Source: Agriterribacter humi (GTDB lineage: Bacteria > Bacteroidota > Bacteroidia > Chitinophagales > Chitinophagaceae). From it: 64,000 nt of DNA. Below are positions 1 to 64,000 of this stretch, one piece after another. The stretch's first letter is position 1. Each line of letters begins with the position of its first letter. A program made the translations under genes and the position numbers. The stretch lies in contig NZ_VOHQ01000007.1 of the NCBI RefSeq assembly GCF_009192765.1, positions 186,001 to 250,000 of the forward strand. The letters are read 5' to 3'. Under the pieces are notes generated by a model. The model was not told the DNA's origin and searched no databases. It was given only the letters and a program-made list of their open reading frames with translations.

Positions 1-2
1 TA

Positions 3-2147
3 AATATTTTTGATCCGGAACAAATCCTTTCAGGTGTGTTTTCGCCCAATGTGTATATCACCAATTTATTAGTGAACAATACCGTTGTTGTACCCGGTGA
101 TAAAACGGGCGTGCTGCAGCAAAATATTGACCAAACCAAAGCCATTACCCTTAATTACCTGCAGGATATTGTAACGCTTGAATTTTCATCGTTAGACTAT
201 ACGGCTCCCGAGCAAAACAAATACCGCTATCAGTTGGCGGGTATTGATAAAGGCTGGGTGGAAAGCGGCAATCGCAGGTGGGCTACCTACCTGCATCTGC
301 CTGCAGGAAAATATACCTTCAGGGTGCAGGGCAGCAACAGCCAGGGCATCTGGAGCAACCATATGCATGAGTTGGAGATCATCATACTGCCACCCTGGTG
401 GCTCAGTTGGTGGGCCTATATCATATATGGTGTACTGATCGCATTGGCCATAAGAATGTATCTTAGGTTTAATGTAAATAAGGCCAGGCTTGAATCGCAA
501 TTGAACTATGAACAGTTGGAAGCCAAAAGAGTAAAAGAACTGGATACGATTAAAACACAATTGTACACCAATATTACCCATGAGTTTCGTACACCCCTTA
601 CGGTTATACTGGGTATGGCGCAGCAGGTCATTGATCAGCCGGGGGAACAGTTTGACAGCCGTATGGATATGATCGTGCGCAATGGACGCAGTTTGCTGAA
701 CCTGGTAAATGAGATGCTGGATCTTTCCAAGCTGGAATCCGGCAATATGCAACTGCAAGTAACGCGGGGCGATGTGATCCACTTTCTCCGTTATGTTGTG
801 GAATCTTTTCACTCCCTGGCCGACAGCCAGCAAAAGCAACTGCATTTTCTCACCGATGCGGATGCCCTGTACATGGAATACGACAGGGAAAAGATCAGGC
901 AGATCGTTTCCAACCTGCTTTCCAACGCCATCAAGTTCACGCCCGAAAAAGAAAATATCTACATCACCGTAATCGAAAATGTGTCGCCCGATGAGGGTGA
1001 TCGCGCTACATTGATCATTAAAGTAAAAGATACCGGCATAGGTATACCCGAAGACCAGTTGCAGCATGTTTTCGATCGCTTTTACCAGTTAGACAACAGT
1101 CACACCCGCAAAACAGAAGGCACGGGCATTGGTCTTGCATTAACCAAGGAACTGGTTAAATTAATGAAAGGTGAGATCGTGGTTAAAAGCCCGCCTGCCG
1201 GTATAACACGTGGCAGTGAGTTTACGGTATCGCTGCCCTTAAAAAAGATAGCTGCCGTTGATGAACACACGGAAGATGGTTTGAAAAAGGTTTCCATCAC
1301 TCCGCCTGCCCCGGCCACCACCGCCACAGCACACGTAAACAACGGCCAGCACACTACCACTGCGCCCCTGATACTGCTGGTAGAAGACAACGCCGACGTA
1401 GTGGCGTATACGGCATCCTGCCTGCCCGGTTACCGGCTGGCTGTGGGTAAAGACGGAAGGGAGGGGTTTGAGATCGCTACGGATATGATCCCCGACCTGA
1501 TCATTACCGATGTGATGATGCCATTTGTAGATGGCTTTGAACTGGTGGCTCAGTTGCGCGGCAATGAATATACCAGTCATATTCCCATTATTATGCTTAC
1601 GGCCAAAGCAGACATGCGCAGTAAGATAGAAGGTTTGCAGAAAGGTGCGGATGTGTACCTGGAAAAACCCTTCAATAAGGAAGAGTTGCTGGTAAGAATA
1701 GAGAAGCTGATGGAGATGCGCAAAAAATTACAGCAGTATTATCTTAAAAAAGCCGGCATCATTACCAACGGTTCCCAACCCTTGCCGCCGGATAGGGTTT
1801 CAGAAAAAATAAGGGAAAAACCTGAAGATGCTTTTATCATAAAACTGAGGGAAGTAGTTGAACAACATTTGAGCAATGCAGATTTTACAGTGGAGCAATT
1901 GTGCAGGCTGCTGTTCATGAGCCATTCGCAACTGCATCGTAAATTAGACGCACTCACCGGTTACTCCCCCAACAAATTTATACGGATGCTGAGGCTTAAA
2001 AAAGCGAAAGAGCTGTTGCTGCACCCCGCCAGCAGCATTGCCTCGGTTGCACTGGATTGCGGCTATAACGATCCGGGTTATTTTGCAAGGGTATTTAAAC
2101 AGGAGTTCGGTTCCACACCACAGGAATGGAGAACGGCAAATAGCTGA
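3..2147 (+). CDS. Hybrid two-component sensor/response regulator (HTCS), 5' end outside window
   Basis: One-component fusion of a two-component pathway. The frame is open from base 3, so the first GTG at 36 is not a believable start and the usual N-terminal propeller lies left of the window. Counting from that GTG: Y_Y_Y domain about 45-115, membrane segment about 121-143 (WWLSWWAYII), HisKA with phospho-acceptor His182 (THEFRTPLT), HATPase with N-box near 285-303 and G-boxes DTGIGIP 332-338 and GTGIGLAL 362-369, receiver domain 444-560 with Asp492 (TDVMMP), and a C-terminal AraC-type DNA-binding domain 603-703. Members of this family usually sense sugars in the periplasm and activate polysaccharide-use genes; the ligand here cannot be told because the sensor part is missing. 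No sugar-use locus follows directly, so its targets probably lie upstream. Confidence 0.93.
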   Translation, partial: NIFDPEQILSGVFSPNVYITNLLVNNTVVVPGDKTGVLQQNIDQTKAITLNYLQDIVTLEFSSLDYTAPEQNKYRYQLAGIDKGWVESGNRRWATYLHLPAGKYTFRVQGSNSQGIWSNHMHELEIIILPPWWLSWWAYIIYGVLIALAIRMYLRFNVNKARLESQLNYEQLEAKRVKELDTIKTQLYTNITHEFRTPLTVILGMAQQVIDQPGEQFDSRMDMIVRNGRSLLNLVNEMLDLSKLESGNMQLQVTRGDVIHFLRYVVESFHSLADSQQKQLHFLTDADALYMEYDREKIRQIVSNLLSNAIKFTPEKENIYITVIENVSPDEGDRATLIIKVKDTGIGIPEDQLQHVFDRFYQLDNSHTRKTEGTGIGLALTKELVKLMKGEIVVKSPPAGITRGSEFTVSLPLKKIAAVDEHTEDGLKKVSITPPAPATTATAHVNNGQHTTTAPLILLVEDNADVVAYTASCLPGYRLAVGKDGREGFEIATDMIPDLIITDVMMPFVDGFELVAQLRGNEYTSHIPIIMLTAKADMRSKIEGLQKGADVYLEKPFNKEELLVRIEKLMEMRKKLQQYYLKKAGIITNGSQPLPPDRVSEKIREKPEDAFIIKLREVVEQHLSNADFTVEQLCRLLFMSHSQLHRKLDALTGYSPNKFIRMLRLKKAKELLLHPASSIASVALDCGYNDPGYFARVFKQEFGSTPQEWRTANS

Positions 2148-2298
2148 ATCAAACCCTTAACGGAGATACCTTCAGCGAAGTGAACGACCCGTTAAGCCAA
2201 CTGTCAATTTTAAACCGCGACAATTCTTATACCGCTGCTATAAAAATGATAAGATTGTCTCAAAAAAGAGATTTACTGATTATTGCAAATCGTAATCT

Positions 2299-5200
2299 TT
2301 AGTATTGTCCATAAATACTCACTCCTCCTCCAAAATATTGATGCTTCAGGTGTTCATAAACTAAATTTGTCCTCAAGTCAATATCATCTGTTTGGTAGGT
2401 TGGATAAGGTAAAACTTCAAAAAGCGTTTTATTTATATAGTTAAAAACCGCTGCTGCCGTTACTGATTTATCAGCCCATTGGTCAACTCTTAATTTTTCT
2501 TTTTTTAATTCTTCAAGTAGCTCAATCGAGATTTTCTTAATTTCTTTTTTTTCTTTTTCTGCTAATTTTTTGCCGTGTCTTAAGATGTCGAAGATGGCTT
2601 TTTGTTCTTCTGTTAACCCTTCTCGTTTGGTGTCGGCTTCCTCTTCTGAATACGAGTTTATGAGTTCAATCAGTTTTCTGAAAGTTTCTTTGATGACTAC
2701 TTCGTCTTTGCCCCTGTTGTATTCTTCAATGATTTCCTGATAGCGTTTGTAATAGTCAACCGTCAAAGGATTGCGTTCAACCATTCGTTTTAACTGCTTT
2801 TCAACTTTGTCTTTCAGTGATTGAACGGCTGCGTTTTTATTTTTGGTTTTCATAAAATATTGCTCCAGCAACTCAAAATTCAATCCGCTCAGATCTATAA
2901 TTTTTTCTTCGTTGTGTCCGGGTTCTGTTACCATGGTTTCTATGGATTCATCCACCACATTTTGAATTTTTCTCATGATGTCGGCAACGTCGGCACTTTC
3001 AATATTACTTTCTATGGCTGTATAAATTACATCAACGGCGCTTTTCCGCTTAGCATATTGATTCAATGCCTTATCGGGTTGCAGGGCTTTGTACTTTTTG
3101 AAAACTTCCCTCGCTAAAATCTGAAATTTGCGTTTGGTTTCGTCATTGGTGTAAACGGCATTAACCCCTTTTTCCATTGCTGCCAATTTGTGCAAACCAT
3201 CCGCTTTGATGAGTTCTTTCAAATCGAAATTCACTTCATCCTGCAAAAATGTTTCAGTGGCTTCCAGTACTTGCTCCAATTGCCTGATGAGTTCTTCTTT
3301 TGGTTTTACAGGTGGCTCGGGTTTTTCTCCTTCACCATCCTCGCCATCGTCACCTCCCGAACCATAAATTGCCAAAGCATCCAGCAAGGCCGTGTAAGTT
3401 TCAATATAGTCCACTATTAGCCCATTGTTTTTGCCTTCGCTTATACGATTGGCTCTTGCAATGGCTTGCATCAACGTATGTGATTTTAACGGCTTGTCTA
3501 AATACAAAGTGGAAAGCGTAGGGACATCGAAGCCTGTAATCCACATGGCGCAAACTATCACGAAACGGAAAGGGTCATTCTCATCCTTAAACCTTGTTTC
3601 AAGGTCCTGGGTGTTCATTTTATCCCGGTGCGGTTCAATATCTAAATCCCATTTCTGAAATTTTTGAATTTCGTTTTGTTCTGAACTTACTACTACACAA
3701 ATTTCCGTTTCCTTGATCCATTGCAATTCACGGCTCTTTTCTAACAATTCCTGGTCGCCATATTTTCCTTTGGCAACTTCTTTTTCCAATTGTTCAACGG
3801 TTAGTTTCCAATGATGCGTAATCAAATCATACATTGTTACGGCTGTAAGTTTATCCAATGCGATAAACATTCCTTTGCCTTTGTAGCCTCTGTTGCAGAA
3901 GTGCCAAACAGCATCTTTGGCGATAGCATTTAATCTTTTCTTTGCTGTAAGTATGGGATATTCCCGTGCAAAAAGCTGTTCAACACTGCTGCGTTGGTCG
4001 CTGTCTAAATCCTCACTTTCGGCATCTATTACGGCTCGTATTTGCTCATTGATAACGGGATTTTTCAATCCTAAATACTCGCCTCTGTTTTCATAATACA
4101 ATGGAACGGTTGCTCCGTCATCCACACTTCGTTTGAAATCGTATCGGGAAACATAGTCTCCGAAAATTCGCCTGGTAATTTCATCGTCTTTGAAAAGCGG
4201 GGTTCCGGTAAAGCCAATGAACGAGGCATTTGGCAAAGCATTACGCAAATTCATTGCTAAACTTCCGCCTTGCGTTCGGTGTGCTTCGTCTGAAATGACA
4301 ATGATGTTATGCCGTTTGGTTATTTCTTCTTCAAAGTTAAATTTGTGAATGAGTGTAAACAAATAGCGATGTTCTGAACCCAGTAATTCTCTTAAATGTT
4401 TTCCGCTGCTGGCTTTTAATGAATCTTTGGCGCCTGCTTTTATATCAGGAACAGCACCTATTCCTCTAAAAGTCCCATAAATCTGTGTGTCTAATTCGTT
4501 GCGGTCGGTTACGATTAAAAAAGTGTAGCTGCCTGTAAACTTGTGGTGGATCTTTTGACAGAAGAAAACCATCGAGTAAGATTTTCCGCTTCCCTGTGTA
4601 TGCCAGAATACACCCAATTTTTGTTTTTCTTCTAAACTGATTTTACCCAGTTTGTGGAGTTGCTCTTTGTGCTGAATGTTTTCAATGGCTTTATTTACGC
4701 CAATAAACTGATGGTTTCGGGCAATGAGTTTTACCACTTTTCCCAATGAATTATCAAACAGGATGAAGTTCTCAAACAAATCCAAAAGGCGTTTCTTCTC
4801 GCAAACACCAACAATGATTCTATCCAAAGCAACAATGCCTTCGTCTTCCTCGGTAATGCGTTTCCATTCGTGAAAATGCTGATACTTGCCTGTAACGCTA
4901 CCGATGCGGCTTTCAATACCATTGCTCAATAGTACAAAAGCATTGTAATGAAAAAGTTTTGGAATGACGTCTTTATAGTCCGTAAAATTATCGTTGTAAG
5001 CATTTTCTAATTTTCGGTGGGCTGCTTTCAGCTCTATGAATAAAAGCGGAATTCCGTTTACAAACCCGATAATATCGGGTCTGCGTTCCCTGTTGCTTTT
5101 ACCCTGGATCCATAATTGGCGAACAGCTAAAAAGTTATTCTCTTCGGCATTGTCAAAATCAAAAACTTTGAGTGTTTTATTCTTTACCTGTTCGCCTTTT

Positions 5201-5529
5201 TCATTGATGAAGTCAACCGGAATACCGTTTCTTAATAATTGGTGTTTCTCGAAATTGATTTCAGCCAATGACCTGGTAATGCTTTCTTCAATGAGTTTTT
5301 CATACGCCTGATGGTAGGCCTGTTCAGGTAAGTTTGGATTGAACTGTTTTAGTTTCTCAAAAAATACCTTTTTGAGCACCACTTCCTTTTTGTTCAGTCT
5401 GCCCAAAGCGCTGCCTTCGCCAAAGCCTTCTTTATTGTAGGCCAATAGCGTATCCCAACCCAACTGATTGAAAAACAAATCAATCGCGGTTTTTTCTATG
5501 AGGTTATCTTCTGAGTATTCCCAGGTCAT
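2299..5529 (-). CDS. hsdR: Type I restriction endonuclease subunit R
   Basis: Motor and nuclease subunit of a type I restriction enzyme: translocates DNA with ATP and cuts at a distance from the recognition site. The 1076-residue protein has the N-terminal PD-(D/E)xK nuclease (Asp152 in RPDIIG, Glu166 and Lys168 in FIELKA), a SF2 helicase core with Walker A at 311-318 (TQGSGKSY), DEAH box 414-417 and the GFTGTP motif 439-444, then helicase lobe 2 and a long charged helical C-terminus that binds the methylase core. Length is normal for the family and no break is visible. It overlaps the upstream RhuM/Fic gene by 4 bases (5526-5529), so it is last in a five-gene operon running from hsdM. Activity seems intact from sequence. 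Confidence 0.95.
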   Translation of the reverse strand: MTWEYSEDNLIEKTAIDLFFNQLGWDTLLAYNKEGFGEGSALGRLNKKEVVLKKVFFEKLKQFNPNLPEQAYHQAYEKLIEESITRSLAEINFEKHQLLRNGIPVDFINEKGEQVKNKTLKVFDFDNAEENNFLAVRQLWIQGKSNRERRPDIIGFVNGIPLLFIELKAAHRKLENAYNDNFTDYKDVIPKLFHYNAFVLLSNGIESRIGSVTGKYQHFHEWKRITEEDEGIVALDRIIVGVCEKKRLLDLFENFILFDNSLGKVVKLIARNHQFIGVNKAIENIQHKEQLHKLGKISLEEKQKLGVFWHTQGSGKSYSMVFFCQKIHHKFTGSYTFLIVTDRNELDTQIYGTFRGIGAVPDIKAGAKDSLKASSGKHLRELLGSEHRYLFTLIHKFNFEEEITKRHNIIVISDEAHRTQGGSLAMNLRNALPNASFIGFTGTPLFKDDEITRRIFGDYVSRYDFKRSVDDGATVPLYYENRGEYLGLKNPVINEQIRAVIDAESEDLDSDQRSSVEQLFAREYPILTAKKRLNAIAKDAVWHFCNRGYKGKGMFIALDKLTAVTMYDLITHHWKLTVEQLEKEVAKGKYGDQELLEKSRELQWIKETEICVVVSSEQNEIQKFQKWDLDIEPHRDKMNTQDLETRFKDENDPFRFVIVCAMWITGFDVPTLSTLYLDKPLKSHTLMQAIARANRISEGKNNGLIVDYIETYTALLDALAIYGSGGDDGEDGEGEKPEPPVKPKEELIRQLEQVLEATETFLQDEVNFDLKELIKADGLHKLAAMEKGVNAVYTNDETKRKFQILAREVFKKYKALQPDKALNQYAKRKSAVDVIYTAIESNIESADVADIMRKIQNVVDESIETMVTEPGHNEEKIIDLSGLNFELLEQYFMKTKNKNAAVQSLKDKVEKQLKRMVERNPLTVDYYKRYQEIIEEYNRGKDEVVIKETFRKLIELINSYSEEEADTKREGLTEEQKAIFDILRHGKKLAEKEKKEIKKISIELLEELKKEKLRVDQWADKSVTAAAVFNYINKTLFEVLPYPTYQTDDIDLRTNLVYEHLKHQYFGGGVSIYGQY

Positions 5530-6494
5530 CTGTTTCTGTTTAAAATACTAATGATAAGTTGCTTTACCGTTTCCATTTCTTCGGGCTTGCTTGTGGCGAC
5601 AAAAAGAGTGAGTGCAGCCAGGGCTTCATTGCTGATGATTGGCGTATTATTATCTGCAAAGAGCAAATCGTTTTTCTCCAGAAAATGCAGAAAGCAAGCC
5701 GCTGCTATTCGTTTATTCCCGTCCACAAACGAGTGATTTTTCACAATCAGGTATAAAAGCGTGGCCGCCTTTCCTTCGATGCTTTGATACAAATCTTCAT
5801 CTCCAACACTTTGAGCTATCTGCTTTACGGAGCTTTCAAAACCTTTATCCTTTGGTTTGGCAAACACATCCGAAGCAAAGGCGGACTTCATTTTGGCAAT
5901 CAAATCCAAATACGCTTTCAACTCAGGATAAACGGTTTTCCGGATAGTCTTTCCTTTAGCATCTAATTGTTCGTGGTCATAGTCGTCTAACAATTCAAGT
6001 CCTTTGGCAAAGATTTGCAGCATTTGGCTGTCTGCCTCAGTTGCTTGTTGGGTAATGGCCCGGCTCAATATGCGGATACCGGTTTTTAAGTATTCAACCT
6101 GCTGCTGTTTTTCGGCAAGGCGTTTTTCGTTGATGGCGTAGCCTTGCACCAGATAGTCTTTCAGTCGTTGGGTTGCCCATTGACGGAACTGGGTGCCTCG
6201 TTTAGAATTTACCCGATAACCTACCGAAAGAATAGCATCGAGATTGTAGTATTCAATGGTTCTTGTAACCTCTCTGCCAGCCTCGATTTGAACTGTTGCA
6301 TTTTTTGCAACAGTTGCCCCCTTGTCTAACTCTCCATCTTTATAAATTTTACTTATATGTCTGGATATTACTGATTTATCACGACCAAATAATTCTGCAA
6401 TTTGATTAAGCGAAAGCCAAAATGTTTCCCCTTCAAACTGCACTTCTACCTGCGTTTGATTATCTGGGGTTTGGTATATCACTATCTCACTCAT
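5526..6494 (-). CDS. RhuM family protein with Fic/Doc domain
   Basis: 322 residues in two parts. The N-terminal part, about 1-120, matches the RhuM virulence-protein family (WLSLNQIAELFGRDKSVIS, then YYNLDAILSVGYRVNSKRG) and looks like a DNA-binding regulator-type fold. The C-terminal part carries a Fic/Doc motif at 254-261 (HSFVDGNK, followed by R), closest to the Doc-type HxFxxxNKR. Fic proteins transfer AMP or another nucleotide, and Doc proteins phosphorylate, hydroxyl groups on target proteins; the target here is unknown. It lies inside the type I restriction operon between the GxxExxY gene (19 bases away) and hsdR (4-base overlap), which points to an accessory or guard role for the restriction system (inference). 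Genes of this kind are recurrent companions of hsd operons. Confidence 0.85.
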   Translation of the reverse strand: MSEIVIYQTPDNQTQVEVQFEGETFWLSLNQIAELFGRDKSVISRHISKIYKDGELDKGATVAKNATVQIEAGREVTRTIEYYNLDAILSVGYRVNSKRGTQFRQWATQRLKDYLVQGYAINEKRLAEKQQQVEYLKTGIRILSRAITQQATEADSQMLQIFAKGLELLDDYDHEQLDAKGKTIRKTVYPELKAYLDLIAKMKSAFASDVFAKPKDKGFESSVKQIAQSVGDEDLYQSIEGKAATLLYLIVKNHSFVDGNKRIAAACFLHFLEKNDLLFADNNTPIISNEALAALTLFVATSKPEEMETVKQLIISILNRNR

Positions 6495-6513
6495 ACTTCT
6501 ATTTGTCCACTCA

Positions 6514-6954
6514 TCAATTGTCTGAATTTGGATTTGTAGGATTATTTGATTTTAGGATTTCATTTTTATATGTCTTGTTTTCGGGATGATTGACATTATA
6601 AACTCTTTTAAAATCAAGGCTTTTTGCCCCAAAATTAATAAGCAAACCAATGGGCAGGTGGTATGCCTGGCAATAATTCATGGCCTGTGCCAGATGCACT
6701 TCTTCTAATTTTATCAATGCCTTTAATTCCACCATAATCACTTCTTCTACAAAAAAGTCAACCCTGCGAGTGCCAATATCAATGCCTTCATAGTAAATAG
6801 ACATTTCCATTTCACGCTTAAATCCCAATCCTTGATTTTCCATTTCAATTGCCAAGGCCCGCTGGTATATTACTTCCTGAAAACCATTGCCCAAGGTACT
6901 ATGCACCTTCATGGCACAGCCGATAATTTTATGTGTCAGTTCTTCGTATTTCAT
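6514..6954 (-). CDS. GxxExxY family protein
   Basis: 146 residues, recognised by the signature GFQEVIY near residues 24-30 and by the core RVDFFVEEVIMVELKA (about 64-79), which resembles a small PD-(D/E)xK nuclease fold (family PF13366 as I recall it). Function of the family is not established; members are abundant in Bacteroidota, often next to restriction or repeat-rich loci. The gene sits between hsdS (38 bases upstream) and the RhuM/Fic gene (19 bases downstream) on the same strand, so it is probably co-transcribed with the restriction operon. The C-terminal 20 residues are polar and low complexity (repeated Asn/Pro). The gene looks intact. Confidence 0.85.
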   Translation of the reverse strand: MKYEELTHKIIGCAMKVHSTLGNGFQEVIYQRALAIEMENQGLGFKREMEMSIYYEGIDIGTRRVDFFVEEVIMVELKALIKLEEVHLAQAMNYCQAYHLPIGLLINFGAKSLDFKRVYNVNHPENKTYKNEILKSNNPTNPNSDN

Positions 6955-6991
6955 ACTAATCCTATCATCCTTTAATCTTAAAAATCCTAAT

Positions 6992-8155
6992 TCAGACCTC
7001 TATTTGTCCATTCATCAGTTTAGGTAATAAAATATCCCTTGCCTCGCGGAGTTTGGTGTTTTGTTGATTGAGTAGCGATTTCAATTTCAATAATCTTGAA
7101 ACTTCTTGGTGAAATTCTTTCAATACGCTTTCAGCAGGTAGGTTTACTTTTAAAGCTCTTGTATATGCTAAGCTAATGAACCTTTGAGAGGTGCCGCTTG
7201 ATTCTTGTTGGAACCTTGTTTTCATTTCATTTGAGTTCAAATAACAATACAAAAATGAAGTGTATATTGGGTCATTCGGCTTGAATATAATTACATTCTT
7301 AACTGAAAACCCGAAAGGAGAATCTATAATTGCCACATTTCCAATGGTGCCGATATTTGAAAGAACTAAATCTCCATTTACAACTTTACTTCTTTTTTGA
7401 ATTTTATCGTGGTCTGCTTCGCTAATGAAATATGCAGATGAGAAGTCAATAAAACCTCCAATTAAATGTTTGCCAGTTACCAAGTAATAGCCATCAACTT
7501 GTTGTTTTGGACTGTCGTGTGTTCCATCGGTTACATAGCAAACATCAAGAATTGATTTCTCATCTAATTTCTCCTCCTTCACAATCCCCCTATACCTCAA
7601 AAGCGCCTTCTCCTCCAACAACTTTATCCGCTTCAAATTATTCTCTATTAAATCATCATAAGCCGATAAAATGGAAGCGATTTTGCGTTGGGTGGGGAGT
7701 GGGGGTTTCGGAATGTTGAGATTTGATAAAATACTTTGATTTAAGTTGTTAATATTTGTTCCACCCGCATTTGCAGATAATGTATTCCTAAAAAATTTTG
7801 ATTTAAATAAATAGGCATAGAATTTTGGTAAGACATCTTCCTTGGTAAATCTTGCCCTAATGCAAAAACCTGAAAATGTCAATGGCTCCAGTGTATTTTC
7901 AATAAATAAGTTTCGTCCTACAAGCTCCTTATTTCCATTTGAACGAACGAAGAGAATGTCACCCTTTTTTAAAAAGTAGCTTGGATTAATAAAGTCTTCT
8001 TTGAGTTCTGCTAAACCTTCTGTTTTTACCGAAAAGTAGTCTTGAAAATCTGCTACAGAAATATACTTAACACCTTGCCCATATTGGTCTTTATTGAAGT
8101 TTAATCCATTCTTGAATTCAGCAACATCACCTAAATTCACTCTTCCCCAATTCAT
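6992..8155 (-). CDS. hsdS: Type I restriction enzyme specificity subunit
   Basis: 387-residue DNA-recognition subunit that sets the target sequence for both methylation and cutting. Two target-recognition domains are visible (about 1-150 and 195-340), each followed by a conserved helical spacer; the first spacer reads PLPTQRKIASILSAYDDLI near 156-174 and the second ends in KLREARDILLPKLMNGQ. The start overlaps the hsdM stop by 4 bases (8152-8155), the usual translational coupling. Both half-specificity domains look complete. There is no second hsdS copy or invertible cassette nearby in the window, so no sign of specificity switching by inversion. The recognition sequence cannot be read from the protein by eye. 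Confidence 0.94.
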   Translation of the reverse strand: MNWGRVNLGDVAEFKNGLNFNKDQYGQGVKYISVADFQDYFSVKTEGLAELKEDFINPSYFLKKGDILFVRSNGNKELVGRNLFIENTLEPLTFSGFCIRARFTKEDVLPKFYAYLFKSKFFRNTLSANAGGTNINNLNQSILSNLNIPKPPLPTQRKIASILSAYDDLIENNLKRIKLLEEKALLRYRGIVKEEKLDEKSILDVCYVTDGTHDSPKQQVDGYYLVTGKHLIGGFIDFSSAYFISEADHDKIQKRSKVVNGDLVLSNIGTIGNVAIIDSPFGFSVKNVIIFKPNDPIYTSFLYCYLNSNEMKTRFQQESSGTSQRFISLAYTRALKVNLPAESVLKEFHQEVSRLLKLKSLLNQQNTKLREARDILLPKLMNGQIEV

Positions 8156-10224
8156 ATTAGAATAGTTTTATAGTTTTCAGTAATGCTTTTCGCCAAAGCA
8201 ATTGCTTCTTCGTTCAATCCTTCCAACTCAATATGTATTTCGTTCAGGCGTTCTTCGTAGTCAAAGTCATCATCGGTGGCGGTATCCACGCCAACATACC
8301 TGCCGGGGCTTAGGCTCCAGTCTTTGGCTTCTATTTCTTTTTGGGTTACAACTTTGCAAAGTCCCTCCACATCGGCATACACGCCATCAGGAAATCGGCT
8401 CGTAAGCCAATGGGCTTGTTTGTAGAAATATTCGGTTTCGTGCAGCAGTCCGAGGTCTTCTTCACCGGGGTTGCCGCTGAGTTCTTGTTGCAGGGTTTTC
8501 AGTTGGTCGAGCTGTTCTTTCAGCTTCAGGTCTTTCCAGTCTTTGTTTTTGTTCAGTTGGTATTCTTTGGCGGCTGTGTTTATTGCATCCAACAGTTGCT
8601 TAATGAGTTTGTCCTGGGGTTTGCGTAATGCTTTGCATAAGTGGGCAATGCTTTCTAAAATGTCAATATCGGCTTTTGCCTTTTTCGCTTCGGCAATCAG
8701 TTTGTTTTGTTGTTGGTAAACCTGTGCCGTTTCCTCAATTTTTAACGCTTCCACAAATGCGTTTGCGGCTTTATTTTCTTTCACGTATTTGCTGGCAAAG
8801 TCACTTGCAGTTTTAAATACCTTCTGCAATTGTGTTTGAAGTTCAACAGTTGTTTTTGCTATGTCTTTAGCCCGACTCGCTGACTGTTTCAGGTAAAGAT
8901 GAATGGTGTTTTCAAAGATCTTCCTATTACCCCGGTACAAATTCACAATGCAAATAAGGTTCTGTAGCTGTTCGGGGCTAAAATCGTTTACCTTGCTCGT
9001 TACCTTGCGGTAAATCTTACGGGCATCGAGCATCAGTGTCTTGTCGCTTTTCTTTTTGTCGGTTTCTTTTGCCCGGTCAAAAAACCAAAGTGTGCAGGGC
9101 AATGAACGGGTATAAAAAAAATTGTTTCCAATAGCCATCATCACATCCACCGCGCCTGTTTTTACCAACTTCTCCCGTATGTCTTTTTCGCTATGGCCTG
9201 CATCACTGGCAGAAGAAGCCATCACAAAACCTGCTCTGCCTGTAGGTTTCAGGTAGTTGTAGAAATACTGTATCCACAAATAATTGGCGTTGTCGTTTTT
9301 GGGCAGGTTTACTTTGCCATCCAGTACTAAGCGGAGGTCTTTCTTTACAGCATCTTTTGCTTTGTCCACACCATCCACATTAAATGGGGGATTAGCCATT
9401 ACAAAGTCAGCACCGCCCACCAGGTTGTGTTTATCTTCATAAAAAGTATTGCCCTCTTTTATGTTGCCTTCCAGTCCGTGCACTGTCATGTTCATTTTTG
9501 CCAGCTTCGTATTCAGGTCAGCTTTTTCCTGCCCGTAAAAGGTAACTTTTTCAGCTGGCTTCAGTCCGATACTCTCCATAAAATAGCCTGTTTGCACAAA
9601 CATACCCGCACTACCGCAGGCAGGGTCAAACACAATGCCATGGTCGGGTTCAATCACGTTTACAATGGTTTGCACCAGGCTCATAGGCGTAAAAAACTCT
9701 CCCCCTTCCTGTGCGCCGGTCATCGCAAATTTGTTGAGAAAGTATTCGTAAATCTTCCCGAACAGATCGCCTTCGGCTTTTTGCAATACCTCTTTATTGA
9801 AAATGCGGAGCAGTTCACGCAACAGGTCTTTACTGAAAATGGAAAAGTTTTTGGGCAAAACACCTTTGAGGTTTTCGTATTCGTCCTCAATCAGTTTCAT
9901 AGCGTTGTCAATCGCTTCGCCTGTGTCGGCACTTTCGGGCAATGCTACCAGATAGTCAAATTGTGCTTTTTCGGGCAGGAACATGGAGTTTTGCTCTTCA
10001 AAATCTTTTTTGGTCAATGCCCGTTTTCCCCTTTGCGGATGCGATGGCAATGTTTTTTCTAATTCAGTTTTTACTTTTTTAAACCGGTTGTACGCGTGTC
10101 GTAAAAATATCAGGCCAAGAACCGGCATTGAGTATTCCGAGGCAGTCAGTTTACTATTAGCCCTCAGTTGGTCTGCTGCCCGCCAAAGTTCCGCTTCTAA
10201 TTTTCTCAGTTGTTTTCCTTGCAT
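8152..10224 (-). CDS. hsdM: Type I restriction enzyme DNA methyltransferase subunit
   Basis: N6-adenine DNA methyltransferase subunit; with HsdS it protects host DNA and with HsdR forms the restriction complex. From the ATG at 10224 it is 690 residues: N-terminal helical domain 1-150, AdoMet motif I at about 200-207 (DPACGSAG), catalytic NPPF at 278-281, and a long C-terminal helical/coiled extension, which makes it longer than the 500-residue E. coli type but normal for this Bacteroidota class. The frame continues upstream to a TTG at 10308 and an ATG at 10305, but the ATG at 10224 starts the conserved QLRKLEAELWRAADQLR segment and is preferred. It is the first gene of the operon hsdM-hsdS-GxxExxY-RhuM/Fic-hsdR. 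Confidence 0.94.
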   Translation of the reverse strand: MQGKQLRKLEAELWRAADQLRANSKLTASEYSMPVLGLIFLRHAYNRFKKVKTELEKTLPSHPQRGKRALTKKDFEEQNSMFLPEKAQFDYLVALPESADTGEAIDNAMKLIEDEYENLKGVLPKNFSIFSKDLLRELLRIFNKEVLQKAEGDLFGKIYEYFLNKFAMTGAQEGGEFFTPMSLVQTIVNVIEPDHGIVFDPACGSAGMFVQTGYFMESIGLKPAEKVTFYGQEKADLNTKLAKMNMTVHGLEGNIKEGNTFYEDKHNLVGGADFVMANPPFNVDGVDKAKDAVKKDLRLVLDGKVNLPKNDNANYLWIQYFYNYLKPTGRAGFVMASSASDAGHSEKDIREKLVKTGAVDVMMAIGNNFFYTRSLPCTLWFFDRAKETDKKKSDKTLMLDARKIYRKVTSKVNDFSPEQLQNLICIVNLYRGNRKIFENTIHLYLKQSASRAKDIAKTTVELQTQLQKVFKTASDFASKYVKENKAANAFVEALKIEETAQVYQQQNKLIAEAKKAKADIDILESIAHLCKALRKPQDKLIKQLLDAINTAAKEYQLNKNKDWKDLKLKEQLDQLKTLQQELSGNPGEEDLGLLHETEYFYKQAHWLTSRFPDGVYADVEGLCKVVTQKEIEAKDWSLSPGRYVGVDTATDDDFDYEERLNEIHIELEGLNEEAIALAKSITENYKTILI

Positions 10225-10308
10225 TGGTTGATCTAATTCTTTCGAGATATAAATTTCAAAATCCTTTCTTTTTTCGCCCCGGAAATGATGCCCTGTAAAA
10301 AGCATCAA

Positions 10309-10666
10309 CTAGCGTCTGAAGATAGTTAACCTGCAATTCTATGACATCCAAATCAAACAATTGCGCAACTACCGGTACGGTTTGCCGGGCGTTCGCTCCT
10401 TTTCAATTCAGCTCAATGTGGATGTATCAATATCTAAGGTGGATCCTACTTTACGCAAAAGCGTTTTCTTCAGTTTGAGCAGGGCACTAATCAAAACCGG
10501 AATTACAACTCCGGATTACCTGGCATTTTATTTATGCTTAAGTGTCAAATTTAAGGAAAAGGTGAGGCTTCCCGGATGATATCTCGGAAAATTATTATGG
10601 GATGGTAAAATTGGAGATGTCGGACCCGTTATTGTTTCGCAATTTAAGACGCTATCAAACGTCCTC
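10309..10666. other. Gene-free stretch upstream of hsdM
   Basis: About 360 bases between the hsdM leader and the first DHFR-fold repeat. I see no convincing gene: a 72-codon plus-strand frame at 10361-10579 has no recognisable features. The hsdM promoter should lie in its left part, but I could not pick out a clean TTTG/TAnnTTTG pair. Confidence 0.6.
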
Positions 10667-10748
10667 TCTCTTTTGGATGCTTATCCCCTGTCGCAACACC
10701 CCTTTACCATTGTCACAAGCACACCCGGTTTGGGTTAACCGGGCTTTG

Positions 10749-10756
10749 TAGCTTTG
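10749..10756 (+). promoter_or_regulatory. Candidate -7 promoter element TAGCTTTG, DHFR copy A
   Basis: Exact match to the Bacteroidota -7 consensus TAnnTTTG, 23 bases before the ATG at 10780 and conserved in the second copy at 13628-13635. The nearest TTTG upstream (10729-10732) leaves a 16-base spacer, a little short, so the -33 box is uncertain. Confidence 0.45.
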
Positions 10757-10779
10757 TGTCATCAGCAAAACAAAATGAT

Positions 10780-11435
10780 ATGCGAAAAATCATTGTTCCC
10801 ACTTTTATGACCATGGACGGCGTATTGCAGGCGCCGGGCGCACCGGAAGAAGATCGCTCGAATGGATTCCAATGGGGCGGCTGGCAATTTGCTTACTGGG
10901 ACGAACAGATGAATAGCGTTTTGAGCAAAACCTTCTCCACCCCGTTTGACCTCTTGCTCGGCCGTCGTACCTATGAAATATTCGCGGCGCACTGGCCCTA
11001 CCAAAACGATGCGATCGCTGAAATCTTCAACCGCATCAATAAATACGTGGTGGCTACAACACCCGTTGACCTGTCGTGGAAAAATTCCGTACTCATCAGC
11101 AAAGATGTGGTGAATGAATTGAAAAAATTAAAGCAGCAAGCCGGTCCCGACCTGCTGGTGCATGGCAGCAGCCGCTTGGTACAAACCCTTATGTCCAATC
11201 ACCTCATTGATGTATTGCATACCTGGATATTTCCCATCACACTCGGCCAGGGGAAAAAATTGTTCCGGGAAGGCACACAGGCGCAACAATGGAAGCTCAC
11301 GGACTCAGTGGTATCCACAACGGGTGCGATCATCGCGAGCTATGTTCCGGATGGCGAGGTGAAGGGGGGGGCTTTGTACCGGATAAAGTGAGTGAAGCGG
11401 AATTGGCCCGCCGGGAAAAATGGAGCCGGGAGTAA
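10780..11435 (+). pseudogene. Dihydrofolate reductase-fold (RibD C-terminal-like) protein, copy A, frameshifted near the 3' end
   Basis: NADPH-dependent reductase-fold protein of the DHFR/RibD C-terminal superfamily; the substrate of this subgroup is not known. The protein starts MRKIIVPTFMTMDGVLQAPG and has the family segment LLLGRRTYEIFAAHWP and the glycine-rich LLVHGSSRLVQTL. Compared with copy B at 13659 it differs at about 22 of 195 residues. A run of eight G at 11364-11371 shifts the frame: translation ends at 11391 (GALYRIK), whereas nine G would restore the same C-terminus as copy B and end at 11435. The shift touches only the last 20 or so residues, so the product may still fold. The ATG at 10780 is preferred to the in-frame GTG at 10756, which lies in the -7 element. 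A base-calling error in the G tract is a real alternative. Confidence 0.85.
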
Positions 11436-11538
11436 GCAGTCAGGCCTTAGGTGTTGCAGGTCGAAAGTGCATGGCGTCAAACCATTATTAAAATCCTGCT
11501 GAAACCCGGCATGAAACATTTTCTAAATTTTCAGATAG

Positions 11539-12330
11539 TTATATTTTTTCCAGCAATTCTTTTTTTATTAATTCGAAGGCTTTTTCATTGTCGTATTCTA
11601 TACCTGGTCGAAGAATAACATGAATATCACTATTGAATTCATTGTCGTTCATTTTCTCCTCCATATTTAAAATAAATTCCTTTTGTGTAGGGAGTTTATC
11701 TACTACGAACTGCATATACTGCCGGTAGCATTGTAACAGTTTATCGGTATTTATTTCGTGATGTGAATATGCCCAGTAAAGATCAAACAGATCCCTGCTT
11801 TTTCTACGCTGATACAATGCTCGCAATTTGGTGCCGAATAATTCTTCCAATTCAAAGGTTGTGAGTTTACACTCTCCGGTGAACCATGAATTTTCAACTT
11901 TCAACTTTATTCCCTTTAAACCCATTACATTGAAGTGTTCCCTTGTATTTATTTCAATTTTCAACCTCATATTTATTACAGGTGGTATCTCGGATGGAAA
12001 GCGATAAATAATTGAGTTATTATGTAAAGCGCGTTCGCTCTTTCCTTTCGTTCCTATAAATTTCATCCGTTCGCGAATTCTATCCAGCAAAGGGCCGATA
12101 GGGCCTTCTTTTATTTGAACCAGGTCTATGTCTTCTGAGTATCTTGCCTGGGGCTTCAGGTATAGCTTGTGAAAAGCGGTGCCACCTCTGAATGCAAGAT
12201 TTGTTCTTAGCAATTCGTCAGAAAAAAGCTCTACTAATGAACGTTCTATAATTAAGTCCTGTTCAACTTGAGCGTTATCCGACCAGGGAGCATGCTCTTT
12301 CCATTCCTCGATGTATCGTCGTGCAATCAT
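11539..12330 (-). CDS. abiEii: AbiEii/AbiGii family nucleotidyltransferase toxin
   Basis: Toxin of a type IV toxin-antitoxin pair. 263 residues with the DNA polymerase beta-like nucleotidyltransferase motif: GGT at 49-51, then SEDIDL at 65-70 giving the two catalytic aspartates 67 and 69, followed by the downstream lysine segment FGTKLRALYQRRKSRDLFDL near 165-185. Family members transfer nucleotides, in studied cases to tRNA, and cause growth arrest or abortive infection. The start codon overlaps the antitoxin stop as ATGA (12327-12330), so antitoxin is made first and the two are translationally coupled. All expected catalytic residues are present, so the toxin should be active. The pair is sandwiched between the two DHFR-fold repeats. 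Confidence 0.9.
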   Translation of the reverse strand: MIARRYIEEWKEHAPWSDNAQVEQDLIIERSLVELFSDELLRTNLAFRGGTAFHKLYLKPQARYSEDIDLVQIKEGPIGPLLDRIRERMKFIGTKGKSERALHNNSIIYRFPSEIPPVINMRLKIEINTREHFNVMGLKGIKLKVENSWFTGECKLTTFELEELFGTKLRALYQRRKSRDLFDLYWAYSHHEINTDKLLQCYRQYMQFVVDKLPTQKEFILNMEEKMNDNEFNSDIHVILRPGIEYDNEKAFELIKKELLEKI

Positions 12331-13136
12331 ATATCTGTTTCAATTTGCGCATTTGGAATAATTTTCCATTTTGTGTTTACTTCCCCCCTAACTTCCCTGC
12401 CAGGAACAAGAGGCACAACCAAAGGTCTTTTTGCTGTCAACGCCTTTAATATAGCTTCGCTTAATTGTTCATTTTTCAAATGTGCGTCCAGCAAATAACC
12501 GAGACGCTGAATTGCTGCAACCTGTGAATATGATTTAGCTGTTTTCTGCAGTTTGCCTGGTTTTATTTCTTCCACAAGTTCCCGAAGAATACTAGCGGTG
12601 CGATTAATGCCGGTATTTTTTATATAGTATAATAAATCCAATGCAGTCAATTCCGGCGACGAAACGTTAATGTAACCAGCGTCCGTTTTTGTCTGTATTA
12701 TATCATCTTCTAACCATCCTGTTTTCACAAAAAAATTAATCTTCAATTTTTTGTTTTTAATATTTCGCAAAGCAGGCTTCTCTATTATTATAAAAGATTC
12801 CATTGGCTGCTGGTGGGCCGCCCCATGTATTGCCGCAGCAGAGATAAGCCCTACATAATATTTTCGACCTAAGGTTTTCATCATATCATCTATAAATAAA
12901 CTGTAGGGAATCACCCCCTGGGCAGCATATTCGGGTGGTATGATTGCATAAAACCCCTTCCTAACCTGTATGATTTTTTTCTTTAATTTAAGTCGGAAAA
13001 GATTCTGATTCAAGGCTTTATCAGACAATTCAAATTTTTCTTTAGCTTCTTCCAAAGAGAAAGCATAACGACCCTTAGACCTAAGTGAATCCAGGTATTC
13101 TTCAAGATAATCGTAAGACTTTACTAAGACGCTCAT
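12327..13136 (-). CDS. abiEi: AbiEi-type antitoxin / transcriptional regulator
   Basis: 269-residue antitoxin partner of the AbiEii toxin. The N-terminus (about 10-75) is a winged helix-turn-helix (SLEEAKEKFELSDKALNQNL, then KKKIIQVRKGFYAIIPP), followed by the AbiEi core with ISAAAIHGAAHQQPM and SSPELTALDLLYY. AbiEi proteins neutralise the toxin and repress their own operon by binding inverted repeats. The frame opens earlier at 13181 but that lies inside the likely operator; the ATG at 13136 begins the conserved part and is preferred. The inverted repeat starts 9 bases upstream of it (see 13145-13183), consistent with autoregulation. Confidence 0.88.
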   Translation of the reverse strand: MSVLVKSYDYLEEYLDSLRSKGRYAFSLEEAKEKFELSDKALNQNLFRLKLKKKIIQVRKGFYAIIPPEYAAQGVIPYSLFIDDMMKTLGRKYYVGLISAAAIHGAAHQQPMESFIIIEKPALRNIKNKKLKINFFVKTGWLEDDIIQTKTDAGYINVSSPELTALDLLYYIKNTGINRTASILRELVEEIKPGKLQKTAKSYSQVAAIQRLGYLLDAHLKNEQLSEAILKALTAKRPLVVPLVPGREVRGEVNTKWKIIPNAQIETDI

Positions 13137-13144
13137 TATATAAT

Positions 13145-13183
13145 ATTTGCGATTTGCTACACACTCTGTAGTAGATCGCAAAT
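13145..13183 (-). promoter_or_regulatory. Candidate AbiEi operator: 17-bp inverted repeat
   Basis: Left arm 13145-13161 (ATTTGCGATTTGCTACA) and right arm 13167-13183 are reverse complements at 15 of 17 positions with a 5-base spacer. The outer end of the right arm overlaps a -7 promoter match on the minus strand, TACATTTG (13179-13186), so binding would block transcription of abiEi-abiEii. Known AbiEi proteins act this way; the site itself is seen directly, its use is inferred. Confidence 0.75.
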
Positions 13184-13186
13184 GTA

Positions 13187-13545
13187 ATATACTAAATCTA
13201 AATTTTATTCCTTCTTTTTCACAATCATTCCCTCCCTTCCCGGCGTATTCATCACCAGACCAGCGCAGGACATCTCCCTAGTTGATACTGTGAAACAGAC
13301 AGTGCCTGATTTGCCCCGACACTGCCGGATAAGTTGTAACCAATCTTACCCCTTTTTAACCCTTAATATTTTCCGGCAATGCCCTCCCATATTGAAAAGA
13401 GGATTTGCCAGGAGAATATTTGATCCTGCAGGATCAATCCTGGTCAACTAAGATAATTTGTGAGATCAAATACAGCGCTTTACATTTTATGCGCCCGCCC
13501 GGTAAACCATTCCGATCTGTCAACGACTCCCCGCTCTTTTCCACT
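13187..13545. other. Gene-free stretch with an 18-bp perfect palindrome
   Basis: No gene seen. It contains the perfect palindrome TTGATCCTGCAGGATCAA at 13420-13437, immediately followed by a partial repeat of its half (TCCTGG). The palindrome has no T tract and is 220 bases before the second DHFR copy; it could be a protein-binding site, but nothing assigns it. Confidence 0.5.
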
Positions 13546-13627
13546 TTCTCTTTTAAGTGCTTACCCCTGTCGCAATGCGCCTCCACAATTGTCACAACTG
13601 CACCCGCTTTGAATTAAGCCGGCTTTT

Positions 13628-13635
13628 TAGCTTTG
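13628..13635 (+). promoter_or_regulatory. Candidate -7 promoter element TAGCTTTG, DHFR copy B
   Basis: Same TAnnTTTG match and same distance to the start (23 bases before 13659) as in copy A; TTTG at 13608-13611 gives the same 16-base spacer. Confidence 0.45.
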
Positions 13636-13658
13636 TGTCATCAGCAAAACAGAATACC

Positions 13659-14315
13659 ATGCGAAAAATTATTGTTCCCACTTTTATGACGATGGACGGC
13701 GTATTGCAGGCGCCGGGCGCACCGGAAGAAGATCGCTCGACTGGATTTAAATGGGGCGGCTGGCAATTTCCTTACCAGGACGAGCAGACGAAAAGCGCCT
13801 TGGGCAAGATCTTCTCCACACCGTTCGACCTGTTACTTGGCCGGCGTACGTATGAAATATTCGCGGCGCACTGGCCCTACCAAAACGATGCGATCAGTGC
13901 AATCTTCAACCGCATCAATAAATATGTGGTGGCAACAACAGCCATTGACCTGTCGTGGAAAAATTCCGTACTCATCAACAAAGATGTGGTGAATGAATTG
14001 AAAAAATTAAAGGAACAGGAAGGCCCCGACCTCTTGGTGCATGGCAGCAGCCGTTTGGTACAAACCTTATTGTCCAATCACCTTATTGATGTATTGCATA
14101 CCTGGACATTTCCCATCACACTCGGTGAGGGAAAAAAATTGTTCCGGGAAGGCACACAGCCCCAGCAATGGAAGCTCACGGATTCAGTAGTATCCACAAC
14201 GGGTGTGATCATTGCGAGCTATGTTCCGGATGGTGAAGTGAAGCGGGGTTCATTTGTACCGGATAAAGTAAGTGAAGCGGAGTTGGCCCGCCGGGAAAAA
14301 TGGAGCCGGGAGTAA
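13659..14315 (+). CDS. Dihydrofolate reductase-fold (RibD C-terminal-like) protein, copy B
   Basis: Intact 218-residue paralogue of the gene at 10780. Same DHFR-superfamily landmarks: MTMDGVLQAPG at the N-terminus, LLLGRRTYEIFAAHWP near 60-75, the glycine-rich HGSSRLVQTLL near 133-143, and a charged C-terminus ending KWSRE that copy A loses through its frameshift. The family binds NAD(P)H and reduces small pterin- or pyrimidine-like substrates, but this DUF-like subgroup has no assigned reaction. The ATG at 13659 is chosen because conservation between the copies at the protein level begins there; upstream conservation is of promoter type. Nothing links it functionally to the AbiE pair it borders. 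Confidence 0.88.
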   Translation: MRKIIVPTFMTMDGVLQAPGAPEEDRSTGFKWGGWQFPYQDEQTKSALGKIFSTPFDLLLGRRTYEIFAAHWPYQNDAISAIFNRINKYVVATTAIDLSWKNSVLINKDVVNELKKLKEQEGPDLLVHGSSRLVQTLLSNHLIDVLHTWTFPITLGEGKKLFREGTQPQQWKLTDSVVSTTGVIIASYVPDGEVKRGSFVPDKVSEAELARREKWSRE

Positions 14316-14422
14316 TGTCAGGCCTTAGGCCTTGAAGGTAGAAGGTGCATGGGTTCAATTGAAAATGCTGCACCTGATTGTTTTGGATATAGCCAGGGAT
14401 GGCTGTGGCCTGCTATTCCATA

Positions 14423-14456
14423 AATGCAATGAGCCGGAAAACCGGCTCATTGCATT
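14423..14456. terminator. Strong 15-bp hairpin between convergent genes
   Basis: Perfect 15-base stem (AATGCAATGAGCCGG at 14423-14437 with its complement 14442-14456) and an AAAA loop. It lies between the DHFR copy B gene (plus) and the gene ending at 14537 (minus). No T tract follows on either side, so a bidirectional terminator or RNA-stabilising hairpin is likely but not certain. Confidence 0.6.
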
Positions 14457-14536
14457 GGTAGCTATATCAATATCTGAAACTACATCAGGATAAAAAACCT
14501 GCAAGGGTATAGCAGATACTTTGGTCAGGTGCGGCC

Positions 14537-14977
14537 CTACTCGTGATTGTTGACACCAATATTTTTGATCGCGTCTGATACGTCTCCCATATCCTTTTTA
14601 AACTCGCGCTTGAATGCCGCCCATTTGGAAGTTTTTGTATGAACAGATTCGTCAAGCTGCTCCTTCAGGTCTTCGTTCTTTGCCTCGAGTTGCTTTACCT
14701 TTTTGTTGTACTTCTTTTTAAGGTCATCGGCGAGGCTGGGACCTTTGTCCTTTAATTCGGCGATCTTCTTTTGGTTTTCGGCGATACTGGTTTCGGCTTC
14801 CTTTTTAAATTGTTCATAGTCAGCGGCCGAATCTATTTTCGCTTCCGTTAGATCCTTTTTGGCTTCGATCATGTCTTTTCTGGCCTTCGCGGCTTTTTCA
14901 TTTTCCTGGCTGGAGGCAGACAAGCTGCTCATGGCAAGGATAGCGATCGCGGAAATGGTTACAATGCTTACTTTCAT
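14537..14977 (-). CDS. Secreted coiled-coil protein of unknown function
   Basis: 146 residues from the ATG at 14977. A signal peptide is clear (MKVSIVTISAIAILAMSS, cleavage near SASSQ). The rest is highly charged and almost entirely Lys/Glu/Ala-rich helix with heptad character (NEKAAKARKDMIEAKKDL, then KKKYNKKVKQLEAKNEDLKE), so a periplasmic or surface coiled coil is expected. The frame is open upstream to 15013 but the signal peptide decides the start. I do not recognise a family. The gene lies 61 bases after the end of another secreted protein gene on the same strand, so the two may form an operon. Confidence 0.75.
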   Translation of the reverse strand: MKVSIVTISAIAILAMSSLSASSQENEKAAKARKDMIEAKKDLTEAKIDSAADYEQFKKEAETSIAENQKKIAELKDKGPSLADDLKKKYNKKVKQLEAKNEDLKEQLDESVHTKTSKWAAFKREFKKDMGDVSDAIKNIGVNNHE

Positions 14978-15038
14978 GTTGTGTGTTTTAAATATAAAAT
15001 TTGTGCTGGTCATAGTTAGTCTAAGGGAAATGCAATTT

Positions 15039-15668
15039 TTATTCCCTGCGTTTGGCTTTTGATTCGTCTACTGCCGTTTTCTTGTTATCAATATCCGTTC
15101 TCATAGAACTCAGTTCATTGGATATGGCAGCAAGGCGCACCTCAATAGCGGCCTTCTTCTTTTCAAGATCCGTTTGTTCATCCACCAGCTTTTGATATGC
15201 TTTTTCAGATTTGTTCACATCGCTGATCTGGTTGCTGATATTGAGATCTGCAAAATGATTGTCGGCATCTTTCACAAATGAATTCAGAAATGCAATGACA
15301 TTTTCAGTAAGAACGCTGTCGCTGCCTGAACTGGTGAAATTGTTGTATCCCTTAGATACCGCCATGTATACGTTGCTGGAATTGTTAGGACCCTCTTCTA
15401 CCTTGGTATACAGGTCTATTTTATCTTTACTGATCTCCGAAAGGATAACGCCCTTGTAACTGGCTGCACCGCGTCTCACCCTTTCTTTCAGTCCTGCACG
15501 GGATAGCTTTTCCTGCAACGCTTCAGTGGTAACTTTCAGTGGTTGATTGATACTGATCATAACGGCATCCCTGTTTGTTTTTTCAATAACAGTAGATACA
15601 GAAGTGGCTTGCGCGGTAACATAGCCGCATACCACTAACATGGCAATAGCCAAAAAGAATTGTTTCAT
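15039..15668 (-). CDS. Secreted protein with C-terminal coiled coil, unknown function
   Basis: 209 residues from the ATG at 15668, chosen because it begins a signal peptide (MKQFFLAIAMLVVCGYVTAQA). The N-terminal half (about 22-140) is a mixed alpha/beta domain with repeated mentions of parallel-strand-like segments (GVILSEISKDKIDLYTKV, SSNVYMAVSKGYN); the C-terminal third (150-209) is a charged coiled coil rich in Lys/Glu/Ala. No catalytic motif is visible and I do not recognise the family. It is upstream of, and probably co-transcribed with, the coiled-coil gene ending at 14537; both are likely envelope proteins. Confidence 0.72.
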   Translation of the reverse strand: MKQFFLAIAMLVVCGYVTAQATSVSTVIEKTNRDAVMISINQPLKVTTEALQEKLSRAGLKERVRRGAASYKGVILSEISKDKIDLYTKVEEGPNNSSNVYMAVSKGYNNFTSSGSDSVLTENVIAFLNSFVKDADNHFADLNISNQISDVNKSEKAYQKLVDEQTDLEKKKAAIEVRLAAISNELSSMRTDIDNKKTAVDESKAKRRE

Positions 15669-15976
15669 AAAAAACTTTTTATAAGTGAAAATTTCGGAGC
15701 AGGTGTAACAATTGAGGGGGTTGTAAAGTAGAAAGTCAGAATGATTACGAAGTGCGTCCTTTGAACACATAAAGATAGTCTATTTAAAATAGAAACAGGA
15801 TTTACTTTGTTAAATAGGATCAAAGCATTTGATTTCCCGGGATTCGTGCTAAAACACGTGTAAAAAAATCCACAATAGCACGATGATTGTATCCGCTCTC
15901 ACGGTTGGATTCACAAGAATCCGGGTAAAAAATCCCGGACCTCATATTGCTCTATTGGTACTATCAAATTTATCTT

Positions 15977-16252
15977 ATGGAATTTAGCCCATTACATATC
16001 GGTATTGCCGCAGGTATATGCACGGCAATTTCTATGATTCCTCAACTTATAAAAATCCTGAAAGAAAAAAAATCAGAACAGGTTTCTGTGCCGATGATTC
16101 TTATACTGCTCAGCGGGCTCGCGTTATGGGTTTGGTATGGCTTTGTCAAAAAAGATTTTCCTGTTATTATAACCAACTGTTTTTCTTTATTGGTAAATAT
16201 CCTTTTGGCCATCTTCTCTATCAGGTACAAAAAAAAGAAAACAGCGCAATGA
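15977..16252 (+). CDS. SemiSWEET family sugar transporter
   Basis: 91-residue membrane protein with three predicted transmembrane helices (about 5-25, 37-56, 62-82) and the PQ-loop signature in helix 1 (ISMIPQLIKILKEKK, Pro-Gln near 22-23) plus the conserved Trp/Asn positions in helices 2 and 3 (LWVWYG, ITNCFSLLVN). SemiSWEETs dimerise to pass sugars such as sucrose or glucose down their gradient in the inner membrane. The ATG at 15977 is preferred over an upstream frame start at 15947 because the family begins there. The C-terminus is a Lys-rich cytosolic tail. It stands alone; the next gene downstream is 163 bases away. Confidence 0.9.
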   Translation: MEFSPLHIGIAAGICTAISMIPQLIKILKEKKSEQVSVPMILILLSGLALWVWYGFVKKDFPVIITNCFSLLVNILLAIFSIRYKKKKTAQ

Positions 16253-16415
16253 AATTTCCCCGTTCGGTAAGAAAGCGATAAATAGAAGTCAAGGCATATT
16301 ATCGCCTGTAAATTCGGCATTGAATATTTTGGCTTTTATAACAGTTCATTGTATCAATCCATAATCAATCCTTTGCCGGTATGCTGATTGGCATGAAAAT
16401 TTAATCTGGTACATT

Positions 16416-17570
16416 ATGAAAAAGACAATCACGCGTAAAAGGAAGATCGTTTATATCGTCCTCGGAAGCCTGCTGATCATATTAACCGGCTTGCGTATTG
16501 CCCTGCCCTATATTTTGCTGAATTATGTAAACAAACAATTGACAATGATTGACGGATATACCGGCCATGTAAATGATATTGACGTTGCCTTATACAGAGG
16601 CGCATATACCATTAAGCAAATCAAACTCGACAAGACCGGTGGAAAGGTTCCTGTTCCATTTTTTGCTGCGGATATCATTGATCTTTCTGTAGAATGGAAA
16701 GCATTGCTCAAGGGCAGGATCGTTGCCGAAATAGAAGTGGAAAGGCCAACCCTGAATTTTGTAAGCGGTCCCTCCAAAGCGACCAGTCAGACAGATATTG
16801 ATAACGACTGGACAAAAGTGGTAGACAACCTGCTTCCTGTTAAACTTAACAGGTTCCAGGTCAATAATGGAAAAATTCATTACAGGGATTTTCACAGTTC
16901 ACCCAGGGTAAATATTGAGGCTGGAGAAGTCCATATCCTCGCCGAAAATCTTACGAATGCCGGGCAGATAAAAAATACACTGCCTTCTACCGTAAAGGCG
17001 TCTGCGACGGTATATAATGGAACAGTTAACCTGGATATGAAGATCAATCCGCTTACTACTATTCCCACCTTTGATCTGAACGCGCGGCTGAGCCCGGTGA
17101 AAATTACTGCGATGAACGACTTCCTGCAGGCTTACGGTAATTTCGATGCAGAAACAGGAACAATAAGTATGTATTGCGAAGCAGCAGCAAAAGATAAAAA
17201 GATCACCGGTTATGTAAAGCCCATCATCAAAGATCTGAAAGTTGCGAACTGGAAAGAGGATAAAAAAAACCTGGGGATAAAGGTGTGGGAATCAATCGTG
17301 GATGCTGTGGGCTGGGTGCTGACCAATAAAAGAAAAGACCAGATCGCTACCACGGCCGAATTTACCGGCAACATTGACACACCCGATGTTAACACCTGGG
17401 TGATCATCGGTCAGTTGCTGCGTAACGCTTTTATCCAGGCGCTGTATCCTGCGCTGGAAAATAGCATCAACCTGCATTCGGTAGACAAAAAAGAAGATAA
17501 GCAAACTTTGCTGGAAAGAATTTTTGAAGGGGGTAAAGCCAAAAAAAATTCAAATAAAGATAAAAAGTAA
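16416..17570 (+). CDS. DUF748 / AsmA-like envelope protein
   Basis: 384 residues with a basic N-terminus and one membrane anchor (about 11-33, IVYIVLGSLLIILTGL), then a long periplasmic beta-rich region typical of DUF748/AsmA-like proteins: LYRGAYTIKQIKLDK, LLKGRIVAEIEVERPTLNF and repeated strands up to about 330, then a charged Lys-rich C-terminus (KAKKNSNKDKK). Large AsmA-like proteins bridge the envelope and are implicated in phospholipid traffic or outer-membrane homeostasis; for this small DUF748 type the role is not established. The gene is monocistronic in appearance. The start ATG is the first in the frame and begins the anchor. Confidence 0.82.
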   Translation: MKKTITRKRKIVYIVLGSLLIILTGLRIALPYILLNYVNKQLTMIDGYTGHVNDIDVALYRGAYTIKQIKLDKTGGKVPVPFFAADIIDLSVEWKALLKGRIVAEIEVERPTLNFVSGPSKATSQTDIDNDWTKVVDNLLPVKLNRFQVNNGKIHYRDFHSSPRVNIEAGEVHILAENLTNAGQIKNTLPSTVKASATVYNGTVNLDMKINPLTTIPTFDLNARLSPVKITAMNDFLQAYGNFDAETGTISMYCEAAAKDKKITGYVKPIIKDLKVANWKEDKKNLGIKVWESIVDAVGWVLTNKRKDQIATTAEFTGNIDTPDVNTWVIIGQLLRNAFIQALYPALENSINLHSVDKKEDKQTLLERIFEGGKAKKNSNKDKK

Positions 17571-17769
17571 GGCTGGGTGAAATGATAAGACTTCAGTAAG
17601 CTTTTGCATGAGTAACAGACATATCTTATGCAGGAAACAAATCACTTTAGGCAACTAACAAGCACACATCGGTAGAGCAACGGGCGCATGCATCAGCAAA
17701 CTGCTTGCAATAAAAACATGCACATATAAATAAAACCTCAGTAAACTACTGACCATTTCCAGGGCTGAG

Positions 17770-17794
17770 TTTTTTAAATTGTTAAGCTGATATA
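17770..17794 (+). repeat. 25-bp direct repeat, left copy
   Basis: Identical over 25 bases to 36628-36652; begins TTTTTTAAATTG and ends GCTGATATA. Both copies are preceded by a related TTCCAGG string about 15 bases upstream. Candidate left attachment site. Confidence 0.8.
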
Positions 17795-17812
17795 TGAGAT
17801 GAGTAAAAATAA

Positions 17813-17843
17813 AAGCAGCCTGCTATCAATAAACAGGCTGCTT
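17813..17843 (-). terminator. Intrinsic terminator of the spondin gene
   Basis: On the minus strand: AAGCAGCCTG, an 11-base loop, CAGGCTGCTT (10-bp perfect stem), then TTATTTTTAC. It lies 15 bases beyond the spondin stop codon at 17858. Confidence 0.88.
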
Positions 17844-17857
17844 AAAAATGATCTGCA

Positions 17858-19153
17858 CTATTGCAGGGTTACTTTGATGATATTTTTGATGTCCGGTAAG
17901 GTTGTAAAACTGTTAGGGTTAGGTACCGCCTGGATGGGTTTGTTTTCGTCAAGTGGTGTACCCGCCAGGTTGAATTGTGTGATACCGGCACCCGGATATT
18001 GATTAATAGCGGTTCCGTTATCAAACAAGCCAATGGACGAAGATACATCTCCTTTTTGCAGGGCATCTATATCGTTACCGGTTGTTGCAAAAAACCAGTC
18101 GTTCGAAAATCCATACATGGTAGCAATAGCAATTCTGTCACCTTTAGTCACGCTGAGCTGTTGCGAAACCTTGCCTCCAACTGCGTCACTGATTTTAGGA
18201 AGCAATACCGTGGTTGCAGTTTCCTTTAATACATATACACGCTTTACACCTTTCTTTGTTTGTAAAGCCGCTGCTAAAACATCGGCATTGCCTTTTTGTG
18301 CCAGATCTTTCAACCCTTCCCCTCGATCATTTTCACCTGGTTTGTAAAAAGGGTTTTCATTTCCCTTATATACTACTACCAGTACGGGCGACAATGGGGT
18401 GAAGATGCCGGTAAGTTCAGTAATATAACCACTTAATGCGGTGTTATCGCCCATTTCTGCAATATCGGTTAGCCCGTTTGCCGTTGGTTTATCCGCCGCA
18501 TAGAGGGGCTCCGGCAGCAGCAGGTTGCCGCCTGCCACATAGGATATTGCCCAAACACCCGGGCTGAATGGGGTTTCATTGGCAGTCCCGCCTGAATTAT
18601 TCATAATGGTGAGCGTAAACATTGAACTGCCATTGTAATCAAGCGATACTTTCATTAATTGCGATGCAGGCAGATAAGTATTGCCATAATCATCTGCAGC
18701 ATTTATCTCCTTAATGTTTTTGGCACTCACCTCCGCGGTTCCCGGATGCGCTACGCTCATACCGGGTACCTGATTGATGCGGGTTCCGTTATCCCACAAT
18801 TTTATCCCGGCAGATACATCGCCGGTAATGGGAGTACCATCATCATTATATAATCTGATACCCGGATTTTCGGGTGCAAAGAACAGGTCGTTGCTCCAGC
18901 CGTACATGGTGGCAAAGGTTAAACGCTGGTTTTTAGCAGCAGAGAAGCTGAAAGATACCGATTGCCCGGGAAAAATAACCGGTGGCGTTCCCTCACCCTT
19001 AAACGTCCCGGATTCTACCAGGGGTTTACTGTCCAGTACATTTTCAATGGTAATGGTATTAGGTTGTGTTACAACTTCATGGTCTTTTTTGCATGATGCC
19101 AGCAAGACAATCGCAGAGAGCATCGTAATAGTTACTGCAATATTCTGTTTCAT
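17858..19153 (-). CDS. Spondin-domain lipoprotein
   Basis: 431 residues from the ATG at 19153. Lipoprotein signal with lipobox LASC (MKQNIAVTITMLSAIVLLASC), so anchored in the membrane after cleavage at the cysteine. Two tandem spondin_N domains are evident: each contains the pairs RLTFATMYGWSNDLFFAPEN / RIAIATMYGFSNDWFFATTG and KLWDNGTRINQVPG / GLFDNGTAINQYPG, about 70-200 and 320-430. Spondin domains are adhesion or ligand-binding modules in animals; the bacterial role is unknown. A strong terminator follows. It is divergent from the response regulator at 19292 with a shared 138-base promoter region, which makes it a candidate target of that two-component system (inference). Confidence 0.85.
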   Translation of the reverse strand: MKQNIAVTITMLSAIVLLASCKKDHEVVTQPNTITIENVLDSKPLVESGTFKGEGTPPVIFPGQSVSFSFSAAKNQRLTFATMYGWSNDLFFAPENPGIRLYNDDGTPITGDVSAGIKLWDNGTRINQVPGMSVAHPGTAEVSAKNIKEINAADDYGNTYLPASQLMKVSLDYNGSSMFTLTIMNNSGGTANETPFSPGVWAISYVAGGNLLLPEPLYAADKPTANGLTDIAEMGDNTALSGYITELTGIFTPLSPVLVVVYKGNENPFYKPGENDRGEGLKDLAQKGNADVLAAALQTKKGVKRVYVLKETATTVLLPKISDAVGGKVSQQLSVTKGDRIAIATMYGFSNDWFFATTGNDIDALQKGDVSSSIGLFDNGTAINQYPGAGITQFNLAGTPLDENKPIQAVPNPNSFTTLPDIKNIIKVTLQ

Positions 19154-19291
19154 TTTTTTGTTTTTTAGTACACAAAAGAACAAACAGGATGTCCCAAAGC
19201 AGTCGCAGAATTATAACAAAAGTATCACGGCGCAGATCGGATAGTTTTTTTGCGGACTTTTGAACACAATATTGATTTCAATCTGATCCAT

Positions 19292-19993
19292 ATGCACAAA
19301 GTGTTGCTGATAGAAGACGATAATAATATCGTTGAACTGCTCACCATCCACCTCAATGACCTTAGCTGCGAAGTTGTTCCGGTTGCCAACGGACAGCATG
19401 GGCTGGCCTTTGCCAGGGAACAATCCTTTGACCTGGTTATACTGGATATTATGTTACCGGGTTTGAACGGAATGGAAGTCTGCCGCCGGATAAGGCAGAC
19501 AGACCGGCATACGCCGATACTTATCCTGTCTGCGCGGTCGGAAGAGATTGACAAAGTATTAGGTCTTGAAACAGGAGCCGATGACTATCTTACCAAACCT
19601 TTCAGTGTACGGGAATTTATTGCAAGGGTAAAAGTGATCTTTCGCAGGAAGGAAGAGCAATTACCCGAAGATAAAATTGCACTGTCCTCTGTGATCAGGT
19701 TCGCAGAACTGGAAATAGATACAGACAAAAGAAAAGTTATGCTCAACGAAACCCGCATTGATCTCTCTCCCAAAGAATTCGACCTGGTCGTCCTGCTGGC
19801 ATCCAACCCGGGAAAAAGCTATAGCCGCAAACGCCTGCTGAACCTCGTATGGGGATATGATTTTGAAGGGTATGAGCACACGGTGAATTCCCATATCAAC
19901 CGCCTGCGGGGAAAAATAGAACAGGATATTTCCAACCCTAAATTTATCCTCACTACATGGGGTGTGGGATATCGCTTCAACGAAGAATTATAA
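19292..19993 (+). CDS. OmpR/PhoB-type response regulator
   Basis: 233 residues: receiver domain 1-120 with the acidic pair in LLIEDDNN, phospho-acceptor Asp in VILDIMLPG (about residue 52) and the conserved Lys in YLTKPF (about 101), then a C-terminal winged helix (about 135-232, LSPKEFDLVVLLASNPGK, VNSHINRLRGKIE). It binds DNA as a phosphorylated dimer. The ATG at 19292 is chosen because the receiver domain begins there; the frame opens at 19250. The partner kinase gene starts 10 bases after the stop. Transcribed away from the spondin lipoprotein gene. Confidence 0.95.
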   Translation: MHKVLLIEDDNNIVELLTIHLNDLSCEVVPVANGQHGLAFAREQSFDLVILDIMLPGLNGMEVCRRIRQTDRHTPILILSARSEEIDKVLGLETGADDYLTKPFSVREFIARVKVIFRRKEEQLPEDKIALSSVIRFAELEIDTDKRKVMLNETRIDLSPKEFDLVVLLASNPGKSYSRKRLLNLVWGYDFEGYEHTVNSHINRLRGKIEQDISNPKFILTTWGVGYRFNEEL

Positions 19994-20003
19994 AAAAGAA
20001 ATT

Positions 20004-21488
20004 ATGTCTATAAAAACAATCAGGGGCAACCTTTTGTTCTGGAAAATCGCTGTTGTGTTTTCCGGCCTTTTGATAATACTGGGAGTAATGTTTGTGCTGA
20101 TTGCATCAAAGCTGTCCAGGTCCTATTATACCATGGCTCACCAGGAACTCTATGGCAATATAGCTTCTCACCTGGCCAATTTTACGCACCCGTTAAAAAA
20201 TGGTAAACCCGATACTGCTGTTACACATGATATCATACATTCCATTATGGTGGCAAATCCCAGTGTGGAAGTTTACCTGCTGGACACAACCGGTAAGATC
20301 ACAGATTATGTGGTACCGGATAAATCTGTACGCAATCACCATGTGGATATTTCCAAAGTAAAACAATGGCTTGCTGTAAAAAAAGGGGAACGACCGCTGG
20401 GCGACAATCCCAAGCAGCCCGATGAGCCCGGCATTTTTTCCGCAGCGCCGGTATATGAACATGGCCAACTCTCCGGATATGTATACGCATTACTGGCCAG
20501 CGAGAAACAAAGAGAAATTCTTAGTACGCTGAACAGTGATTTGTATTACCGCCTCGGGTCGTATATTTTCTTCAGTGCCCTGCTGATCGCCTTTATTGTG
20601 GGCGTGATCACTTTCTTCCTGATCACAGACAGCATCTGCCAGATTGCGGCTGTGGTGAGTAGATTTAAAGAAGGCGATTATGCTGCAAGAATTGAAGGGC
20701 ACGCTAAGGGTAATCTTGGTATGCTCACCTCCACTTTTAATGAAATGGCGGATGTAATTGTGGATAATTTCGATAAGATCACCGCTACTGATAAATTCCG
20801 TCAGGAACTCATAGCCAATGTTTCTCATGACCTGCGTACACCATTGTCAATCATGCAGGGATACGTGGAAACGCTAATGATTAAAAAAGACAATATTAGT
20901 GACCGGGAAAAAGACAAATACTTGTCGGTGGTGGCCGAAAGCACCAGGAAGTTATCGGCGCTTGTGGAACAATTGTTTCAATACGCTAAACTGGAAGCCA
21001 ACCAGGTGAGCCCGCAGAAAGAGCAGTTCCTGCTTGATGAGCTGGTTTCCGATATACTGATGGCCTATCAGCTTAAAGCAGCGGGAAGAAACATACACCT
21101 CGAACTGAATAATACGGGCAGCCTGCCGCCGGTGTTTGCCGATATCGCGCTTACAGAAAGAGTATTACAAAACCTGATTGACAATGCTTTCAAATTTACG
21201 CCTGATGGCGGCAGTATTACGATACATCTGCAATATACACCGGCAGGCGTACAGGTAAAAGTAGCAGATACCGGTGTGGGTATTGCGCATGAAGACCAGG
21301 CCTATATTTTTGAACGGTATAAACAATTGCACAGAAATGAAATGCCGAAAAAAGGAATGGGCATTGGCCTGGCTATTGTAAAAAAAATACTGGAACTGCA
21401 CCAGGTATCCATACAGGTTACCAGTGAACCCGGCAAAGGAACTGCATTCTGGTTTGTACTGCCCATATTTTCCCGGGTTAGTGTATAA
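20004..21488 (+). CDS. Sensor histidine kinase with HAMP domain
   Basis: 494-residue inner-membrane kinase, partner of the regulator at 19292. Membrane helix 1 about 10-32, periplasmic sensor about 33-170, helix 2 about 172-196 (YIFFSALLIAFIVGVITFFL), HAMP about 197-250, HisKA with the phospho-acceptor His in ANVSHDLRTPLSIMQGY, HATPase with NLIDNAFKFTPDGG, DTGVGIAHED and GMGIGLAIVKKIL. All catalytic boxes are present. The sensor domain has no recognisable ligand motif. The ATG at 20004 is preferred to the earlier in-frame start at 19962, which lies inside the regulator gene. Confidence 0.94.
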   Translation: MSIKTIRGNLLFWKIAVVFSGLLIILGVMFVLIASKLSRSYYTMAHQELYGNIASHLANFTHPLKNGKPDTAVTHDIIHSIMVANPSVEVYLLDTTGKITDYVVPDKSVRNHHVDISKVKQWLAVKKGERPLGDNPKQPDEPGIFSAAPVYEHGQLSGYVYALLASEKQREILSTLNSDLYYRLGSYIFFSALLIAFIVGVITFFLITDSICQIAAVVSRFKEGDYAARIEGHAKGNLGMLTSTFNEMADVIVDNFDKITATDKFRQELIANVSHDLRTPLSIMQGYVETLMIKKDNISDREKDKYLSVVAESTRKLSALVEQLFQYAKLEANQVSPQKEQFLLDELVSDILMAYQLKAAGRNIHLELNNTGSLPPVFADIALTERVLQNLIDNAFKFTPDGGSITIHLQYTPAGVQVKVADTGVGIAHEDQAYIFERYKQLHRNEMPKKGMGIGLAIVKKILELHQVSIQVTSEPGKGTAFWFVLPIFSRVSV

Positions 21489-21522
21489 AGGATCAATACT
21501 TATTGTTATGGGCAAACGGGCA

Positions 21523-21699
21523 TCACTCCGGGCAAAATCCTTTTTGTTGTAATGCATTTCTGACCTGCCGGTATTCATCCTTTGCAGGAATCAAAACAGC
21601 AAAATCCACATCTCTTGAAATCCTGGATTGGAGTAACCCTTTTGCCAATGAAGTAACCTTCAGACTGACGGTTGGTTTGGCGTTGCAGGCTAAATTCAT
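21523..21699 (-). pseudogene. Possible nucleotidyltransferase-like gene fragment
   Basis: A 58-codon minus-strand frame in the 314-base gap between convergent genes. It reads LQSRISRDVDFAVLIPAKDE then RQVRNALQQKGFCPE, which resembles the SxDxD core and following helix of a small nucleotidyltransferase-like protein, without the rest of the fold. It could be a remnant of a toxin or antitoxin of that class, or a chance frame. No other gene is visible in 21489-21802. Confidence 0.3.
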
Positions 21700-21802
21700 A
21701 CAAAGACAGGTTTTTTCTTTGCTGTTTGAAAATTTATTAACCCAACGCTAAAAGTATGCTCACAGGTTACTCAGCAATGACAGATTCGTAAAATAATTTG
21801 GG

Positions 21803-22513
21803 TTACAATCCCAACGATTTAAAGAATTCTTCTTTGTAATTGCTACCAACGGGTATTTCATATTGACCAATGAAAATCCTGTTACCTTCAATATGTGATA
21901 TTTTGGATTGGTTGAGGATATAGGAACGATGGACCCGCTTAAATATAGATGGAGGTAATATCTTTTCCGTATTTATGAATGACATATTTGGTTTAGCAGT
22001 AAACCTGGTGGTAACCATCTTGGTGTAATTTCCCTGGGCTTCGGCAAATAAAAGCTCTGAATACTGTATATTATAGATCTTACCTTCAGTTCTTACAAAA
22101 AAGGAATCATTGAATGACGGAAGATCGACAGCCTTATTCACTTCACTTAGGGGGTTGATTCGTTCTACAGCCTTATCCACAGCAATGATAAATCTGTCCA
22201 ATAAAAAAGGCTTAACAAGATAATCACAGGCAGCAAGTTCAAAGGCATCAACGGCATATTCCTTAAATGCAGTTGTAAATATTACCTGCGGTGGTTTTTT
22301 CAGCGTGTTATAGAAATTAATACCATCCAGCACAGGAAGATGAATGTCAAGAAAAAGGATGTCAACATTTATCTGGTCCAGTATTACTTTTGCTTCCAGC
22401 GCATTGGTACACTCACCTACTACACGCAACGATGGCAGATAGCCACAGTAAGAAAGCAGAATTTCTCTTGCAATAGGTTCGTCGTCAACAATCAGGCAAT
22501 TAAGCGGCTTCAT
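21803..22513 (-). CDS. LytTR family response regulator
   Basis: 236 residues. Receiver domain 1-120 with acidic pair (LIVDDEP), phospho-acceptor Asp in LFLDIHLPVLDG (near 55) and Lys in YLVKPFL; C-terminal LytTR DNA-binding domain about 135-236 (FFVRTEGKIYNIQYSELLF, then KILPPSIFKRVHRSYILN). LytTR regulators bind paired direct repeats upstream of target genes. It lies directly after its kinase gene (start at 22513, kinase stop at 22514), so the two are one transcript. The nearest plausible target is the divergently transcribed ABC transporter at 23914. Confidence 0.95.
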   Translation of the reverse strand: MKPLNCLIVDDEPIAREILLSYCGYLPSLRVVGECTNALEAKVILDQINVDILFLDIHLPVLDGINFYNTLKKPPQVIFTTAFKEYAVDAFELAACDYLVKPFLLDRFIIAVDKAVERINPLSEVNKAVDLPSFNDSFFVRTEGKIYNIQYSELLFAEAQGNYTKMVTTRFTAKPNMSFINTEKILPPSIFKRVHRSYILNQSKISHIEGNRIFIGQYEIPVGSNYKEEFFKSLGL

Positions 22514-23536
22514 TTATTTTACTTTAAGCTGCAGGGATATTTTGTAGATATTATTTTCCTTAAAGTGGTTTAAGGTATATTCCCCCGGGTACAATAAGTC
22601 AAGCCTCCTGATGGTATTTTGTAAACCCATTCCCATACTTTTTTCAAGGTAATTACTCAGCCCGGTTTCTTCACCACAGGTGTTATCTATAAAAAAGAAT
22701 ATTGTGTTATTGTTTATGCGAAGATCAATATTAATTTTTACTTTTAAATTAAATGAATTCTTCGAATGCTTAAAGGCATTTTCAATAAATACAATAAGCA
22801 GCAAAGGTGCAATCCGTATATCGCCAGTCTGTTCTTCAATATGCATATTAAGCACAAGTCTTTCTCCCACTCGAATCTTTTCGAGGTCAATATAATTGTG
22901 GATATAGGACAGTTCATCAGAAAGAAGCACAAAAGATTGCTTTGTATTATATACAGAGTATCGCAACAGGTCTGATAATTTTACAATAAGTGATGGGATT
23001 TTTTCATGTTGGGTGATGGAGAGCCCATACAGGTTGTTTAATGTGTTGAACAAAAAATGTGGACTTATCTGTGATCGTAATAATTCCAGCTCACTTTCCT
23101 TCTGTTTGTCTGCTATTTCAGCTTCCTTCATTTGCCGTCTTAGCGTTTCTCTTGATGAAGCAAGAAAAACGCCTAATGAAAGAAAAAGAACTACTAGTGG
23201 GATGCCAAAGCTGAGTGATTCCCATCCTCTCTGCAGATCGGAAATGAAAAGAAAAAAAGTTAACCCGAGGGATAAAAGGGAGACTAAAAGTGTAATTACC
23301 AGCAGAAATGCGCCTATCCTGTTCTTTAGCAAAAAAAATTTGCATGCCCACCTCCCCGCATAGGTTGTGCCTATAAAATAAGCACAGGCAAAAATCGCTC
23401 TGGGTATCAGCTCTGCCCTGAACCGGCTAGTAAGTACGGGCAGAAAAGTAAGTAAAATAAAAACAAGGCAAAACAAAAGGTGTACCGCCAGTCTCGACTG
23501 AAAAAGGTTCTTAATCCATTGCTGCCATTTATCCAT
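22514..23536 (-). CDS. LytS/YehU-type sensor histidine kinase
   Basis: 340 residues from the ATG at 23536. Four hydrophobic helices fill the first 135 residues, without a large extracytoplasmic domain; then a short coiled coil (MKEAEIADKQKESELELL) and the His_kinase domain with the characteristic SQISPHFLFNTLNNLYGL (phospho-acceptor His), and a HATPase domain (LLLIVFIENAFKHSKN, GMGLQNTIRRLDLLYPG). This kinase class pairs with LytTR regulators, here the next gene. The sensing mode is probably membrane-embedded. It is divergent from the ABC transporter operon across a 377-base intergenic region. Confidence 0.93.
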   Translation of the reverse strand: MDKWQQWIKNLFQSRLAVHLLFCLVFILLTFLPVLTSRFRAELIPRAIFACAYFIGTTYAGRWACKFFLLKNRIGAFLLVITLLVSLLSLGLTFFLFISDLQRGWESLSFGIPLVVLFLSLGVFLASSRETLRRQMKEAEIADKQKESELELLRSQISPHFLFNTLNNLYGLSITQHEKIPSLIVKLSDLLRYSVYNTKQSFVLLSDELSYIHNYIDLEKIRVGERLVLNMHIEEQTGDIRIAPLLLIVFIENAFKHSKNSFNLKVKINIDLRINNNTIFFFIDNTCGEETGLSNYLEKSMGMGLQNTIRRLDLLYPGEYTLNHFKENNIYKISLQLKVK

Positions 23537-23913
23537 ATATACAAATATCTGCAACTGAATTTGAGTCTGAAAGATTAAATGCAGAAATCCTCAAAAAGCT
23601 GTTGAAACGGGCATAATTCGTGACTAAGCGTTAGCCACTATTTTCCGGACATCTGACATTCTTCGATAGGTATTAGACATAATTATTTTTACCCTCAAAT
23701 AGATTCTCTAACATTTGCAATTGTTCGTTTCCTACAACCCTTATTCATTACAGAACAGTAAATCAGTGCAAAACCTACCGTTTTATTGAATGGCAGATGG
23801 CTATACGATAGGTATGTGTATTGAACAAAAAAACAAAGGGCAAGCAAAACGACAGTACTTTTTCATTTGATCATCGGCTATTGCTGATTTTTTACAAGGT
23901 TAAATAAACTCGC
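23537..23913. promoter_or_regulatory. Divergent promoter region with 10-bp direct repeats
   Basis: No gene seen. Separates the LytTR two-component genes from the ABC transporter. It contains CGATAGGTAT twice in direct orientation (23664-23673 and 23806-23815). LytTR proteins bind direct repeats, but usually 20 or so bases apart, so these are only weak operator candidates. Confidence 0.35.
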
Positions 23914-24801
23914 ATGCAGTTAGACATTAAAGGACTATCAAAAACCTACTCCAATGGAGTACAGGCAATTAAAAATGTATCGCTTACACTGAATGAGGGA
24001 ATGTTTGGATTATTAGGTCCCAACGGTGCAGGCAAATCTTCGTTGATGAGAACTATTGCAACCTTGCAGGAAGCAGACGAAGGCTCGGTTCATCTGGATA
24101 GTATTGACGTGTTAAAACAAAAAACAGCAGTAAGGCAACTGTTGGGTTATCTTCCGCAGGAGTTCGGCGTATACCCGAAAATATCTGCCGAGCTGATGCT
24201 CAATCATATTGCGCAGTTGAAAGGAATCAGCAGCAAAACAGAACGTAAAGAAATGGTGGGGTATTTATTGAATAAAGTGAATCTGCATAAAGATAAAAAG
24301 AAAAGTCTTGGCACCTATTCCGGTGGGATGAAACAACGATTTGGTATTGCGCAGGCGCTGATGGGAAACCCACAACTGATCATAGTGGACGAACCAACTG
24401 CGGGACTTGATCCGGCAGAACGTAACCGTTTTTATAATCTTTTAAGTGAGATCGGTGAAAACACGATCGTTATTTTGTCTACACATATAGTGGAAGATAT
24501 AAATACCCTATGTTCCAACTTCGCCATCATCTGCCAGGGAGAAGTTTTATTCACAGGAACACCTGATGATGCTATCCGCCAACTGGAAGGAAAGATTTTT
24601 GCTAAAACAATTTCCAAAACAGATATACTCAGATACCGGGAGAAATATAAAGTAGTATCAACACAACTTAAGTCCGGTAAATTATCTATCAGGATACTGT
24701 CGGAGTCAAATCCGACAGAAGATTTTATGGCAGTAACGCCAGACCTTGAGGATGTTTACTTTACCCGGATAAGCTCAAAACTTGACATCAATACTTTGTA
24801 A
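23914..24801 (+). CDS. ABC transporter ATP-binding protein
   Basis: 295-residue ATPase subunit of the CcmA/NatA type. Walker A GLLGPNGAGKSSLMR (about 33-47), Q-loop YLPQEFGVYP, signature YSGGMKQR (about 133-140), Walker B LIIVDEPTAGLDP (about 150-162) and the switch His in LSTHIVED are all present, so it should hydrolyse ATP. The C-terminal 80 residues are an accessory domain. It precedes the permease/M1-like gene by 39 bases and belongs to the same operon. Such Bacteroidota transporters have been annotated as exporters without a proven substrate. Confidence 0.94.
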   Translation: MQLDIKGLSKTYSNGVQAIKNVSLTLNEGMFGLLGPNGAGKSSLMRTIATLQEADEGSVHLDSIDVLKQKTAVRQLLGYLPQEFGVYPKISAELMLNHIAQLKGISSKTERKEMVGYLLNKVNLHKDKKKSLGTYSGGMKQRFGIAQALMGNPQLIIVDEPTAGLDPAERNRFYNLLSEIGENTIVILSTHIVEDINTLCSNFAIICQGEVLFTGTPDDAIRQLEGKIFAKTISKTDILRYREKYKVVSTQLKSGKLSIRILSESNPTEDFMAVTPDLEDVYFTRISSKLDINTL

Positions 24802-24840
24802 ACAGTTTATCTCTCCCTCAATCTTCCAATCAATTCAAAT

Positions 24841-27800
24841 ATGTTCAGCCAGATATTCTTTTTTGAAATCAAATACCGGTTAAAAAAACTTGGTGTGTAT
24901 ATTTATTTTTTCATTTGTTTTATTCTCGCCTTCCTGACATTTGGTTTTGGATCATTACCGCTCGATGAAAAACAGTTTATTAATTCGCCTTCTTCTATTG
25001 CTTATTATATTTCAATGATGAGCATGATTATGATGCTAGCAAGTTCTGCCATCATGGGCGTTCCACTTTATCGCGATATTGAGTACAATACAAAGGAGTA
25101 CTATCTTTCTTATCCCATCACCAGGGCCGGGTATTTCTGGGGAAGATTTTTGGGATCATTTTTATTTGTGGTAATACTTGCGTTTGGCCTTTTTCTGGGT
25201 ATTTACTGTGGAACCAGGGCCGGTCCTGCTTTTGGTTGGGAAAGTGCGGCACATTACGGACCCAATCGTTTTATGTTTTACCTGCATCCTTTTTTAACCC
25301 TGGCGCTGCCCAATCTCTTTTTTACATCATCGTTGTTCTTTGGGTTAGTAGCCATTTTACGCAATGTAAAGGTTATTTACAGCAGCGGCATCATGCTTTT
25401 TCTTGGGTATCTTCTTGCTAATTTTTTTATCCACTCATCTTCTAATGCCTATTTAATTCATCTTAGTGATCCGTTTGCCAGTAATGGTGTGCGCTATATA
25501 ACCGATGACCAGCCTCTCTCGTGGAAAAACAACGAAGTGATATCATTAGACGGACTTTTTCTTGTTAACCGTTTAATGTGGTCAGGTATTGGAACAGCTA
25601 TCCTGCTTTTTACCTGGTTTCGTTTCAGTTTTGAACGTTTCTTCAGACCGGAAAAAGAAAACAAACTGGTTAAACAAACGGCCGACAAGCCCGGAAAGCT
25701 TCCTCTTTTACATATTGATTTCAAGAAAAAATACAATAGGCCGGTATTGTACTCGCTTACAAAAATTGAAGTGATCAATATTATAAGGGACAATTATTTC
25801 TGGATCATTATTGTTGCAGGCAGTATTTTTTTAGGCATTATCTTTTCACATGGTCCAAGCAATTTTGGGGTAAGGGATTATAGAAGAACAAGCATGATCT
25901 TGTTCATGTTCAACAATAATTTTTTAATCTTTCTTTTTTGCGTGATCATTTTTTACACGGGCGAAGTAATACGCCGCGAAAGAACAACCGGATTCTCTTT
26001 TGTTAATGATGCATTGCCGCCTCCCCTATGGATATTGCACCTGGCAAAAGTGCTCAGTATAGTATGTCTTTCCATTTTTCTTACTATAGCTCCAATGTTA
26101 ATTGGCCTGGCTATACAGGTTTCCAGTGGATTTTACCTCTTTAACTTCCCGGTATACTTCAATGTATTGTTCTTATGCGTACTTCCTAAACTGGTTGAGA
26201 TGACTATGCTTTCCTTTGTATTGCATATATGCATACGCCATAAGTTCGCTGCGTTGGGGATAGGCATCGCATATACCATATTATGCGTGCTTGCCTTACA
26301 GTCAGGATATATGAATTACCGGCTACTGCTTTTTTCTTACACGCCTTTTTATGCGATATCGGATTTTGATAATGTAGGGCATATGATGAAACCTATTGAC
26401 TGGTTCAATATGTACTGGCTGCTGCTTGGAGTTTTGTTGCTGATTGTTGGATACCTGTTTTATATGAGAGGTACGATTACATCGTTTAAAGAAAGAATGC
26501 AACTGGCCAGGGAACGTTTAAAGGGCAATGCCGTCTGGCTCACAGCTGTATTACTGGTTGCATTTGTGCTTACCGCCGGGTTTAACTATTATAACGTAAG
26601 TTATCTTAACCACTACTATACAAAAAGTGAAGAGATACTGCAGAAGGTGGAGATAGAAAAAAAGTTGAAGCGTTACGAGGATATGCCTTTGCCAATGGTA
26701 ACCGATATAAAAATGTTTGCTGATCTCTTCCCGGAAAAGCAAAGGGCTGATTTCAGATCGTTTGTAACGATAGTAAATAAAACAGCATCATCCATTAAAG
26801 AATTATTGCTTGACGGAGATAATGTTGCGCAGTATGATGTAAAGTATAACAACGCTTTGCTTTCATATACCTGTCCGCTCTTTTTTGCACGCGGAAAATT
26901 TAATTTCTTTGGTCCCGGGCAAGATAGTTCCGGATATAGGTTGTACCAATTACCCCAGGCGCTTAATCCCGGAGATACCGCCCGGCTTGAACTACGTTCA
27001 TCCAGGTTTTTTAAAGGATTCGCTAATGATTTGTATGCAGCTTATTTTTTGCACAATGGAACCTTCATGGGTGTCGGTCTTCCGAGTTTAGGTTATGACA
27101 CCGATGAAGAGTTAAGGAATGAGGAAGAACGAAAAGAATATGGATTGCCAAAAAGAGCGGAGGAGTTTCCTTTAGGAAAAGAAGCGGAAGGCGCCAATAT
27201 ACTTTTACCAGGCAGGGCAATCGGGTTGAGAAAATTCGAATTAACGGTAAGCACTTCGGCTGATCAAATCGCTATTGCACCCGGTAATCTTGAAAAAAAA
27301 TGGAAAGAAAATGGAAGGAATTATTTTCAATACAATTGTAACACGCCCGGCATTTATACCCCGGCAGCTATTCTTTCCGCACGATATGCGGAACTGCATG
27401 ATAGTGTAATGGTCGGTGGCAGCCGTTATATTGGTATAGATATTTATTATCATGTCACACATAACACCAACCTGCAACGTTTTGTAGCAGCTTACAAAGA
27501 TGGGTTGGTTTATTATTCAAAAGCATTCGGTCCTTATCCTTTTAAACAGGTCCGGCTTGCGGAATCATCTGTGTATGCGCCGGGTATTACTTCTATGGCA
27601 GCTACCGATGTATATGCTGAGCGTTACGGCTGGAATGCCAATTTCACTGATCCCAACCAGTTTGATTTCTGTTATTATACTACTGCAAAAACATTGGCGA
27701 AACAATGGTGGGGTAACCAGGTTGCGCCTAACCATACAAAGGGCTCGGAATTACTTACAGAAGGACTCTCAAAATATTGTGCATTGGTGATGTGCGAAAA

Positions 27801-28485
27801 AAAATATGGAAAAAATAATATGAGGTCCATTTTGCTGGATGAAACAAACGCGTACCTGTGGCAAAGCCGGTGGAATAAAAGTAGCCAGAACATTTTATTA
27901 CATGCGACAAGCTGGGCAGAAATTGATAATAAGGCCGGTGTAGTATTGTATGGGTTAAAAGACCTTGTGGGTGAAGATAATATTAATGCGGCCCTTCGCG
28001 AATTCCGGGATGCTTATGTATTCAGAACATCACCTCCATATGCAGGCACAAAAGAATTATATTCTTATTTAAAAAAGCATGTCCCGGATTCTCTGCAGTA
28101 TTATCTGGAAGATACCTGGGAAAAGATTACTTTTTACGACAACCGCATTATTGAAGCGAAAGCCATTCGCCCTGACAGCAGCGATCACTATAAAATAATT
28201 TTACGATGCAGTACTGCCAAAGTATACCAGGATAATAAGGGCGAAGATAAGCCTGCTACAGCAATGAATGACTATATTGATATTGCTGTTTTTGGAGAAG
28301 ATACCAAAAATAAGGAAGGGCGCAGCGAAGCACATCCTTCATATATTCAAAAGCATCGGCTGACATCGGGCGAACATACTATTGAAATTATGGTAACAGG
28401 AAAACCGGTGAGGGTAGGTATTGACCCATATTTAAAATTGATTGATCGGGTGCCGGCAGATAATATAAAAATGGTAGAGTATTGA
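24841..28485 (+). CDS. ABC permease fused to a zinc-site-less M1 aminopeptidase-like domain
   Basis: 1214-residue fusion. The first 580 residues hold two sets of about six membrane helices each (for example IYFFICFILAFLTFGFG near 20 and the last helix AVWLTAVLLVAFVLTAGF near 562-580), the permease part of the transporter with the ATPase at 23914. From about 590 to the end is an extracytoplasmic region with the fold order of M1 metallopeptidases. Where active M1 enzymes read HExxHQWWG, this protein reads KTLAKQWWG (950-958): both zinc histidines and the catalytic glutamate are replaced. The third-ligand region LLTEGLSKY (971-979) is kept but is one residue longer, and the exopeptidase GAMEN loop is replaced by GITSMAATD. 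It should therefore bind but not cleave peptides, a pseudoenzyme (inference). Intact siblings in Bacteroidota are annotated as permease/M1 aminopeptidase fusions. Confidence 0.9.
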   Translation: MFSQIFFFEIKYRLKKLGVYIYFFICFILAFLTFGFGSLPLDEKQFINSPSSIAYYISMMSMIMMLASSAIMGVPLYRDIEYNTKEYYLSYPITRAGYFWGRFLGSFLFVVILAFGLFLGIYCGTRAGPAFGWESAAHYGPNRFMFYLHPFLTLALPNLFFTSSLFFGLVAILRNVKVIYSSGIMLFLGYLLANFFIHSSSNAYLIHLSDPFASNGVRYITDDQPLSWKNNEVISLDGLFLVNRLMWSGIGTAILLFTWFRFSFERFFRPEKENKLVKQTADKPGKLPLLHIDFKKKYNRPVLYSLTKIEVINIIRDNYFWIIIVAGSIFLGIIFSHGPSNFGVRDYRRTSMILFMFNNNFLIFLFCVIIFYTGEVIRRERTTGFSFVNDALPPPLWILHLAKVLSIVCLSIFLTIAPMLIGLAIQVSSGFYLFNFPVYFNVLFLCVLPKLVEMTMLSFVLHICIRHKFAALGIGIAYTILCVLALQSGYMNYRLLLFSYTPFYAISDFDNVGHMMKPIDWFNMYWLLLGVLLLIVGYLFYMRGTITSFKERMQLARERLKGNAVWLTAVLLVAFVLTAGFNYYNVSYLNHYYTKSEEILQKVEIEKKLKRYEDMPLPMVTDIKMFADLFPEKQRADFRSFVTIVNKTASSIKELLLDGDNVAQYDVKYNNALLSYTCPLFFARGKFNFFGPGQDSSGYRLYQLPQALNPGDTARLELRSSRFFKGFANDLYAAYFLHNGTFMGVGLPSLGYDTDEELRNEEERKEYGLPKRAEEFPLGKEAEGANILLPGRAIGLRKFELTVSTSADQIAIAPGNLEKKWKENGRNYFQYNCNTPGIYTPAAILSARYAELHDSVMVGGSRYIGIDIYYHVTHNTNLQRFVAAYKDGLVYYSKAFGPYPFKQVRLAESSVYAPGITSMAATDVYAERYGWNANFTDPNQFDFCYYTTAKTLAKQWWGNQVAPNHTKGSELLTEGLSKYCALVMCEKKYGKNNMRSILLDETNAYLWQSRWNKSSQNILLHATSWAEIDNKAGVVLYGLKDLVGEDNINAALREFRDAYVFRTSPPYAGTKELYSYLKKHVPDSLQYYLEDTWEKITFYDNRIIEAKAIRPDSSDHYKIILRCSTAKVYQDNKGEDKPATAMNDYIDIAVFGEDTKNKEGRSEAHPSYIQKHRLTSGEHTIEIMVTGKPVRVGIDPYLKLIDRVPADNIKMVEY

Positions 28486-28892
28486 AATAAAATGTTGTTG
28501 TTTCGGAATCTCAGAATTTATTCAAAAACATTTATATCTATTGCCGAATGAGCCACATTCTAACAATATCGAACACCTTTGTATCAAATCCGGACAAACT
28601 GATTATTCTCCCTCTCTGTTAATTCGCTTAAATTCAATCTGTTACCGAAATGGCATAATTTCTTGTGTCATTTAATACCACAGGTCAGTCACGTCATTAA
28701 AAGAGAGATTCATGCGTGAAAACTTTTTTAAAATCACACGGTGAATACTTAAGAAATAAAAAGTATTCAGTTTTAATAAAAGCAGCGCTTGCAACCTTGT
28801 GAAGAATTTGAGAACGGAGTGGATTCTTTTCGCGTTTATGGTTATCAAAACAAAGCGATAGACCCTAAACTATAAATCATAAACAGTTGATT
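28486..28892. other. Intergenic stretch with an 8-bp hairpin
   Basis: 407 bases between two permease genes on the same strand. It holds a perfect 8-bp stem (GAATACTT 28743-28750 with AAGTATTC 28761-28768) followed by AGTTTTAA, a weak terminator candidate. A short plus-strand frame ending at 28875 (CEEFENGVDSFRVYGYQ) looks protein-like and may be the tail of a lost gene; I cannot name it. Confidence 0.45.
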
Positions 28893-31289
28893 ATGTTCAG
28901 AAGTTATTTGAAAATTGCTTTCAGGAGTTTCATGAAAAACAGGCTGGTTTCTTTCATCAATATATTTGGATTGGGATTAAGCATGTCTGTAGGGATGATG
29001 ATTATGGTTCGTCTGCAGGATCAGTTCAGTTATGATAATTTTCATCCGGCAGGAGATCGTGTTTATCGTGTGCTCAGCGACTTTAGCAAGAAAACAGGAG
29101 AGCAATGGACGATGGCAAGCACACCTTTTCCTTTGAGGGATAAACTGCAAACAGATTTTGCGGGTATTGAAGATGCGGTTAATATTTATCCCCAATTAAA
29201 TGTTAGGGCTACAGCAGGCGGAAAAGAGATTTATCTAAATGGTGCTTTTACCACATCTTCTTTCTTTCACATATTCGGCTTTTCTCTTGAACAGGGAAAC
29301 CCCGCAACGGCTTTAAACAATCCGGGTAGTATTGTAATCAGCAAAAACACGGCGGATAAATTTTTCGGGGCAGAAAACCCTATTGGTAAAGTTTTTACTT
29401 TAGAAAAAGGCGAAACTTTTGTAGTAACAGGTGTGTTGAACAAAATGCCCGGAAAATCTCATATTAATTACGATGCGTATGCGTCTTCTTCCAGCATCGT
29501 AAATATGGAAAAGAACAACAGCATCCCATCAAAATCTTCTGATTGGTATGCTTTTAATAACGCATATACTTATGTGCTATTAAAAAAAGGGGTTACTACT
29601 GCAACGTTGAAAAACGAATTAAAAAGCATATCCGGTGAATTAAACAGCAATATGAAAGAAGGGCATGTGGCATTTGAAATCCAGTCAGTCAATAAAATAA
29701 CACCTGGTTCCGACTATCTCTACAATGATACAGGTAGCGGTGGTTCATGGTCAAAGCTTTATTTTGAAATGGGCTTTGCTTTTATCATTTTGCTCGCGGC
29801 TTGTTTTAATTATACCAATCTTACCATTGCGCGTGCATTAACGCGTGCAAAAGAAGTTGGTGTGCGAAAGGTGACTGGTGCTAAACGCAGCCAAATATTT
29901 GTACAGTACATTATTGAATCTGTATTGCTTTCCTTTCTTGCTTTATCTTTTGCATGGGTATTGCTTTCGTTCATCATTCAATATGCACCATTTAACGACG
30001 ACTATGAATTTATTCCTTCTACTTTCAGGTATAATACCGGACTGTTGTTCTGGTCAGCGGGGTTCGCCTTATTTACAGGGTTGCTTGCGGGTAGTGCTCC
30101 GGCATGGATATTATCTTCTTTTAAGCCTTTGCGTGTGTTGAAGAACCTGGTTACCGCACGTATAATGGGAAAAGTAAGTGTTCAAAAAACTTTAATTGTT
30201 TTTCAATATAGTCTTTCGCTGGTTATTATTATTTTTTTAGTAGCTTTTTATAAACAGTTTTCATTGATGGGCGAAGCTGATCCTGGATTCAAAAGAGACA
30301 ACGTGTTGGTGTTGCCCTTAAATGGTCTGGATAAAGATATCCTTGCGCAAAAAATTTCATCATTGAATGGAGTAAAGTCAGTCAGTGCCATGTCTTCCCA
30401 GTTTAAAAAACATTTCGCCGGCATGAGTGCGACAGTTTGGTTAAATAACAAACAGGATGCGATATCGCTGAATTATTTTTATGCCGAGCCAATGTTCATA
30501 GATGACATGGAATTAAAAATACTTTCGGGACAAAATTTGTACAATACTTCGGCAGACAATACCGAGAGTAGCATACTTATCAATGAACAGGCTGCCAGAG
30601 CGTTTGGATTTAAACACAACAACGATGCCCCTGGAAAATCTTTATGGATAAATGATTCAACCAGACTACAGATCACAGGTGTACTCAAAGATTTCAACTA
30701 TGTCAATGCAGGCAGCACGATAATGCCTTTGGCCATCAGAAATAAAAAAAACGAATACAATTATTTGTATGTGGCTGTTCATAATGCCGATAAGGAGAAA
30801 TTGGTAAACCGTATTGAGCAGGAGTGGGCCAAACTTGCTCCGGCACAGCTATTTACTTTTTCATGGCTCAGTGAAGATTTGGCTAAGAACAATTCTCAAT
30901 CGGCTACTATATCCCTGTTGGGTTATCTTGCGTTTATAGCTTTTTCTATTGCATCGCTGGGTTTATTAGGACTGGTAGTTTATTCGGTTGAAGTTAAACG
31001 AAAAGAGATTAGTATAAGAAAGATCATAGGAGCAACTGAAAGACAATTGGTGAGTATGCTCTCGAAAGGATTTATAAAACTATTGATTATTGCAGGGCTC
31101 ATTTCCATGCCAATTGGATATGTATTGGGTTTTTTATTCCTGCAAAACTTTACGAACCGTACTCATTTCGGACCGCTAAACGTATTCGCTTGTTTTTTGA
31201 TTTTGTTTGTTATGGGGTTGATCACCATCATTTCCCAAACTTATAAATCGGCAACGGTAAACCCTGCAAACGATTTGAGGATGGAATAA
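28893..31289 (+). CDS. ABC transporter permease, FtsX/MacB type
   Basis: 798 residues from the ATG at 28893 (the in-frame TTG at 28887 is not needed). The layout is that of Bacteroidota FtsX-like permeases: N-terminal helix (FINIFGLGLSMSVGMMIMV), MacB-type periplasmic domain about 45-275, a three-helix FtsX block about 280-415, a second periplasmic domain, and a second FtsX block about 670-790 ending PANDLRME. The EVGVRKVTGAKRSQIF and EISIRKIIGATERQLV segments are the cytoplasmic coupling helices that touch the ATPase. These proteins are mechanotransmitting exporters of peptides, lipids or drugs. No dedicated ATPase is adjacent other than the one at 23914. Some such permeases respond to LytTR systems, which fits the neighbours. 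Confidence 0.92.
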   Translation: MFRSYLKIAFRSFMKNRLVSFINIFGLGLSMSVGMMIMVRLQDQFSYDNFHPAGDRVYRVLSDFSKKTGEQWTMASTPFPLRDKLQTDFAGIEDAVNIYPQLNVRATAGGKEIYLNGAFTTSSFFHIFGFSLEQGNPATALNNPGSIVISKNTADKFFGAENPIGKVFTLEKGETFVVTGVLNKMPGKSHINYDAYASSSSIVNMEKNNSIPSKSSDWYAFNNAYTYVLLKKGVTTATLKNELKSISGELNSNMKEGHVAFEIQSVNKITPGSDYLYNDTGSGGSWSKLYFEMGFAFIILLAACFNYTNLTIARALTRAKEVGVRKVTGAKRSQIFVQYIIESVLLSFLALSFAWVLLSFIIQYAPFNDDYEFIPSTFRYNTGLLFWSAGFALFTGLLAGSAPAWILSSFKPLRVLKNLVTARIMGKVSVQKTLIVFQYSLSLVIIIFLVAFYKQFSLMGEADPGFKRDNVLVLPLNGLDKDILAQKISSLNGVKSVSAMSSQFKKHFAGMSATVWLNNKQDAISLNYFYAEPMFIDDMELKILSGQNLYNTSADNTESSILINEQAARAFGFKHNNDAPGKSLWINDSTRLQITGVLKDFNYVNAGSTIMPLAIRNKKNEYNYLYVAVHNADKEKLVNRIEQEWAKLAPAQLFTFSWLSEDLAKNNSQSATISLLGYLAFIAFSIASLGLLGLVVYSVEVKRKEISIRKIIGATERQLVSMLSKGFIKLLIIAGLISMPIGYVLGFLFLQNFTNRTHFGPLNVFACFLILFVMGLITIISQTYKSATVNPANDLRME

Positions 31290-31541
31290 AAAACCGCGCC
31301 CGGCCTCTTACCTAAACTTCGAAACGAGCACGCCCAAAGTCCACTTAATGCAAGGCAAAAATTACTGGAAATGCACCGTTCCAAACGCGATCCAGAGCAG
31401 CCAGCAATCGAGAAAACTGAAAAACAATTAAACAGTCTTCTTTATGATTTGCTTAAGCCAGAACAGGTTCCCGACTCTATTTCCCCCGAGTTGCTGAAAG
31501 AAGCGCGCAGGCGGCGAAAACGACATGAACACCACTTGTAA
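31290..31541 (+). pseudogene. C-terminal fragment resembling a mobilisation relaxase tail
   Basis: The frame is open right after the permease stop at 31289 with no start until an ATG at 31371, and it reads like the end of a longer protein: LRNEHAQSPLNARQKLLEM, then LLYDLLKPEQVPDSISPELL, ending in a strongly basic KEARRRRKRHEHHL. The composition and the small membrane-protein gene that follows resemble the 3' end of Bacteroidota mobilisation operons, where a relaxase is followed by such a gene (recall, not searched). The rest of the relaxase is absent, so this is a truncation fused to the permease's 3' flank. Confidence 0.4.
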
Positions 31542-31571
31542 TGATTTTTAAAAATTAAAAGAGCAATTTTT

Positions 31572-31969
31572 ATGGAAGCACCTAAAAAACCTAATACGCC
31601 CGAAAAGACATTCTCGATCTGGTACTGAATGAAATCCTGGAGCAGCTGACGGAAACAAACAAAACTAATTCTGGAATAATTGAGGCACTTAATCATTTGT
31701 CGGGTAGAGTCAGCAGCTATGATGAAAAGCTGAAAAACCTAACAATAAATGTACGCGAACCAGATACCAGGCCAATCAAAGAAATTGTTGAAAAAGGGTT
31801 TAAGCACGCCAACCAAATATTGGATTTAAGACTAAATAAGGTTCGAGAAAACAACTGGCGCCTGTTTCTGCAATCAGATGCAAAAAAATGGGTAGTTATC
31901 TTACTCATAGCTGCACTCTTTTTGACCTACTTGTACCTTTTTGCGATACGTTTGGTAAACGCCCCATGA
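31572..31969 (+). pseudogene. Small tail-anchored membrane protein, frameshifted, mobile-element associated
   Basis: ATG at 31572 gives MEAPKKPNTPEK and then leaves frame; the continuation in the next frame reads DILDLVLNEILEQLTETNK and runs to 31969. Adding one A to the four-A run at 31603-31606 joins the two exactly (EKDILDLV), giving about 132 residues: a soluble coiled-coil-prone N-terminus, DTRPIKEIVEKGFKHANQIL in the middle and one C-terminal membrane helix (VVILLIAALFLTYLYLFAI). Proteins of this look accompany relaxase genes in Bacteroidota mobilisable elements, which fits the fragment just upstream. It could be a true loss-of-function mutation or a homopolymer sequencing error. Confidence 0.5.
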
Positions 31970-32106
31970 AAGGCATGAATGATTGGGAATATCCTAAGTC
32001 AAAATGTTGAGTTGTAAAGTTCAACCCCATCTTAACGGGTGCTTACTATAACTCGGGAAGTGATTTCCAGAGGCAGGCAAAATTCATTCTATTTTCTATA
32101 AAATTA

Positions 32107-33966
32107 ATGCGTTTTTTTTGCTCTATGACTCCAGTTAAACTTCGCCAAACTACACCGGTGATACGCCATATCGCGGCTTTTTGTACTGTGTTTTGCATGA
32201 CCTTGTCACCTGTACTTGGCCAAAAAAAGATCAGTTATTCGAGGCAGGAATACATGATTGCCATGCGCGATGGGATCAAATTATATACCCTTGTATATGC
32301 TCCCGATAGTCTGCAGGACCAATTTCCAATCCTGATCTCAAGAGGTCCTTACGGAAGCGCACACATTGGAAAACCGACAGGCGTATTGGCTGAGGATGGA
32401 TATATATGGGTATACCAGGACATCCGTGGAAAGCATAAAAGTGAAGGCCAGTACGTAATGAACCGGCCGGTACTGGATAAGCCGGGCAATATCGATGAAA
32501 GCACCGATACCTACGATACCATTGAATGGCTGATACACAACATAAAAAACAATAACGGCAAAGCTGGCATTTTAGGCAGTTCCTATTATGGTTGGACCAC
32601 ATTGGCCGGTTCCGCCCGTCCGCATCCTGCTTTAAAAGCTGCCAATCCGCAGGCGGCGATGGGGGATTTGTTTTTAGGAGATGATTTTCACCATAATGGA
32701 GCTTTCCGTTTATCTTATGCGCTTGATTATACTTTTGGGGAAGAGGGTTCCAGGACGGATACCAGTTTTCAATATGATGAGTACGATGTATATACCTGGT
32801 TCCTGAAACTCGGCCCATTGTCTAATGTCAATAAACGATATTTCCATAACAGGATTCCTACCTGGAATCTTTTTATGCAACACCCGAACTATGATTCATT
32901 TTGGCGGGTGCGGTCGCCTTTGAGTTATATGGATTACCCGAGAGTTGCCACCCTGCATACTGGTGGCGTCTGGGATCCGGAAGACCTGAATGGCCCACAG
33001 CTGATGTACACTGAAATGGAAAAGCGCGACAGCAATAACAAGAATTTCATTTGTCTCGGGCCATGGATTCATGGAGCATGGAATTGGGACAGCATCTGGC
33101 GGTTGGACCGGTATGTCATGGGCAGTAATACTTCAGGCTATTTTCAGAGGAATATACAAAAGGTCTTTTTCGATTACTGGCTGAAGGGTATTGGAGACGG
33201 GAAATTTCCGGAAGCAACTGTTTTTCAAACAGGAAGTAACGTTTGGAAAACCTACAACACCTGGCCGCCAAAAGAGGCAGTCATTAACAAAATATACCCG
33301 GCTGCTGGCGGAAAAATGTCATTCGAAAAGCCTTCTGTACCTGGAAAGCAGGCGTATGACGAATATGTAAGTGATCCAAAAAAACCTGTGCCTTACCGGC
33401 CGAGGCCTATCGAGCAGACTTATGGGCCTGGTTCACGTTGGTATCTCTGGATGTTAGGTGATCAGCGGTTTGTTGATGGAAGGCCGGATGTCGTTAGCTG
33501 GCAGACTGATACTCTTACGCAAGATATGACGGTGACCGGTGAGATCATTGCCCACGTGTTTGCATCGACCACCGGCAGCGATGCGGATTTTGTAGTGAAA
33601 CTGATCGATGTATATCCGGGGCATGTTAAAGATGACATAAAGTTGGGTGGATACCAGTTTATGATAGCCAGTGAGATATTCAGGGGACGATTTCGTAAAA
33701 GTTTTTCCAAACCGGAAGCCTTTACACCGGGAAAGGTTGAAGAAATCAAAATCGGACTACACCAGGTAGACCATGTTTTTAAAAAAGGCCATCGCATTAT
33801 GGTGCAGGTGCAAAGCAGCTGGTTCCCCCTTATAGACATGAATCCACAGAAATTCGTGCCCAATATTTATGATGCCAAAGCTTCAGACTACCAAAAGGCA
33901 ACAATCCGTATACATAGAAGCGCCGAGTTTGCCACCTACCTGGAGCTTCCGCAAGTGACAAAATAA
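32107..33966 (+). CDS. CocE/NonD family hydrolase (X-Pro dipeptidyl-peptidase S15-like)
   Basis: 619-residue secreted alpha/beta hydrolase with a jelly-roll C-terminus, the CocE/S15 layout. Signal peptide near 17-39 (AAFCTVFCMTLSPVLGQ; an alternative start at 32125 keeps it). Nucleophile Ser159 in GSSYYG, oxyanion region HIGKPTGVLAEDGY, catalytic Asp in GGVWDPEDLNG (about 290) and His in CLGPWIHGAWNWD (about 327). The C-terminal domain includes HVFASTTGSDADFVVKL, typical of the family. Such enzymes hydrolyse acyl esters, glutaryl-7-ACA-like amides or Pro-peptides; the substrate cannot be told. It is intact amid fragments of mobile DNA and is followed 88 bases later by an AraC regulator, perhaps its controller. 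Confidence 0.9.
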   Translation: MRFFCSMTPVKLRQTTPVIRHIAAFCTVFCMTLSPVLGQKKISYSRQEYMIAMRDGIKLYTLVYAPDSLQDQFPILISRGPYGSAHIGKPTGVLAEDGYIWVYQDIRGKHKSEGQYVMNRPVLDKPGNIDESTDTYDTIEWLIHNIKNNNGKAGILGSSYYGWTTLAGSARPHPALKAANPQAAMGDLFLGDDFHHNGAFRLSYALDYTFGEEGSRTDTSFQYDEYDVYTWFLKLGPLSNVNKRYFHNRIPTWNLFMQHPNYDSFWRVRSPLSYMDYPRVATLHTGGVWDPEDLNGPQLMYTEMEKRDSNNKNFICLGPWIHGAWNWDSIWRLDRYVMGSNTSGYFQRNIQKVFFDYWLKGIGDGKFPEATVFQTGSNVWKTYNTWPPKEAVINKIYPAAGGKMSFEKPSVPGKQAYDEYVSDPKKPVPYRPRPIEQTYGPGSRWYLWMLGDQRFVDGRPDVVSWQTDTLTQDMTVTGEIIAHVFASTTGSDADFVVKLIDVYPGHVKDDIKLGGYQFMIASEIFRGRFRKSFSKPEAFTPGKVEEIKIGLHQVDHVFKKGHRIMVQVQSSWFPLIDMNPQKFVPNIYDAKASDYQKATIRIHRSAEFATYLELPQVTK

Positions 33967-34054
33967 TCTTACATCAACTTTTACTTTCTTGTGGCTGCGA
34001 TTTGTATTAACATAGTTACATTTATGGAGCAAGTTTACGTTAATTACTTTTTGC

Positions 34055-34846
34055 ATGCTGGTATTGGAGAAAGGCATTTACCTGGGAACTGTGTTAGACG
34101 CGGCCGGCGATGAAGGCTTTCGTATCGGACGCGTATCCTATCAGGCAGATGGTTCCTGTGATGATATGCACTGCCATGAAAATCCGCACATCAGTTTTGT
34201 TTTAACGGGTGGGAATGTGGAGAAGCGCAAACACATTGAATTTGAAAGATTACCTGGGAAAGTCACTTTTTATCACTCTGGTGAAGCTCACCAGAATATT
34301 CACAAAGCTGGTGATTCGAGGCACATTAACATTGAAATTTGTACTTCTTACCTCGGGAATAATTTATTGGATGCTGAAAAAATAAATAAAGCCTGCCAGG
34401 CAGAACCGGATATTAAGTTTCTGATCCTGAAAATGTATAAGGAGCTTTTGATCGACGATGATTATTCCGGTACTTCTATCAGGTTGCTTATGCTCGAAAT
34501 GTTGTCTGCTTCCAAGCATTTGTCCTCCACCCGGCCAGTATGGATAAACAAAGTTCAACAGGTACTCAATGATCGCTGGAATGAGGCGCCAACGCTGCGG
34601 GATTTGTCGGCTGCCGCTGGTGTCCATCCCATTACGATTTCAAAACACTTCCGCAAGTATTTCAACTGCACGCTAGGTGAATATATGCGCAAGCTCAGAA
34701 TAAACAATTCAATTGCCCTGGTTCAATCGACTGGCACCTCTCTCACCGATGTCGCCTATGAATGTGGTTTTGCCGACCAAAGTCATTTTACGAGGACTTT
34801 TAAGCAGATGACCAGTTTTCTGCCCAAGCAGTACCAGCGGTTATAG
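34055..34846 (+). CDS. AraC family transcriptional regulator with cupin domain
   Basis: 263 residues. N-terminal cupin-like sensing domain about 15-110 (DDMHCHENPHISFVLTGGN, with metal-site-like His residues), C-terminal AraC double helix-turn-helix about 160-262 (LRDLSAAAGVHPITISKHF, then GTSLTDVAYECGFADQSHF). This type usually activates transport or enzyme genes in response to a small ligand. It lies 88 bases after the CocE-type hydrolase on the same strand and the two may be a functional unit. Its 3' end abuts a truncated minus-strand gene, which marks a recombination junction at about 34860. Confidence 0.92.
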   Translation: MLVLEKGIYLGTVLDAAGDEGFRIGRVSYQADGSCDDMHCHENPHISFVLTGGNVEKRKHIEFERLPGKVTFYHSGEAHQNIHKAGDSRHINIEICTSYLGNNLLDAEKINKACQAEPDIKFLILKMYKELLIDDDYSGTSIRLLMLEMLSASKHLSSTRPVWINKVQQVLNDRWNEAPTLRDLSAAAGVHPITISKHFRKYFNCTLGEYMRKLRINNSIALVQSTGTSLTDVAYECGFADQSHFTRTFKQMTSFLPKQYQRL

Positions 34847-35033
34847 ACGAGGATGGTTTTCGAAAAATTGACGGATCGTTAATTGCCCGGTCGAATTTCT
34901 TGAAATTTACGCCCAGGTCTTTGTACACCGTGGTTTTTGGAATAAATGTAAAAACGTCCCTGAAAGTTTTGATGTGCCCAGAGTCGATTAGCGCCTTTAT
35001 TATATTGTACCGATTATCTTTATACCTTTTCAT
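34800..35033 (-). pseudogene. Truncated small regulator gene fragment
   Basis: A minus-strand frame starts ATG at 35033 and reads YNIIKALIDSGHIKTFRDVF then FIPKTTVYKDLGVNFKKFD. I recognise this as the N-terminal part of a small DNA-binding-like family common in Bacteroidota, often near mobile genes (recall, unnamed). The family-like sequence stops at about 34865 (NDPSIFR); beyond that the frame runs into the 3' end of the AraC gene, so the real C-terminus is lost. Confidence 0.45.
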
Positions 35034-35078
35034 GCACTCTGCTGATGAAAGTTCCTGTATAATTTATAGCGGAAATGA

Positions 35079-35212
35079 TCATATTTTCTCTTCGTCAACT
35101 GGCTGCTCTTCGATGTGTATCAACAATTTCCAACACGGAATGTCCAGGGATTCAGCCAGTGTAAATAATGTGCTTATTGTAACGTTAACTTGTCCATTTT
35201 CCATCCTGCAAT
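35079..35212 (-). pseudogene. XRE family regulator, C-terminal fragment
   Basis: The minus-strand frame reads RMENGQVNVTISTLFTLAES then LDIPCWKLLIHIEE and stops at 35079. This is the recognition-helix end and following turn of an XRE/Cro helix-turn-helix protein (compare the usual IENGQxNxTISTLxxLAxAL). The first half of the domain is missing: an in-frame TAG lies just upstream and the sequence there belongs to the DUF3945 fragment on the other strand. It is too short to be functional. Confidence 0.6.
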
Positions 35213-35665
35213 GTGAATACTACGGAAGCCTATAATCTTTTATCCGGTCGCTGCATACAGAGCGGCAGCACATGGATGCAGCTTGACTTTAACGACAAAA
35301 ACCCGAACGGGAACTTCCGTATCAAGCAATTTCATTCAGATTATGGCTATGATCTTGAAAAGGTCTTGCAACAGTTTCCGTTGAAAGACCTGCTTAATAA
35401 AGTTGAAGCAGATAAACTGCACGATGGATTAAAGAATGGCAACCGTATATCTGTCAGCTTTGTAAAAGATGGTAATGAGCATCGGTTTTATATTGAAGCG
35501 AACCCACAGTTCAAATCAGTAAATATCTACGATGAGCACTCCAGAAAGATAACACTTCATACAGCATTAGGCAATAAGACAATGGATGCTATGAAAGTGA
35601 CACATAAGGTCAATGAGCAGCAACAACAAAATCAGGCAAAGAAGAATGGTATGCGCATAAGCTGA
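35213..35665 (+). pseudogene. C-terminal fragment of a DUF3945-type conjugative-element protein
   Basis: 151-codon frame from a GTG. It reads EAYNLLSGR at the start, then MQLDFNDKNPNGNFRIKQFH, FKSVNIYDEHSRKI and ends in a polar QQQQNQAKKNGMRIS tail. I recognise the C-terminal module of the long DUF3945/DUF4099 proteins of Bacteroidota conjugative plasmids and transposons, whose role is not settled (recall). Only the last module remains and it is fused to a fragment of an XRE gene on the opposite strand at about 35213, so this is a relic. Confidence 0.6.
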
Positions 35666-35679
35666 TAAAGATATGAATA

Positions 35680-35748
35680 ATGGAAAGGCTAAATTATTTA
35701 TCGGATTTTTTTGAGGCTATAAAGTCTGATGCCCGGATTAGCAATTAG
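35680..35748 (+). pseudogene. 5' remnant of a mobile-element HTH gene
   Basis: ATG at 35680 gives MERLNYLSDFFEAIKSDARI and hits TAG after 23 codons. The sequence resembles the start of a Bacteroidota regulator-like family whose members continue SHIxLYAALLQYW; the following bases (CCGATTGTACTATG) look like a mutated version of that continuation. No intact frame follows. Confidence 0.35.
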
Positions 35749-36120
35749 CCGATTGTACTATGTCTTGCCCCACTTGAGCCAACCCGCCTGTTAATACGCC
35801 TGTGACTTGTCCCAGGCAAAAAAAATGGGAGCTTAATATTATTCCATGAGCATGAGGTCAACGGAAACTATACTACACGAACTAATTGAAATTTATTTGT
35901 CTGCAGCAAAACATAATTAAAAGCCAGTGGAAGCAAAGCCTGCTGAATTTAATTGAGCGCCAGGTCTAACTGCCGGGAACTTACTATTTGTCAATGTCAA
36001 ACAAAACACAATCAATAAAAGGACTATTGCGAACGGTCAAAATAAGCCTATACAAAACTGGCAAGAACTTACCTATACAAACCACGTCTACGCAGCGCTG
36101 GCAAAGCCGAAAGAATTGCT
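35749..36120. other. Gene-free stretch among relics
   Basis: About 370 bases. A 75-codon plus-strand frame at 35988-36215 overlaps the integrase relic on the other strand and has no recognisable features. I see nothing else. Confidence 0.55.
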
Positions 36121-36572
36121 ACTGTAAGGGTTGCTTTGCTTACTTTAGGGCATTTGCTGCATATATAGTCATCAAACTGATAATAAATATGCTCCCTGGC
36201 TTTTTCTTTCTTTAACGTGTCTATTTTTTGTTCCCTGACGATGTTTTCATACGAAGCGGAATCAAATTGAATAATGTTGCTTGACGTACGTTGCTATATC
36301 CGTTACATTGTTTTGTGAAGCATACAAAATCATGTCCTCTACCAACCTTTTTAATCTGAATATTTCACTATTCATTTTTTCATAATCTCCTGTTGCAGGC
36401 GGCAGGAGATTAGAGATAGTTCCTTTTGATTCCAATATTGAGCTGGAATTTTTATGCCGGTGAATAAAATTGGTTTCTGCTTTTGATTAAAGCAATAACG
36501 AATGAAGATAGAAGAAGTGTCATCATTATGTACTCTGTTGGTACGGCAAATAACTTTTACTGGAAATCGCAT
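36121..36572 (-). pseudogene. Tyrosine recombinase (integrase) relic 2
   Basis: Minus strand, start ATG at 36572 (MRFPVKVICRTN). The arm-type DNA-binding domain is readable as SIFIRYCFNQKQKPILFTG and KIPAQYWNQK, then the frame shifts; the next frame reads ISNLLPPATGDYEKMNSEIF and RLVEDMILYASQNN, and a third frame reads ENIVREQKIDTLKKEKAREH and YYQFDDYICSKCPKVSKATL, the start of the SAM-like core-binding domain. Homology ends near 36121; the catalytic domain is gone. The first shift could be one A lost from the four-T run (plus strand) at 36424-36427. At least two frameshifts plus truncation make this a pseudogene. It reads leftward, away from the 25-bp repeat at 36628. Confidence 0.75.
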
Positions 36573-36627
36573 AGCTAACAATTTTTGAACTGGACTCGAC
36601 AAAACTTGGGTCTACTTCCAGGTCTAC

Positions 36628-36652
36628 TTTTTTAAATTGTTAAGCTGATATA
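36628..36652 (+). repeat. 25-bp direct repeat, right copy
   Basis: Identical to 17770-17794 and in the same orientation. It lies 56 bases upstream of the start codon of integrase relic 2, the position expected for an attachment site at the integrase end of an element. Confidence 0.8.
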
Positions 36653-36730
36653 AAAATAAATCTTCCTGCGTTGTAAATTTGTTATAAGAAGATGAAAATC
36701 AATCCCTTGAAAGCAAAGTAGTGTAAAAAT

Positions 36731-36758
36731 AAAAAAGGATCATCATTGCTGGTGATCC
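36731..36758 (-). terminator. Stranded intrinsic terminator, probably the original one of tRNA-Asp
   Basis: On the minus strand: GGATCACCA, GCAA loop, TGATGATCC (9-bp stem with one mismatch), then TTTTTTATTTTTAC. It sits 6 bases beyond the left 13-bp copy of the tRNA-Asp 3' end at 36765 and has no gene of its own to terminate. Position and strand are those of a tRNA-Asp terminator separated from its gene by the island. Confidence 0.65.
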
Positions 36759-36764
36759 TCCTAA

Positions 36765-36777
36765 GCGGACCGGACGG
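36765..36777 (+). repeat. attL-type copy of the tRNA-Asp 3' end (13 bp)
   Basis: GCGGACCGGACGG, identical to 46416-46428 which includes the last 12 bases of tRNA-Asp (minus strand). Classical signature of tyrosine-recombinase integration into a tRNA gene. Confidence 0.8.
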
Positions 36778-36938
36778 CGGACTGGCCTCTTTTTACATCT
36801 ATCCATTACTTTACATATCCTTACATTAAGAATTAATTTTTAAGTAATTGAGTGAATTATTCACTTACACCGCATTTTATCTTCACATGACTTGATAGGC
36901 CTGACATAGAGTAAACGATAGAGTAAAAACGTCAAGTT

Positions 36939-37704
36939 ATGATATATGCACTCAAACCGATCTGCAAGAAAGACTGGAAAAGAAGAAATGGGACCAGCCT
37001 GGTCTTTATTCAGTATTGCATGGGTTCAAACCAGCGCACCCTGGTTGATACACAGATCGCCATTCCTCCTGAATACTGGAACAGAAAATTATTAAAAGTC
37101 TATGACGATCTTCCGCCGGAGTACGGCACCGCTGCTGAGTTGAATGAACGCTTGCAGAAAATGATGCGGCTGGTAGAAGATATTTTGAGCTTCTGTTTGA
37201 AGAACACAAGAGATAATCCAATGTTCTTTTTGAAAAAGAACTTTTCGCCTGATCTCGATATTACTACCCTGGAACAACGCAAGGAGAAAACAGGAAGCTT
37301 GGATGTATATGATCAGTTCGATGCGTATATTGAATCGAAGAAAAGAAGGATTGCACCGGCAACAGTGAACATTTACATGGAAGTTAAAAGATACCTGCAG
37401 GCATTTGAAAAGTTCAGAGGAAGAAAAATAACCTTTAAGTCCTTCGATGTGGACTTCTATCATGAGTTTATTGAGTTCAAAATACAAATGGATCACCTCT
37501 CATTCCTGCCGGAGATCATTTTGCACTAATGAGTTTTTAGCGGGTACACCTGTTGAGTTGATCATGAAAATTAGCGGCCATAGAAGCCTGAAAGACTTTT
37601 ATCGGTATATCAAAGTGACACCCGACCAGGCGGCTTATCAGATAGAGAAAATTTGGAAGGAAAGGGAGCAAGTTTTGGGCGGACTGGTGGTTGGGTCTGC
37701 GTAA
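36939..37704 (+). pseudogene. Tyrosine recombinase (integrase) relic 1 with internal deletion
   Basis: Probable integrase of the tRNA-Asp island. ATG 36939 opens a good arm-binding domain (SLVFIQYCMGSNQRTLVDTQ, IPPEYWNRKL) and a SAM-like core-binding domain (LDVYDQFDAYIESKKRRIAP, then VKRYLQAFEKFRG). After DFYHEFIEFK the sequence jumps, at about 37485, to the end of the catalytic domain in another frame: SHSCRRSFCTNEFLAG, MKISGHRSLKDFYRYIKV with the HxxR arginine, the GH of the second histidine and the catalytic Tyr. About 150 residues including the first catalytic arginine are missing and the join is out of frame; translation of the first part ends at 37529. It cannot be active. Confidence 0.85.
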
Positions 37705-37744
37705 CTGGCTCTATTTCAAAACATAATTTCATGCGATATTAACG

Positions 37745-37776
37745 TTTGCTATAGTGAACATTTAAACCTATATTTG
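37745..37776 (+). promoter_or_regulatory. Bacteroidota-type promoter of hipB-hipA
   Basis: TTTG at 37745-37748, 20-base spacer, TATATTTG at 37769-37776. Both boxes and the spacing match the consensus TTTG-N19-21-TAnnTTTG exactly. Predicted transcription start is near 37783, 12 bases before the hipB ATG. Confidence 0.75.
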
Positions 37777-37794
37777 TTTATTATAGTGAACGTT
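37750..37794 (+). promoter_or_regulatory. Paired HipB operator candidates
   Basis: The 13-base direct repeat TATAGTGAACRTT occurs at 37750-37762 and 37782-37794, 32 bases (about three helical turns) apart. The first copy lies between the two promoter boxes, the second over the transcription start and up to the ATG. HipB proteins repress their operon by binding such repeated sites. Confidence 0.65.
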
Positions 37795-38109
37795 ATGGAA
37801 AACAGAACAATAACCCTTACCCCTAAATTAGAGAAGATTCTAACTGAATTAGGAGGAAATATAAAGCTGGCCCGGTTACGAAGAAAATTAACCACCGAAC
37901 AAGTTTGCGAACGGGCTAATATTAGCCGAACCACTTTATGGCAAATAGAGAAAGGAATGCACAATGTCACGATCGGTGCCTATACACAAGTCTTATTTAT
38001 CCTTGGCCTTGAAAAAGACTTGCTGCGGGTGGCGACCGATGATGAACTCGGCCGGAGATTACAGGATGCCGATCTGGAAACTAAAAAAAGAGGACCCCGA
38101 AAAAAATAA
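37795..38109 (+). CDS. hipB: HipB-like XRE family antitoxin
   Basis: 104 residues from the ATG at 37795; an earlier in-frame start at 37774 would lie upstream of the predicted transcription start. XRE helix-turn-helix about 25-85 (IKLARLRRKLTTEQVCERAN, ISRTTLWQIEKGM) and a basic C-terminal tail ending KKRGPRKK. HipB binds the operon's operator and holds the HipA kinase in an inactive complex. The hipA gene starts 6 bases after the stop, the expected coupling. The site pair at 37750 and 37782 fits autorepression. Confidence 0.88.
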   Translation: MENRTITLTPKLEKILTELGGNIKLARLRRKLTTEQVCERANISRTTLWQIEKGMHNVTIGAYTQVLFILGLEKDLLRVATDDELGRRLQDADLETKKRGPRKK

Positions 38110-38115
38110 ATCGCC

Positions 38116-39360
38116 ATGGACATTTTAGTTTACGCCGACTGGATAGAATTAGAAGGGCCCGCCTTAATGGGAACGCTCTCGGTTGCCCATACCAAGGGAC
38201 GGGAGATTTTCTCATACGCTTATGACAAGGCATGGTTGGTTAGAGGGCTTGCTCAAAACTTAGATCCCGATCTGCAACTTTTCGCAGGCACTCAATACCT
38301 TTCACCCGGAAAAAAGAATTTTGGAATTTTTCTCGACTCATCACCTGATAGATGGGGACGTGTTTTAATGGTAAGAAGAGAAGCCATTAGTGCAAGAATG
38401 GAATCCAGAAAGGCAAAGACACTTTTTGAAGAAGATTACCTCCTTGGAGTATTTGATGCACACCGGATGGGCGCTCTCAGATTTAAAAAAGATGCAAATG
38501 GCCCATTCTTACATGATAACGCAAGCCTTGCATCGCCTCCCTGGACATCATTACGGGAACTTGAATTTGCAAGTTTGCAATTGGAAAAAGATGTATTGAC
38601 GGACGAGGAATCATTGAAATGGCTCAATATGTTAATGGCCCCGGGTGCATCGCTTGGCGGGGCACGGCCAAAAGCAAGTGTAGTTGATACAAAAGATAAT
38701 TTATGGATAGCAAAATTTCCCAGTGGAAACGACCATGTTGATATAGGTGGTTGGGAAATGGTTGTTAATGTACTTGCTAAAGAAGCTGGTCTGAACATTG
38801 CTGATAGCCAGGTAAAGAAATTTAATAGTAAACATCACACTTTTCTTTCAAAAAGATTTGACAGAGTCAAGGGTAACGGCCGTATTCACTTCGCCTCTGC
38901 CATGACATTGCTTGGCTATTCGGACGGAGCCGAAGGTGTTTCCTATCTTAACCTGGCTGAATTCATCATGCAAAATGGCGCAAACGTCAAAGACGATCTG
39001 GAAGAATTATGGCGACGAATCGTTTTTAATATTTCTGTAAAAAATACAGATGACCATCTTCGTAACCATGGATTTTTGCTCACTTCCCAGGGATGGATAC
39101 TTTCTCCGGCTTTTGATGTTAATCCTGTTTACCACGGAAGAGGTTTGACACTAAATATTTCTGAGACGGATAATTCTTTGGACTTTGACCTGGCAAGTTC
39201 AGTGGCAAAATATTTCAGGGTGCCAGGAAATAAAGCAACTACAATCATTTCTAAAGTACAGCAAGCTGCAAGCAAATGGCAAAAGGTTGCAAAAGCCTAT
39301 AAGATTCCTGCCAGTGAACAGGATTTGATGGCTCAGGCTTTTGAAAAGTCCGCTCCTTAA
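38116..39360 (+). CDS. hipA: HipA family serine/threonine kinase toxin
   Basis: 414-residue full-length HipA. N-terminal subdomain about 1-110, kinase core about 145-390 with the P-loop-like SLGGARPKA (179-187), ATP-site Lys200 (LWIAKFPSG), the catalytic NTDDHLRNHGF at 310-320 with Asp312/Asp313 and the metal-binding Asp334 in SPAFDVNP. HipA kinases phosphorylate aminoacyl-tRNA synthetases (GltX, TrpS in studied cases) and cause dormancy. All residues needed are present, so the toxin looks active. It follows hipB by 6 bases and is itself followed by a phosphoesterase gene 11 bases away, which suggests a three-gene operon. Confidence 0.92.
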   Translation: MDILVYADWIELEGPALMGTLSVAHTKGREIFSYAYDKAWLVRGLAQNLDPDLQLFAGTQYLSPGKKNFGIFLDSSPDRWGRVLMVRREAISARMESRKAKTLFEEDYLLGVFDAHRMGALRFKKDANGPFLHDNASLASPPWTSLRELEFASLQLEKDVLTDEESLKWLNMLMAPGASLGGARPKASVVDTKDNLWIAKFPSGNDHVDIGGWEMVVNVLAKEAGLNIADSQVKKFNSKHHTFLSKRFDRVKGNGRIHFASAMTLLGYSDGAEGVSYLNLAEFIMQNGANVKDDLEELWRRIVFNISVKNTDDHLRNHGFLLTSQGWILSPAFDVNPVYHGRGLTLNISETDNSLDFDLASSVAKYFRVPGNKATTIISKVQQAASKWQKVAKAYKIPASEQDLMAQAFEKSAP

Positions 39361-39371
39361 AAACATCCGTT

Positions 39372-40130
39372 ATGACATTACAATATTGTTCCGATCTGCA
39401 TTTGGAATTCAGAGAAAATAAACAATTTCTAAATCAGCATCCTCTTCAATCTAAAGGTGAAATTTTAATATTGGCCGGTGATATTGTCCCATTTATTGAG
39501 ATGGATAAGCACAAAGAGTTCTTTAATTACATTTCAGACAATTTTAAATTGACTTATTGGCTCCCTGGTAATCATGAGTATTATTATTCCGACGCGTCCG
39601 AACGATCAGGAACAATCAATGAAAAAATAAGGGATAATATATTTTTAGTGAATAATATCTCATTTCAACACAATGATGTAAGGCTTATTTTTTCTACATT
39701 ATGGTCAAAGATCAGCCCTGTAAACGAATGGCAGATCGAGCGCAGCATAAACGATTTTCAGGTTATCAAATTCAATGGACATTTTTTTTCTGTCTCCAAC
39801 TTTAATCAATTACATTCAGATAGTCTGAATTTTATAGACAAGGAATTAAGCCAGAATAATGCTGGTAAAACAGTAGTCGTTTCTCACCACGTACCTACTT
39901 TTTTGAATTTTCCTTCTCAGTATAAAGGAAGTATTTTAAACGAGGCCTTCGTTGTTGAGTTATTTCCTCTAATTGAATCTTCGAATATTAATTATTGGAT
40001 TTATGGACACCATCACAGTAATACCCCGGAGTTCAGCATTGGGAACACTGTCTTACTTACTAATCAAATGGGATATATTAGAAACGAGGAAAATCAGGAT
40101 TTCAGGTTAGACAAGATAGTAACCTTGTAA
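39372..40130 (+). CDS. Calcineurin-like metallophosphoesterase
   Basis: 252 residues with every calcineurin-fold motif: Asp8 and His10 (SDLHLEF), Asp37 (LAGDIVP), GNHE at 66-69, SHH at 171-173 and GHHHS at 212-216. It should be an active two-metal phosphatase, phosphodiesterase or nuclease; the substrate is not known. There is no signal peptide, so it acts in the cytoplasm. The gene starts 11 bases after hipA on the same strand and lies within the island, so it is likely transcribed with hipBA. A role in undoing HipA phosphorylation, or as an additional effector, is possible but is inference only. Confidence 0.88.
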   Translation: MTLQYCSDLHLEFRENKQFLNQHPLQSKGEILILAGDIVPFIEMDKHKEFFNYISDNFKLTYWLPGNHEYYYSDASERSGTINEKIRDNIFLVNNISFQHNDVRLIFSTLWSKISPVNEWQIERSINDFQVIKFNGHFFSVSNFNQLHSDSLNFIDKELSQNNAGKTVVVSHHVPTFLNFPSQYKGSILNEAFVVELFPLIESSNINYWIYGHHHSNTPEFSIGNTVLLTNQMGYIRNEENQDFRLDKIVTL

Positions 40131-40140
40131 ACAAAGATGA

Positions 40141-41238
40141 CTACCTTTTAAAAGATAGATTCCCCCTGTCAACATCTTTCAATAAATCATCTTCGCCTTC
40201 AATCATAGGATCATACCAATCTGCTTTCTTATGAGACCACTCCAGCCAACTTTTTATTTTTTCGGGGGCATCGTTTTGTCCTATTGTCTTTTCTACTGCA
40301 GCAAGATAATTACGAAGATTATTCACCTTCTACCACCGCTCAGCTTTTACCATCAAATCTTTGAATTCGCTTAGTTCATTTTCTTTTAGTTGCTGTGCAT
40401 CTATCACAGCCTGGCGTTTCCTTTCTATTTCCTCGAAATATTTTCGATTCTTCTCCTGTTCAGCCGTCAATTCGGCGCTGGCTATTTCCAATTTAGAAAC
40501 AATCTCGGGTAAATAATTTTCCAACGGTTGTTTTCCATCTTTCCATTCCTTACTGGAGTAGCCGTCATACTTAAAATATAAAATATTAACCGGGTGATAT
40601 TCGGAACTATCGTAGTGCTTTCCCGGGACAATAACTCTCTTTGTTTTTCCCCGAAAGAAAATCCTGAATTCCTGCTCCTTTATAATGGCGTAAGTGAAGC
40701 CATTTTTTAAGATAGTCTCATGCTTTCTTGCCCTGAGTGCTTTTATCAAAGTATCCATAAACAGCAAAGCCCGGTTTATATTTTTTGGAGTGACCTTTAT
40801 ATCCAGCCCATCTCTTGAACTGGAAACCATCCCCTGGTAAATGAAAGTGTCTTTATTGGTTAAGTATTGCCTGGCTTCAATAATCAATCTATCTGGATGA
40901 CTAAGCCTATCTGGAACAGTAAAGGATAGTACAGGATCACTCTTTATTTGTTTCGTTAAAACAGATAATGACTCAGTATTTTTTTTCTCATCAGCCGTTC
41001 GTAATGATAAAGTGAAGGTTACTACTCCTTCAAACGATTCAGGAAACGGAATAATACGGACTTTTTTTCCGAATTGCTGCTTCATCCAATGGCCTGCTTT
41101 CGGTAATGGAATGTTCATCCGCTTGCATATCTTGCGTAAGCCGTTATCAGAAATTTTATACCTTTTTGATAAAGATAACATTGGTTCAGACCATACCAGA
41201 TCATAGAGGTCTTTTCGGGTGACTGTTATTTCGCTCAT
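40141..41238 (-). pseudogene. HTH-containing protein of unknown function, interrupted by an in-frame amber codon
   Basis: The 302-codon frame 41238-40330 ends with TGG TAG, but the same frame continues past TAG (AAG GTG AAT) for another 62 codons to 40141 with sensible protein sequence (NNLRNYLAAVEKTIGQNDAP, SWLEWSHKKADWYDPM). In family members I recall, this C-terminal helical segment belongs to the same protein, so the gene is probably split by one nonsense change, giving about 365 residues if read through. The N-terminus is a helix-turn-helix of a widespread uncharacterised family (DLYDLVWSEPMLSLSKRYKI, then KICKRMNIPLPKAGHW); a coiled coil lies near 265-295. It follows the TOTE gene by 50 bases on the same strand, so the two are probably an operon. 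Function unknown. Confidence 0.7.
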
Positions 41239-41288
41239 TTTTATTTCTTAGAGATTTTGACTAATATGCAAGCTAACGGGAATACCCC

Positions 41289-44200
41289 CTATATCAATTT
41301 TTCCTCCAGCATCCCCTTCCAGGCAACAAACCCCTTCTTCGAATCCGCATAATCGTGAACGACTCTGCTAAAATTATTACTCTCTTTCTCCAAAAAAGCT
41401 TGCCTGCCATTTTGCTTTATATCCCTAAGTATTGATTCAATCTCTCCAAGAGTAATTCGTAAAGACTCCCTTGTTCTATCCGTATGCCAAATATAGGTGG
41501 CCTCTTCGCTATCCAATGTTTCCCATATAATATGATATTTCTTTTCACCTGCTAATAAGAATAAAAAAGAAAATGGTTGTAAGACAAATCTCAATTTCAA
41601 AACTGAAGCTTCATGCTTAGAAGAAAGATATTTTAGCTGCAAATAATGCTTTGAGTTCTTAATGTTTAGAATGTCATCAAATAGGGCAGCTTCGGATGAA
41701 AATAATTTCTTCCCTTCGTCATATGGACTCAACAAATCCTCCATCGTATGGATAGATTGATCATCCGCGGCCCGGCCTCTGCCTTTAAAAATCTCACGTT
41801 TTACAAACTCAAACCGAACACTATCAATCATGTGACCATTTATGCTATCAATGTCTTCTGATTTGGCTGTTGATGATAATATGTGGCTGGCGGTGTATTT
41901 TACGGTAATATTTGCGAAGATTAATTTCTTTTTCAATGCCTTTATGAAATAGTCACGGATGGCTGCAAACTCTGGTCTTATATCTGGGTTAGCGATTTCG
42001 AATATAATTTCCTGGTTAAGTTCATCAATGAAGATGGGAAATGAAACACTTCCAAATAAGAAATTAATTTTTCCAAAAGGCACTTTCATTGTTTTCAAAA
42101 CAACATACTCGGTAGGAGCCAGCTCTTTTTTATCATCTTCTATTCTTTTAGTGTCAATAATAGGCTGATGTTTTAGTATAACGGATCTTAGGAAACTACT
42201 TGTGTCCAGGCTTCTGAATTTTATTCTTTCAATTCCATAAAAATAAAATGAACCCTGTCTGCCATCTGTAACCTTGCTAATTGGAAAATTATAGTCAGTA
42301 ATTTCTGTAACTAACTCCCCTTCCTCTTCATTATAACTATTGACACGTAATTTCCAGACCACTCCATCTTTAAATTGCTCAACAGGTAATGGCAAATCAA
42401 GACATTCAACGGGGAGTAAATTATCAGTGGTATTGATGTAAAAACCAGCCCCCTGAAAGACCAGCAATATTTCATCCAGGTTTGTTAGTTGTCCTGACTT
42501 CATCAATTTCCGATAATACTTATTGCGCTGCCTGAACAGGTTGTTAAGGTATTCAATCCTGCAATCCCTGTAATCATATATAACCGGGGCAACCGGACTT
42601 CTCTGAACCCGACCGATATATTGAATCAGTTTACCTTCAAAAGAAAAGGGATAAGCCAAAACCAGGCAATCTAAAACACCGATATCCGTCCCTTCTCCAA
42701 TAAATTGACCGGTGGCGATCAGTACCTGGAAATCGCTGCTGTCAATTAGTTGCAGTTTCGCTTTCTTAGATTGCTCGCTATCTTCTCCGGTCAATGCAAT
42801 TGTTTCACAAGTACCTTTCAGATATTGTTGTAGTATATCAACATGGGCTTTCCGCTCGGTTAATACAAGTATCTTTCTGCCAGCCCTTACTTCCCTTTTA
42901 ATATCTTCTACGATCATTTCATTTCTTGCCGTATCATGAATAAGGATATTTAAAAGTGTTTCAGTTTTATCCGTTGAGGCATCAAACGGCGTAAATAATT
43001 CTGTGTTTTGAATGACTACCGATAATTGTCTATTCTGGTTTGCAGTTATAGGGATGACCACTTCATGAATTATATCGCCAATGTGAATAAATATCAGCTT
43101 TTCATCTTCGTTTTTTCTAATAGGAGTTGCTGTAAACCCATAGAGGTAATAAGAATGGAAGTGCCGTATTACTTCCCGGAATGTTTTGGCGGGCATATGA
43201 TGACATTCATCTACTATAATTGTTCCAAAGGCATGATGTAATTTGTCTTTGTCTGGCAGCTCCGGATTTTGCAGGCTTTGTATTATCGCTACGGTAATTT
43301 CTTGCCCAATTTCATAGCTACTACCATTAATTTTTCCTATTTGGAATTTTGGAATACCCAGAAAAGACTGAATCCTATCCACCCACTGATCAAACAATTG
43401 CTTTCGATGAACGATGATTAAAGCAGGTTGCTGCTTTCTTGCTACAATTTCTAAACCCATTACCGTTTTTCCTGCCCCCGGAGGCGCAACGATAACGCCA
43501 AAGTCTTTTTTATTAGTGATTTCAACCGCCTCTTGTTGATAGTCATGCAATGAAATGGAAGATGTAAATTTAACCGGTTCAAGTTTTACTCTTTTATCCT
43601 CAAATTTATAGGCTATTTTTTGTTCATTGCAATATCGGAGCAACCTGCCAATAATACCTCTTGGCATAATAATGGTATTCTCTTTTTCCTCTACTGTTTC
43701 AAAATACATTTGCGTACCATAAGTACTTCGTCCCGATCTCTTTTTAATAAGATAATCTACATTCATAAAATTCAGATTATCCTTTAGGTATTTTGACAAT
43801 AAGGAATCTAAGCCAAAGCGTGGCAATACGACCTGATTACTGAGAATGACTGTGAACTCGCCATTCAAAGAATTCGTAGCAACTGCTCCAATAGCAGAAC
43901 TGGTAAGTTTATTATCAATAATGTCCTCATACAATTCATCCAGCGTTTTCATTTTTACCTTTTGGACGGTTTCTAAGAACGCCCATTGGTCAGGAAATTG
44001 GTTTAAATTTTCTGGATGAATAAAACAGGCATTACCATTCTCCATAGCCTTCTTCTGTAAAGGCAAAGCAATAAGGTTGCCCAAGCCTTTACCCGAATGC
44101 CCATCCTGATTGGGAAATAGCCTGTCAAAATTTGAATTCTTTTCCACTTCAGATATGATGCCCGAAGATTTGAGGAGTTGAATAAATAGCTGCCTGCTTT

Positions 44201-44645
44201 TAAATGCCGGATAGGGTTCTCCAAAAAACATCCAGACATGGCCACCTGTACCAGATCTCGAACGTTCAAGGTAAACAGGTAGATTATACTTTTCACATTC
44301 CAGCATGAATGTCCGGCACTCGTCTATCCAGCTTTTGGTTTTGGCGGTGGACTGGTCGAAATCTGCCGCTATAAACCAGGATGTGTTATCCTGTAATAAA
44401 GGATAGACCCCTACGATTTCTTTTCCGGATAGATGGTTCCGCATTCTTTGATCCGTCAGCGGCGCATACTCTTTATTTTTAAAATCCTTTAACGTGCCAC
44501 CTTTTGTCTTGTGCATTTTAAATTGATCCCAGTCCAGGATATAGGCAGGCATATAACCGCTTTTGCCATCCCGTTCCCAGCGAATCGCAAAGGCATCCTC
44601 GCGGCCTTTAAAGAGTGATTTGAATATTTTCAGGTTCTGCACCAT
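41289..44645 (-). CDS. TOTE-type conflict system primase-helicase
   Basis: 1118-residue fusion. N-terminal archaeo-eukaryotic primase domain of the TOTE class, about 1-240: metal-binding Asp95 and Asp97 (FIAADFDQS), nucleotide-binding SGTGGH at 131-136 and a candidate third acidic residue at Asp174. A linker follows, then an SF2 helicase: Walker A PPGAGKT 388-394, DECHH 479-483, GFTATP 503-508 and lobe-2 motif VI (YIGRVQRSPV, about 655). The last 380 residues form a further alpha/beta region, with two repeated FxxIxFLFGS-like strands, that I do not recognise. TOTE systems were proposed computationally as defence/conflict systems; no mechanism is proven that I can cite. On its upstream side only fragments are present. 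A -7 match TAGTTTTG (minus strand, 44662-44669) lies 17 bases before the ATG. Confidence 0.85.
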   Translation of the reverse strand: MVQNLKIFKSLFKGREDAFAIRWERDGKSGYMPAYILDWDQFKMHKTKGGTLKDFKNKEYAPLTDQRMRNHLSGKEIVGVYPLLQDNTSWFIAADFDQSTAKTKSWIDECRTFMLECEKYNLPVYLERSRSGTGGHVWMFFGEPYPAFKSRQLFIQLLKSSGIISEVEKNSNFDRLFPNQDGHSGKGLGNLIALPLQKKAMENGNACFIHPENLNQFPDQWAFLETVQKVKMKTLDELYEDIIDNKLTSSAIGAVATNSLNGEFTVILSNQVVLPRFGLDSLLSKYLKDNLNFMNVDYLIKKRSGRSTYGTQMYFETVEEKENTIIMPRGIIGRLLRYCNEQKIAYKFEDKRVKLEPVKFTSSISLHDYQQEAVEITNKKDFGVIVAPPGAGKTVMGLEIVARKQQPALIIVHRKQLFDQWVDRIQSFLGIPKFQIGKINGSSYEIGQEITVAIIQSLQNPELPDKDKLHHAFGTIIVDECHHMPAKTFREVIRHFHSYYLYGFTATPIRKNEDEKLIFIHIGDIIHEVVIPITANQNRQLSVVIQNTELFTPFDASTDKTETLLNILIHDTARNEMIVEDIKREVRAGRKILVLTERKAHVDILQQYLKGTCETIALTGEDSEQSKKAKLQLIDSSDFQVLIATGQFIGEGTDIGVLDCLVLAYPFSFEGKLIQYIGRVQRSPVAPVIYDYRDCRIEYLNNLFRQRNKYYRKLMKSGQLTNLDEILLVFQGAGFYINTTDNLLPVECLDLPLPVEQFKDGVVWKLRVNSYNEEEGELVTEITDYNFPISKVTDGRQGSFYFYGIERIKFRSLDTSSFLRSVILKHQPIIDTKRIEDDKKELAPTEYVVLKTMKVPFGKINFLFGSVSFPIFIDELNQEIIFEIANPDIRPEFAAIRDYFIKALKKKLIFANITVKYTASHILSSTAKSEDIDSINGHMIDSVRFEFVKREIFKGRGRAADDQSIHTMEDLLSPYDEGKKLFSSEAALFDDILNIKNSKHYLQLKYLSSKHEASVLKLRFVLQPFSFLFLLAGEKKYHIIWETLDSEEATYIWHTDRTRESLRITLGEIESILRDIKQNGRQAFLEKESNNFSRVVHDYADSKKGFVAWKGMLEEKLI

Positions 44646-44670
44646 CGTCTTTACTTAAAGGCAAAACTAA

Positions 44671-44859
44671 GAAAAGGGCAGCTTGGCAGTATGGCATAAA
44701 TCTTATGCGTTTAAAGTAAAGGTTGAATCAAAATTGAATGGATTTAAAGGACGCTGGCAGGGATCACTGGCCAGCCAGATTAAGGACTTACCGGAGTTTG
44801 ATTTGGTGGTGAGAGAGTTAAATAAACATTTCGGAAAATATAGAACATCGTCATACTAA
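44671..44859 (+). pseudogene. Short unrecognised gene fragment
   Basis: Open plus-strand frame without an ATG, ending 44859: KSYAFKVKVESKLNGFKGRW then QIKDLPEFDLVVRELNKHF. It reads like the C-terminus of a real protein whose front is missing. I do not recognise the family. It is divergent from the TOTE gene. Confidence 0.3.
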
Positions 44860-44980
44860 AGAAGTTTCCCTTGTTAAATGTACCTTGTCGAGGCACGGTC
44901 GTTGCTAAAAGCGTTTTTTACTTACCCTGCTCCAGTCTACACTAAAATTACGAGCATCTTAATTGGCTCAGAGCCCGCCG

Positions 44981-45226
44981 TTAGTTGTTTATCCAGTCTG
45001 TTGTGGTGTATTCACAACCATATAAGTAGTTTGAACAACCATAAAATTTATATGTATTTCCGTTTCTAGCAGTTCCTGATTTTCTTAATACAATGTCAGC
45101 AGTTTTACAAGTTGGACATTTTTTATTCGGAGATTGCTCACTTTCAATTTCTAACTCAGCAATGAATTTTGATTTAAAGGAACTGTCTGCTATACAAGCC
45201 TCTATAGTTTCCTGATGATCTTTGTT
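44981..45226 (-). pseudogene. C4 zinc-finger C-terminal fragment of a helicase/topoisomerase-type protein
   Basis: 81 codons on the minus strand, stop at 44981, in-frame stop upstream at 45227. The sequence CPTCKTADIVLRKSG, then FYGCSNYLYGCEYTT is a topoisomerase-type C4 zinc finger (CxxC...CxxxxxxxC), which in bacteria ends topoisomerase I, some UvrD-like helicases and some restriction-linked enzymes. Only this tail is present. No intact gene is visible between it and 45328. Confidence 0.6.
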
Positions 45227-45328
45227 TTATGAGTAACAGTGCGGCATTTTTTATCGCATGTTCGTCTGAACATATGGTAGCTTTTCAATAAATTATTGTT
45301 CTATGTTTCGAAAGAAGTCGAATTAGAT

Positions 45329-46282
45329 TTATTTCTCTTGATAATATACTGATTCTAACGACCTTAGTTTTTTATCTATTTCATTACTTAAAAACCGAAA
45401 TTTTGCTTTTCTAAAAATACCTGCCAAATTTGTAAGGGTTACAATTAACTGCTTGCGTTCTCCTTCATTTTTAAATTCATACAACCCTTTATTCCGACAA
45501 TCTTTCAATTGCTCAATCCAGGAATCTTTGCTCTTACCAGTAATGGCACATAAAAGTTCAGCCATGGAATCAAATTTATTAGGCCTGGTAAAATCAATTT
45601 TCTCCACCTTACCAGTTTCTGCAAGCAGATCAAAAAGGATAAGTATTTGCTTTTTGGAAAATACTCCTTTCTCCTTGCCCTTTATTCCAGCAGCTGCATT
45701 AACCGTCGTGTACTCATTAAAATAATGAGAGCTATTATGATAGTTATTGAATTCATTCCGGATTTGGAGAATAACAGCGGATTGATTTACTTGATAAAGG
45801 TTATTCCCTGATTTCTTTCCAAAATCAGGAGATATGATTTGCCGGACAACATGGGACAATGCTTCTTCAAAATTATTATCTGCTTCAGTTAAGAATGACT
45901 GTAGAATATGCGCATAGTTATTAACCAGTAACTTATTAATCCCTTCCGTTTGCAAAGGATAATAAGGCTTGCCAAACGATCCTATGTAATACAAAATGCC
46001 GGTAATCCGGGAAAGCAGGTATTTAAAACTATGGGAAGCCCGGTAATTTACAATATAGGCCAAGGGTTGAGGCAGCCCAGTATTGGCTTTGCTTTCCTTT
46101 TTAAATAGCTGATAAAGCCTGTAATGACCTAATAACCGCTGATAAATATCCTGGTTATACCAACCTGTCCACTCGAGGAACCGGCAATCCAGATGGCCGG
46201 TTAAACTGTTCAATTTGTCTTTCCATACATAATCCCTGTCCGGCAGCGGATGCCGGTGCAACACACTCAAATCCATACTCAC
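45329..46282 (-). CDS. Uncharacterised protein near the island end, weakly RteC-like
   Basis: 317 residues, mostly helical, no signal peptide or membrane helix. A segment near 215-300 (KKQILILFDLLAETGKVEKI, FDSMAELLCAITGKS, CRNKGLYEFKNEGERKQLIV) resembles in layout the end of RteC-type regulators of Bacteroides conjugative transposons, but the match is by pattern only. It lies 135 bases inside the right end of the island, beside tRNA-Asp, a usual place for excision or regulatory genes. The frame is intact and the ATG at 46282 is the first available. I cannot assign a function. Confidence 0.6.
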   Translation of the reverse strand: MSMDLSVLHRHPLPDRDYVWKDKLNSLTGHLDCRFLEWTGWYNQDIYQRLLGHYRLYQLFKKESKANTGLPQPLAYIVNYRASHSFKYLLSRITGILYYIGSFGKPYYPLQTEGINKLLVNNYAHILQSFLTEADNNFEEALSHVVRQIISPDFGKKSGNNLYQVNQSAVILQIRNEFNNYHNSSHYFNEYTTVNAAAGIKGKEKGVFSKKQILILFDLLAETGKVEKIDFTRPNKFDSMAELLCAITGKSKDSWIEQLKDCRNKGLYEFKNEGERKQLIVTLTNLAGIFRKAKFRFLSNEIDKKLRSLESVYYQEK

Positions 46283-46379
46283 GATTTTCTACTTAAATTT
46301 ACGGAAAGTCGTGTGAAGACGCGTAGGGAAATGCCAATAAAATGATCGCAGATAGAGTAAAAAATAGAGTAAAAACAAG

Positions 46380-46402
46380 AAACCCGCGACTATCGCGGGT
46401 TT
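46380..46402 (-). terminator. Intrinsic terminator after tRNA-Asp, inside the island
   Basis: Perfect 10-bp stem AAACCCGCGA / TCGCGGGTTT with a 3-base loop; on the minus strand it is followed by CTTGTTTTTAC. It begins 14 bases beyond the tRNA 3' end, on the island side of the att repeat. Confidence 0.85.
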
Positions 46403-46415
46403 GAGGTCTAATTAT

Positions 46416-46428
46416 GCGGACCGGACGG
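46416..46428 (+). repeat. attR-type repeat at the tRNA-Asp 3' end (13 bp)
   Basis: Right copy of GCGGACCGGACGG; overlaps the last 12 bases of the tRNA gene, so integration leaves the tRNA intact. Confidence 0.8.
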
Positions 46429-46490
46429 GACTCGAACCCGCGACCTCCGCCGTGACAGGGCGGCATTCTAACCAACTGAACTACCGATCC
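46417..46490 (-). tRNA. tRNA-Asp (anticodon GTC)
   Basis: 74 bases without encoded CCA. Acceptor stem GGATCGG/CCGGTCC (one T-G pair) with discriminator G, D arm GTTC...GAAT, anticodon stem CCGCC/GGCGG with loop CTGTCAC giving anticodon GTC, T arm with loop TTCGAGT. The 3' end serves as the integration site of the island at 36765-46428; the gene remains complete. Confidence 0.95.
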
Positions 46491-46744
46491 AAATTAACCA
46501 TCCCCAAACTTTGGTATTGCTACCTCATTTTTCAGGACGGCAAAGATAGGATTTTTGGCTTCTTCCCAAAAAGTTTTTTAAAAAATAGGACAAACCGGCA
46601 ACAGCCGAAAAGTTATCCAAAAAAATACCCACGGTATATTGTAGTTAAAGCACTTTCGGGAGATATAACATTTTTTTACCTCCCGACTGTATTAATTTGG
46701 CAGGATTGAGTTTGTTCCTGCCGCTTACTCCCAACAAATGCTAT

Positions 46745-47053
46745 ATGATCATCAAAAGAAATCATTTCTTTCTTATGCTCTTTCTCCTTATGGTAGTACC
46801 CATTATTGCAGCTAAACTTTACTGGGTATCCTCATCATCAAAAACAAAGGGAGTGATGGCATTTGAAGGCAAGGAAATTTCCGGGCAACTCCGGCGTACC
46901 TATGCTGTAATAACGTTCTCTGCAACAGGTAAGGATACCGTTTTTTTTAATTCCGCCGATGATGAGTCTTTCAGCCCGGGGCAAAGCGTACCGGTGTTGT
47001 ATCAACGCAGTCGGCCCACCGAGGCTAAAGTGGATACATTTACCGGTTTATGA
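46745..47053 (+). CDS. DUF3592-like membrane-anchored protein
   Basis: 102 residues from the ATG at 46745: basic start, one membrane helix (HFFLMLFLLMVVPIIAAKLYW), then a small beta domain with the DUF3592 pattern (RTYAVITFSATGKDTVFF, FSPGQSVPVLYQRSRPTEA). Function of the family is unknown; members are often envelope proteins. The stop is immediately followed by the ATG of a second small membrane gene (47054). Confidence 0.7.
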   Translation: MIIKRNHFFLMLFLLMVVPIIAAKLYWVSSSSKTKGVMAFEGKEISGQLRRTYAVITFSATGKDTVFFNSADDESFSPGQSVPVLYQRSRPTEAKVDTFTGL

Positions 47054-47182
47054 ATGGACACCGTTATCTACAGTGGTTTATTTTTTCTTTTCATTGCTGT
47101 TGTTTTCTTTCATCCCCAAATTATTCCCTACCGGGCCAGGGTTCAGTTGCTGTTGAAGCGGCCTTTTATAAAACTGGTATAA
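47054..47182 (+). CDS. Small single-helix membrane protein
   Basis: 42 residues starting at the base after the DUF3592-like stop. One membrane helix (VIYSGLFFLFIAVVFF) followed by a basic tail (YRARVQLLLKRPFIKLV). The exact abutment suggests translational coupling and joint function with the upstream protein. It could still be a chance frame, but the hydrophobic-then-basic layout is typical of real small membrane proteins. Confidence 0.5.
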   Translation: MDTVIYSGLFFLFIAVVFFHPQIIPYRARVQLLLKRPFIKLV

Positions 47183-47193
47183 GCATTCTAAAA

Positions 47194-50052
47194 TTATTTT
47201 TTCAACGCCTTCCCAATCAACATCAGTTCCTCATGATAGCGGTGCTTACCCGCAGGAGTATTTAATTTTTTTGCCAGCGCTGTCAATATTTCTTTGGATT
47301 CAGTACTGCCAATCGCACCGACACGTTGTATGGTAAACGCCAATGCTTTTGGCAATTTTGAACGCATCGTAATATCAATAGCTTTGTTCATATCAGTCGG
47401 GACAAGCGGCTCAAGGGCGTACCAGCACATAAAAGGCAGGTTTTGATCGGTAGAATCTTCATCGTGCCCGTATAAACCATCAATGATATCCCAACGTTTT
47501 ACCAGTGGCGTACGCTGCAGTGCGGATCCTAAGTAGAGTCTTACCATTGCAGATTCATCCGACTTCGCCATCACCGAAAATTTTGTCAGTGCCGCATCGG
47601 AAGGATTGCTGTCTTCTGTGAGTAGTTGTATCGCCCAGCTCCTGATGTATTCACTTTCATGATCCAGCAAGCCGGTCAGCTCGCTTTCACTTAGTCCTTT
47701 TGTAACATGCAGGGCCCACAACGCACGTAACTTACGGGTAACATCGGGATTTTCATGGAGCATTTTTTTAAGCGCTGCGTGTACCGCTGCATTTCCGCCA
47801 CGCTGCTGTAAAATAATTCTTGCCTGGCGTACATACCAGTCATTGCGGCTGAGTTGGTATTCCACCAGTTCCATATCTGTCGCTTTCTGCAAATCCACCT
47901 GTACCCACTGATCCTTTGTATTGCTGATCCTGAAGATGCGCCCCATGGTCTTATCGTGTACATCGGGGTTTGGACTATGACATTGATTTTTATCATACCA
48001 GTCAATCGCATATACGGAACCGGTAGGGCCATAGCGGAAGTTCAACCACTGCGACCATGCATCATTGGTGAGCAGGAAATCTTTGCCATGGGTGCCGGTG
48101 TAACCCGAGCCTTTCCGGATGAGATGATCGGTATTAACCCTGCTGCCATGAATGCTGTTCATGAAGATATCATTGCGGTATTCCGCCGGCCAGTTATCGC
48201 CTCCAAGATAGATCATGGCGCCGGCATGCGCATGTCCGCCGCCCTTGCTTGCCGACCGGAAATTGCCGGCATGAGGTCCGCGGTCGCCGATCCAATGCAC
48301 ATGATCTGCCATCGTTTTAATATCGTCAAATGTATATTCCGGATGCGGACGGGCCTGGCGGGTATACCTGCCGCCCTGGAAAATATGGTACAAATGCGGA
48401 ACCACGCAGGCGGTGATGAACGCATGACCGTAATCGTTGAAATCAATACCCCATGGGTTGCTGGTACCTTCGGCAAACAATTCAAATTTTTTGGTTACCG
48501 GGTGCACGCGCCATACTCCACCATCCAGCTTCACCCGCTCTTTATCGGGTGCACCTGGCCGGCCCACATTTGAATTGGTAAACACGCCATGCGTACCATA
48601 TAACCAGCCGTCCGGTCCCCAATGCAAACTGTTGAGTGTTTCATGGGTATCGTGGTAACCCCATCCGTCAAGGATAACCTGTGCAGGGCCCGCGGGCTTG
48701 TCGGTTTTTTCATCAATAGGAATAAACAGCAGGTAGGGCGCAGCGCCTACCCACACTCCGCCCATTCCTACTTCAATGCCGCTAACAAGGTTAAGCGTAT
48801 CTGTAAATATTTTTTTACTGTCCAGCTTCCCGTCGCCATCGGTATCTTCAAAAATATAAATGCGGTCTTTACCCTGTCCTTCGGGTGCCCGTACAGGATA
48901 GGTATGTGATTCCACTACCCAAAGCCTCCCGCGCCAGTCTAAAGTAAAAGCAATGGGCTTTATGATCTCCGGTTCAGCGGCTGCCAGTGTAACCGAAAAT
49001 CCTTCGGAAAGACTCATTGCCTGAGCGGCCTTTTCTCCCGAAAGTCCAGCATAAGGGGTTACATCCAATGGTGGAAGTACAATAACATCGCTGGGTTTGA
49101 GTTCATTTGAAAATACAGGCCGTTTAACGTAAAATTTAAAGTCATCAAAGTTCAGGTGCGCCCATGTATCCTTACCAATATAAGGTATAGGCGAAACCCC
49201 CGTTTCATTATCAATGAGCCGGATATATATTTCTTTGTTCAGCAGCTTTCGCAGGTCCGCTACCACCGGCCGCAATGGAGCGCGACCGGTACCGGGAATC
49301 TCGAAGAAAACACTGTCGTTATCCGCACGTACCAGCTCAACCCTTGTATCCTGTAATGCCCCGCCGGATATTTTAAATGCCGCCCAGGGTTGTGTTACTT
49401 TAAAAGAGACAGAGGTTAATGTACCGGTTTTATCATGTTCCGTATTGCCGCCGCTGCTTACAAAAAAACGTCCTTCCTTACCAATGCGTGTATCTTTTGC
49501 ATGTTTTGGGGAAGGATCTAAGGAGATAAGCCCATTCTGAAAGGCATCGCCTTCGGCTGTCCAGTCCTTTAAGGTGCCGGTTTCAAAATTCAGGTTTAGC
49601 GGTTTGCCGTTCTTTACCGGCAGCAGGCCTTTTGCCGTTATTACCCGGGCATCAGCGCTGGCGGTGACCACAAATTTTCCTACCATGCCTGCCTGTCTGT
49701 GACCAGGAATCGTGCAATAATAAGTATCACTGATGCTGGCTGTAAAGCTGATGGATGTACGCTGTCCTTTTTCGTTCAGCACCTTGCTTTTGGTTTTCCC
49801 TTTCTCCATCGCAATATCATGCGTCATCAGTTCGGTATTTACAATCGTTATGCGCACCCTCTCGCCCTTTTTGGCTTTCAGTACAGGATTCCGGGTTCCG
49901 TCTTTTGCTATATAACCCAGCATGGTAGCTTCCAGAACAAATTCACGATCCATTTTAACGGGCTTTTTGACTGGGGTTTGTTGTGCAGGGCTGAGGTTCA
50001 CGATCAGCATACAAAAGAAAAAATGAACAGTGGATAAAGCGATTTTCTTCAT
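47194..50052 (-). CDS. PVC-type dehydrogenase with N-terminal cupredoxin domain and HEAT repeats
   Basis: 952-residue secreted protein (signal MKKIALSTVHFFFCMLIVNL, cleavage near SPAQQ). Domain order: cupredoxin-like 35-130 with a complete type 1 copper set His78, Cys113, His118, Met123 (YYCTIPGHRQAGM); a beta-sandwich about 140-305; the membrane-bound-dehydrogenase beta-propeller of PVC-type proteins about 330-740 (GRLWVVESHTYPVRAP, LNSLHWGPDGWLYG, DWYDKNQCHSP); HEAT repeats about 745-930. It lacks the C-terminal CxxCH heme domain of its relative at 52870. Probably a periplasmic oxidoreductase using copper for electron transfer; the substrate, likely a sugar derivative, is unknown. Separated from the next gene upstream by 180 bases. 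Confidence 0.85.
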   Translation of the reverse strand: MKKIALSTVHFFFCMLIVNLSPAQQTPVKKPVKMDREFVLEATMLGYIAKDGTRNPVLKAKKGERVRITIVNTELMTHDIAMEKGKTKSKVLNEKGQRTSISFTASISDTYYCTIPGHRQAGMVGKFVVTASADARVITAKGLLPVKNGKPLNLNFETGTLKDWTAEGDAFQNGLISLDPSPKHAKDTRIGKEGRFFVSSGGNTEHDKTGTLTSVSFKVTQPWAAFKISGGALQDTRVELVRADNDSVFFEIPGTGRAPLRPVVADLRKLLNKEIYIRLIDNETGVSPIPYIGKDTWAHLNFDDFKFYVKRPVFSNELKPSDVIVLPPLDVTPYAGLSGEKAAQAMSLSEGFSVTLAAAEPEIIKPIAFTLDWRGRLWVVESHTYPVRAPEGQGKDRIYIFEDTDGDGKLDSKKIFTDTLNLVSGIEVGMGGVWVGAAPYLLFIPIDEKTDKPAGPAQVILDGWGYHDTHETLNSLHWGPDGWLYGTHGVFTNSNVGRPGAPDKERVKLDGGVWRVHPVTKKFELFAEGTSNPWGIDFNDYGHAFITACVVPHLYHIFQGGRYTRQARPHPEYTFDDIKTMADHVHWIGDRGPHAGNFRSASKGGGHAHAGAMIYLGGDNWPAEYRNDIFMNSIHGSRVNTDHLIRKGSGYTGTHGKDFLLTNDAWSQWLNFRYGPTGSVYAIDWYDKNQCHSPNPDVHDKTMGRIFRISNTKDQWVQVDLQKATDMELVEYQLSRNDWYVRQARIILQQRGGNAAVHAALKKMLHENPDVTRKLRALWALHVTKGLSESELTGLLDHESEYIRSWAIQLLTEDSNPSDAALTKFSVMAKSDESAMVRLYLGSALQRTPLVKRWDIIDGLYGHDEDSTDQNLPFMCWYALEPLVPTDMNKAIDITMRSKLPKALAFTIQRVGAIGSTESKEILTALAKKLNTPAGKHRYHEELMLIGKALKK

Positions 50053-50232
50053 ACAGCTTAAAATATGAAAAGATTAATTTTCTAAAAATAATGTTTTTCA
50101 TCCGACTTATTGTGATGTGATGTCTTCCTTTATTCAGTGTGGCTCCGGTATTAAAATGTTTTTACAAAATGCTCTTTTCTGTAAAAGGGGCGGCTGGCAA
50201 AAGGATGTTATTTGATATGCCATTTTCTGCAA

Positions 50233-52608
50233 TCAATCATCATGTTCCACCTGCCTTATCTCCTGGTTTTTGATTTGGGTCTTGCCCAGCTTCCACGAAA
50301 AACCCAGGCTGATATACCGGTTCTGGTAACGAAAGGTTTGCAACTGGCGAAAGGAATTTGTTGCCAGTTCTTCATCAATATAGGTGAAAGGCGTAAGGAA
50401 AGCATCCATCTTCAGACTAATATTAAACCGTTCATTTTTCCACTTTTTGCTGACCGTTATGCTGTAATATTTCCAGCCTGAACGGTATCCCTGCAAACGC
50501 AGGTTCCTGTTGTTGAAAAAACCGTAAAAATAAATGCTATAGCCTTTCTGAAATGCATAGGTGCTTCTTATCACCAATTCTCCTGTGAGGCCTTTATTGG
50601 TAATACCCAGCGCCCTACTTTTTAACCATGTATACCGTGCAGTAAAAGTGCCTCCTATATCGAGTGCCGCTGTTGGTTTACAGGTAAGTGATGCAACCAG
50701 TCCCAACTGTTGGTTTTGCCCGATATTTTTCCAGGTGCTTTCAAAAACGCTGCCGGGTAATGCGGTGCGGATATTTTCAATCGTATTGCGGTTGTCGTTA
50801 AAAAACAATGTAAGGTCTTTAAATCGTTTCGTATCATTTGCGGTGAAGCTCAACTGGTAACGATTGGTGATTTCAGGTTTTAAATATGGGTTTCCAAACT
50901 GGATGGTAAGTGAGTCGCTGTTGTTAACCGTAGGGTTCAGGTACGAAAAATAAGGACGCAATATTTTCATGTTGTAAGATAATTTCAAGCTGGTCTTTTC
51001 ATCGAACATTCTGCTCACCAAAATTTGGGGTACCATGTTACTAAAAGCAGGAATGCGGAGTGAGACCTCTTTGAAAACAGCATCCAGCTCTGTTCTTTCA
51101 TAACGGACCCCACCTGTGAGACCCCATTTTTTTAGTTTCAGGGTGAGATTATTGTACAGCGCATAAATATTACTCCGGTAAGAAAAATGGGTTGACCTCA
51201 AAGCATCCGGTATATAATGCGCATCCAAGAAATCGTACACGTTAAACCGGCTTTCGCTTTTCAATTGTTTCAGTGTTAGTTTTATCCCGGACTCCCACTT
51301 CCAACGCTTATTAAAGGATTGGGAATAATCGCCCTGAATGATAAAATCATGGTTATGCGTTCTGCTGCCAAAATTTTCAAGGTAGTCAATAACATCATTG
51401 CGTACCTGCTCAAGCTGGTAATCGTTGGTCCCTTTGAACAGAAAATACATAGCCAATAAAGAGAATTCTTTTTTGCCATTTTTTGAAGTTCGGGTATATC
51501 CTGCATTAAAAGTATTGCCCTTGTTTGTATTTGGCGTTCGTGTATGACGTAAAAAGGAAAGGAATGGCATTTCATTTTTAACCTCGTAGCTTTCTAAAAC
51601 ATTGCTGGTAACATTGGGTGATATTCGTGCCCGGTAGCCTATGCTGAGCGTATTAAGTGAATCGGGGCTATACAGTATATTGGCTCCTCCAAAAAAATAA
51701 TCTCCCGATTGTTTGGATTCGTTCTTCTGAAGAAGCTCCGAACTGCCTGTTTCCCGTTCCAATACAGATCCATTCCTGTTCCAATATTTTTGATAAAGGG
51801 CATCCGCATTAAAAAGCCATTTGCCATATTTGCTAAGCATATCGCCCATTGTATTTTCACTGCGATTGCCTAAAGCCACACTTAGATTCCCGCTGCTGCC
51901 ATTGGTTTTTGGTTTTCTGGTAATGATATTCACAACGGCATCCGTTCCTTCCGCATCATATTTGGCAGAGGGATGTGTTATCACTTCAATTTTTACAATA
52001 TTTTCCGCACTTATTGCTTTAAGGGCACCTGCTACTGACGGGGCATACAGCTCAGATGGCTTACCATCTATAAACACCCTGATATTTGAATTTCCGTTTA
52101 CCGAAAGCCCCCCGGAAGGGTCAACGCTTATCATCGGCACTCTTTTAAGTACATCCGAGGCATTTAAGCCGGCGATGGATGAAAGACGCTCTGTATTGAA
52201 TACAATACCATCAACCCGCTGTTCAATCAGCGGCTTTTGACCCCGGATAATGACTTCTTTAAGATTTACCAACTCAGGTATAACCCATATCGTTCCAAAA
52301 TCTAAAACTGTTTCATCGTCTCGCAGCACTTTTGGTTTACTTTGTAAAGAATGATAACCCACCATACTGAACCTGATTAAATATGTGCCGCATATAAGGT
52401 GTCGCATCTCAATCCGGCCAACACTATCGGTGAATGTTCTTTTTATAAGCTTATTGTTTTTATATAAGGAAACAGATGCAAAAGGCACTGTTTTTTTTGT
52501 GAGGGAATCTAAAAAAACAGCTTTTACCGTAATATGGTTATCGGGCGACTGTGCTCTTAAAGCGGGAAGAAAAATACAGCAGAACATTATGAAGAAAATG
52601 TATTTCAT
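50233..52608 (-). CDS. Outer-membrane beta-barrel protein, TonB-dependent-receptor-like
   Basis: 791 residues: signal peptide (MKYIFFIMFCCIFLPALRAQ), CarboxypepD_reg-like domain about 30-110 (KTVPFASVSLYKNNKLIK, GTYLIRFSMVGYHS), plug-like domain about 120-230 (VDGIVFNTERLSSIAGLNAS, IEVITHPSAKYDAEGT), then a large beta-barrel. It matches the outer-membrane beta-barrel family (OMP_b-brl_3) that lacks an obvious TonB box. There is no SusD partner next to it, so it is unlikely to be a classical glycan importer. It lies between two PVC-type dehydrogenase genes on the same strand and may handle their substrate or a metal (inference). Confidence 0.85.
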   Translation of the reverse strand: MKYIFFIMFCCIFLPALRAQSPDNHITVKAVFLDSLTKKTVPFASVSLYKNNKLIKRTFTDSVGRIEMRHLICGTYLIRFSMVGYHSLQSKPKVLRDDETVLDFGTIWVIPELVNLKEVIIRGQKPLIEQRVDGIVFNTERLSSIAGLNASDVLKRVPMISVDPSGGLSVNGNSNIRVFIDGKPSELYAPSVAGALKAISAENIVKIEVITHPSAKYDAEGTDAVVNIITRKPKTNGSSGNLSVALGNRSENTMGDMLSKYGKWLFNADALYQKYWNRNGSVLERETGSSELLQKNESKQSGDYFFGGANILYSPDSLNTLSIGYRARISPNVTSNVLESYEVKNEMPFLSFLRHTRTPNTNKGNTFNAGYTRTSKNGKKEFSLLAMYFLFKGTNDYQLEQVRNDVIDYLENFGSRTHNHDFIIQGDYSQSFNKRWKWESGIKLTLKQLKSESRFNVYDFLDAHYIPDALRSTHFSYRSNIYALYNNLTLKLKKWGLTGGVRYERTELDAVFKEVSLRIPAFSNMVPQILVSRMFDEKTSLKLSYNMKILRPYFSYLNPTVNNSDSLTIQFGNPYLKPEITNRYQLSFTANDTKRFKDLTLFFNDNRNTIENIRTALPGSVFESTWKNIGQNQQLGLVASLTCKPTAALDIGGTFTARYTWLKSRALGITNKGLTGELVIRSTYAFQKGYSIYFYGFFNNRNLRLQGYRSGWKYYSITVSKKWKNERFNISLKMDAFLTPFTYIDEELATNSFRQLQTFRYQNRYISLGFSWKLGKTQIKNQEIRQVEHDD

Positions 52609-52869
52609 ATGCTGTTGATTTGATGATCAGAACAAACCAACTGAATCGTTTCATCTCTTCAAAAAATAGTATATCAACAACAGGAATAATAGACATGCGG
52701 CATCTTGCCTGCATTACCTGTTAAATTGCAGGTGCATTGGAATTGCAAAGCATTTATATATATTGAACTGCTGACAACTTAGCAATTCGAATTATATTCG
52801 TATTTCTATTTCAGGATAGCATGCTAAAATAATTTTTTGAAGACCGATTATTTTAATTGCTTCTAAAAT

Positions 52870-55800
52870 CTATTTGCTTGCTTTCTGCAGGTAAGATAGC
52901 AGGTCAATTATCTCCTTATCCGTTAATGTGTTCAATAATCCCTGGGGCATCATGGAAACAGGGGTTACCTCTTTAGACTGAATAGAAGATTTATTGATCA
53001 CTACATCATTCTGTCCTACCACGCGCATGGTTACCTGGCGTTGATTCTCTCCAACCAGGTTTCCGGAATAAGTTCTCCCATCGCGGGTGGTAATCACTAC
53101 CATTTTATAAGCATCCTGAATTTCCTCGCTGGGACTTAATATGTTGAAGAGCAGGTAATCAATATTAGACCTGTTTGAACCCGTAAGATCAGGGCCGATT
53201 TCGCCTCCCTGTCCATATATGGTATGGCAACTTCCGCAGGTTCTCATAAACAACTTACCGCCATTATTTAGATCGGGGTTTCCTGCAGCCTGGCTGCTTA
53301 AAAGATTTTTATATTTGGCATATTCTTTATTATCGCGGGGCTTATCGTCAATAGGTCCCCACACTTCCACAAAGCCGCTTCCCACAACTCTTCGCAACTG
53401 CCTGGCTACATTGGCAGATACATCCCTTTTCGGCACTGCATTTTCTTTCAGCGCCCGGGTAAGTATCCACCCATACACCGGACGGGAGGAAAGCGTTTGA
53501 ATAGCGGAGGATTTTTCCGTCTCATTGAAATTTTTATATTTTTTGATCAGTAGTGATCCGAGATTTTTATCGTCAAAAGCTGCAATGGACTTTATAACGT
53601 CTATGCGTAATGGTGGTTCTTCCAGCAGGGCGGGAAGCTCAGGTAATAATTCCTTTCGTTGCTGCGCCGCAAGCGCCTGTAATGCTTTTTTTCTCAGGTC
53701 AATCCCTTCATTCTTATTTTTAAGTGTGGCCAATGAACGCTGCGCGGCTTCCGTATCACCGAAGAGCCCGGCAATCTCAGCCGCCAATTGTGCAGTCCGG
53801 TCATTTCGTTTTTTTAATACAGCATATACCTGCTGCCACGCGGCTGGTGGTTTGAGATCTGTGCGGCCCTCCATTCCATTCCGCATTCCTTCCAATAAAC
53901 TACCAAGGGTTTTCGGTTGGGTTGCTATTGTTTTAACCAGGTCGTCCATTGCACCGCCATCCACAGCACGGCGTGCAGTATAACGGGCAATCAATGGAAT
54001 ATTTGATTCAGATGCGATTTGTAGCGCCCGTGCAGGTTCTTCTCCGGCCAATGGTTCAAATCCATACCAGATCATTTTGGGAAGATTGTGGTCACTGATA
54101 TCTTCTGAATGTTTTACCAGTTCGCCGGCTATCTTCCAGCTTGTGGTTTTTGCAAGCCGTTGCATCGCTGAAGCCAGGTAAAGTCTAACCACAGGAGACT
54201 GATCCTTTGCAGCCATTGCAATAAATTGATCAGCAGCTTCGGCAGTAGGTGAGCGGTCTTCACACAATAGTTGTATTGCCCAGGCGCGGATATATTGATC
54301 TTTGTCGCCAAGCGCTTTTAAAAGCATACCGGGGTTTAGTCCTTTTGTTATGTGCAGGGTCCACATGGCTTTCAACCGCAGATCAGTATCAGGGTTGGAC
54401 TGGTAGATTTCACTCAGCAGGCTGTATGCTGCTGCATCTAAGTTTCCTTTAGCAGCCCTGCCCTGCAGTATAACTCTTGCCCGGCGCGCATGCCAGTCGC
54501 TCTTACTGGTTTGAAGCGCTGCCAGTTCCTTATCGCTCATTTTGGTGAGGTCCGAATACCTGCCCGGCCAGTTTACGGCTCCCGATTGCTCCGGAACAAT
54601 CCTGAATATGCGGCCTGTTTCACTATTCAATACCTGTTGTCCGCATATATCGGCATCATGCCAGTCAAGAACATAAAGCCCGCCATCAGGACCAACTTCC
54701 ATACTAAATCCAACCCACTGTGCATTATTGGCCATCATAAAATCATCACCATGGCTTGCCACAAAACCTGAACCCTGCGGTTCCAGTATGTCGGAAAGAA
54801 CAGCATGTTCGTGTATATTGGCCATGAATATCCTTCCTTTCTGTGATGCCGGAAATGCATCGGATTGATAAATGCGTGCGCCGCCATGGGCAGACCTATG
54901 GCTGTGGTTGGTTATTGTTTTGATATCATCATACACATAGGGGTTAAAATGCTGGCCACCCTGGCGGTGGTAAATGCCTCCGGGAACTACATGCCACATG
55001 TGCGGAATTACACAGGCGCTGATAAACAACTGGCCTTTGGCATCATAATCAATTCCCCAGGGGTTACTGAATCCATGGGCAACTACTTCAAATTTATCTT
55101 TGGTTGGATGATACCGCCAAACGCCTCCATTGATATCGGTTCCTTCTCCTTCAAGGATATCTTCAGGAAAAGGATCTTTATGTTTGTACAGGCGACCCTT
55201 TCCTTTTGGCTTTCTTACTTTCGATGGTGTTGCGAATCCCTGGCAGCCATATAACCATCCGTCAGGCCCCCAATGCAAGCTGTTAAGGGTTTCATGGCGA
55301 TCGCGTATACCCCATCCTGTTAGACGGACTTCTATGTCTTTTATATCTGCAACATCATCGTGATTGCGATCCGGAACAAAAAGAAGGTTGGGAGGAGCGC
55401 CAATAAAAACGCCGTCAAACCCTGCAGCAATGGCCGAGGGGAAGGCTATTCCCTCCATGAACACCTTCCGGGTGTCGGCTGTGCCATCGTGGTTGGTATC
55501 TTCCAGGATAAGTATCCGGCTTTCACCTGAATTTGAAAATCCATGTCCTCTCGATTCATAATCCTTATTTTCTGCGATCCACATCCGACCCCTGTCGTCC
55601 CAGCAAAAAGCCATAGGCTGGGTCATCAGTGGTTCTGCAGCCCAGGCATTTACCTTATAACCCGCTTTTATCGTCATAGCTTTAACAGCCTCTGCAGGTG
55701 TCAGGAATTTAGCCCTGAGCCCTTCCTGCTGCGCAATTTTCCACATCTCCGCACCGGCATAAAGAGGATTCCCGTTGCCGGAAAATGCAACCCACTCTTC

Positions 55801-56700
55801 ATTTAGTTTTACATCATTAAGATCACCCGTGTAAACAATTAATTGGTGGCGGATCACTTCCGTTTCGCCATTTTTTATTTGCCAGTCCCCTTCCCTGGAG
55901 CGTGCAGGACCAATGCCCAGTTGACCATCTACACGCCAGGGCTGCGGGTAACCTTTATTTTCGGGATGATCAAATACTGCAATGTGCGCAAGATCATCCC
56001 TTCCTTCTACCTGCATACCAACATCCACCCAGGTGGCGTGTTGACCTTCTGCATGCTCATTGCGTTGCCTCGCCCCGTTTATTACTTCCCCTTTGATTCC
56101 TTCTTTCCATGGCATCCTTATAAATAATCCGCCATAATCATATTTTCCGATCGTAATATCGGTTTTAGCTTCTCCCCTCCATTCAAGAGTGATCACAAAC
56201 TTTCCACTGTCATTTCGCATACTCCATTTCTGGGTTTCAGTAAGCATTGCATTGCCCTTCTCATCCAGCATGTCATATACAGTTTGCCATTTCACTTCGC
56301 TTCCTTCCTTTTCTGTTATATAGGCTGAAACTTTTTTCCAGTAATCACTGCCAGGGTTATGAAAAAAGTCACGGCCATTAACACGGGTGAAGCCCCAGTA
56401 AATACCGGTTTGATGCTTATGATGTGCCGGGCTGTATTCGGTTAGCACCCCTTTGCCATCGGGGGCAGAAAGCGGATGAAGATAGGGACGGAAACCTTCT
56501 TTTGCATTTTGTACCAGGACAGGTTTTTTTGAACCTTCCCGAAAAACGGAAATGGCCCCGGATTGTTCATCCTGGCTTACAAAAAGATTACTGCTGCCGG
56601 TTGTCGCACTTCCCCCCTCAGATTTTTTATCAGCATCCGCGCAGGCTATAAAATAAAATGCCACTATACTCAGAATGATTTTCCAACACTCTTTTTTCAT
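52870..56700 (-). CDS. DUF6807/PVC-type dehydrogenase/cytochrome c fusion lipoprotein
   Basis: 1276 residues. Lipoprotein signal with lipobox FIAC (about 16-19), so anchored in the envelope. Domains: DUF6807 (PmoA-like) about 35-325 (SAPDGKGVLTEYSPAHHKHQ, HNPGSDYWKK), PVC-type dehydrogenase propeller about 345-735 (RMWIAENKDYESRGHGFSN, LNSLHWGPDGWLYGCQGF), HEAT repeats about 745-1130, and a C-terminal cytochrome c with CGSCH at 1155-1159 and a probable distal Met in PVSMMPQGL (about 1249). It is a self-contained electron-transfer dehydrogenase, probably for a sugar-like compound. Its propeller is related to that of the 47194 gene, which uses copper instead of heme. Confidence 0.88.
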   Translation of the reverse strand: MKKECWKIILSIVAFYFIACADADKKSEGGSATTGSSNLFVSQDEQSGAISVFREGSKKPVLVQNAKEGFRPYLHPLSAPDGKGVLTEYSPAHHKHQTGIYWGFTRVNGRDFFHNPGSDYWKKVSAYITEKEGSEVKWQTVYDMLDEKGNAMLTETQKWSMRNDSGKFVITLEWRGEAKTDITIGKYDYGGLFIRMPWKEGIKGEVINGARQRNEHAEGQHATWVDVGMQVEGRDDLAHIAVFDHPENKGYPQPWRVDGQLGIGPARSREGDWQIKNGETEVIRHQLIVYTGDLNDVKLNEEWVAFSGNGNPLYAGAEMWKIAQQEGLRAKFLTPAEAVKAMTIKAGYKVNAWAAEPLMTQPMAFCWDDRGRMWIAENKDYESRGHGFSNSGESRILILEDTNHDGTADTRKVFMEGIAFPSAIAAGFDGVFIGAPPNLLFVPDRNHDDVADIKDIEVRLTGWGIRDRHETLNSLHWGPDGWLYGCQGFATPSKVRKPKGKGRLYKHKDPFPEDILEGEGTDINGGVWRYHPTKDKFEVVAHGFSNPWGIDYDAKGQLFISACVIPHMWHVVPGGIYHRQGGQHFNPYVYDDIKTITNHSHRSAHGGARIYQSDAFPASQKGRIFMANIHEHAVLSDILEPQGSGFVASHGDDFMMANNAQWVGFSMEVGPDGGLYVLDWHDADICGQQVLNSETGRIFRIVPEQSGAVNWPGRYSDLTKMSDKELAALQTSKSDWHARRARVILQGRAAKGNLDAAAYSLLSEIYQSNPDTDLRLKAMWTLHITKGLNPGMLLKALGDKDQYIRAWAIQLLCEDRSPTAEAADQFIAMAAKDQSPVVRLYLASAMQRLAKTTSWKIAGELVKHSEDISDHNLPKMIWYGFEPLAGEEPARALQIASESNIPLIARYTARRAVDGGAMDDLVKTIATQPKTLGSLLEGMRNGMEGRTDLKPPAAWQQVYAVLKKRNDRTAQLAAEIAGLFGDTEAAQRSLATLKNKNEGIDLRKKALQALAAQQRKELLPELPALLEEPPLRIDVIKSIAAFDDKNLGSLLIKKYKNFNETEKSSAIQTLSSRPVYGWILTRALKENAVPKRDVSANVARQLRRVVGSGFVEVWGPIDDKPRDNKEYAKYKNLLSSQAAGNPDLNNGGKLFMRTCGSCHTIYGQGGEIGPDLTGSNRSNIDYLLFNILSPSEEIQDAYKMVVITTRDGRTYSGNLVGENQRQVTMRVVGQNDVVINKSSIQSKEVTPVSMMPQGLLNTLTDKEIIDLLSYLQKASK

Positions 56701-56891
56701 ATTGAATCAATAAAAATTTTATGGTAAATGGAAGGCAATGCATGTATTTTAGCCGGGTATCTTTCATCAGCGCATGTCGCTGCTGTTAAGATACACAATC
56801 TCATCCGGATCAAAAGCAACGTCTCCCAACTTCTTTATTCGCCAGGTTGATTGAAGTTTTTAACTTTACTTCATCTAAATACCGGCATTAT

Positions 56892-57164
56892 ATGACAACA
56901 AAAGAAACCTTCACCCTGCATGGTGAAAATTTGCTTAAAAAAATAAAGGAACTAATAGCTGAAGGAAACATCAGGAAGATCACCATTTCTGATAAATCCG
57001 GGAAAGAACTGCTGTCTTTCCCGTTAACGATAGGAGTGGTAGGCGCTTTGCTGGCGCCCGTGTTTGCCGCTATTGGCGCATTGGCGGCTTTAATTGGCGA
57101 ATGCTCCATTACGGTGGAAAGAGAGGAAGCCAAAGATGAAAACGAGCCCGGGCCTAAAGCTTAG
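56892..57164 (+). CDS. DUF4342 domain protein
   Basis: 90 residues from the ATG at 56892. An N-terminal helical part (HGENLLKKIKELIAEGNIRK) is followed by a short strand pair (ITISDKSGKELLSFPLTIGV), a hydrophobic helix (ALLAPVFAAIGALAALIG) and an acidic tail. This is the DUF4342 pattern; function is unknown. The frame opens at 56847 but the family begins at the chosen start. A GC hairpin follows at 57176. Confidence 0.8.
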   Translation: MTTKETFTLHGENLLKKIKELIAEGNIRKITISDKSGKELLSFPLTIGVVGALLAPVFAAIGALAALIGECSITVEREEAKDENEPGPKA

Positions 57165-57175
57165 GTTATTGAAAA

Positions 57176-57193
57176 GGGGTGCAAAAGCACCCC
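57176..57193. terminator. Hairpin between convergent genes
   Basis: 7-bp stem GGGGTGC/GCACCCC with AAAA loop, 12 bases after the DUF4342 stop. No T tract on the plus side; on the minus side it is followed by TTTTC. Likely shared terminator. Confidence 0.55.
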
Positions 57194-57204
57194 GAGAGTA
57201 GTAT

Positions 57205-57220
57205 TATATATATATATATA
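57205..57220. repeat. (TA)8 microsatellite
   Basis: Eight TA units between two convergent genes. Non-coding; prone to length change but no function is suggested. Confidence 0.7.
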
Positions 57221-57232
57221 ACCGGCTTGCTG

Positions 57233-57664
57233 TTATTTAAAAAGTTCTTTAAAATCAGTCTTAAATTCCTGCCATTGCTTATCTGCCTTGTCCAGTGCTT
57301 TATCAACGCCTTGTTTGGTTTCTTCCCAGGCTTCTGCCGAACTATTTTTTATTTCTTCTAATTTTTTATCAAGATCAGCACGCGTGGCTTCCAGCTTTTT
57401 ACGGGCCTCGGCACTTTTCTTATTGCTGTCTTTTTTAAGCGCTTCAATTTTTTCGTCTATTTCTTTTTTGCGGGCATTAATGGTTTCCGATGCTTTTTCT
57501 TTTTGTTCTTTGAGGTATGCGCCTGCGGTATCCGCTTTCATCTCAGCTCCTTCCCTGATATCTTCTGCACCTTCTTTTAATTTTTTATCTGCAGCATCAT
57601 TATTGGTATTGTTGCAAGCCATAAACACCATCGCGGAAAGCAGGAAAAAATATTTTTTCATCAT
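57233..57664 (-). CDS. Coiled-coil lipoprotein of unknown function
   Basis: 143 residues (an ATG at 57661 is an equal choice). Lipobox VFMAC at about residues 13-17 after a short signal, then an almost wholly helical, Lys/Glu/Ala-rich region with heptads (KAKINARKKEIDEKIEALK-like segments and LEATRADLDKKLEEIK). It resembles apolipoprotein-like periplasmic stress proteins but no family is certain. Convergent with the DUF4342 gene. Confidence 0.75.
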   Translation of the reverse strand: MMKKYFFLLSAMVFMACNNTNNDAADKKLKEGAEDIREGAEMKADTAGAYLKEQKEKASETINARKKEIDEKIEALKKDSNKKSAEARKKLEATRADLDKKLEEIKNSSAEAWEETKQGVDKALDKADKQWQEFKTDFKELFK

Positions 57665-57812
57665 CGTGTTTTTAGTTTAAGAATGAAAGGTTTAAAACTG
57701 CTGTTTTCGGAAGACAAACATCGTTCCAAATTAAAAAGAAATTACCGTTTGGCAGAGGGTCGTTGTTTCGTCAGCATGCCTTGGATGAATTATTGTTCAT
57801 GAAAATGTTGAG

Positions 57813-60158
57813 CTAATCAAACGAAATCGCATTATCCCCTTTCTTTAAAAGCGTTTTCAATACTTTGGTTCCATAACGGATGCTGTGTGTTCCTGCTTTG
57901 TCGGCAGTAACGATAAGCTGCGTTAGTTTACCCGATTGCCAGCTTATAGTTATGGTATAACCACCCCTTGCACGCAGCCCTTTTATATTTCCGCTTGACC
58001 AGGAGGAGGGGAGTGCCGGTAGTATCTGTATCTCATCGTTTTGTGATTGCAATAGCATTTCGGCGATCCCCGCTGCACCGCCAAAATTACCGTCAATCTG
58101 AAAAGGCGGATGTGTACTTAACAGGCTGATCAGGGTACTGTTTTGGAGCAATGACTGCACCTGTTCACCGCATTTTTCACCATCCTGTAAACGGGCATAA
58201 AAGTTAATGATCCAGGCCTTGCTCCATCCCGTATGTCCGCCACCGTTAGCCAGCCGGCGTTCAATCGTTTTTTTAGCGGCGGTATATAAGTCTGGCGTTT
58301 GCGGCGATATAAGGTTCAGGGGATATAGTCCGAGCAAATGCGACATATGGCGGTGACCAGGTTCTGTTTCTTCAAAGTCTTCTATCCATTCCTGTATGGT
58401 ACCGTTAGCGCCAATTTTAATGGGAGGAAGCTGCTGTTGTGCTGCTTTTACCTTATTCACGAGGTCGGCATCAGCATGCAGCAGCGTGGCGGCATTAACA
58501 AAATTATTGAACAGGCCGTGAATGATCTCTATATCTATAGTGCTGGCATAGCACAATTGTGAACTTTCTTTGCGGTTGGTGCCGGGTATAAAAAAAGAGT
58601 TTTCAGGCGAGTGGGAAGGATTGGTGACCAAATAACCCTTTGGAGACCGGATTAAGAAATCCAGTACAAATGCTACGGATCCTTTTATAACCGGGTAAGC
58701 AGTATTGCGCAGGTAATTTGTATCGCCAGTAAATTCGTAATGGCGGTACAGCGGAAATGTCATCCACGGGCCGGCCATGGGCGATACCCCCCAAACGCCG
58801 TCTGCTACACCGGTTCTGCCAAATGCATCGGTTAAATGATGCAGCGTCCATCCTTTGGCATCATACATCTCTTTGGCTGTAACCCCGCCGGGAACAGTAA
58901 GCTTTTCCATAAAATGCGCAAGGGGTATAGTGGTTTCAGAAAGATTACCGGTTTCCGCTGGCCAATAATTCATTTGCAGGTTAATATTGGTATGAAAGTC
59001 GGCATTCCAGGGCGCATTATACGCTTCATTCCAGATGCCCTGTAAATTTGCGGGCAGCCTTCCGGGCTTGCGCGATGAACCCATTAGCAGGTAACGGCCG
59101 TACTGGTAGTACAGTACAATAAGACCATGATCTGTTGTGCCGGACTTTACACGTTCCAGTCGTTCATTGGTGGGTATTGTCTTCAGTGCATTTTCATCTT
59201 CACCCAGCGTAAAGCTTACGCGGTCAAAAAATGACCGGTGATCTTTTACATGTACTTGTTTTAAAGTGGCGGCAGAAAGGCCGGCAGCCTTATTGATTTT
59301 TGTTTTGCAAACAGCCAATGGATCAATGGCAGCATCAAAATTTAATTTATCAAAATTATAATCAGTAGCACCCGTTACCAGCAGCACAATATTTTTTGCT
59401 GACTTTACCCGGTAGCCTGCAGATGAATCGGTTACCAGTGAACTCGTTTTCCCGTCAGTATGGATGATCTTCATAGTGCCTGAGAAACGCATGTGCTTTC
59501 CGCCCGGGCCTGCAAGGGAATCCTCTTCGTCTTCAATTTGCCCGCTGAACCAGGCCATATTTTCTTCACTTTTATATTCATGCGTATCCTGCTCACGCGA
59601 AAGGAAAAATTCCGTATCAAAAGGGCGGGTAGCGCTAATACTTACTACGATAACATCCTGCGGGGCAGAAGCATATACCTCCTGTACTATTTTATTGCCA
59701 TCCACTATATATTCCGTTGCCGCTATGCCTGTATTAAGGGTTAAGGATCTTTTATATTGCTGCACTTTTTCTTTCCAGGCATAGTTAATAAAGAGGTTGC
59801 CCAGGGGTTGGTAAGAACGCACCCTTGGTGGTGTGCCTACAAGGTATTGGGTTGAAAGATCGAGCGCATCTTTATACGCTCCTTTAAATAAAGCCGCTTG
59901 TATTTGTGGCAAATGCGCTGATGCCCGGGGATTGTTGTTATTGATTTTACTTCCGGCCCACACGCTTTCTTCATTCAGTTGAATGCGCTCATGATCATAT
60001 TTTCCAAATACCATGGCCCCTAAACGGCCATTGCCAATGGGCAGGGCATCTGTCCATTGTTTTGCCGGGCTGTTGTACCATAATTGCAGATCTTGCTGGG
60101 CTATACCGGGGAGTTGAGAGAAAAGCGCTGCAAAAATCAATAATTTTTTGAATGACAT
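57813..60158 (-). CDS. Glycoside hydrolase family 95 (alpha-L-fucosidase type)
   Basis: 781 residues from the ATG at 60158 (two codons before it also open the frame). Signal peptide MSFKKLLIFAALFSQLPGIA. GH95 landmarks in order: LWYNSPAKQWTDALPIGNGR at the N-terminus, QLNEESVWAG, YQPLGNLFI in the N-terminal beta-sandwich; NLQMNYWPAE and the segment GHRHMSHLLGLYPLN in the (alpha/alpha)6 barrel, and FQIDGNFGGAAGIAEMLLQS near the end. GH95 enzymes invert alpha-1,2-L-fucosides (some act on galactosides) of plant and host glycans. No other glycan-use genes adjoin, so it is probably a stand-alone periplasmic enzyme. Confidence 0.93.
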   Translation of the reverse strand: MSFKKLLIFAALFSQLPGIAQQDLQLWYNSPAKQWTDALPIGNGRLGAMVFGKYDHERIQLNEESVWAGSKINNNNPRASAHLPQIQAALFKGAYKDALDLSTQYLVGTPPRVRSYQPLGNLFINYAWKEKVQQYKRSLTLNTGIAATEYIVDGNKIVQEVYASAPQDVIVVSISATRPFDTEFFLSREQDTHEYKSEENMAWFSGQIEDEEDSLAGPGGKHMRFSGTMKIIHTDGKTSSLVTDSSAGYRVKSAKNIVLLVTGATDYNFDKLNFDAAIDPLAVCKTKINKAAGLSAATLKQVHVKDHRSFFDRVSFTLGEDENALKTIPTNERLERVKSGTTDHGLIVLYYQYGRYLLMGSSRKPGRLPANLQGIWNEAYNAPWNADFHTNINLQMNYWPAETGNLSETTIPLAHFMEKLTVPGGVTAKEMYDAKGWTLHHLTDAFGRTGVADGVWGVSPMAGPWMTFPLYRHYEFTGDTNYLRNTAYPVIKGSVAFVLDFLIRSPKGYLVTNPSHSPENSFFIPGTNRKESSQLCYASTIDIEIIHGLFNNFVNAATLLHADADLVNKVKAAQQQLPPIKIGANGTIQEWIEDFEETEPGHRHMSHLLGLYPLNLISPQTPDLYTAAKKTIERRLANGGGHTGWSKAWIINFYARLQDGEKCGEQVQSLLQNSTLISLLSTHPPFQIDGNFGGAAGIAEMLLQSQNDEIQILPALPSSWSSGNIKGLRARGGYTITISWQSGKLTQLIVTADKAGTHSIRYGTKVLKTLLKKGDNAISFD

Positions 60159-60468
60159 GTACATGATTTTAAAGGAGGTGAGCTATTCCTGTTGGTAAAT
60201 ATTTTAAGGAACAATATAATGAATTAATCAAACTACAGTATGGACGCCTGTAATAATAAAAGACCGCGGGATTGAAAAGCCGGTTTGCTTATTAAAATGT
60301 GGAAGAACTATTGACTAAGAAGTGGAAATACAGTGCGAATCCCAATACCGTATTGAAAATGGTAAGAAATAACCAGGCAGATAAATAGTTCCGTACCTGG
60401 TTACTGTAAAATGGAAGGATAATGTATTAACGTTACGTGAATTTTAGGAACAGGATGTATTTTGCTGA
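60159..60468. other. Gene-free stretch
   Basis: About 310 bases between the GH95 gene start and the folE stop. No gene or clear terminator seen. A CACCTCCTTT string (minus strand, in the GH95 leader) matches the anti-Shine-Dalgarno sequence by chance. Confidence 0.55.
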
Positions 60469-61080
60469 TCAAAGTTTTAACAGTTGAATCAATTCACTTT
60501 TTTTCTCAGCTCCCAGCCTGCCATGATAGCTGCCGGTAATAGTAGTGCTGCCTGCATCTCTTATACCGCGTGAAGCGATGCACAAATGTTCGGCTTCAAT
60601 AATAACAGCCACATCTTCTGTATGAAGCCTGGCTTTTAAAAAATCAGCGATTTCCGTAGTCAGGCGTTCCTGTACCTGTGGACGCCGGGAAAAATAATTG
60701 ACCACCCTGTTGAGTTTAGATAATCCTGCTATTTTACCATTGGCAATATAGGCCACATGTGCCTTGCCAATGATTGGCACAAAATGATGTTCGCAATAGG
60801 AATATACCGGAATATTTTTTTCCAGTATGATCTCATTGTAGTTGTATTTTTTTTCAAAAAGGGTAACCTGCGGTTCATTTGCAGGGTCAAGGCCGCTGAA
60901 TATTTCTTTTACATACATTTTGGCTACCCTGCCGGGTGTATCTTTCAAACTGTCATCGTCCATATCAAGTCCCAGTAAGCGCATGATCTTTTCAAAATGC
61001 TGTGCAATAAGTTTTATTTTGCTGTTTGCAGACAGATTTTGTGTCGAAATAACCTGCTCAAGCATATCTTCCATTTCCAT
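60469..61080 (-). CDS. folE: GTP cyclohydrolase I
   Basis: 203 residues; converts GTP to 7,8-dihydroneopterin triphosphate, the first step to folate, pterin cofactors and queuosine. The homodecameric enzyme's zinc site is present: Cys and His in SYCEHHFVPI and the second Cys in EHLCIASRGI; the GTP-site segments GRVAKMYVKEIFSGL, KLNRVVNYFSRRPQVQERLT and STTITGSYHGR are intact. The start ATG overlaps the stop of the DoxX-like gene as TAATG (61078-61082), so the two are translationally coupled. A second folE copy next to a DoxX-like gene and an ECF sigma factor often means a stress- or light-regulated cluster in Bacteroidota (recall). Confidence 0.95.
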   Translation of the reverse strand: MEMEDMLEQVISTQNLSANSKIKLIAQHFEKIMRLLGLDMDDDSLKDTPGRVAKMYVKEIFSGLDPANEPQVTLFEKKYNYNEIILEKNIPVYSYCEHHFVPIIGKAHVAYIANGKIAGLSKLNRVVNYFSRRPQVQERLTTEIADFLKARLHTEDVAVIIEAEHLCIASRGIRDAGSTTITGSYHGRLGAEKKSELIQLLKL

Positions 61081-61454
61081 TATTTGTGTTTTTGGCTTTT
61101 GATGATAGTGAGTTGCGACAGGGTATATGCGCCAATGGCCATTACCAGGTCGCGAACTGCTACATCAAAATATTGCCCGCTGATAATGAGTTGTAATGCA
61201 ATGCAAATCAACCATATCATTACTATATAAGCGCCTTTAAGCGGGTTAACCAGTACGATGATCCCTGCAATAATTTCTATAATTCCCACTATTTTCATAA
61301 ACAACATCGGATCTACCGGCAGCATGCTGGCATTGCGGCCTAAGTAATCCGCCCAGTTTGTGAGCAGATTGGTAAATTTGTCTAACCCCGCAACCACAGG
61401 CACGATGCCATACGTAATTTTTAATGTGTTTTGTAATTGATTGATCGTTGACAT
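61080..61454 (-). CDS. DoxX-like membrane protein
   Basis: 124 residues with four predicted membrane helices (about 12-30, 45-70, 72-92, 98-116) and the DoxX-like pattern (YGIVPVVAGLDKFTN at the front, MKIVGIIEIIAGIIVLVNP in the middle). DoxX proteins are small oxidoreductase-associated membrane proteins with poorly defined roles. It is first in an operon with folE (TAATG overlap) and diverges from the sigma factor gene at 61561 across 106 bases that contain an inverted repeat. Confidence 0.8.
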   Translation of the reverse strand: MSTINQLQNTLKITYGIVPVVAGLDKFTNLLTNWADYLGRNASMLPVDPMLFMKIVGIIEIIAGIIVLVNPLKGAYIVMIWLICIALQLIISGQYFDVAVRDLVMAIGAYTLSQLTIIKSQKHK

Positions 61455-61498
61455 AATAATGTTTTTGTATACAGGTTAGATTCATAAGTGACGAAAGG

Positions 61499-61530
61499 GT
61501 TACAAAAATATTTTTGATAAAAATTGTAAC
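61499..61530. promoter_or_regulatory. Inverted repeat and promoter between doxX-like-folE and the ECF sigma gene
   Basis: GTTACAA (61499-61505) and TTGTAAC (61524-61530) form a 7-bp inverted repeat over an AT-rich core. A minus-strand -7 match TATTTTTG (61503-61510) overlaps its left arm, 49 bases before the DoxX-like ATG. A second palindrome, TGTATACA (61466-61473), lies in the leader. A shared regulator or the sigma factor itself could act here. Confidence 0.45.
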
Positions 61531-61560
61531 GTTTTATTGTTTGCGTAATCTAATAAGCAA

Positions 61561-62202
61561 ATGAATCATCAAGCCACTTTGCCGCCAGCCCAACTTTCCG
61601 ATACGGAACTGGTAGACAGGATACTTGCCGGGGAGAAGCAATTTTTTGAATGGATCATGCGACGCTATAATCAACGCCTTTTTCGCGTGGGGGTAGCCAT
61701 ACTGGGCAATGATACGGAAGTAGAAGACGCTATGCAAAACGCATACATAAAAGCGTATCAGCATTTGAATAAGTTTGAGCAAAGAGCCTCATTAAGCACC
61801 TGGCTTGTAAAAATATTAATGAATGAATGCCTGGCGCAGAAAAATAAAAAAGCACGTTTCAAGCTCACAAATATTGAATATCATCCCGAAAATATGGGCA
61901 GTATGAAAACTCCCTCTAATATTTTAATGAACAAGGAGATGGGTATTGCGCTGGAAACGGCTATTGCGCAGCTTCCCGAAAAATACCGTCTTGTGTTTAT
62001 GCTGAGGGAAATTGAAGAACTGCCTGTAAAGGAAACCGGGAATATACTTGGCATTGAGGAAGCGAACGTAAAAGTGCGCCTCAACCGTGCCAAAGCCATG
62101 CTGCGTCAAAACCTGGGCAATGGAATTAAAGAACATGTATACGCTTTTCACCTTACCCGTTGCGACCGCCTGGTAAACCACGTGCTGAATTGCATAGTGT
62201 AG
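61561..62202 (+). CDS. ECF-type RNA polymerase sigma factor
   Basis: 213 residues. Sigma region 2 about 30-105 (VEDAMQNAYIKAYQHLNKF, LSTWLVKILMNECL) and region 4 about 140-195 (LPEKYRLVFMLREIEELPVK, GIEEANVKVRLNRAKAML) are both complete. ECF factors redirect RNA polymerase to stress or envelope promoters. No anti-sigma factor gene adjoins, so control must be transcriptional or encoded elsewhere. It is divergent from the doxX-like-folE operon, a natural candidate regulon (inference). Confidence 0.93.
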   Translation: MNHQATLPPAQLSDTELVDRILAGEKQFFEWIMRRYNQRLFRVGVAILGNDTEVEDAMQNAYIKAYQHLNKFEQRASLSTWLVKILMNECLAQKNKKARFKLTNIEYHPENMGSMKTPSNILMNKEMGIALETAIAQLPEKYRLVFMLREIEELPVKETGNILGIEEANVKVRLNRAKAMLRQNLGNGIKEHVYAFHLTRCDRLVNHVLNCIV

Positions 62203-62238
62203 CCTGTAATAATGTACGCTGTACTAAGCATAAAATAC

Positions 62239-62889
62239 TCAATCAATTAAATTATTCTTCACTGCAAAAAATACAAGGCCGGCGGTATTTTTAACGTTGT
62301 ATCTTTCCATCATCCTGTCTTTAATGGCTTCTACTGTACGGGGGCTGATCTCCATTTTTTGTGCGATTTCAGTGGCTGTAAACTCCATACACAATAGCCG
62401 CAGCACTTCTCTTTCTTTGTCGCTTATTACCACTTCATTGGTTAATGAAGGGATGGATTTCGTGCGGGCATGCGATTTTTTTAGCAATACCTTATTCACG
62501 AAATTGTTCAGGTAATAGCCCCGGGCCATTACTTCCACAATGGCTTTTTTAATTTCAGCCGGGTCGGCACTTTTGAGCAGGTAACCATTGGCGCCATTTT
62601 CCATAAGATGAGATACAAATCTTTCATCTTCATACATGGTAAGCACAATTACATGAAGGTTGGGATACTGTTTGCTTATTGTTTTCGTTGCCTCTATGCC
62701 GTCTTTAACCGGCATGCGCAGGTCCATGAGTACAACATCCGGTTCTGCCGCGGGCAAACCCATTAGCAGTTCCTCACCGTTTTCGGCCTCCAGTACAAAT
62801 TTGATATTGGTATACTGCCGTAAGGAAAGGATCACACCTTTTCGGAATATTTTATGATCATCAGCAATAGCAACTTTAATGATACTCAT
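62239..62889 (-). CDS. NarL/LuxR-type response regulator
   Basis: 216 residues: receiver domain 1-125 with acidic pair (VAIADDHK), phospho-acceptor Asp in VVLMDLRMPVKDG (about 56) and Lys in YLLKSADP; C-terminal LuxR helix-turn-helix about 150-215 (ISDKEREVLRLLCMEFTA, ISPRTVEAIKDRM). Paired with the kinase gene 37 bases upstream on the same strand. Confidence 0.95.
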   Translation of the reverse strand: MSIIKVAIADDHKIFRKGVILSLRQYTNIKFVLEAENGEELLMGLPAAEPDVVLMDLRMPVKDGIEATKTISKQYPNLHVIVLTMYEDERFVSHLMENGANGYLLKSADPAEIKKAIVEVMARGYYLNNFVNKVLLKKSHARTKSIPSLTNEVVISDKEREVLRLLCMEFTATEIAQKMEISPRTVEAIKDRMMERYNVKNTAGLVFFAVKNNLID

Positions 62890-62926
62890 GACTTAGCTTG
62901 GTTTTAACGATAAAGGATGAACTTTT

Positions 62927-63769
62927 TTACGTAATCATTTCATATTCCTCCACAGGAACTTCCAGGGTAACTTTATAATAGGTTTGCGACATATCTTTCT
63001 CAAAATCAATCTTGGCCTGCAATACCCGTGCCCTGCTTTGAATATTCTTTAGACCAAGACCCAGGGCGCTTTTGTTAAGCCTTTCTACATCTGCCTGTGT
63101 AATACCTCTTCCATCATGATGCAAACGAATGAAAAATTTGTCGGCATTATAATTTTGTGTGACATGGATAAAACTGGCATTACTGTGTTTTAAAATATTG
63201 TTTACCAGTTCCTGTATAACCCTAAACACCAGCAATTCCTGCTCTGGTCTTAGCCTTTGCCGGTAATCATGAAACCTGCTGCTGGCATTCATGCTGCCCG
63301 AGCCGGTGATCTTTTGGAACAAATCATTTACAGCAGACTCCAGTCCAAAGTTTTTTAAGGTGGGCGGCATCAGGCTGTGTGAAATGTTACGGATAAGCTG
63401 TATGGTATCATCAATGATCTGTTTGGCATTGTAAATGGCCTGTAACTGGGTATTAATGTCCTGTTTCACCAGGTTTTCATTTAAATACAAGCGGGCTGTA
63501 GCCAGTAAGGGCCCGGCATCATCATGCAAATCGGCGGCTATTCTTTGCCGCTCTTCTTCCTGCCACCTGATAGAAGCATTCAACAGTATTTTTTGCTGTT
63601 CTTCTTCCATTTCCTTCAACTGCAACTGGTACCGGATCACCCTGCGCTGGTGAAAGATAATAAAAAGCACCAACCCTATGGCAAGAGCCAGCATCCCCAT
63701 AGTGCCAAAAAACAGCACACCGGAGATATTCAGCGGGTTGGATTGATTTTTTATCTGTAGGAGTATCAT
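62927..63769 (-). CDS. NarX-type sensor histidine kinase (HisKA_3)
   Basis: 280 residues with a single N-terminal membrane helix (about 18-40, GTMGMLALAIGLVLFIIF), a short coiled coil (MEEEQQKILL), the HisKA_3 dimerisation box with phospho-acceptor His in ERQRIAADLHDDAGPLLATA, and a HATPase domain (VIQELVNNILKHSNASF, GLGLKNIQSRARV). There is no sensor domain outside the membrane, so the signal probably comes from the membrane or a partner. It follows a partly visible membrane protein gene by 35 bases, which may supply the sensing part. Confidence 0.93.
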   Translation of the reverse strand: MILLQIKNQSNPLNISGVLFFGTMGMLALAIGLVLFIIFHQRRVIRYQLQLKEMEEEQQKILLNASIRWQEEERQRIAADLHDDAGPLLATARLYLNENLVKQDINTQLQAIYNAKQIIDDTIQLIRNISHSLMPPTLKNFGLESAVNDLFQKITGSGSMNASSRFHDYRQRLRPEQELLVFRVIQELVNNILKHSNASFIHVTQNYNADKFFIRLHHDGRGITQADVERLNKSALGLGLKNIQSRARVLQAKIDFEKDMSQTYYKVTLEVPVEEYEMIT

Positions 63770-63804
63770 TGGTTCATCAACGTGAGTTTAGGGACAAAAT
63801 TATT

Positions 63805-64000
63805 TTACTTTTTTTTATTCATTGTATAAGAAGATTTAACGGTCTTGTCGCTAATAAGCATGGCAGCACCAAACAGAAAATTTTTTATAACGTAAAGTGT
63901 TGAATGAATTAACTTATATTCCTGATTAAAATCCGGTTTATTTATATAATTCTGAGCATAAATAAATGGGAAAAAAGTACCTGCCGAATAAATAATAATT
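63805..64000 (-). CDS. C-terminal end of a membrane protein, truncated by the window edge
   Basis: Open minus-strand frame running off the right edge and stopping at 63805. It reads IIYSAGTFFPFIYAQNYINK, then LIHSTLYVIKNFLFGAAMLI and a basic SSYTMNKKK tail: one or two membrane helices with a cytoplasmic end. It has no start in the window. It lies 35 bases upstream of the NarX-type kinase on the same strand and is probably the first visible gene of that operon, perhaps a membrane sensor. Confidence 0.65.
   Translation of the reverse strand, partial: IIIYSAGTFFPFIYAQNYINKPDFNQEYKLIHSTLYVIKNFLFGAAMLISDKTVKSSYTMNKKK

Follow-up and report, generated by a model that had tools for sequence, protein, structure and literature searches.

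A mobile primase-helicase at a tRNA-Asp gene of Agriterribacter humi: a possible single-gene conflict factor with an unrecognised C-terminal module

The DNA analysed here, called the window in this text, is a stretch of 64,000 nucleotides of Agriterribacter humi contig NZ_VOHQ01000007.1. It holds an element of 9.65 kb inserted exactly at tRNA-Asp, with a primase-helicase gene and an HTH-family gene as its cargo. The features are, in window coordinates:

36765..36777 (+): attL, 13-bp core GCGGACCGGACGG, a direct repeat identical to the 3′ end of tRNA-Asp
36906..36930 (+): possible integrase arm sites, two ATAGAGTAAA-type units in a 25-nt repeat 92% identical to 46352-46376
36939..37704 (+): broken tyrosine integrase in two ORFs (N-terminal part 36939-37529, C-terminal fragment 37447-37704)
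37774..38109 (+): HipB-like antitoxin, HTH_31/HTH_3 (Pfam)
38116..39360 (+): HipA-like kinase, HipA_C 166.5 bits
39372..40130 (+): calcineurin-like metallophosphoesterase, Metallophos 54 bits
40141..40329 (-): continuation of the HTH frame past its stop; 40141-40326 matches the C-terminus of homologues (31-53%)
40330..41238 (-): HTH-family protein, 302 aa, stopped by an in-frame TAG (ORF list; longer homologues)
41289..44645 (-): primase-helicase, 1118 aa (ORF list, Pfam)
41292..42113 (-): its CTD part, residues ~845-1118 (71-sequence alignment, model, homology to a standalone family)
42111..42500 (-): its INS part, residues 716-845
42600..43556 (-): its SF2 helicase, residues 364-682 (ResIII/DEAD/Helicase_C; XPBII is the best PDB match)
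43935..44636 (-): its AEP-TOTE primase domain, residues 4-237 (PF22548)
45329..46282 (-): 317-aa protein on the tRNA side of the element (ORF list)
46352..46376 (+): the other copy of the repeat with possible arm sites (repeat search)
46416..46428 (+): attR, 13-bp core inside tRNA-Asp (direct repeat)
46416..46490 (-): tRNA-Asp (gtc), the integration site (tRNA gene prediction)

Direct repeats of the tRNA end, together with an empty site in relatives, identify this region as an integrative element at a tRNA gene. In fact, the att core occurs in two copies only in the window, and the flanks are contiguous across the insertion point in G300 and G299, that is, in two of four congener tRNA-Asp regions; the remaining congener regions, L170 and L171, could not be aligned over the left flank and thus bear neither way on the empty site. 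The N-terminal part of the integrase matches Phage_int_SAM_5 and Arm-DNA-bind_5 in Pfam, and its C-terminal fragment was recognised by eye. Homologues of the metallophosphoesterase are found at two primase loci, L049 and L056 (62% and 52%), while the 317-aa protein has no match with E<0.01 in Pfam, PADLOC, NCBIfam or PHROGs.

The initial annotation described the 1118-residue protein as an AEP primase with DxD and SGxxxH residues, joined to an SF2 helicase and about 380 unrecognised C-terminal residues, and this description holds throughout. The primase domain belongs to the AEP-TOTE family (271 bits against a curated Pfam cut-off of 27), and residues 364-512 and 582-682 match ResIII/DEAD and Helicase_C, respectively. 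The catalytic residues D95/D97 (DxD) and S131 and H136 (SGxxxH) are identical in 86/86 aligned sequences, as are the helicase Walker-A residues K393/T394 and the DECH motif (479-482) in the 86 aligned cores; this alignment comprises the window protein, 79 of the 83 loci in which a primase ORF was called and six further sequences, with L172 taken as the same locus as L053. Compared with its 87%-identical relative L042, the gene has a dN/dS of about 0.11 (0.066/0.592), and the CTD alone gives 0.051/0.535. The primase-helicase is under purifying selection, with its motifs intact. The solved sequences closest to its AEP are 7nqd/7nqf, which we take to be CRISPR-associated Prim-Pol. PDB and family-profile searches matched XPBII (E 1e-19) and also RadD, and no nuclease domain is recognisable in the protein.

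Residues 716-1118 constitute one module, homologous to a standalone family of 390-450 aa (hhalign E 3e-53), and both fused and standalone forms keep E1042, the ATYxW stretch at 1049-1053, H1097 and W1109. INS was matched in seven loci, six of which have the long form seen in the window (L044 is split), and it is absent from the ~1000 aa form. The form labels of the tree were set by length only, and L124 and L125 are labelled medium yet lack a matched C-terminal module. For the last ~380-400 residues of the window protein Pfam gave no match, and a match to a known housekeeping domain, which the initial annotation had named as counter-evidence, was not found. For instance, Pfam gave just weak baculovirus-family matches (E ~0.009) in 2 of 71 CTD members, and the best PDB profile match (E 0.16) was a designed protein; neither was accepted. 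The structure prediction that had been suggested yielded a CTD model with a pLDDT of 80, to which no fold matched with E<0.001 (best E 0.16 with Foldseek against PDB; 9.2e-3, at TM 0.13, against BFVD), and none was accepted. For the standalone member L178, the sub-cut-off Pfam matches DUF4505 (E 0.002) and Acetyltransf_6 (E 0.007) were likewise rejected. Two standalone genes, L206 and L207, sit among seemingly ordinary chromosomal genes.

The gene is patchily distributed and mobile, and its C-terminus is modular. AEP-TOTE scored above the cut-off in 7/295 Bacteroidia genomes and in 10/147 genomes of the same family, the window's own genome being counted in both. Among 72,556 plasmid records, 265 matched the primase query; the 40 matches listed extend from query residues 2-5 to 714. 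Additionally, 1812 phage-collection records matched; the 20 matches listed are to the helicase only, because none starts before query residue 266. The sample of primase-related loci comprised the best 80 of 250 confirmed matches, and 84 homologous loci were considered, of which the 83 with a called primase ORF were used to cluster neighbours within five genes. The conflict-gene neighbourhood expected around such loci is indeed found: the clusters include AlbA_2 (15 loci; three members tested with Pfam), AbiEii (13), AbiEi (8), HipA (6) and N6 methylase (6), with one member tested for each of these four, and Fic (8; two tested), as well as a tyrosine integrase (11), a serine recombinase (7) and a further AbiEi-like cluster (4), all three named by eye. 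These counts derive from mechanically called ORFs (60-80 aa or more), a procedure that can overlook small or overlapping genes, and the evidence is correlative and comes from loci related to one another. The neighbours of related genes are exchangeable (AlbA_2, Fic, AbiE, HipA and, occasionally, the HTH family).

TOTE stands for TPR, OB, TBP, Effector, according to the definition given in part of PMC12458937, which credits Aravind et al. 2022. The window shares AEP-TOTE, an SF2 helicase and a conflict-gene neighbourhood with these systems, but its whole genome has no match to the TBP-like component (TBP-TOTE, PF22721), nor to the OB/S1-CSD component (S1/CSD-TOTE-2, PF22707). Pfam TBP was likewise not matched, and no TPR family was found among the seven island ORFs scanned. 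As two hallmark genes are missing, a canonical TOTE system was rejected, and the original assignment to TOTE proper is not supported. PF22721 itself is present in 5 of the 80 genomes or records searched (its places in G396 and G734 are identical); in G396 and G420 it is remote from the AEP, either on a different contig or ~2.4 Mb away.

The catalytic domain is also homologous to that of CRISPR-associated Prim-Pols (PADLOC model PDLC01465, 201.6 bits; NF040561 gives 99.7 bits, under its full-protein cut-off of 200). The scanned neighbours are HipBA, the phosphoesterase, the HTH gene, the 317-aa protein and the integrase; no CRISPR-Cas gene was recognised among the island ORFs scanned, and no PADLOC system covers the locus, the primase matches being to CRISPR PrimPol models. 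In the sections available of PMC8211822, CAPPs prime DNA synthesis, and the non-CRISPR ones, most of which have a helicase domain, sit in mobile elements. The window protein is like these and the CAPP_A ‘CAPP-Helicase’ in the solved sequences nearest its AEP and, for the non-CRISPR CAPPs, in its location, but it adds a C-terminal module of ~400 residues that those sections do not mention for CAPPs. Similarly, it has the SF2 core of XPB-like and RadD helicases, here joined to an AEP and to INS+CTD. A literature search found no phage-challenge, biochemical or other experimental study of an AEP-SF2-CTD protein.

The HTH gene had been proposed as a partner that may define a TOTE sub-type; in such a two-gene system it would regulate or direct the primase. 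Its ORF does start 50 bases downstream of the primase-helicase on the same strand, and its family is widespread, as had been stated; by contrast, the reported start at 40141 lies past the stop, because an in-frame TAG ends the ORF at 40330. The protein thus has 302 aa, whereas full-length homologues mostly have 374-395 aa, and the HTH profile match (genome positions 226141-227238) contains 2 TAG. A model of the full-length homologue at L054 has an N-terminal helical domain, an alpha/beta middle and a helix of ~83 residues; no PDB fold match was accepted (best E 0.29), and neither was a sequence-profile match to MarR in PDB (E 0.32). The initial annotation would have been refuted had this gene never occurred beside other TOTE primases, but the family does lie within 10 kb of the primase at L054 (on the same strand, 34 bp upstream) and at L074 (on the opposite strand, 240 bp downstream), and on one plasmid (L039; NZ_CP094531.1) it follows a TOTE-type operon, a pair that has S1CSD-TOTE and TBP-TOTE domains. 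The adjacency is not purely accidental, since the family follows that operon and also HsdR (L032) and AbiEii (L027), although the latter two count against a two-gene sub-type. However, these are only 2/84 loci, with three geometries when the window is included, and no HTH-family ORF accompanies the 87% relative (L042, L167). The family is also unmatched at L173, 92% identical to L054, which has an AlbA_2-like gene (named from its likeness to that of L053) upstream of the primase. Moreover, among the 295 Bacteroidia and 147 same-family genomes, those with the HTH family and those with AEP-TOTE overlap in the window's own genome only. An obligate partnership was therefore rejected, the linkage is not the recurrent, oriented one that a sub-type would call for, and, with the window copy interrupted, the pairing defines no sub-type; a two-gene system is very improbable, and the HTH gene turns out to be merely an occasional neighbour.

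Our preferred reading, to which we give a probability of about 0.5, is a conflict (defence) factor that moves horizontally and consists essentially of one gene, the primase-helicase, carried as cargo by an element with a broken integrase. Points against it include the lack of a recognisable nuclease domain and of a covering PADLOC system, the ordinary-looking chromosomal context of two standalone module genes and the correlative nature of the neighbourhood evidence. Primase-helicases also serve the replication of mobile elements, and an enzyme that initiates replication of the island once excised, or that aids plasmid establishment, is a possible, if less probable, alternative. It would fit a gene that sits on an integrative element and is matched in plasmid records, and, in the sections available of PMC5862659, AEP-helicase fusions on mobile elements are typical of their replication (the PrimPol-PV1 supergroup, likened to the window protein by description and not by direct AEP comparison), with terminal domains remotely similar to SF2 helicases even present in one All3500-family group. 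However, the helicases of most fusions described there are of other types (RepA, DnaB, MCM, D5, VirE, DUF927, DUF3987) than the ResIII/XPB-type SF2 of the window, Pfam matched neither a relaxase nor a Rep family in the seven island ORFs scanned, and no rep gene is listed beside the homologue in three plasmid regions, for which the gene table is incomplete. A role in DNA repair or damage tolerance, combining repriming with XPB-like translocation, is rather unlikely; although the protein resembles XPB and RadD helicases as well as Prim-Pol-type AEPs, such a role would not be expected from a gene with patchy presence, mobility and a toxin-antitoxin and R-M neighbourhood, which are unlike those of a core repair gene.

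For the conflict factor, we infer an anti-invader or anti-phage function and, with it, every step that follows and any role of a partner. The SF2 motor would engage invading DNA and open or remodel it, and the AEP domain could then start DNA synthesis on the strand thus exposed, an activity that related CRISPR-associated Prim-Pols have in vitro. As a consequence, invader replication might be disturbed or invader DNA processed. The INS+CTD module may supply target recognition, partner binding or regulation, and the AlbA_2, Fic, AbiE, HipA and HTH neighbours would be interchangeable accessories. More tentatively, and with the odds against it, INS+CTD could have a new fold and be a domain not described before, serving as sensor or effector in a family of primase-helicase immune factors encoded by single genes; it would also occur on its own as a conflict protein, and would have been joined to, or lost from, a core that pairs with an exchangeable neighbour (AlbA_2, Fic, AbiE, HipA or HTH).

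Helicase-fused non-CRISPR primase-polymerases are carried by many mobile elements, and we are aware of no purpose established for these enzymes. The locus offers a well-bounded test case, with element ends defined exactly, congeners that have the empty site, an 87% relative to serve for controls and an extra module that has a standalone family. The neighbour survey is a warning against naming sub-types from a single adjacency, and the role of the module, once shown, would help to tell defence from mobile-element copying or DNA repair.

The primase-helicase is an ORF of 1118 aa (41289-44645, minus strand) in which residues 4-237 match the Pfam family AEP-TOTE (PF22548) with 271 bits and residues 364-682 match ResIII, DEAD and Helicase_C. 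The closest solved structures are 7nqd and 7nqf for the AEP part (E ~1e-17) and XPBII for the helicase part. D95, D97, S131, H136, K393, T394 and the DECH box are kept in 86/86 aligned cores. The alignment comprises the window's own core, 79 cores from the 83 loci for which a primase ORF was called, and six further sequences; its entry L172 is the same locus as L053. Purifying selection acts on the whole protein, tail included: 972 of its 1118 residues are identical in the relative L042, with dN 0.066 and dS 0.592 overall and 0.051 and 0.535, respectively, in the C-terminal domain (CTD). The same genome holds a second, broken AEP-TOTE copy (L022 7918-10474, contig C34), preceded by an AlbA_2/HATPase_c_4 gene.

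The initial annotation described the locus as TOTE-type, a name that stands for TPR, OB, TBP and Effector (PMC12458937). Genome-wide searches of the window's own genome gave no match to TBP-TOTE or S1CSD-TOTE-2, and no Pfam TBP match was obtained there either. Among 80 genomes or records searched, TBP-TOTE was found in 5 and S1CSD-TOTE-2 at E<=0.001 in 12 (7 over the cut-off); the entries G396 and G734, whose places are identical, count twice. In neither G396 nor G420 is the TBP near the primase: it is encoded on another contig or at a distance of about 2.4 Mb. The locus has a TOTE-named AEP domain but not a TOTE system.

The primase is carried by a complete integrative element (window 36765-46428) with an inserted unit of 9651 bp, delimited by the following features:

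46416-46490, minus strand, tRNA-Asp
36765-36777, repeat of the 13-bp 3′ end of tRNA-Asp

The congeners G300 and G299 have empty sites, where the two flanks of the window are contiguous across the 13-bp core. For instance, in the congener region L168, window 36135-36777 aligns on 9353-10006 and 46412-46495 on 9990-10073, and L169 behaves alike; the other two congener regions examined, L170 and L171, align on the tRNA side only. The G+C content is 38.4% in the island vs 41.9% in the rest of the window, and the integrase of the element is broken into two ORFs. The tRNA-Asp may be an insertion site that is used repeatedly. The left flank, 36135-36777, aligns to an integrase-resembling region in congeners (L168 9338-9799; L169). 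The orphan protein of 317 aa that the element encodes at its tRNA end (45329-46282) has a look-alike, recognised by eye, beside a primase in G372 (L187 6144-6932).

The HTH gene starts 50 bp downstream of the primase and is interrupted after codon 302 by an in-frame TAG, which may be either a mutation or an error of assembly; the frame runs on to 40141, and the stretch past the TAG still matches homologues, intact members of the family being found elsewhere. In the predicted model of the homologue at L054, the N-terminal domain is helical and the middle part alpha/beta, with a long helix as the third element; the model gave no fold match. Seven proteins of 544-607 aa on viral contigs (L127, L130, L131, L132, L133, L134 and L135) each show two matches to the N-terminal domain of the family.

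This gene had been proposed as a partner defining a sub-type, and the neighbourhood survey suggested at that time does find the family adjoining primases elsewhere. It does so, however, in 2 of 84 primase loci searched with an HTH profile (80 genome loci, from the best 80 of 250 confirmed matches, and 4 viral) and with differing geometry: in L054 it lies upstream, 34 bp away and co-oriented with the primase, and in L074 downstream, 240 bp away on the opposite strand; flanks were often short, exceeding 1 kb upstream in 72/83 loci and downstream in 76/83. In 295 Bacteroidia genomes, the HTH family occurs in 8 and the primase at E<=0.001 in 9 (7 over the cut-off), and each occurs in 11 of 147 same-family genomes; in both sets, the two are found together in the window's own genome only. 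No HTH-family ORF lies beside the primase of the 87% relative (L042, L167), and upstream of the primase of L173, 92% identical to that of L054, an AlbA_2-like gene and another gene take its place. The family also follows HsdR in L032 (gap about 25 bp), AbiEii in L027 and, on plasmid NZ_CP094531.1 (L039 4341-9113), directly a gene pair with S1CSD-TOTE and TBP-TOTE domains, a TOTE-type operon. At L040, L041 and L203, no conflict gene was seen directly beside it. A fixed partnership with the primase is not borne out, and the HTH family is instead an accessory to several conflict operons.

Across the 83 loci, other genes occur more often up to five genes away from the primase: AlbA_2 in 15 loci, always on the same strand, AbiEii in 13, Fic in 8 and HipA in 6, of which 11, 5, 7 and 3, respectively, are within 300 bp. 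AlbA_2 is immediately adjacent in 10/15 cases (P 1e-4) and Fic in 8/8 (P 3e-6) when tested against a uniform distribution over ten positions, values that are optimistic because the loci are related. An AlbA_2 gene precedes the broken second copy as well. In L167 (G300), the 87% primase gene lies between two hipB-like stretches (9339-9876 and 13348-13544), one with a hipA start, and HipBA (61-63% identical) is also found near the primase in L025.

The tail had been called unrecognised, and searches of PDB and BFVD with the predicted CTD model (pLDDT 80, pTM 0.54) yielded no acceptable fold match. Primase homologues come in three lengths, some ORFs being cut: core only (about 711-732 aa), core with CTD (mostly 986-1013 aa) and, as in the window, core with INS and CTD (1107-1129 aa). 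In the FastTree phylogeny, nine long and eight core-only forms fall under one node of 17 leaves (printed support 0.861), L044 among them being a long form that is divided between two ORFs; the medium forms cluster separately, with the exception of L124 and L125, and these two and L123 lie outside. A CTD profile matched 17 of 147 same-family genomes, and in seven of these (G449, G408, G397, G435, G413, G365 and G418) the module occupies open frames of 395-459 aa with no AEP match at the site; G315 has a module-bearing frame of 445 aa. Since profiles of seven standalone proteins and seven long-form tails align (columns 11-406 on 4-433, probability 100, E 3.4e-53), residues 716-1118 form a single module that also has an independent standalone form. 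The standalone profile matched 10 of 296 genomes across the phylum, mostly inside longer proteins. Among the neighbours of standalone genes are those for a C5 methylase and a HATPase in L178, SIR2 together with AbiE-like genes, the latter named by eye, in L182, and an N6_N4 methylase with ResIII in L185. The residues common to fused and standalone forms are mostly aromatic or structural, E1042 and H1097 being the clearest polar ones, which makes a role in binding more likely than one in catalysis.

Two further standalone tail proteins, from two genomes of one genus (L206 7607-8803; L207 7113-8327), share flanking genes, and their surroundings look like ordinary chromosomal genes. A more distant AEP-SF2 protein (L023 7474-10335) ends, by eye, in a putative phospholipase-D-type region that would replace the CTD. 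In L105, L108 and L112, core-only forms without the tail are followed by an AlbA_2-cluster gene, overlapping or 5 bp away; a separate AlbA_2-cluster protein possibly stands there in place of the module.

CRISPR-associated Prim-Pols (CAPPs) are described as DNA primases stimulated by GTP; a CAPP-Helicase type is reported there, and a helicase domain is present in most non-CRISPR CAPPs of mobile elements (PMC8211822). The architecture of the primase-helicase was thus already known in outline. As far as the literature searched shows, what seems to be new here is the C-terminal module and the exchange of neighbours; a role in conflict is the best reading of the primase-helicase, at about even odds.
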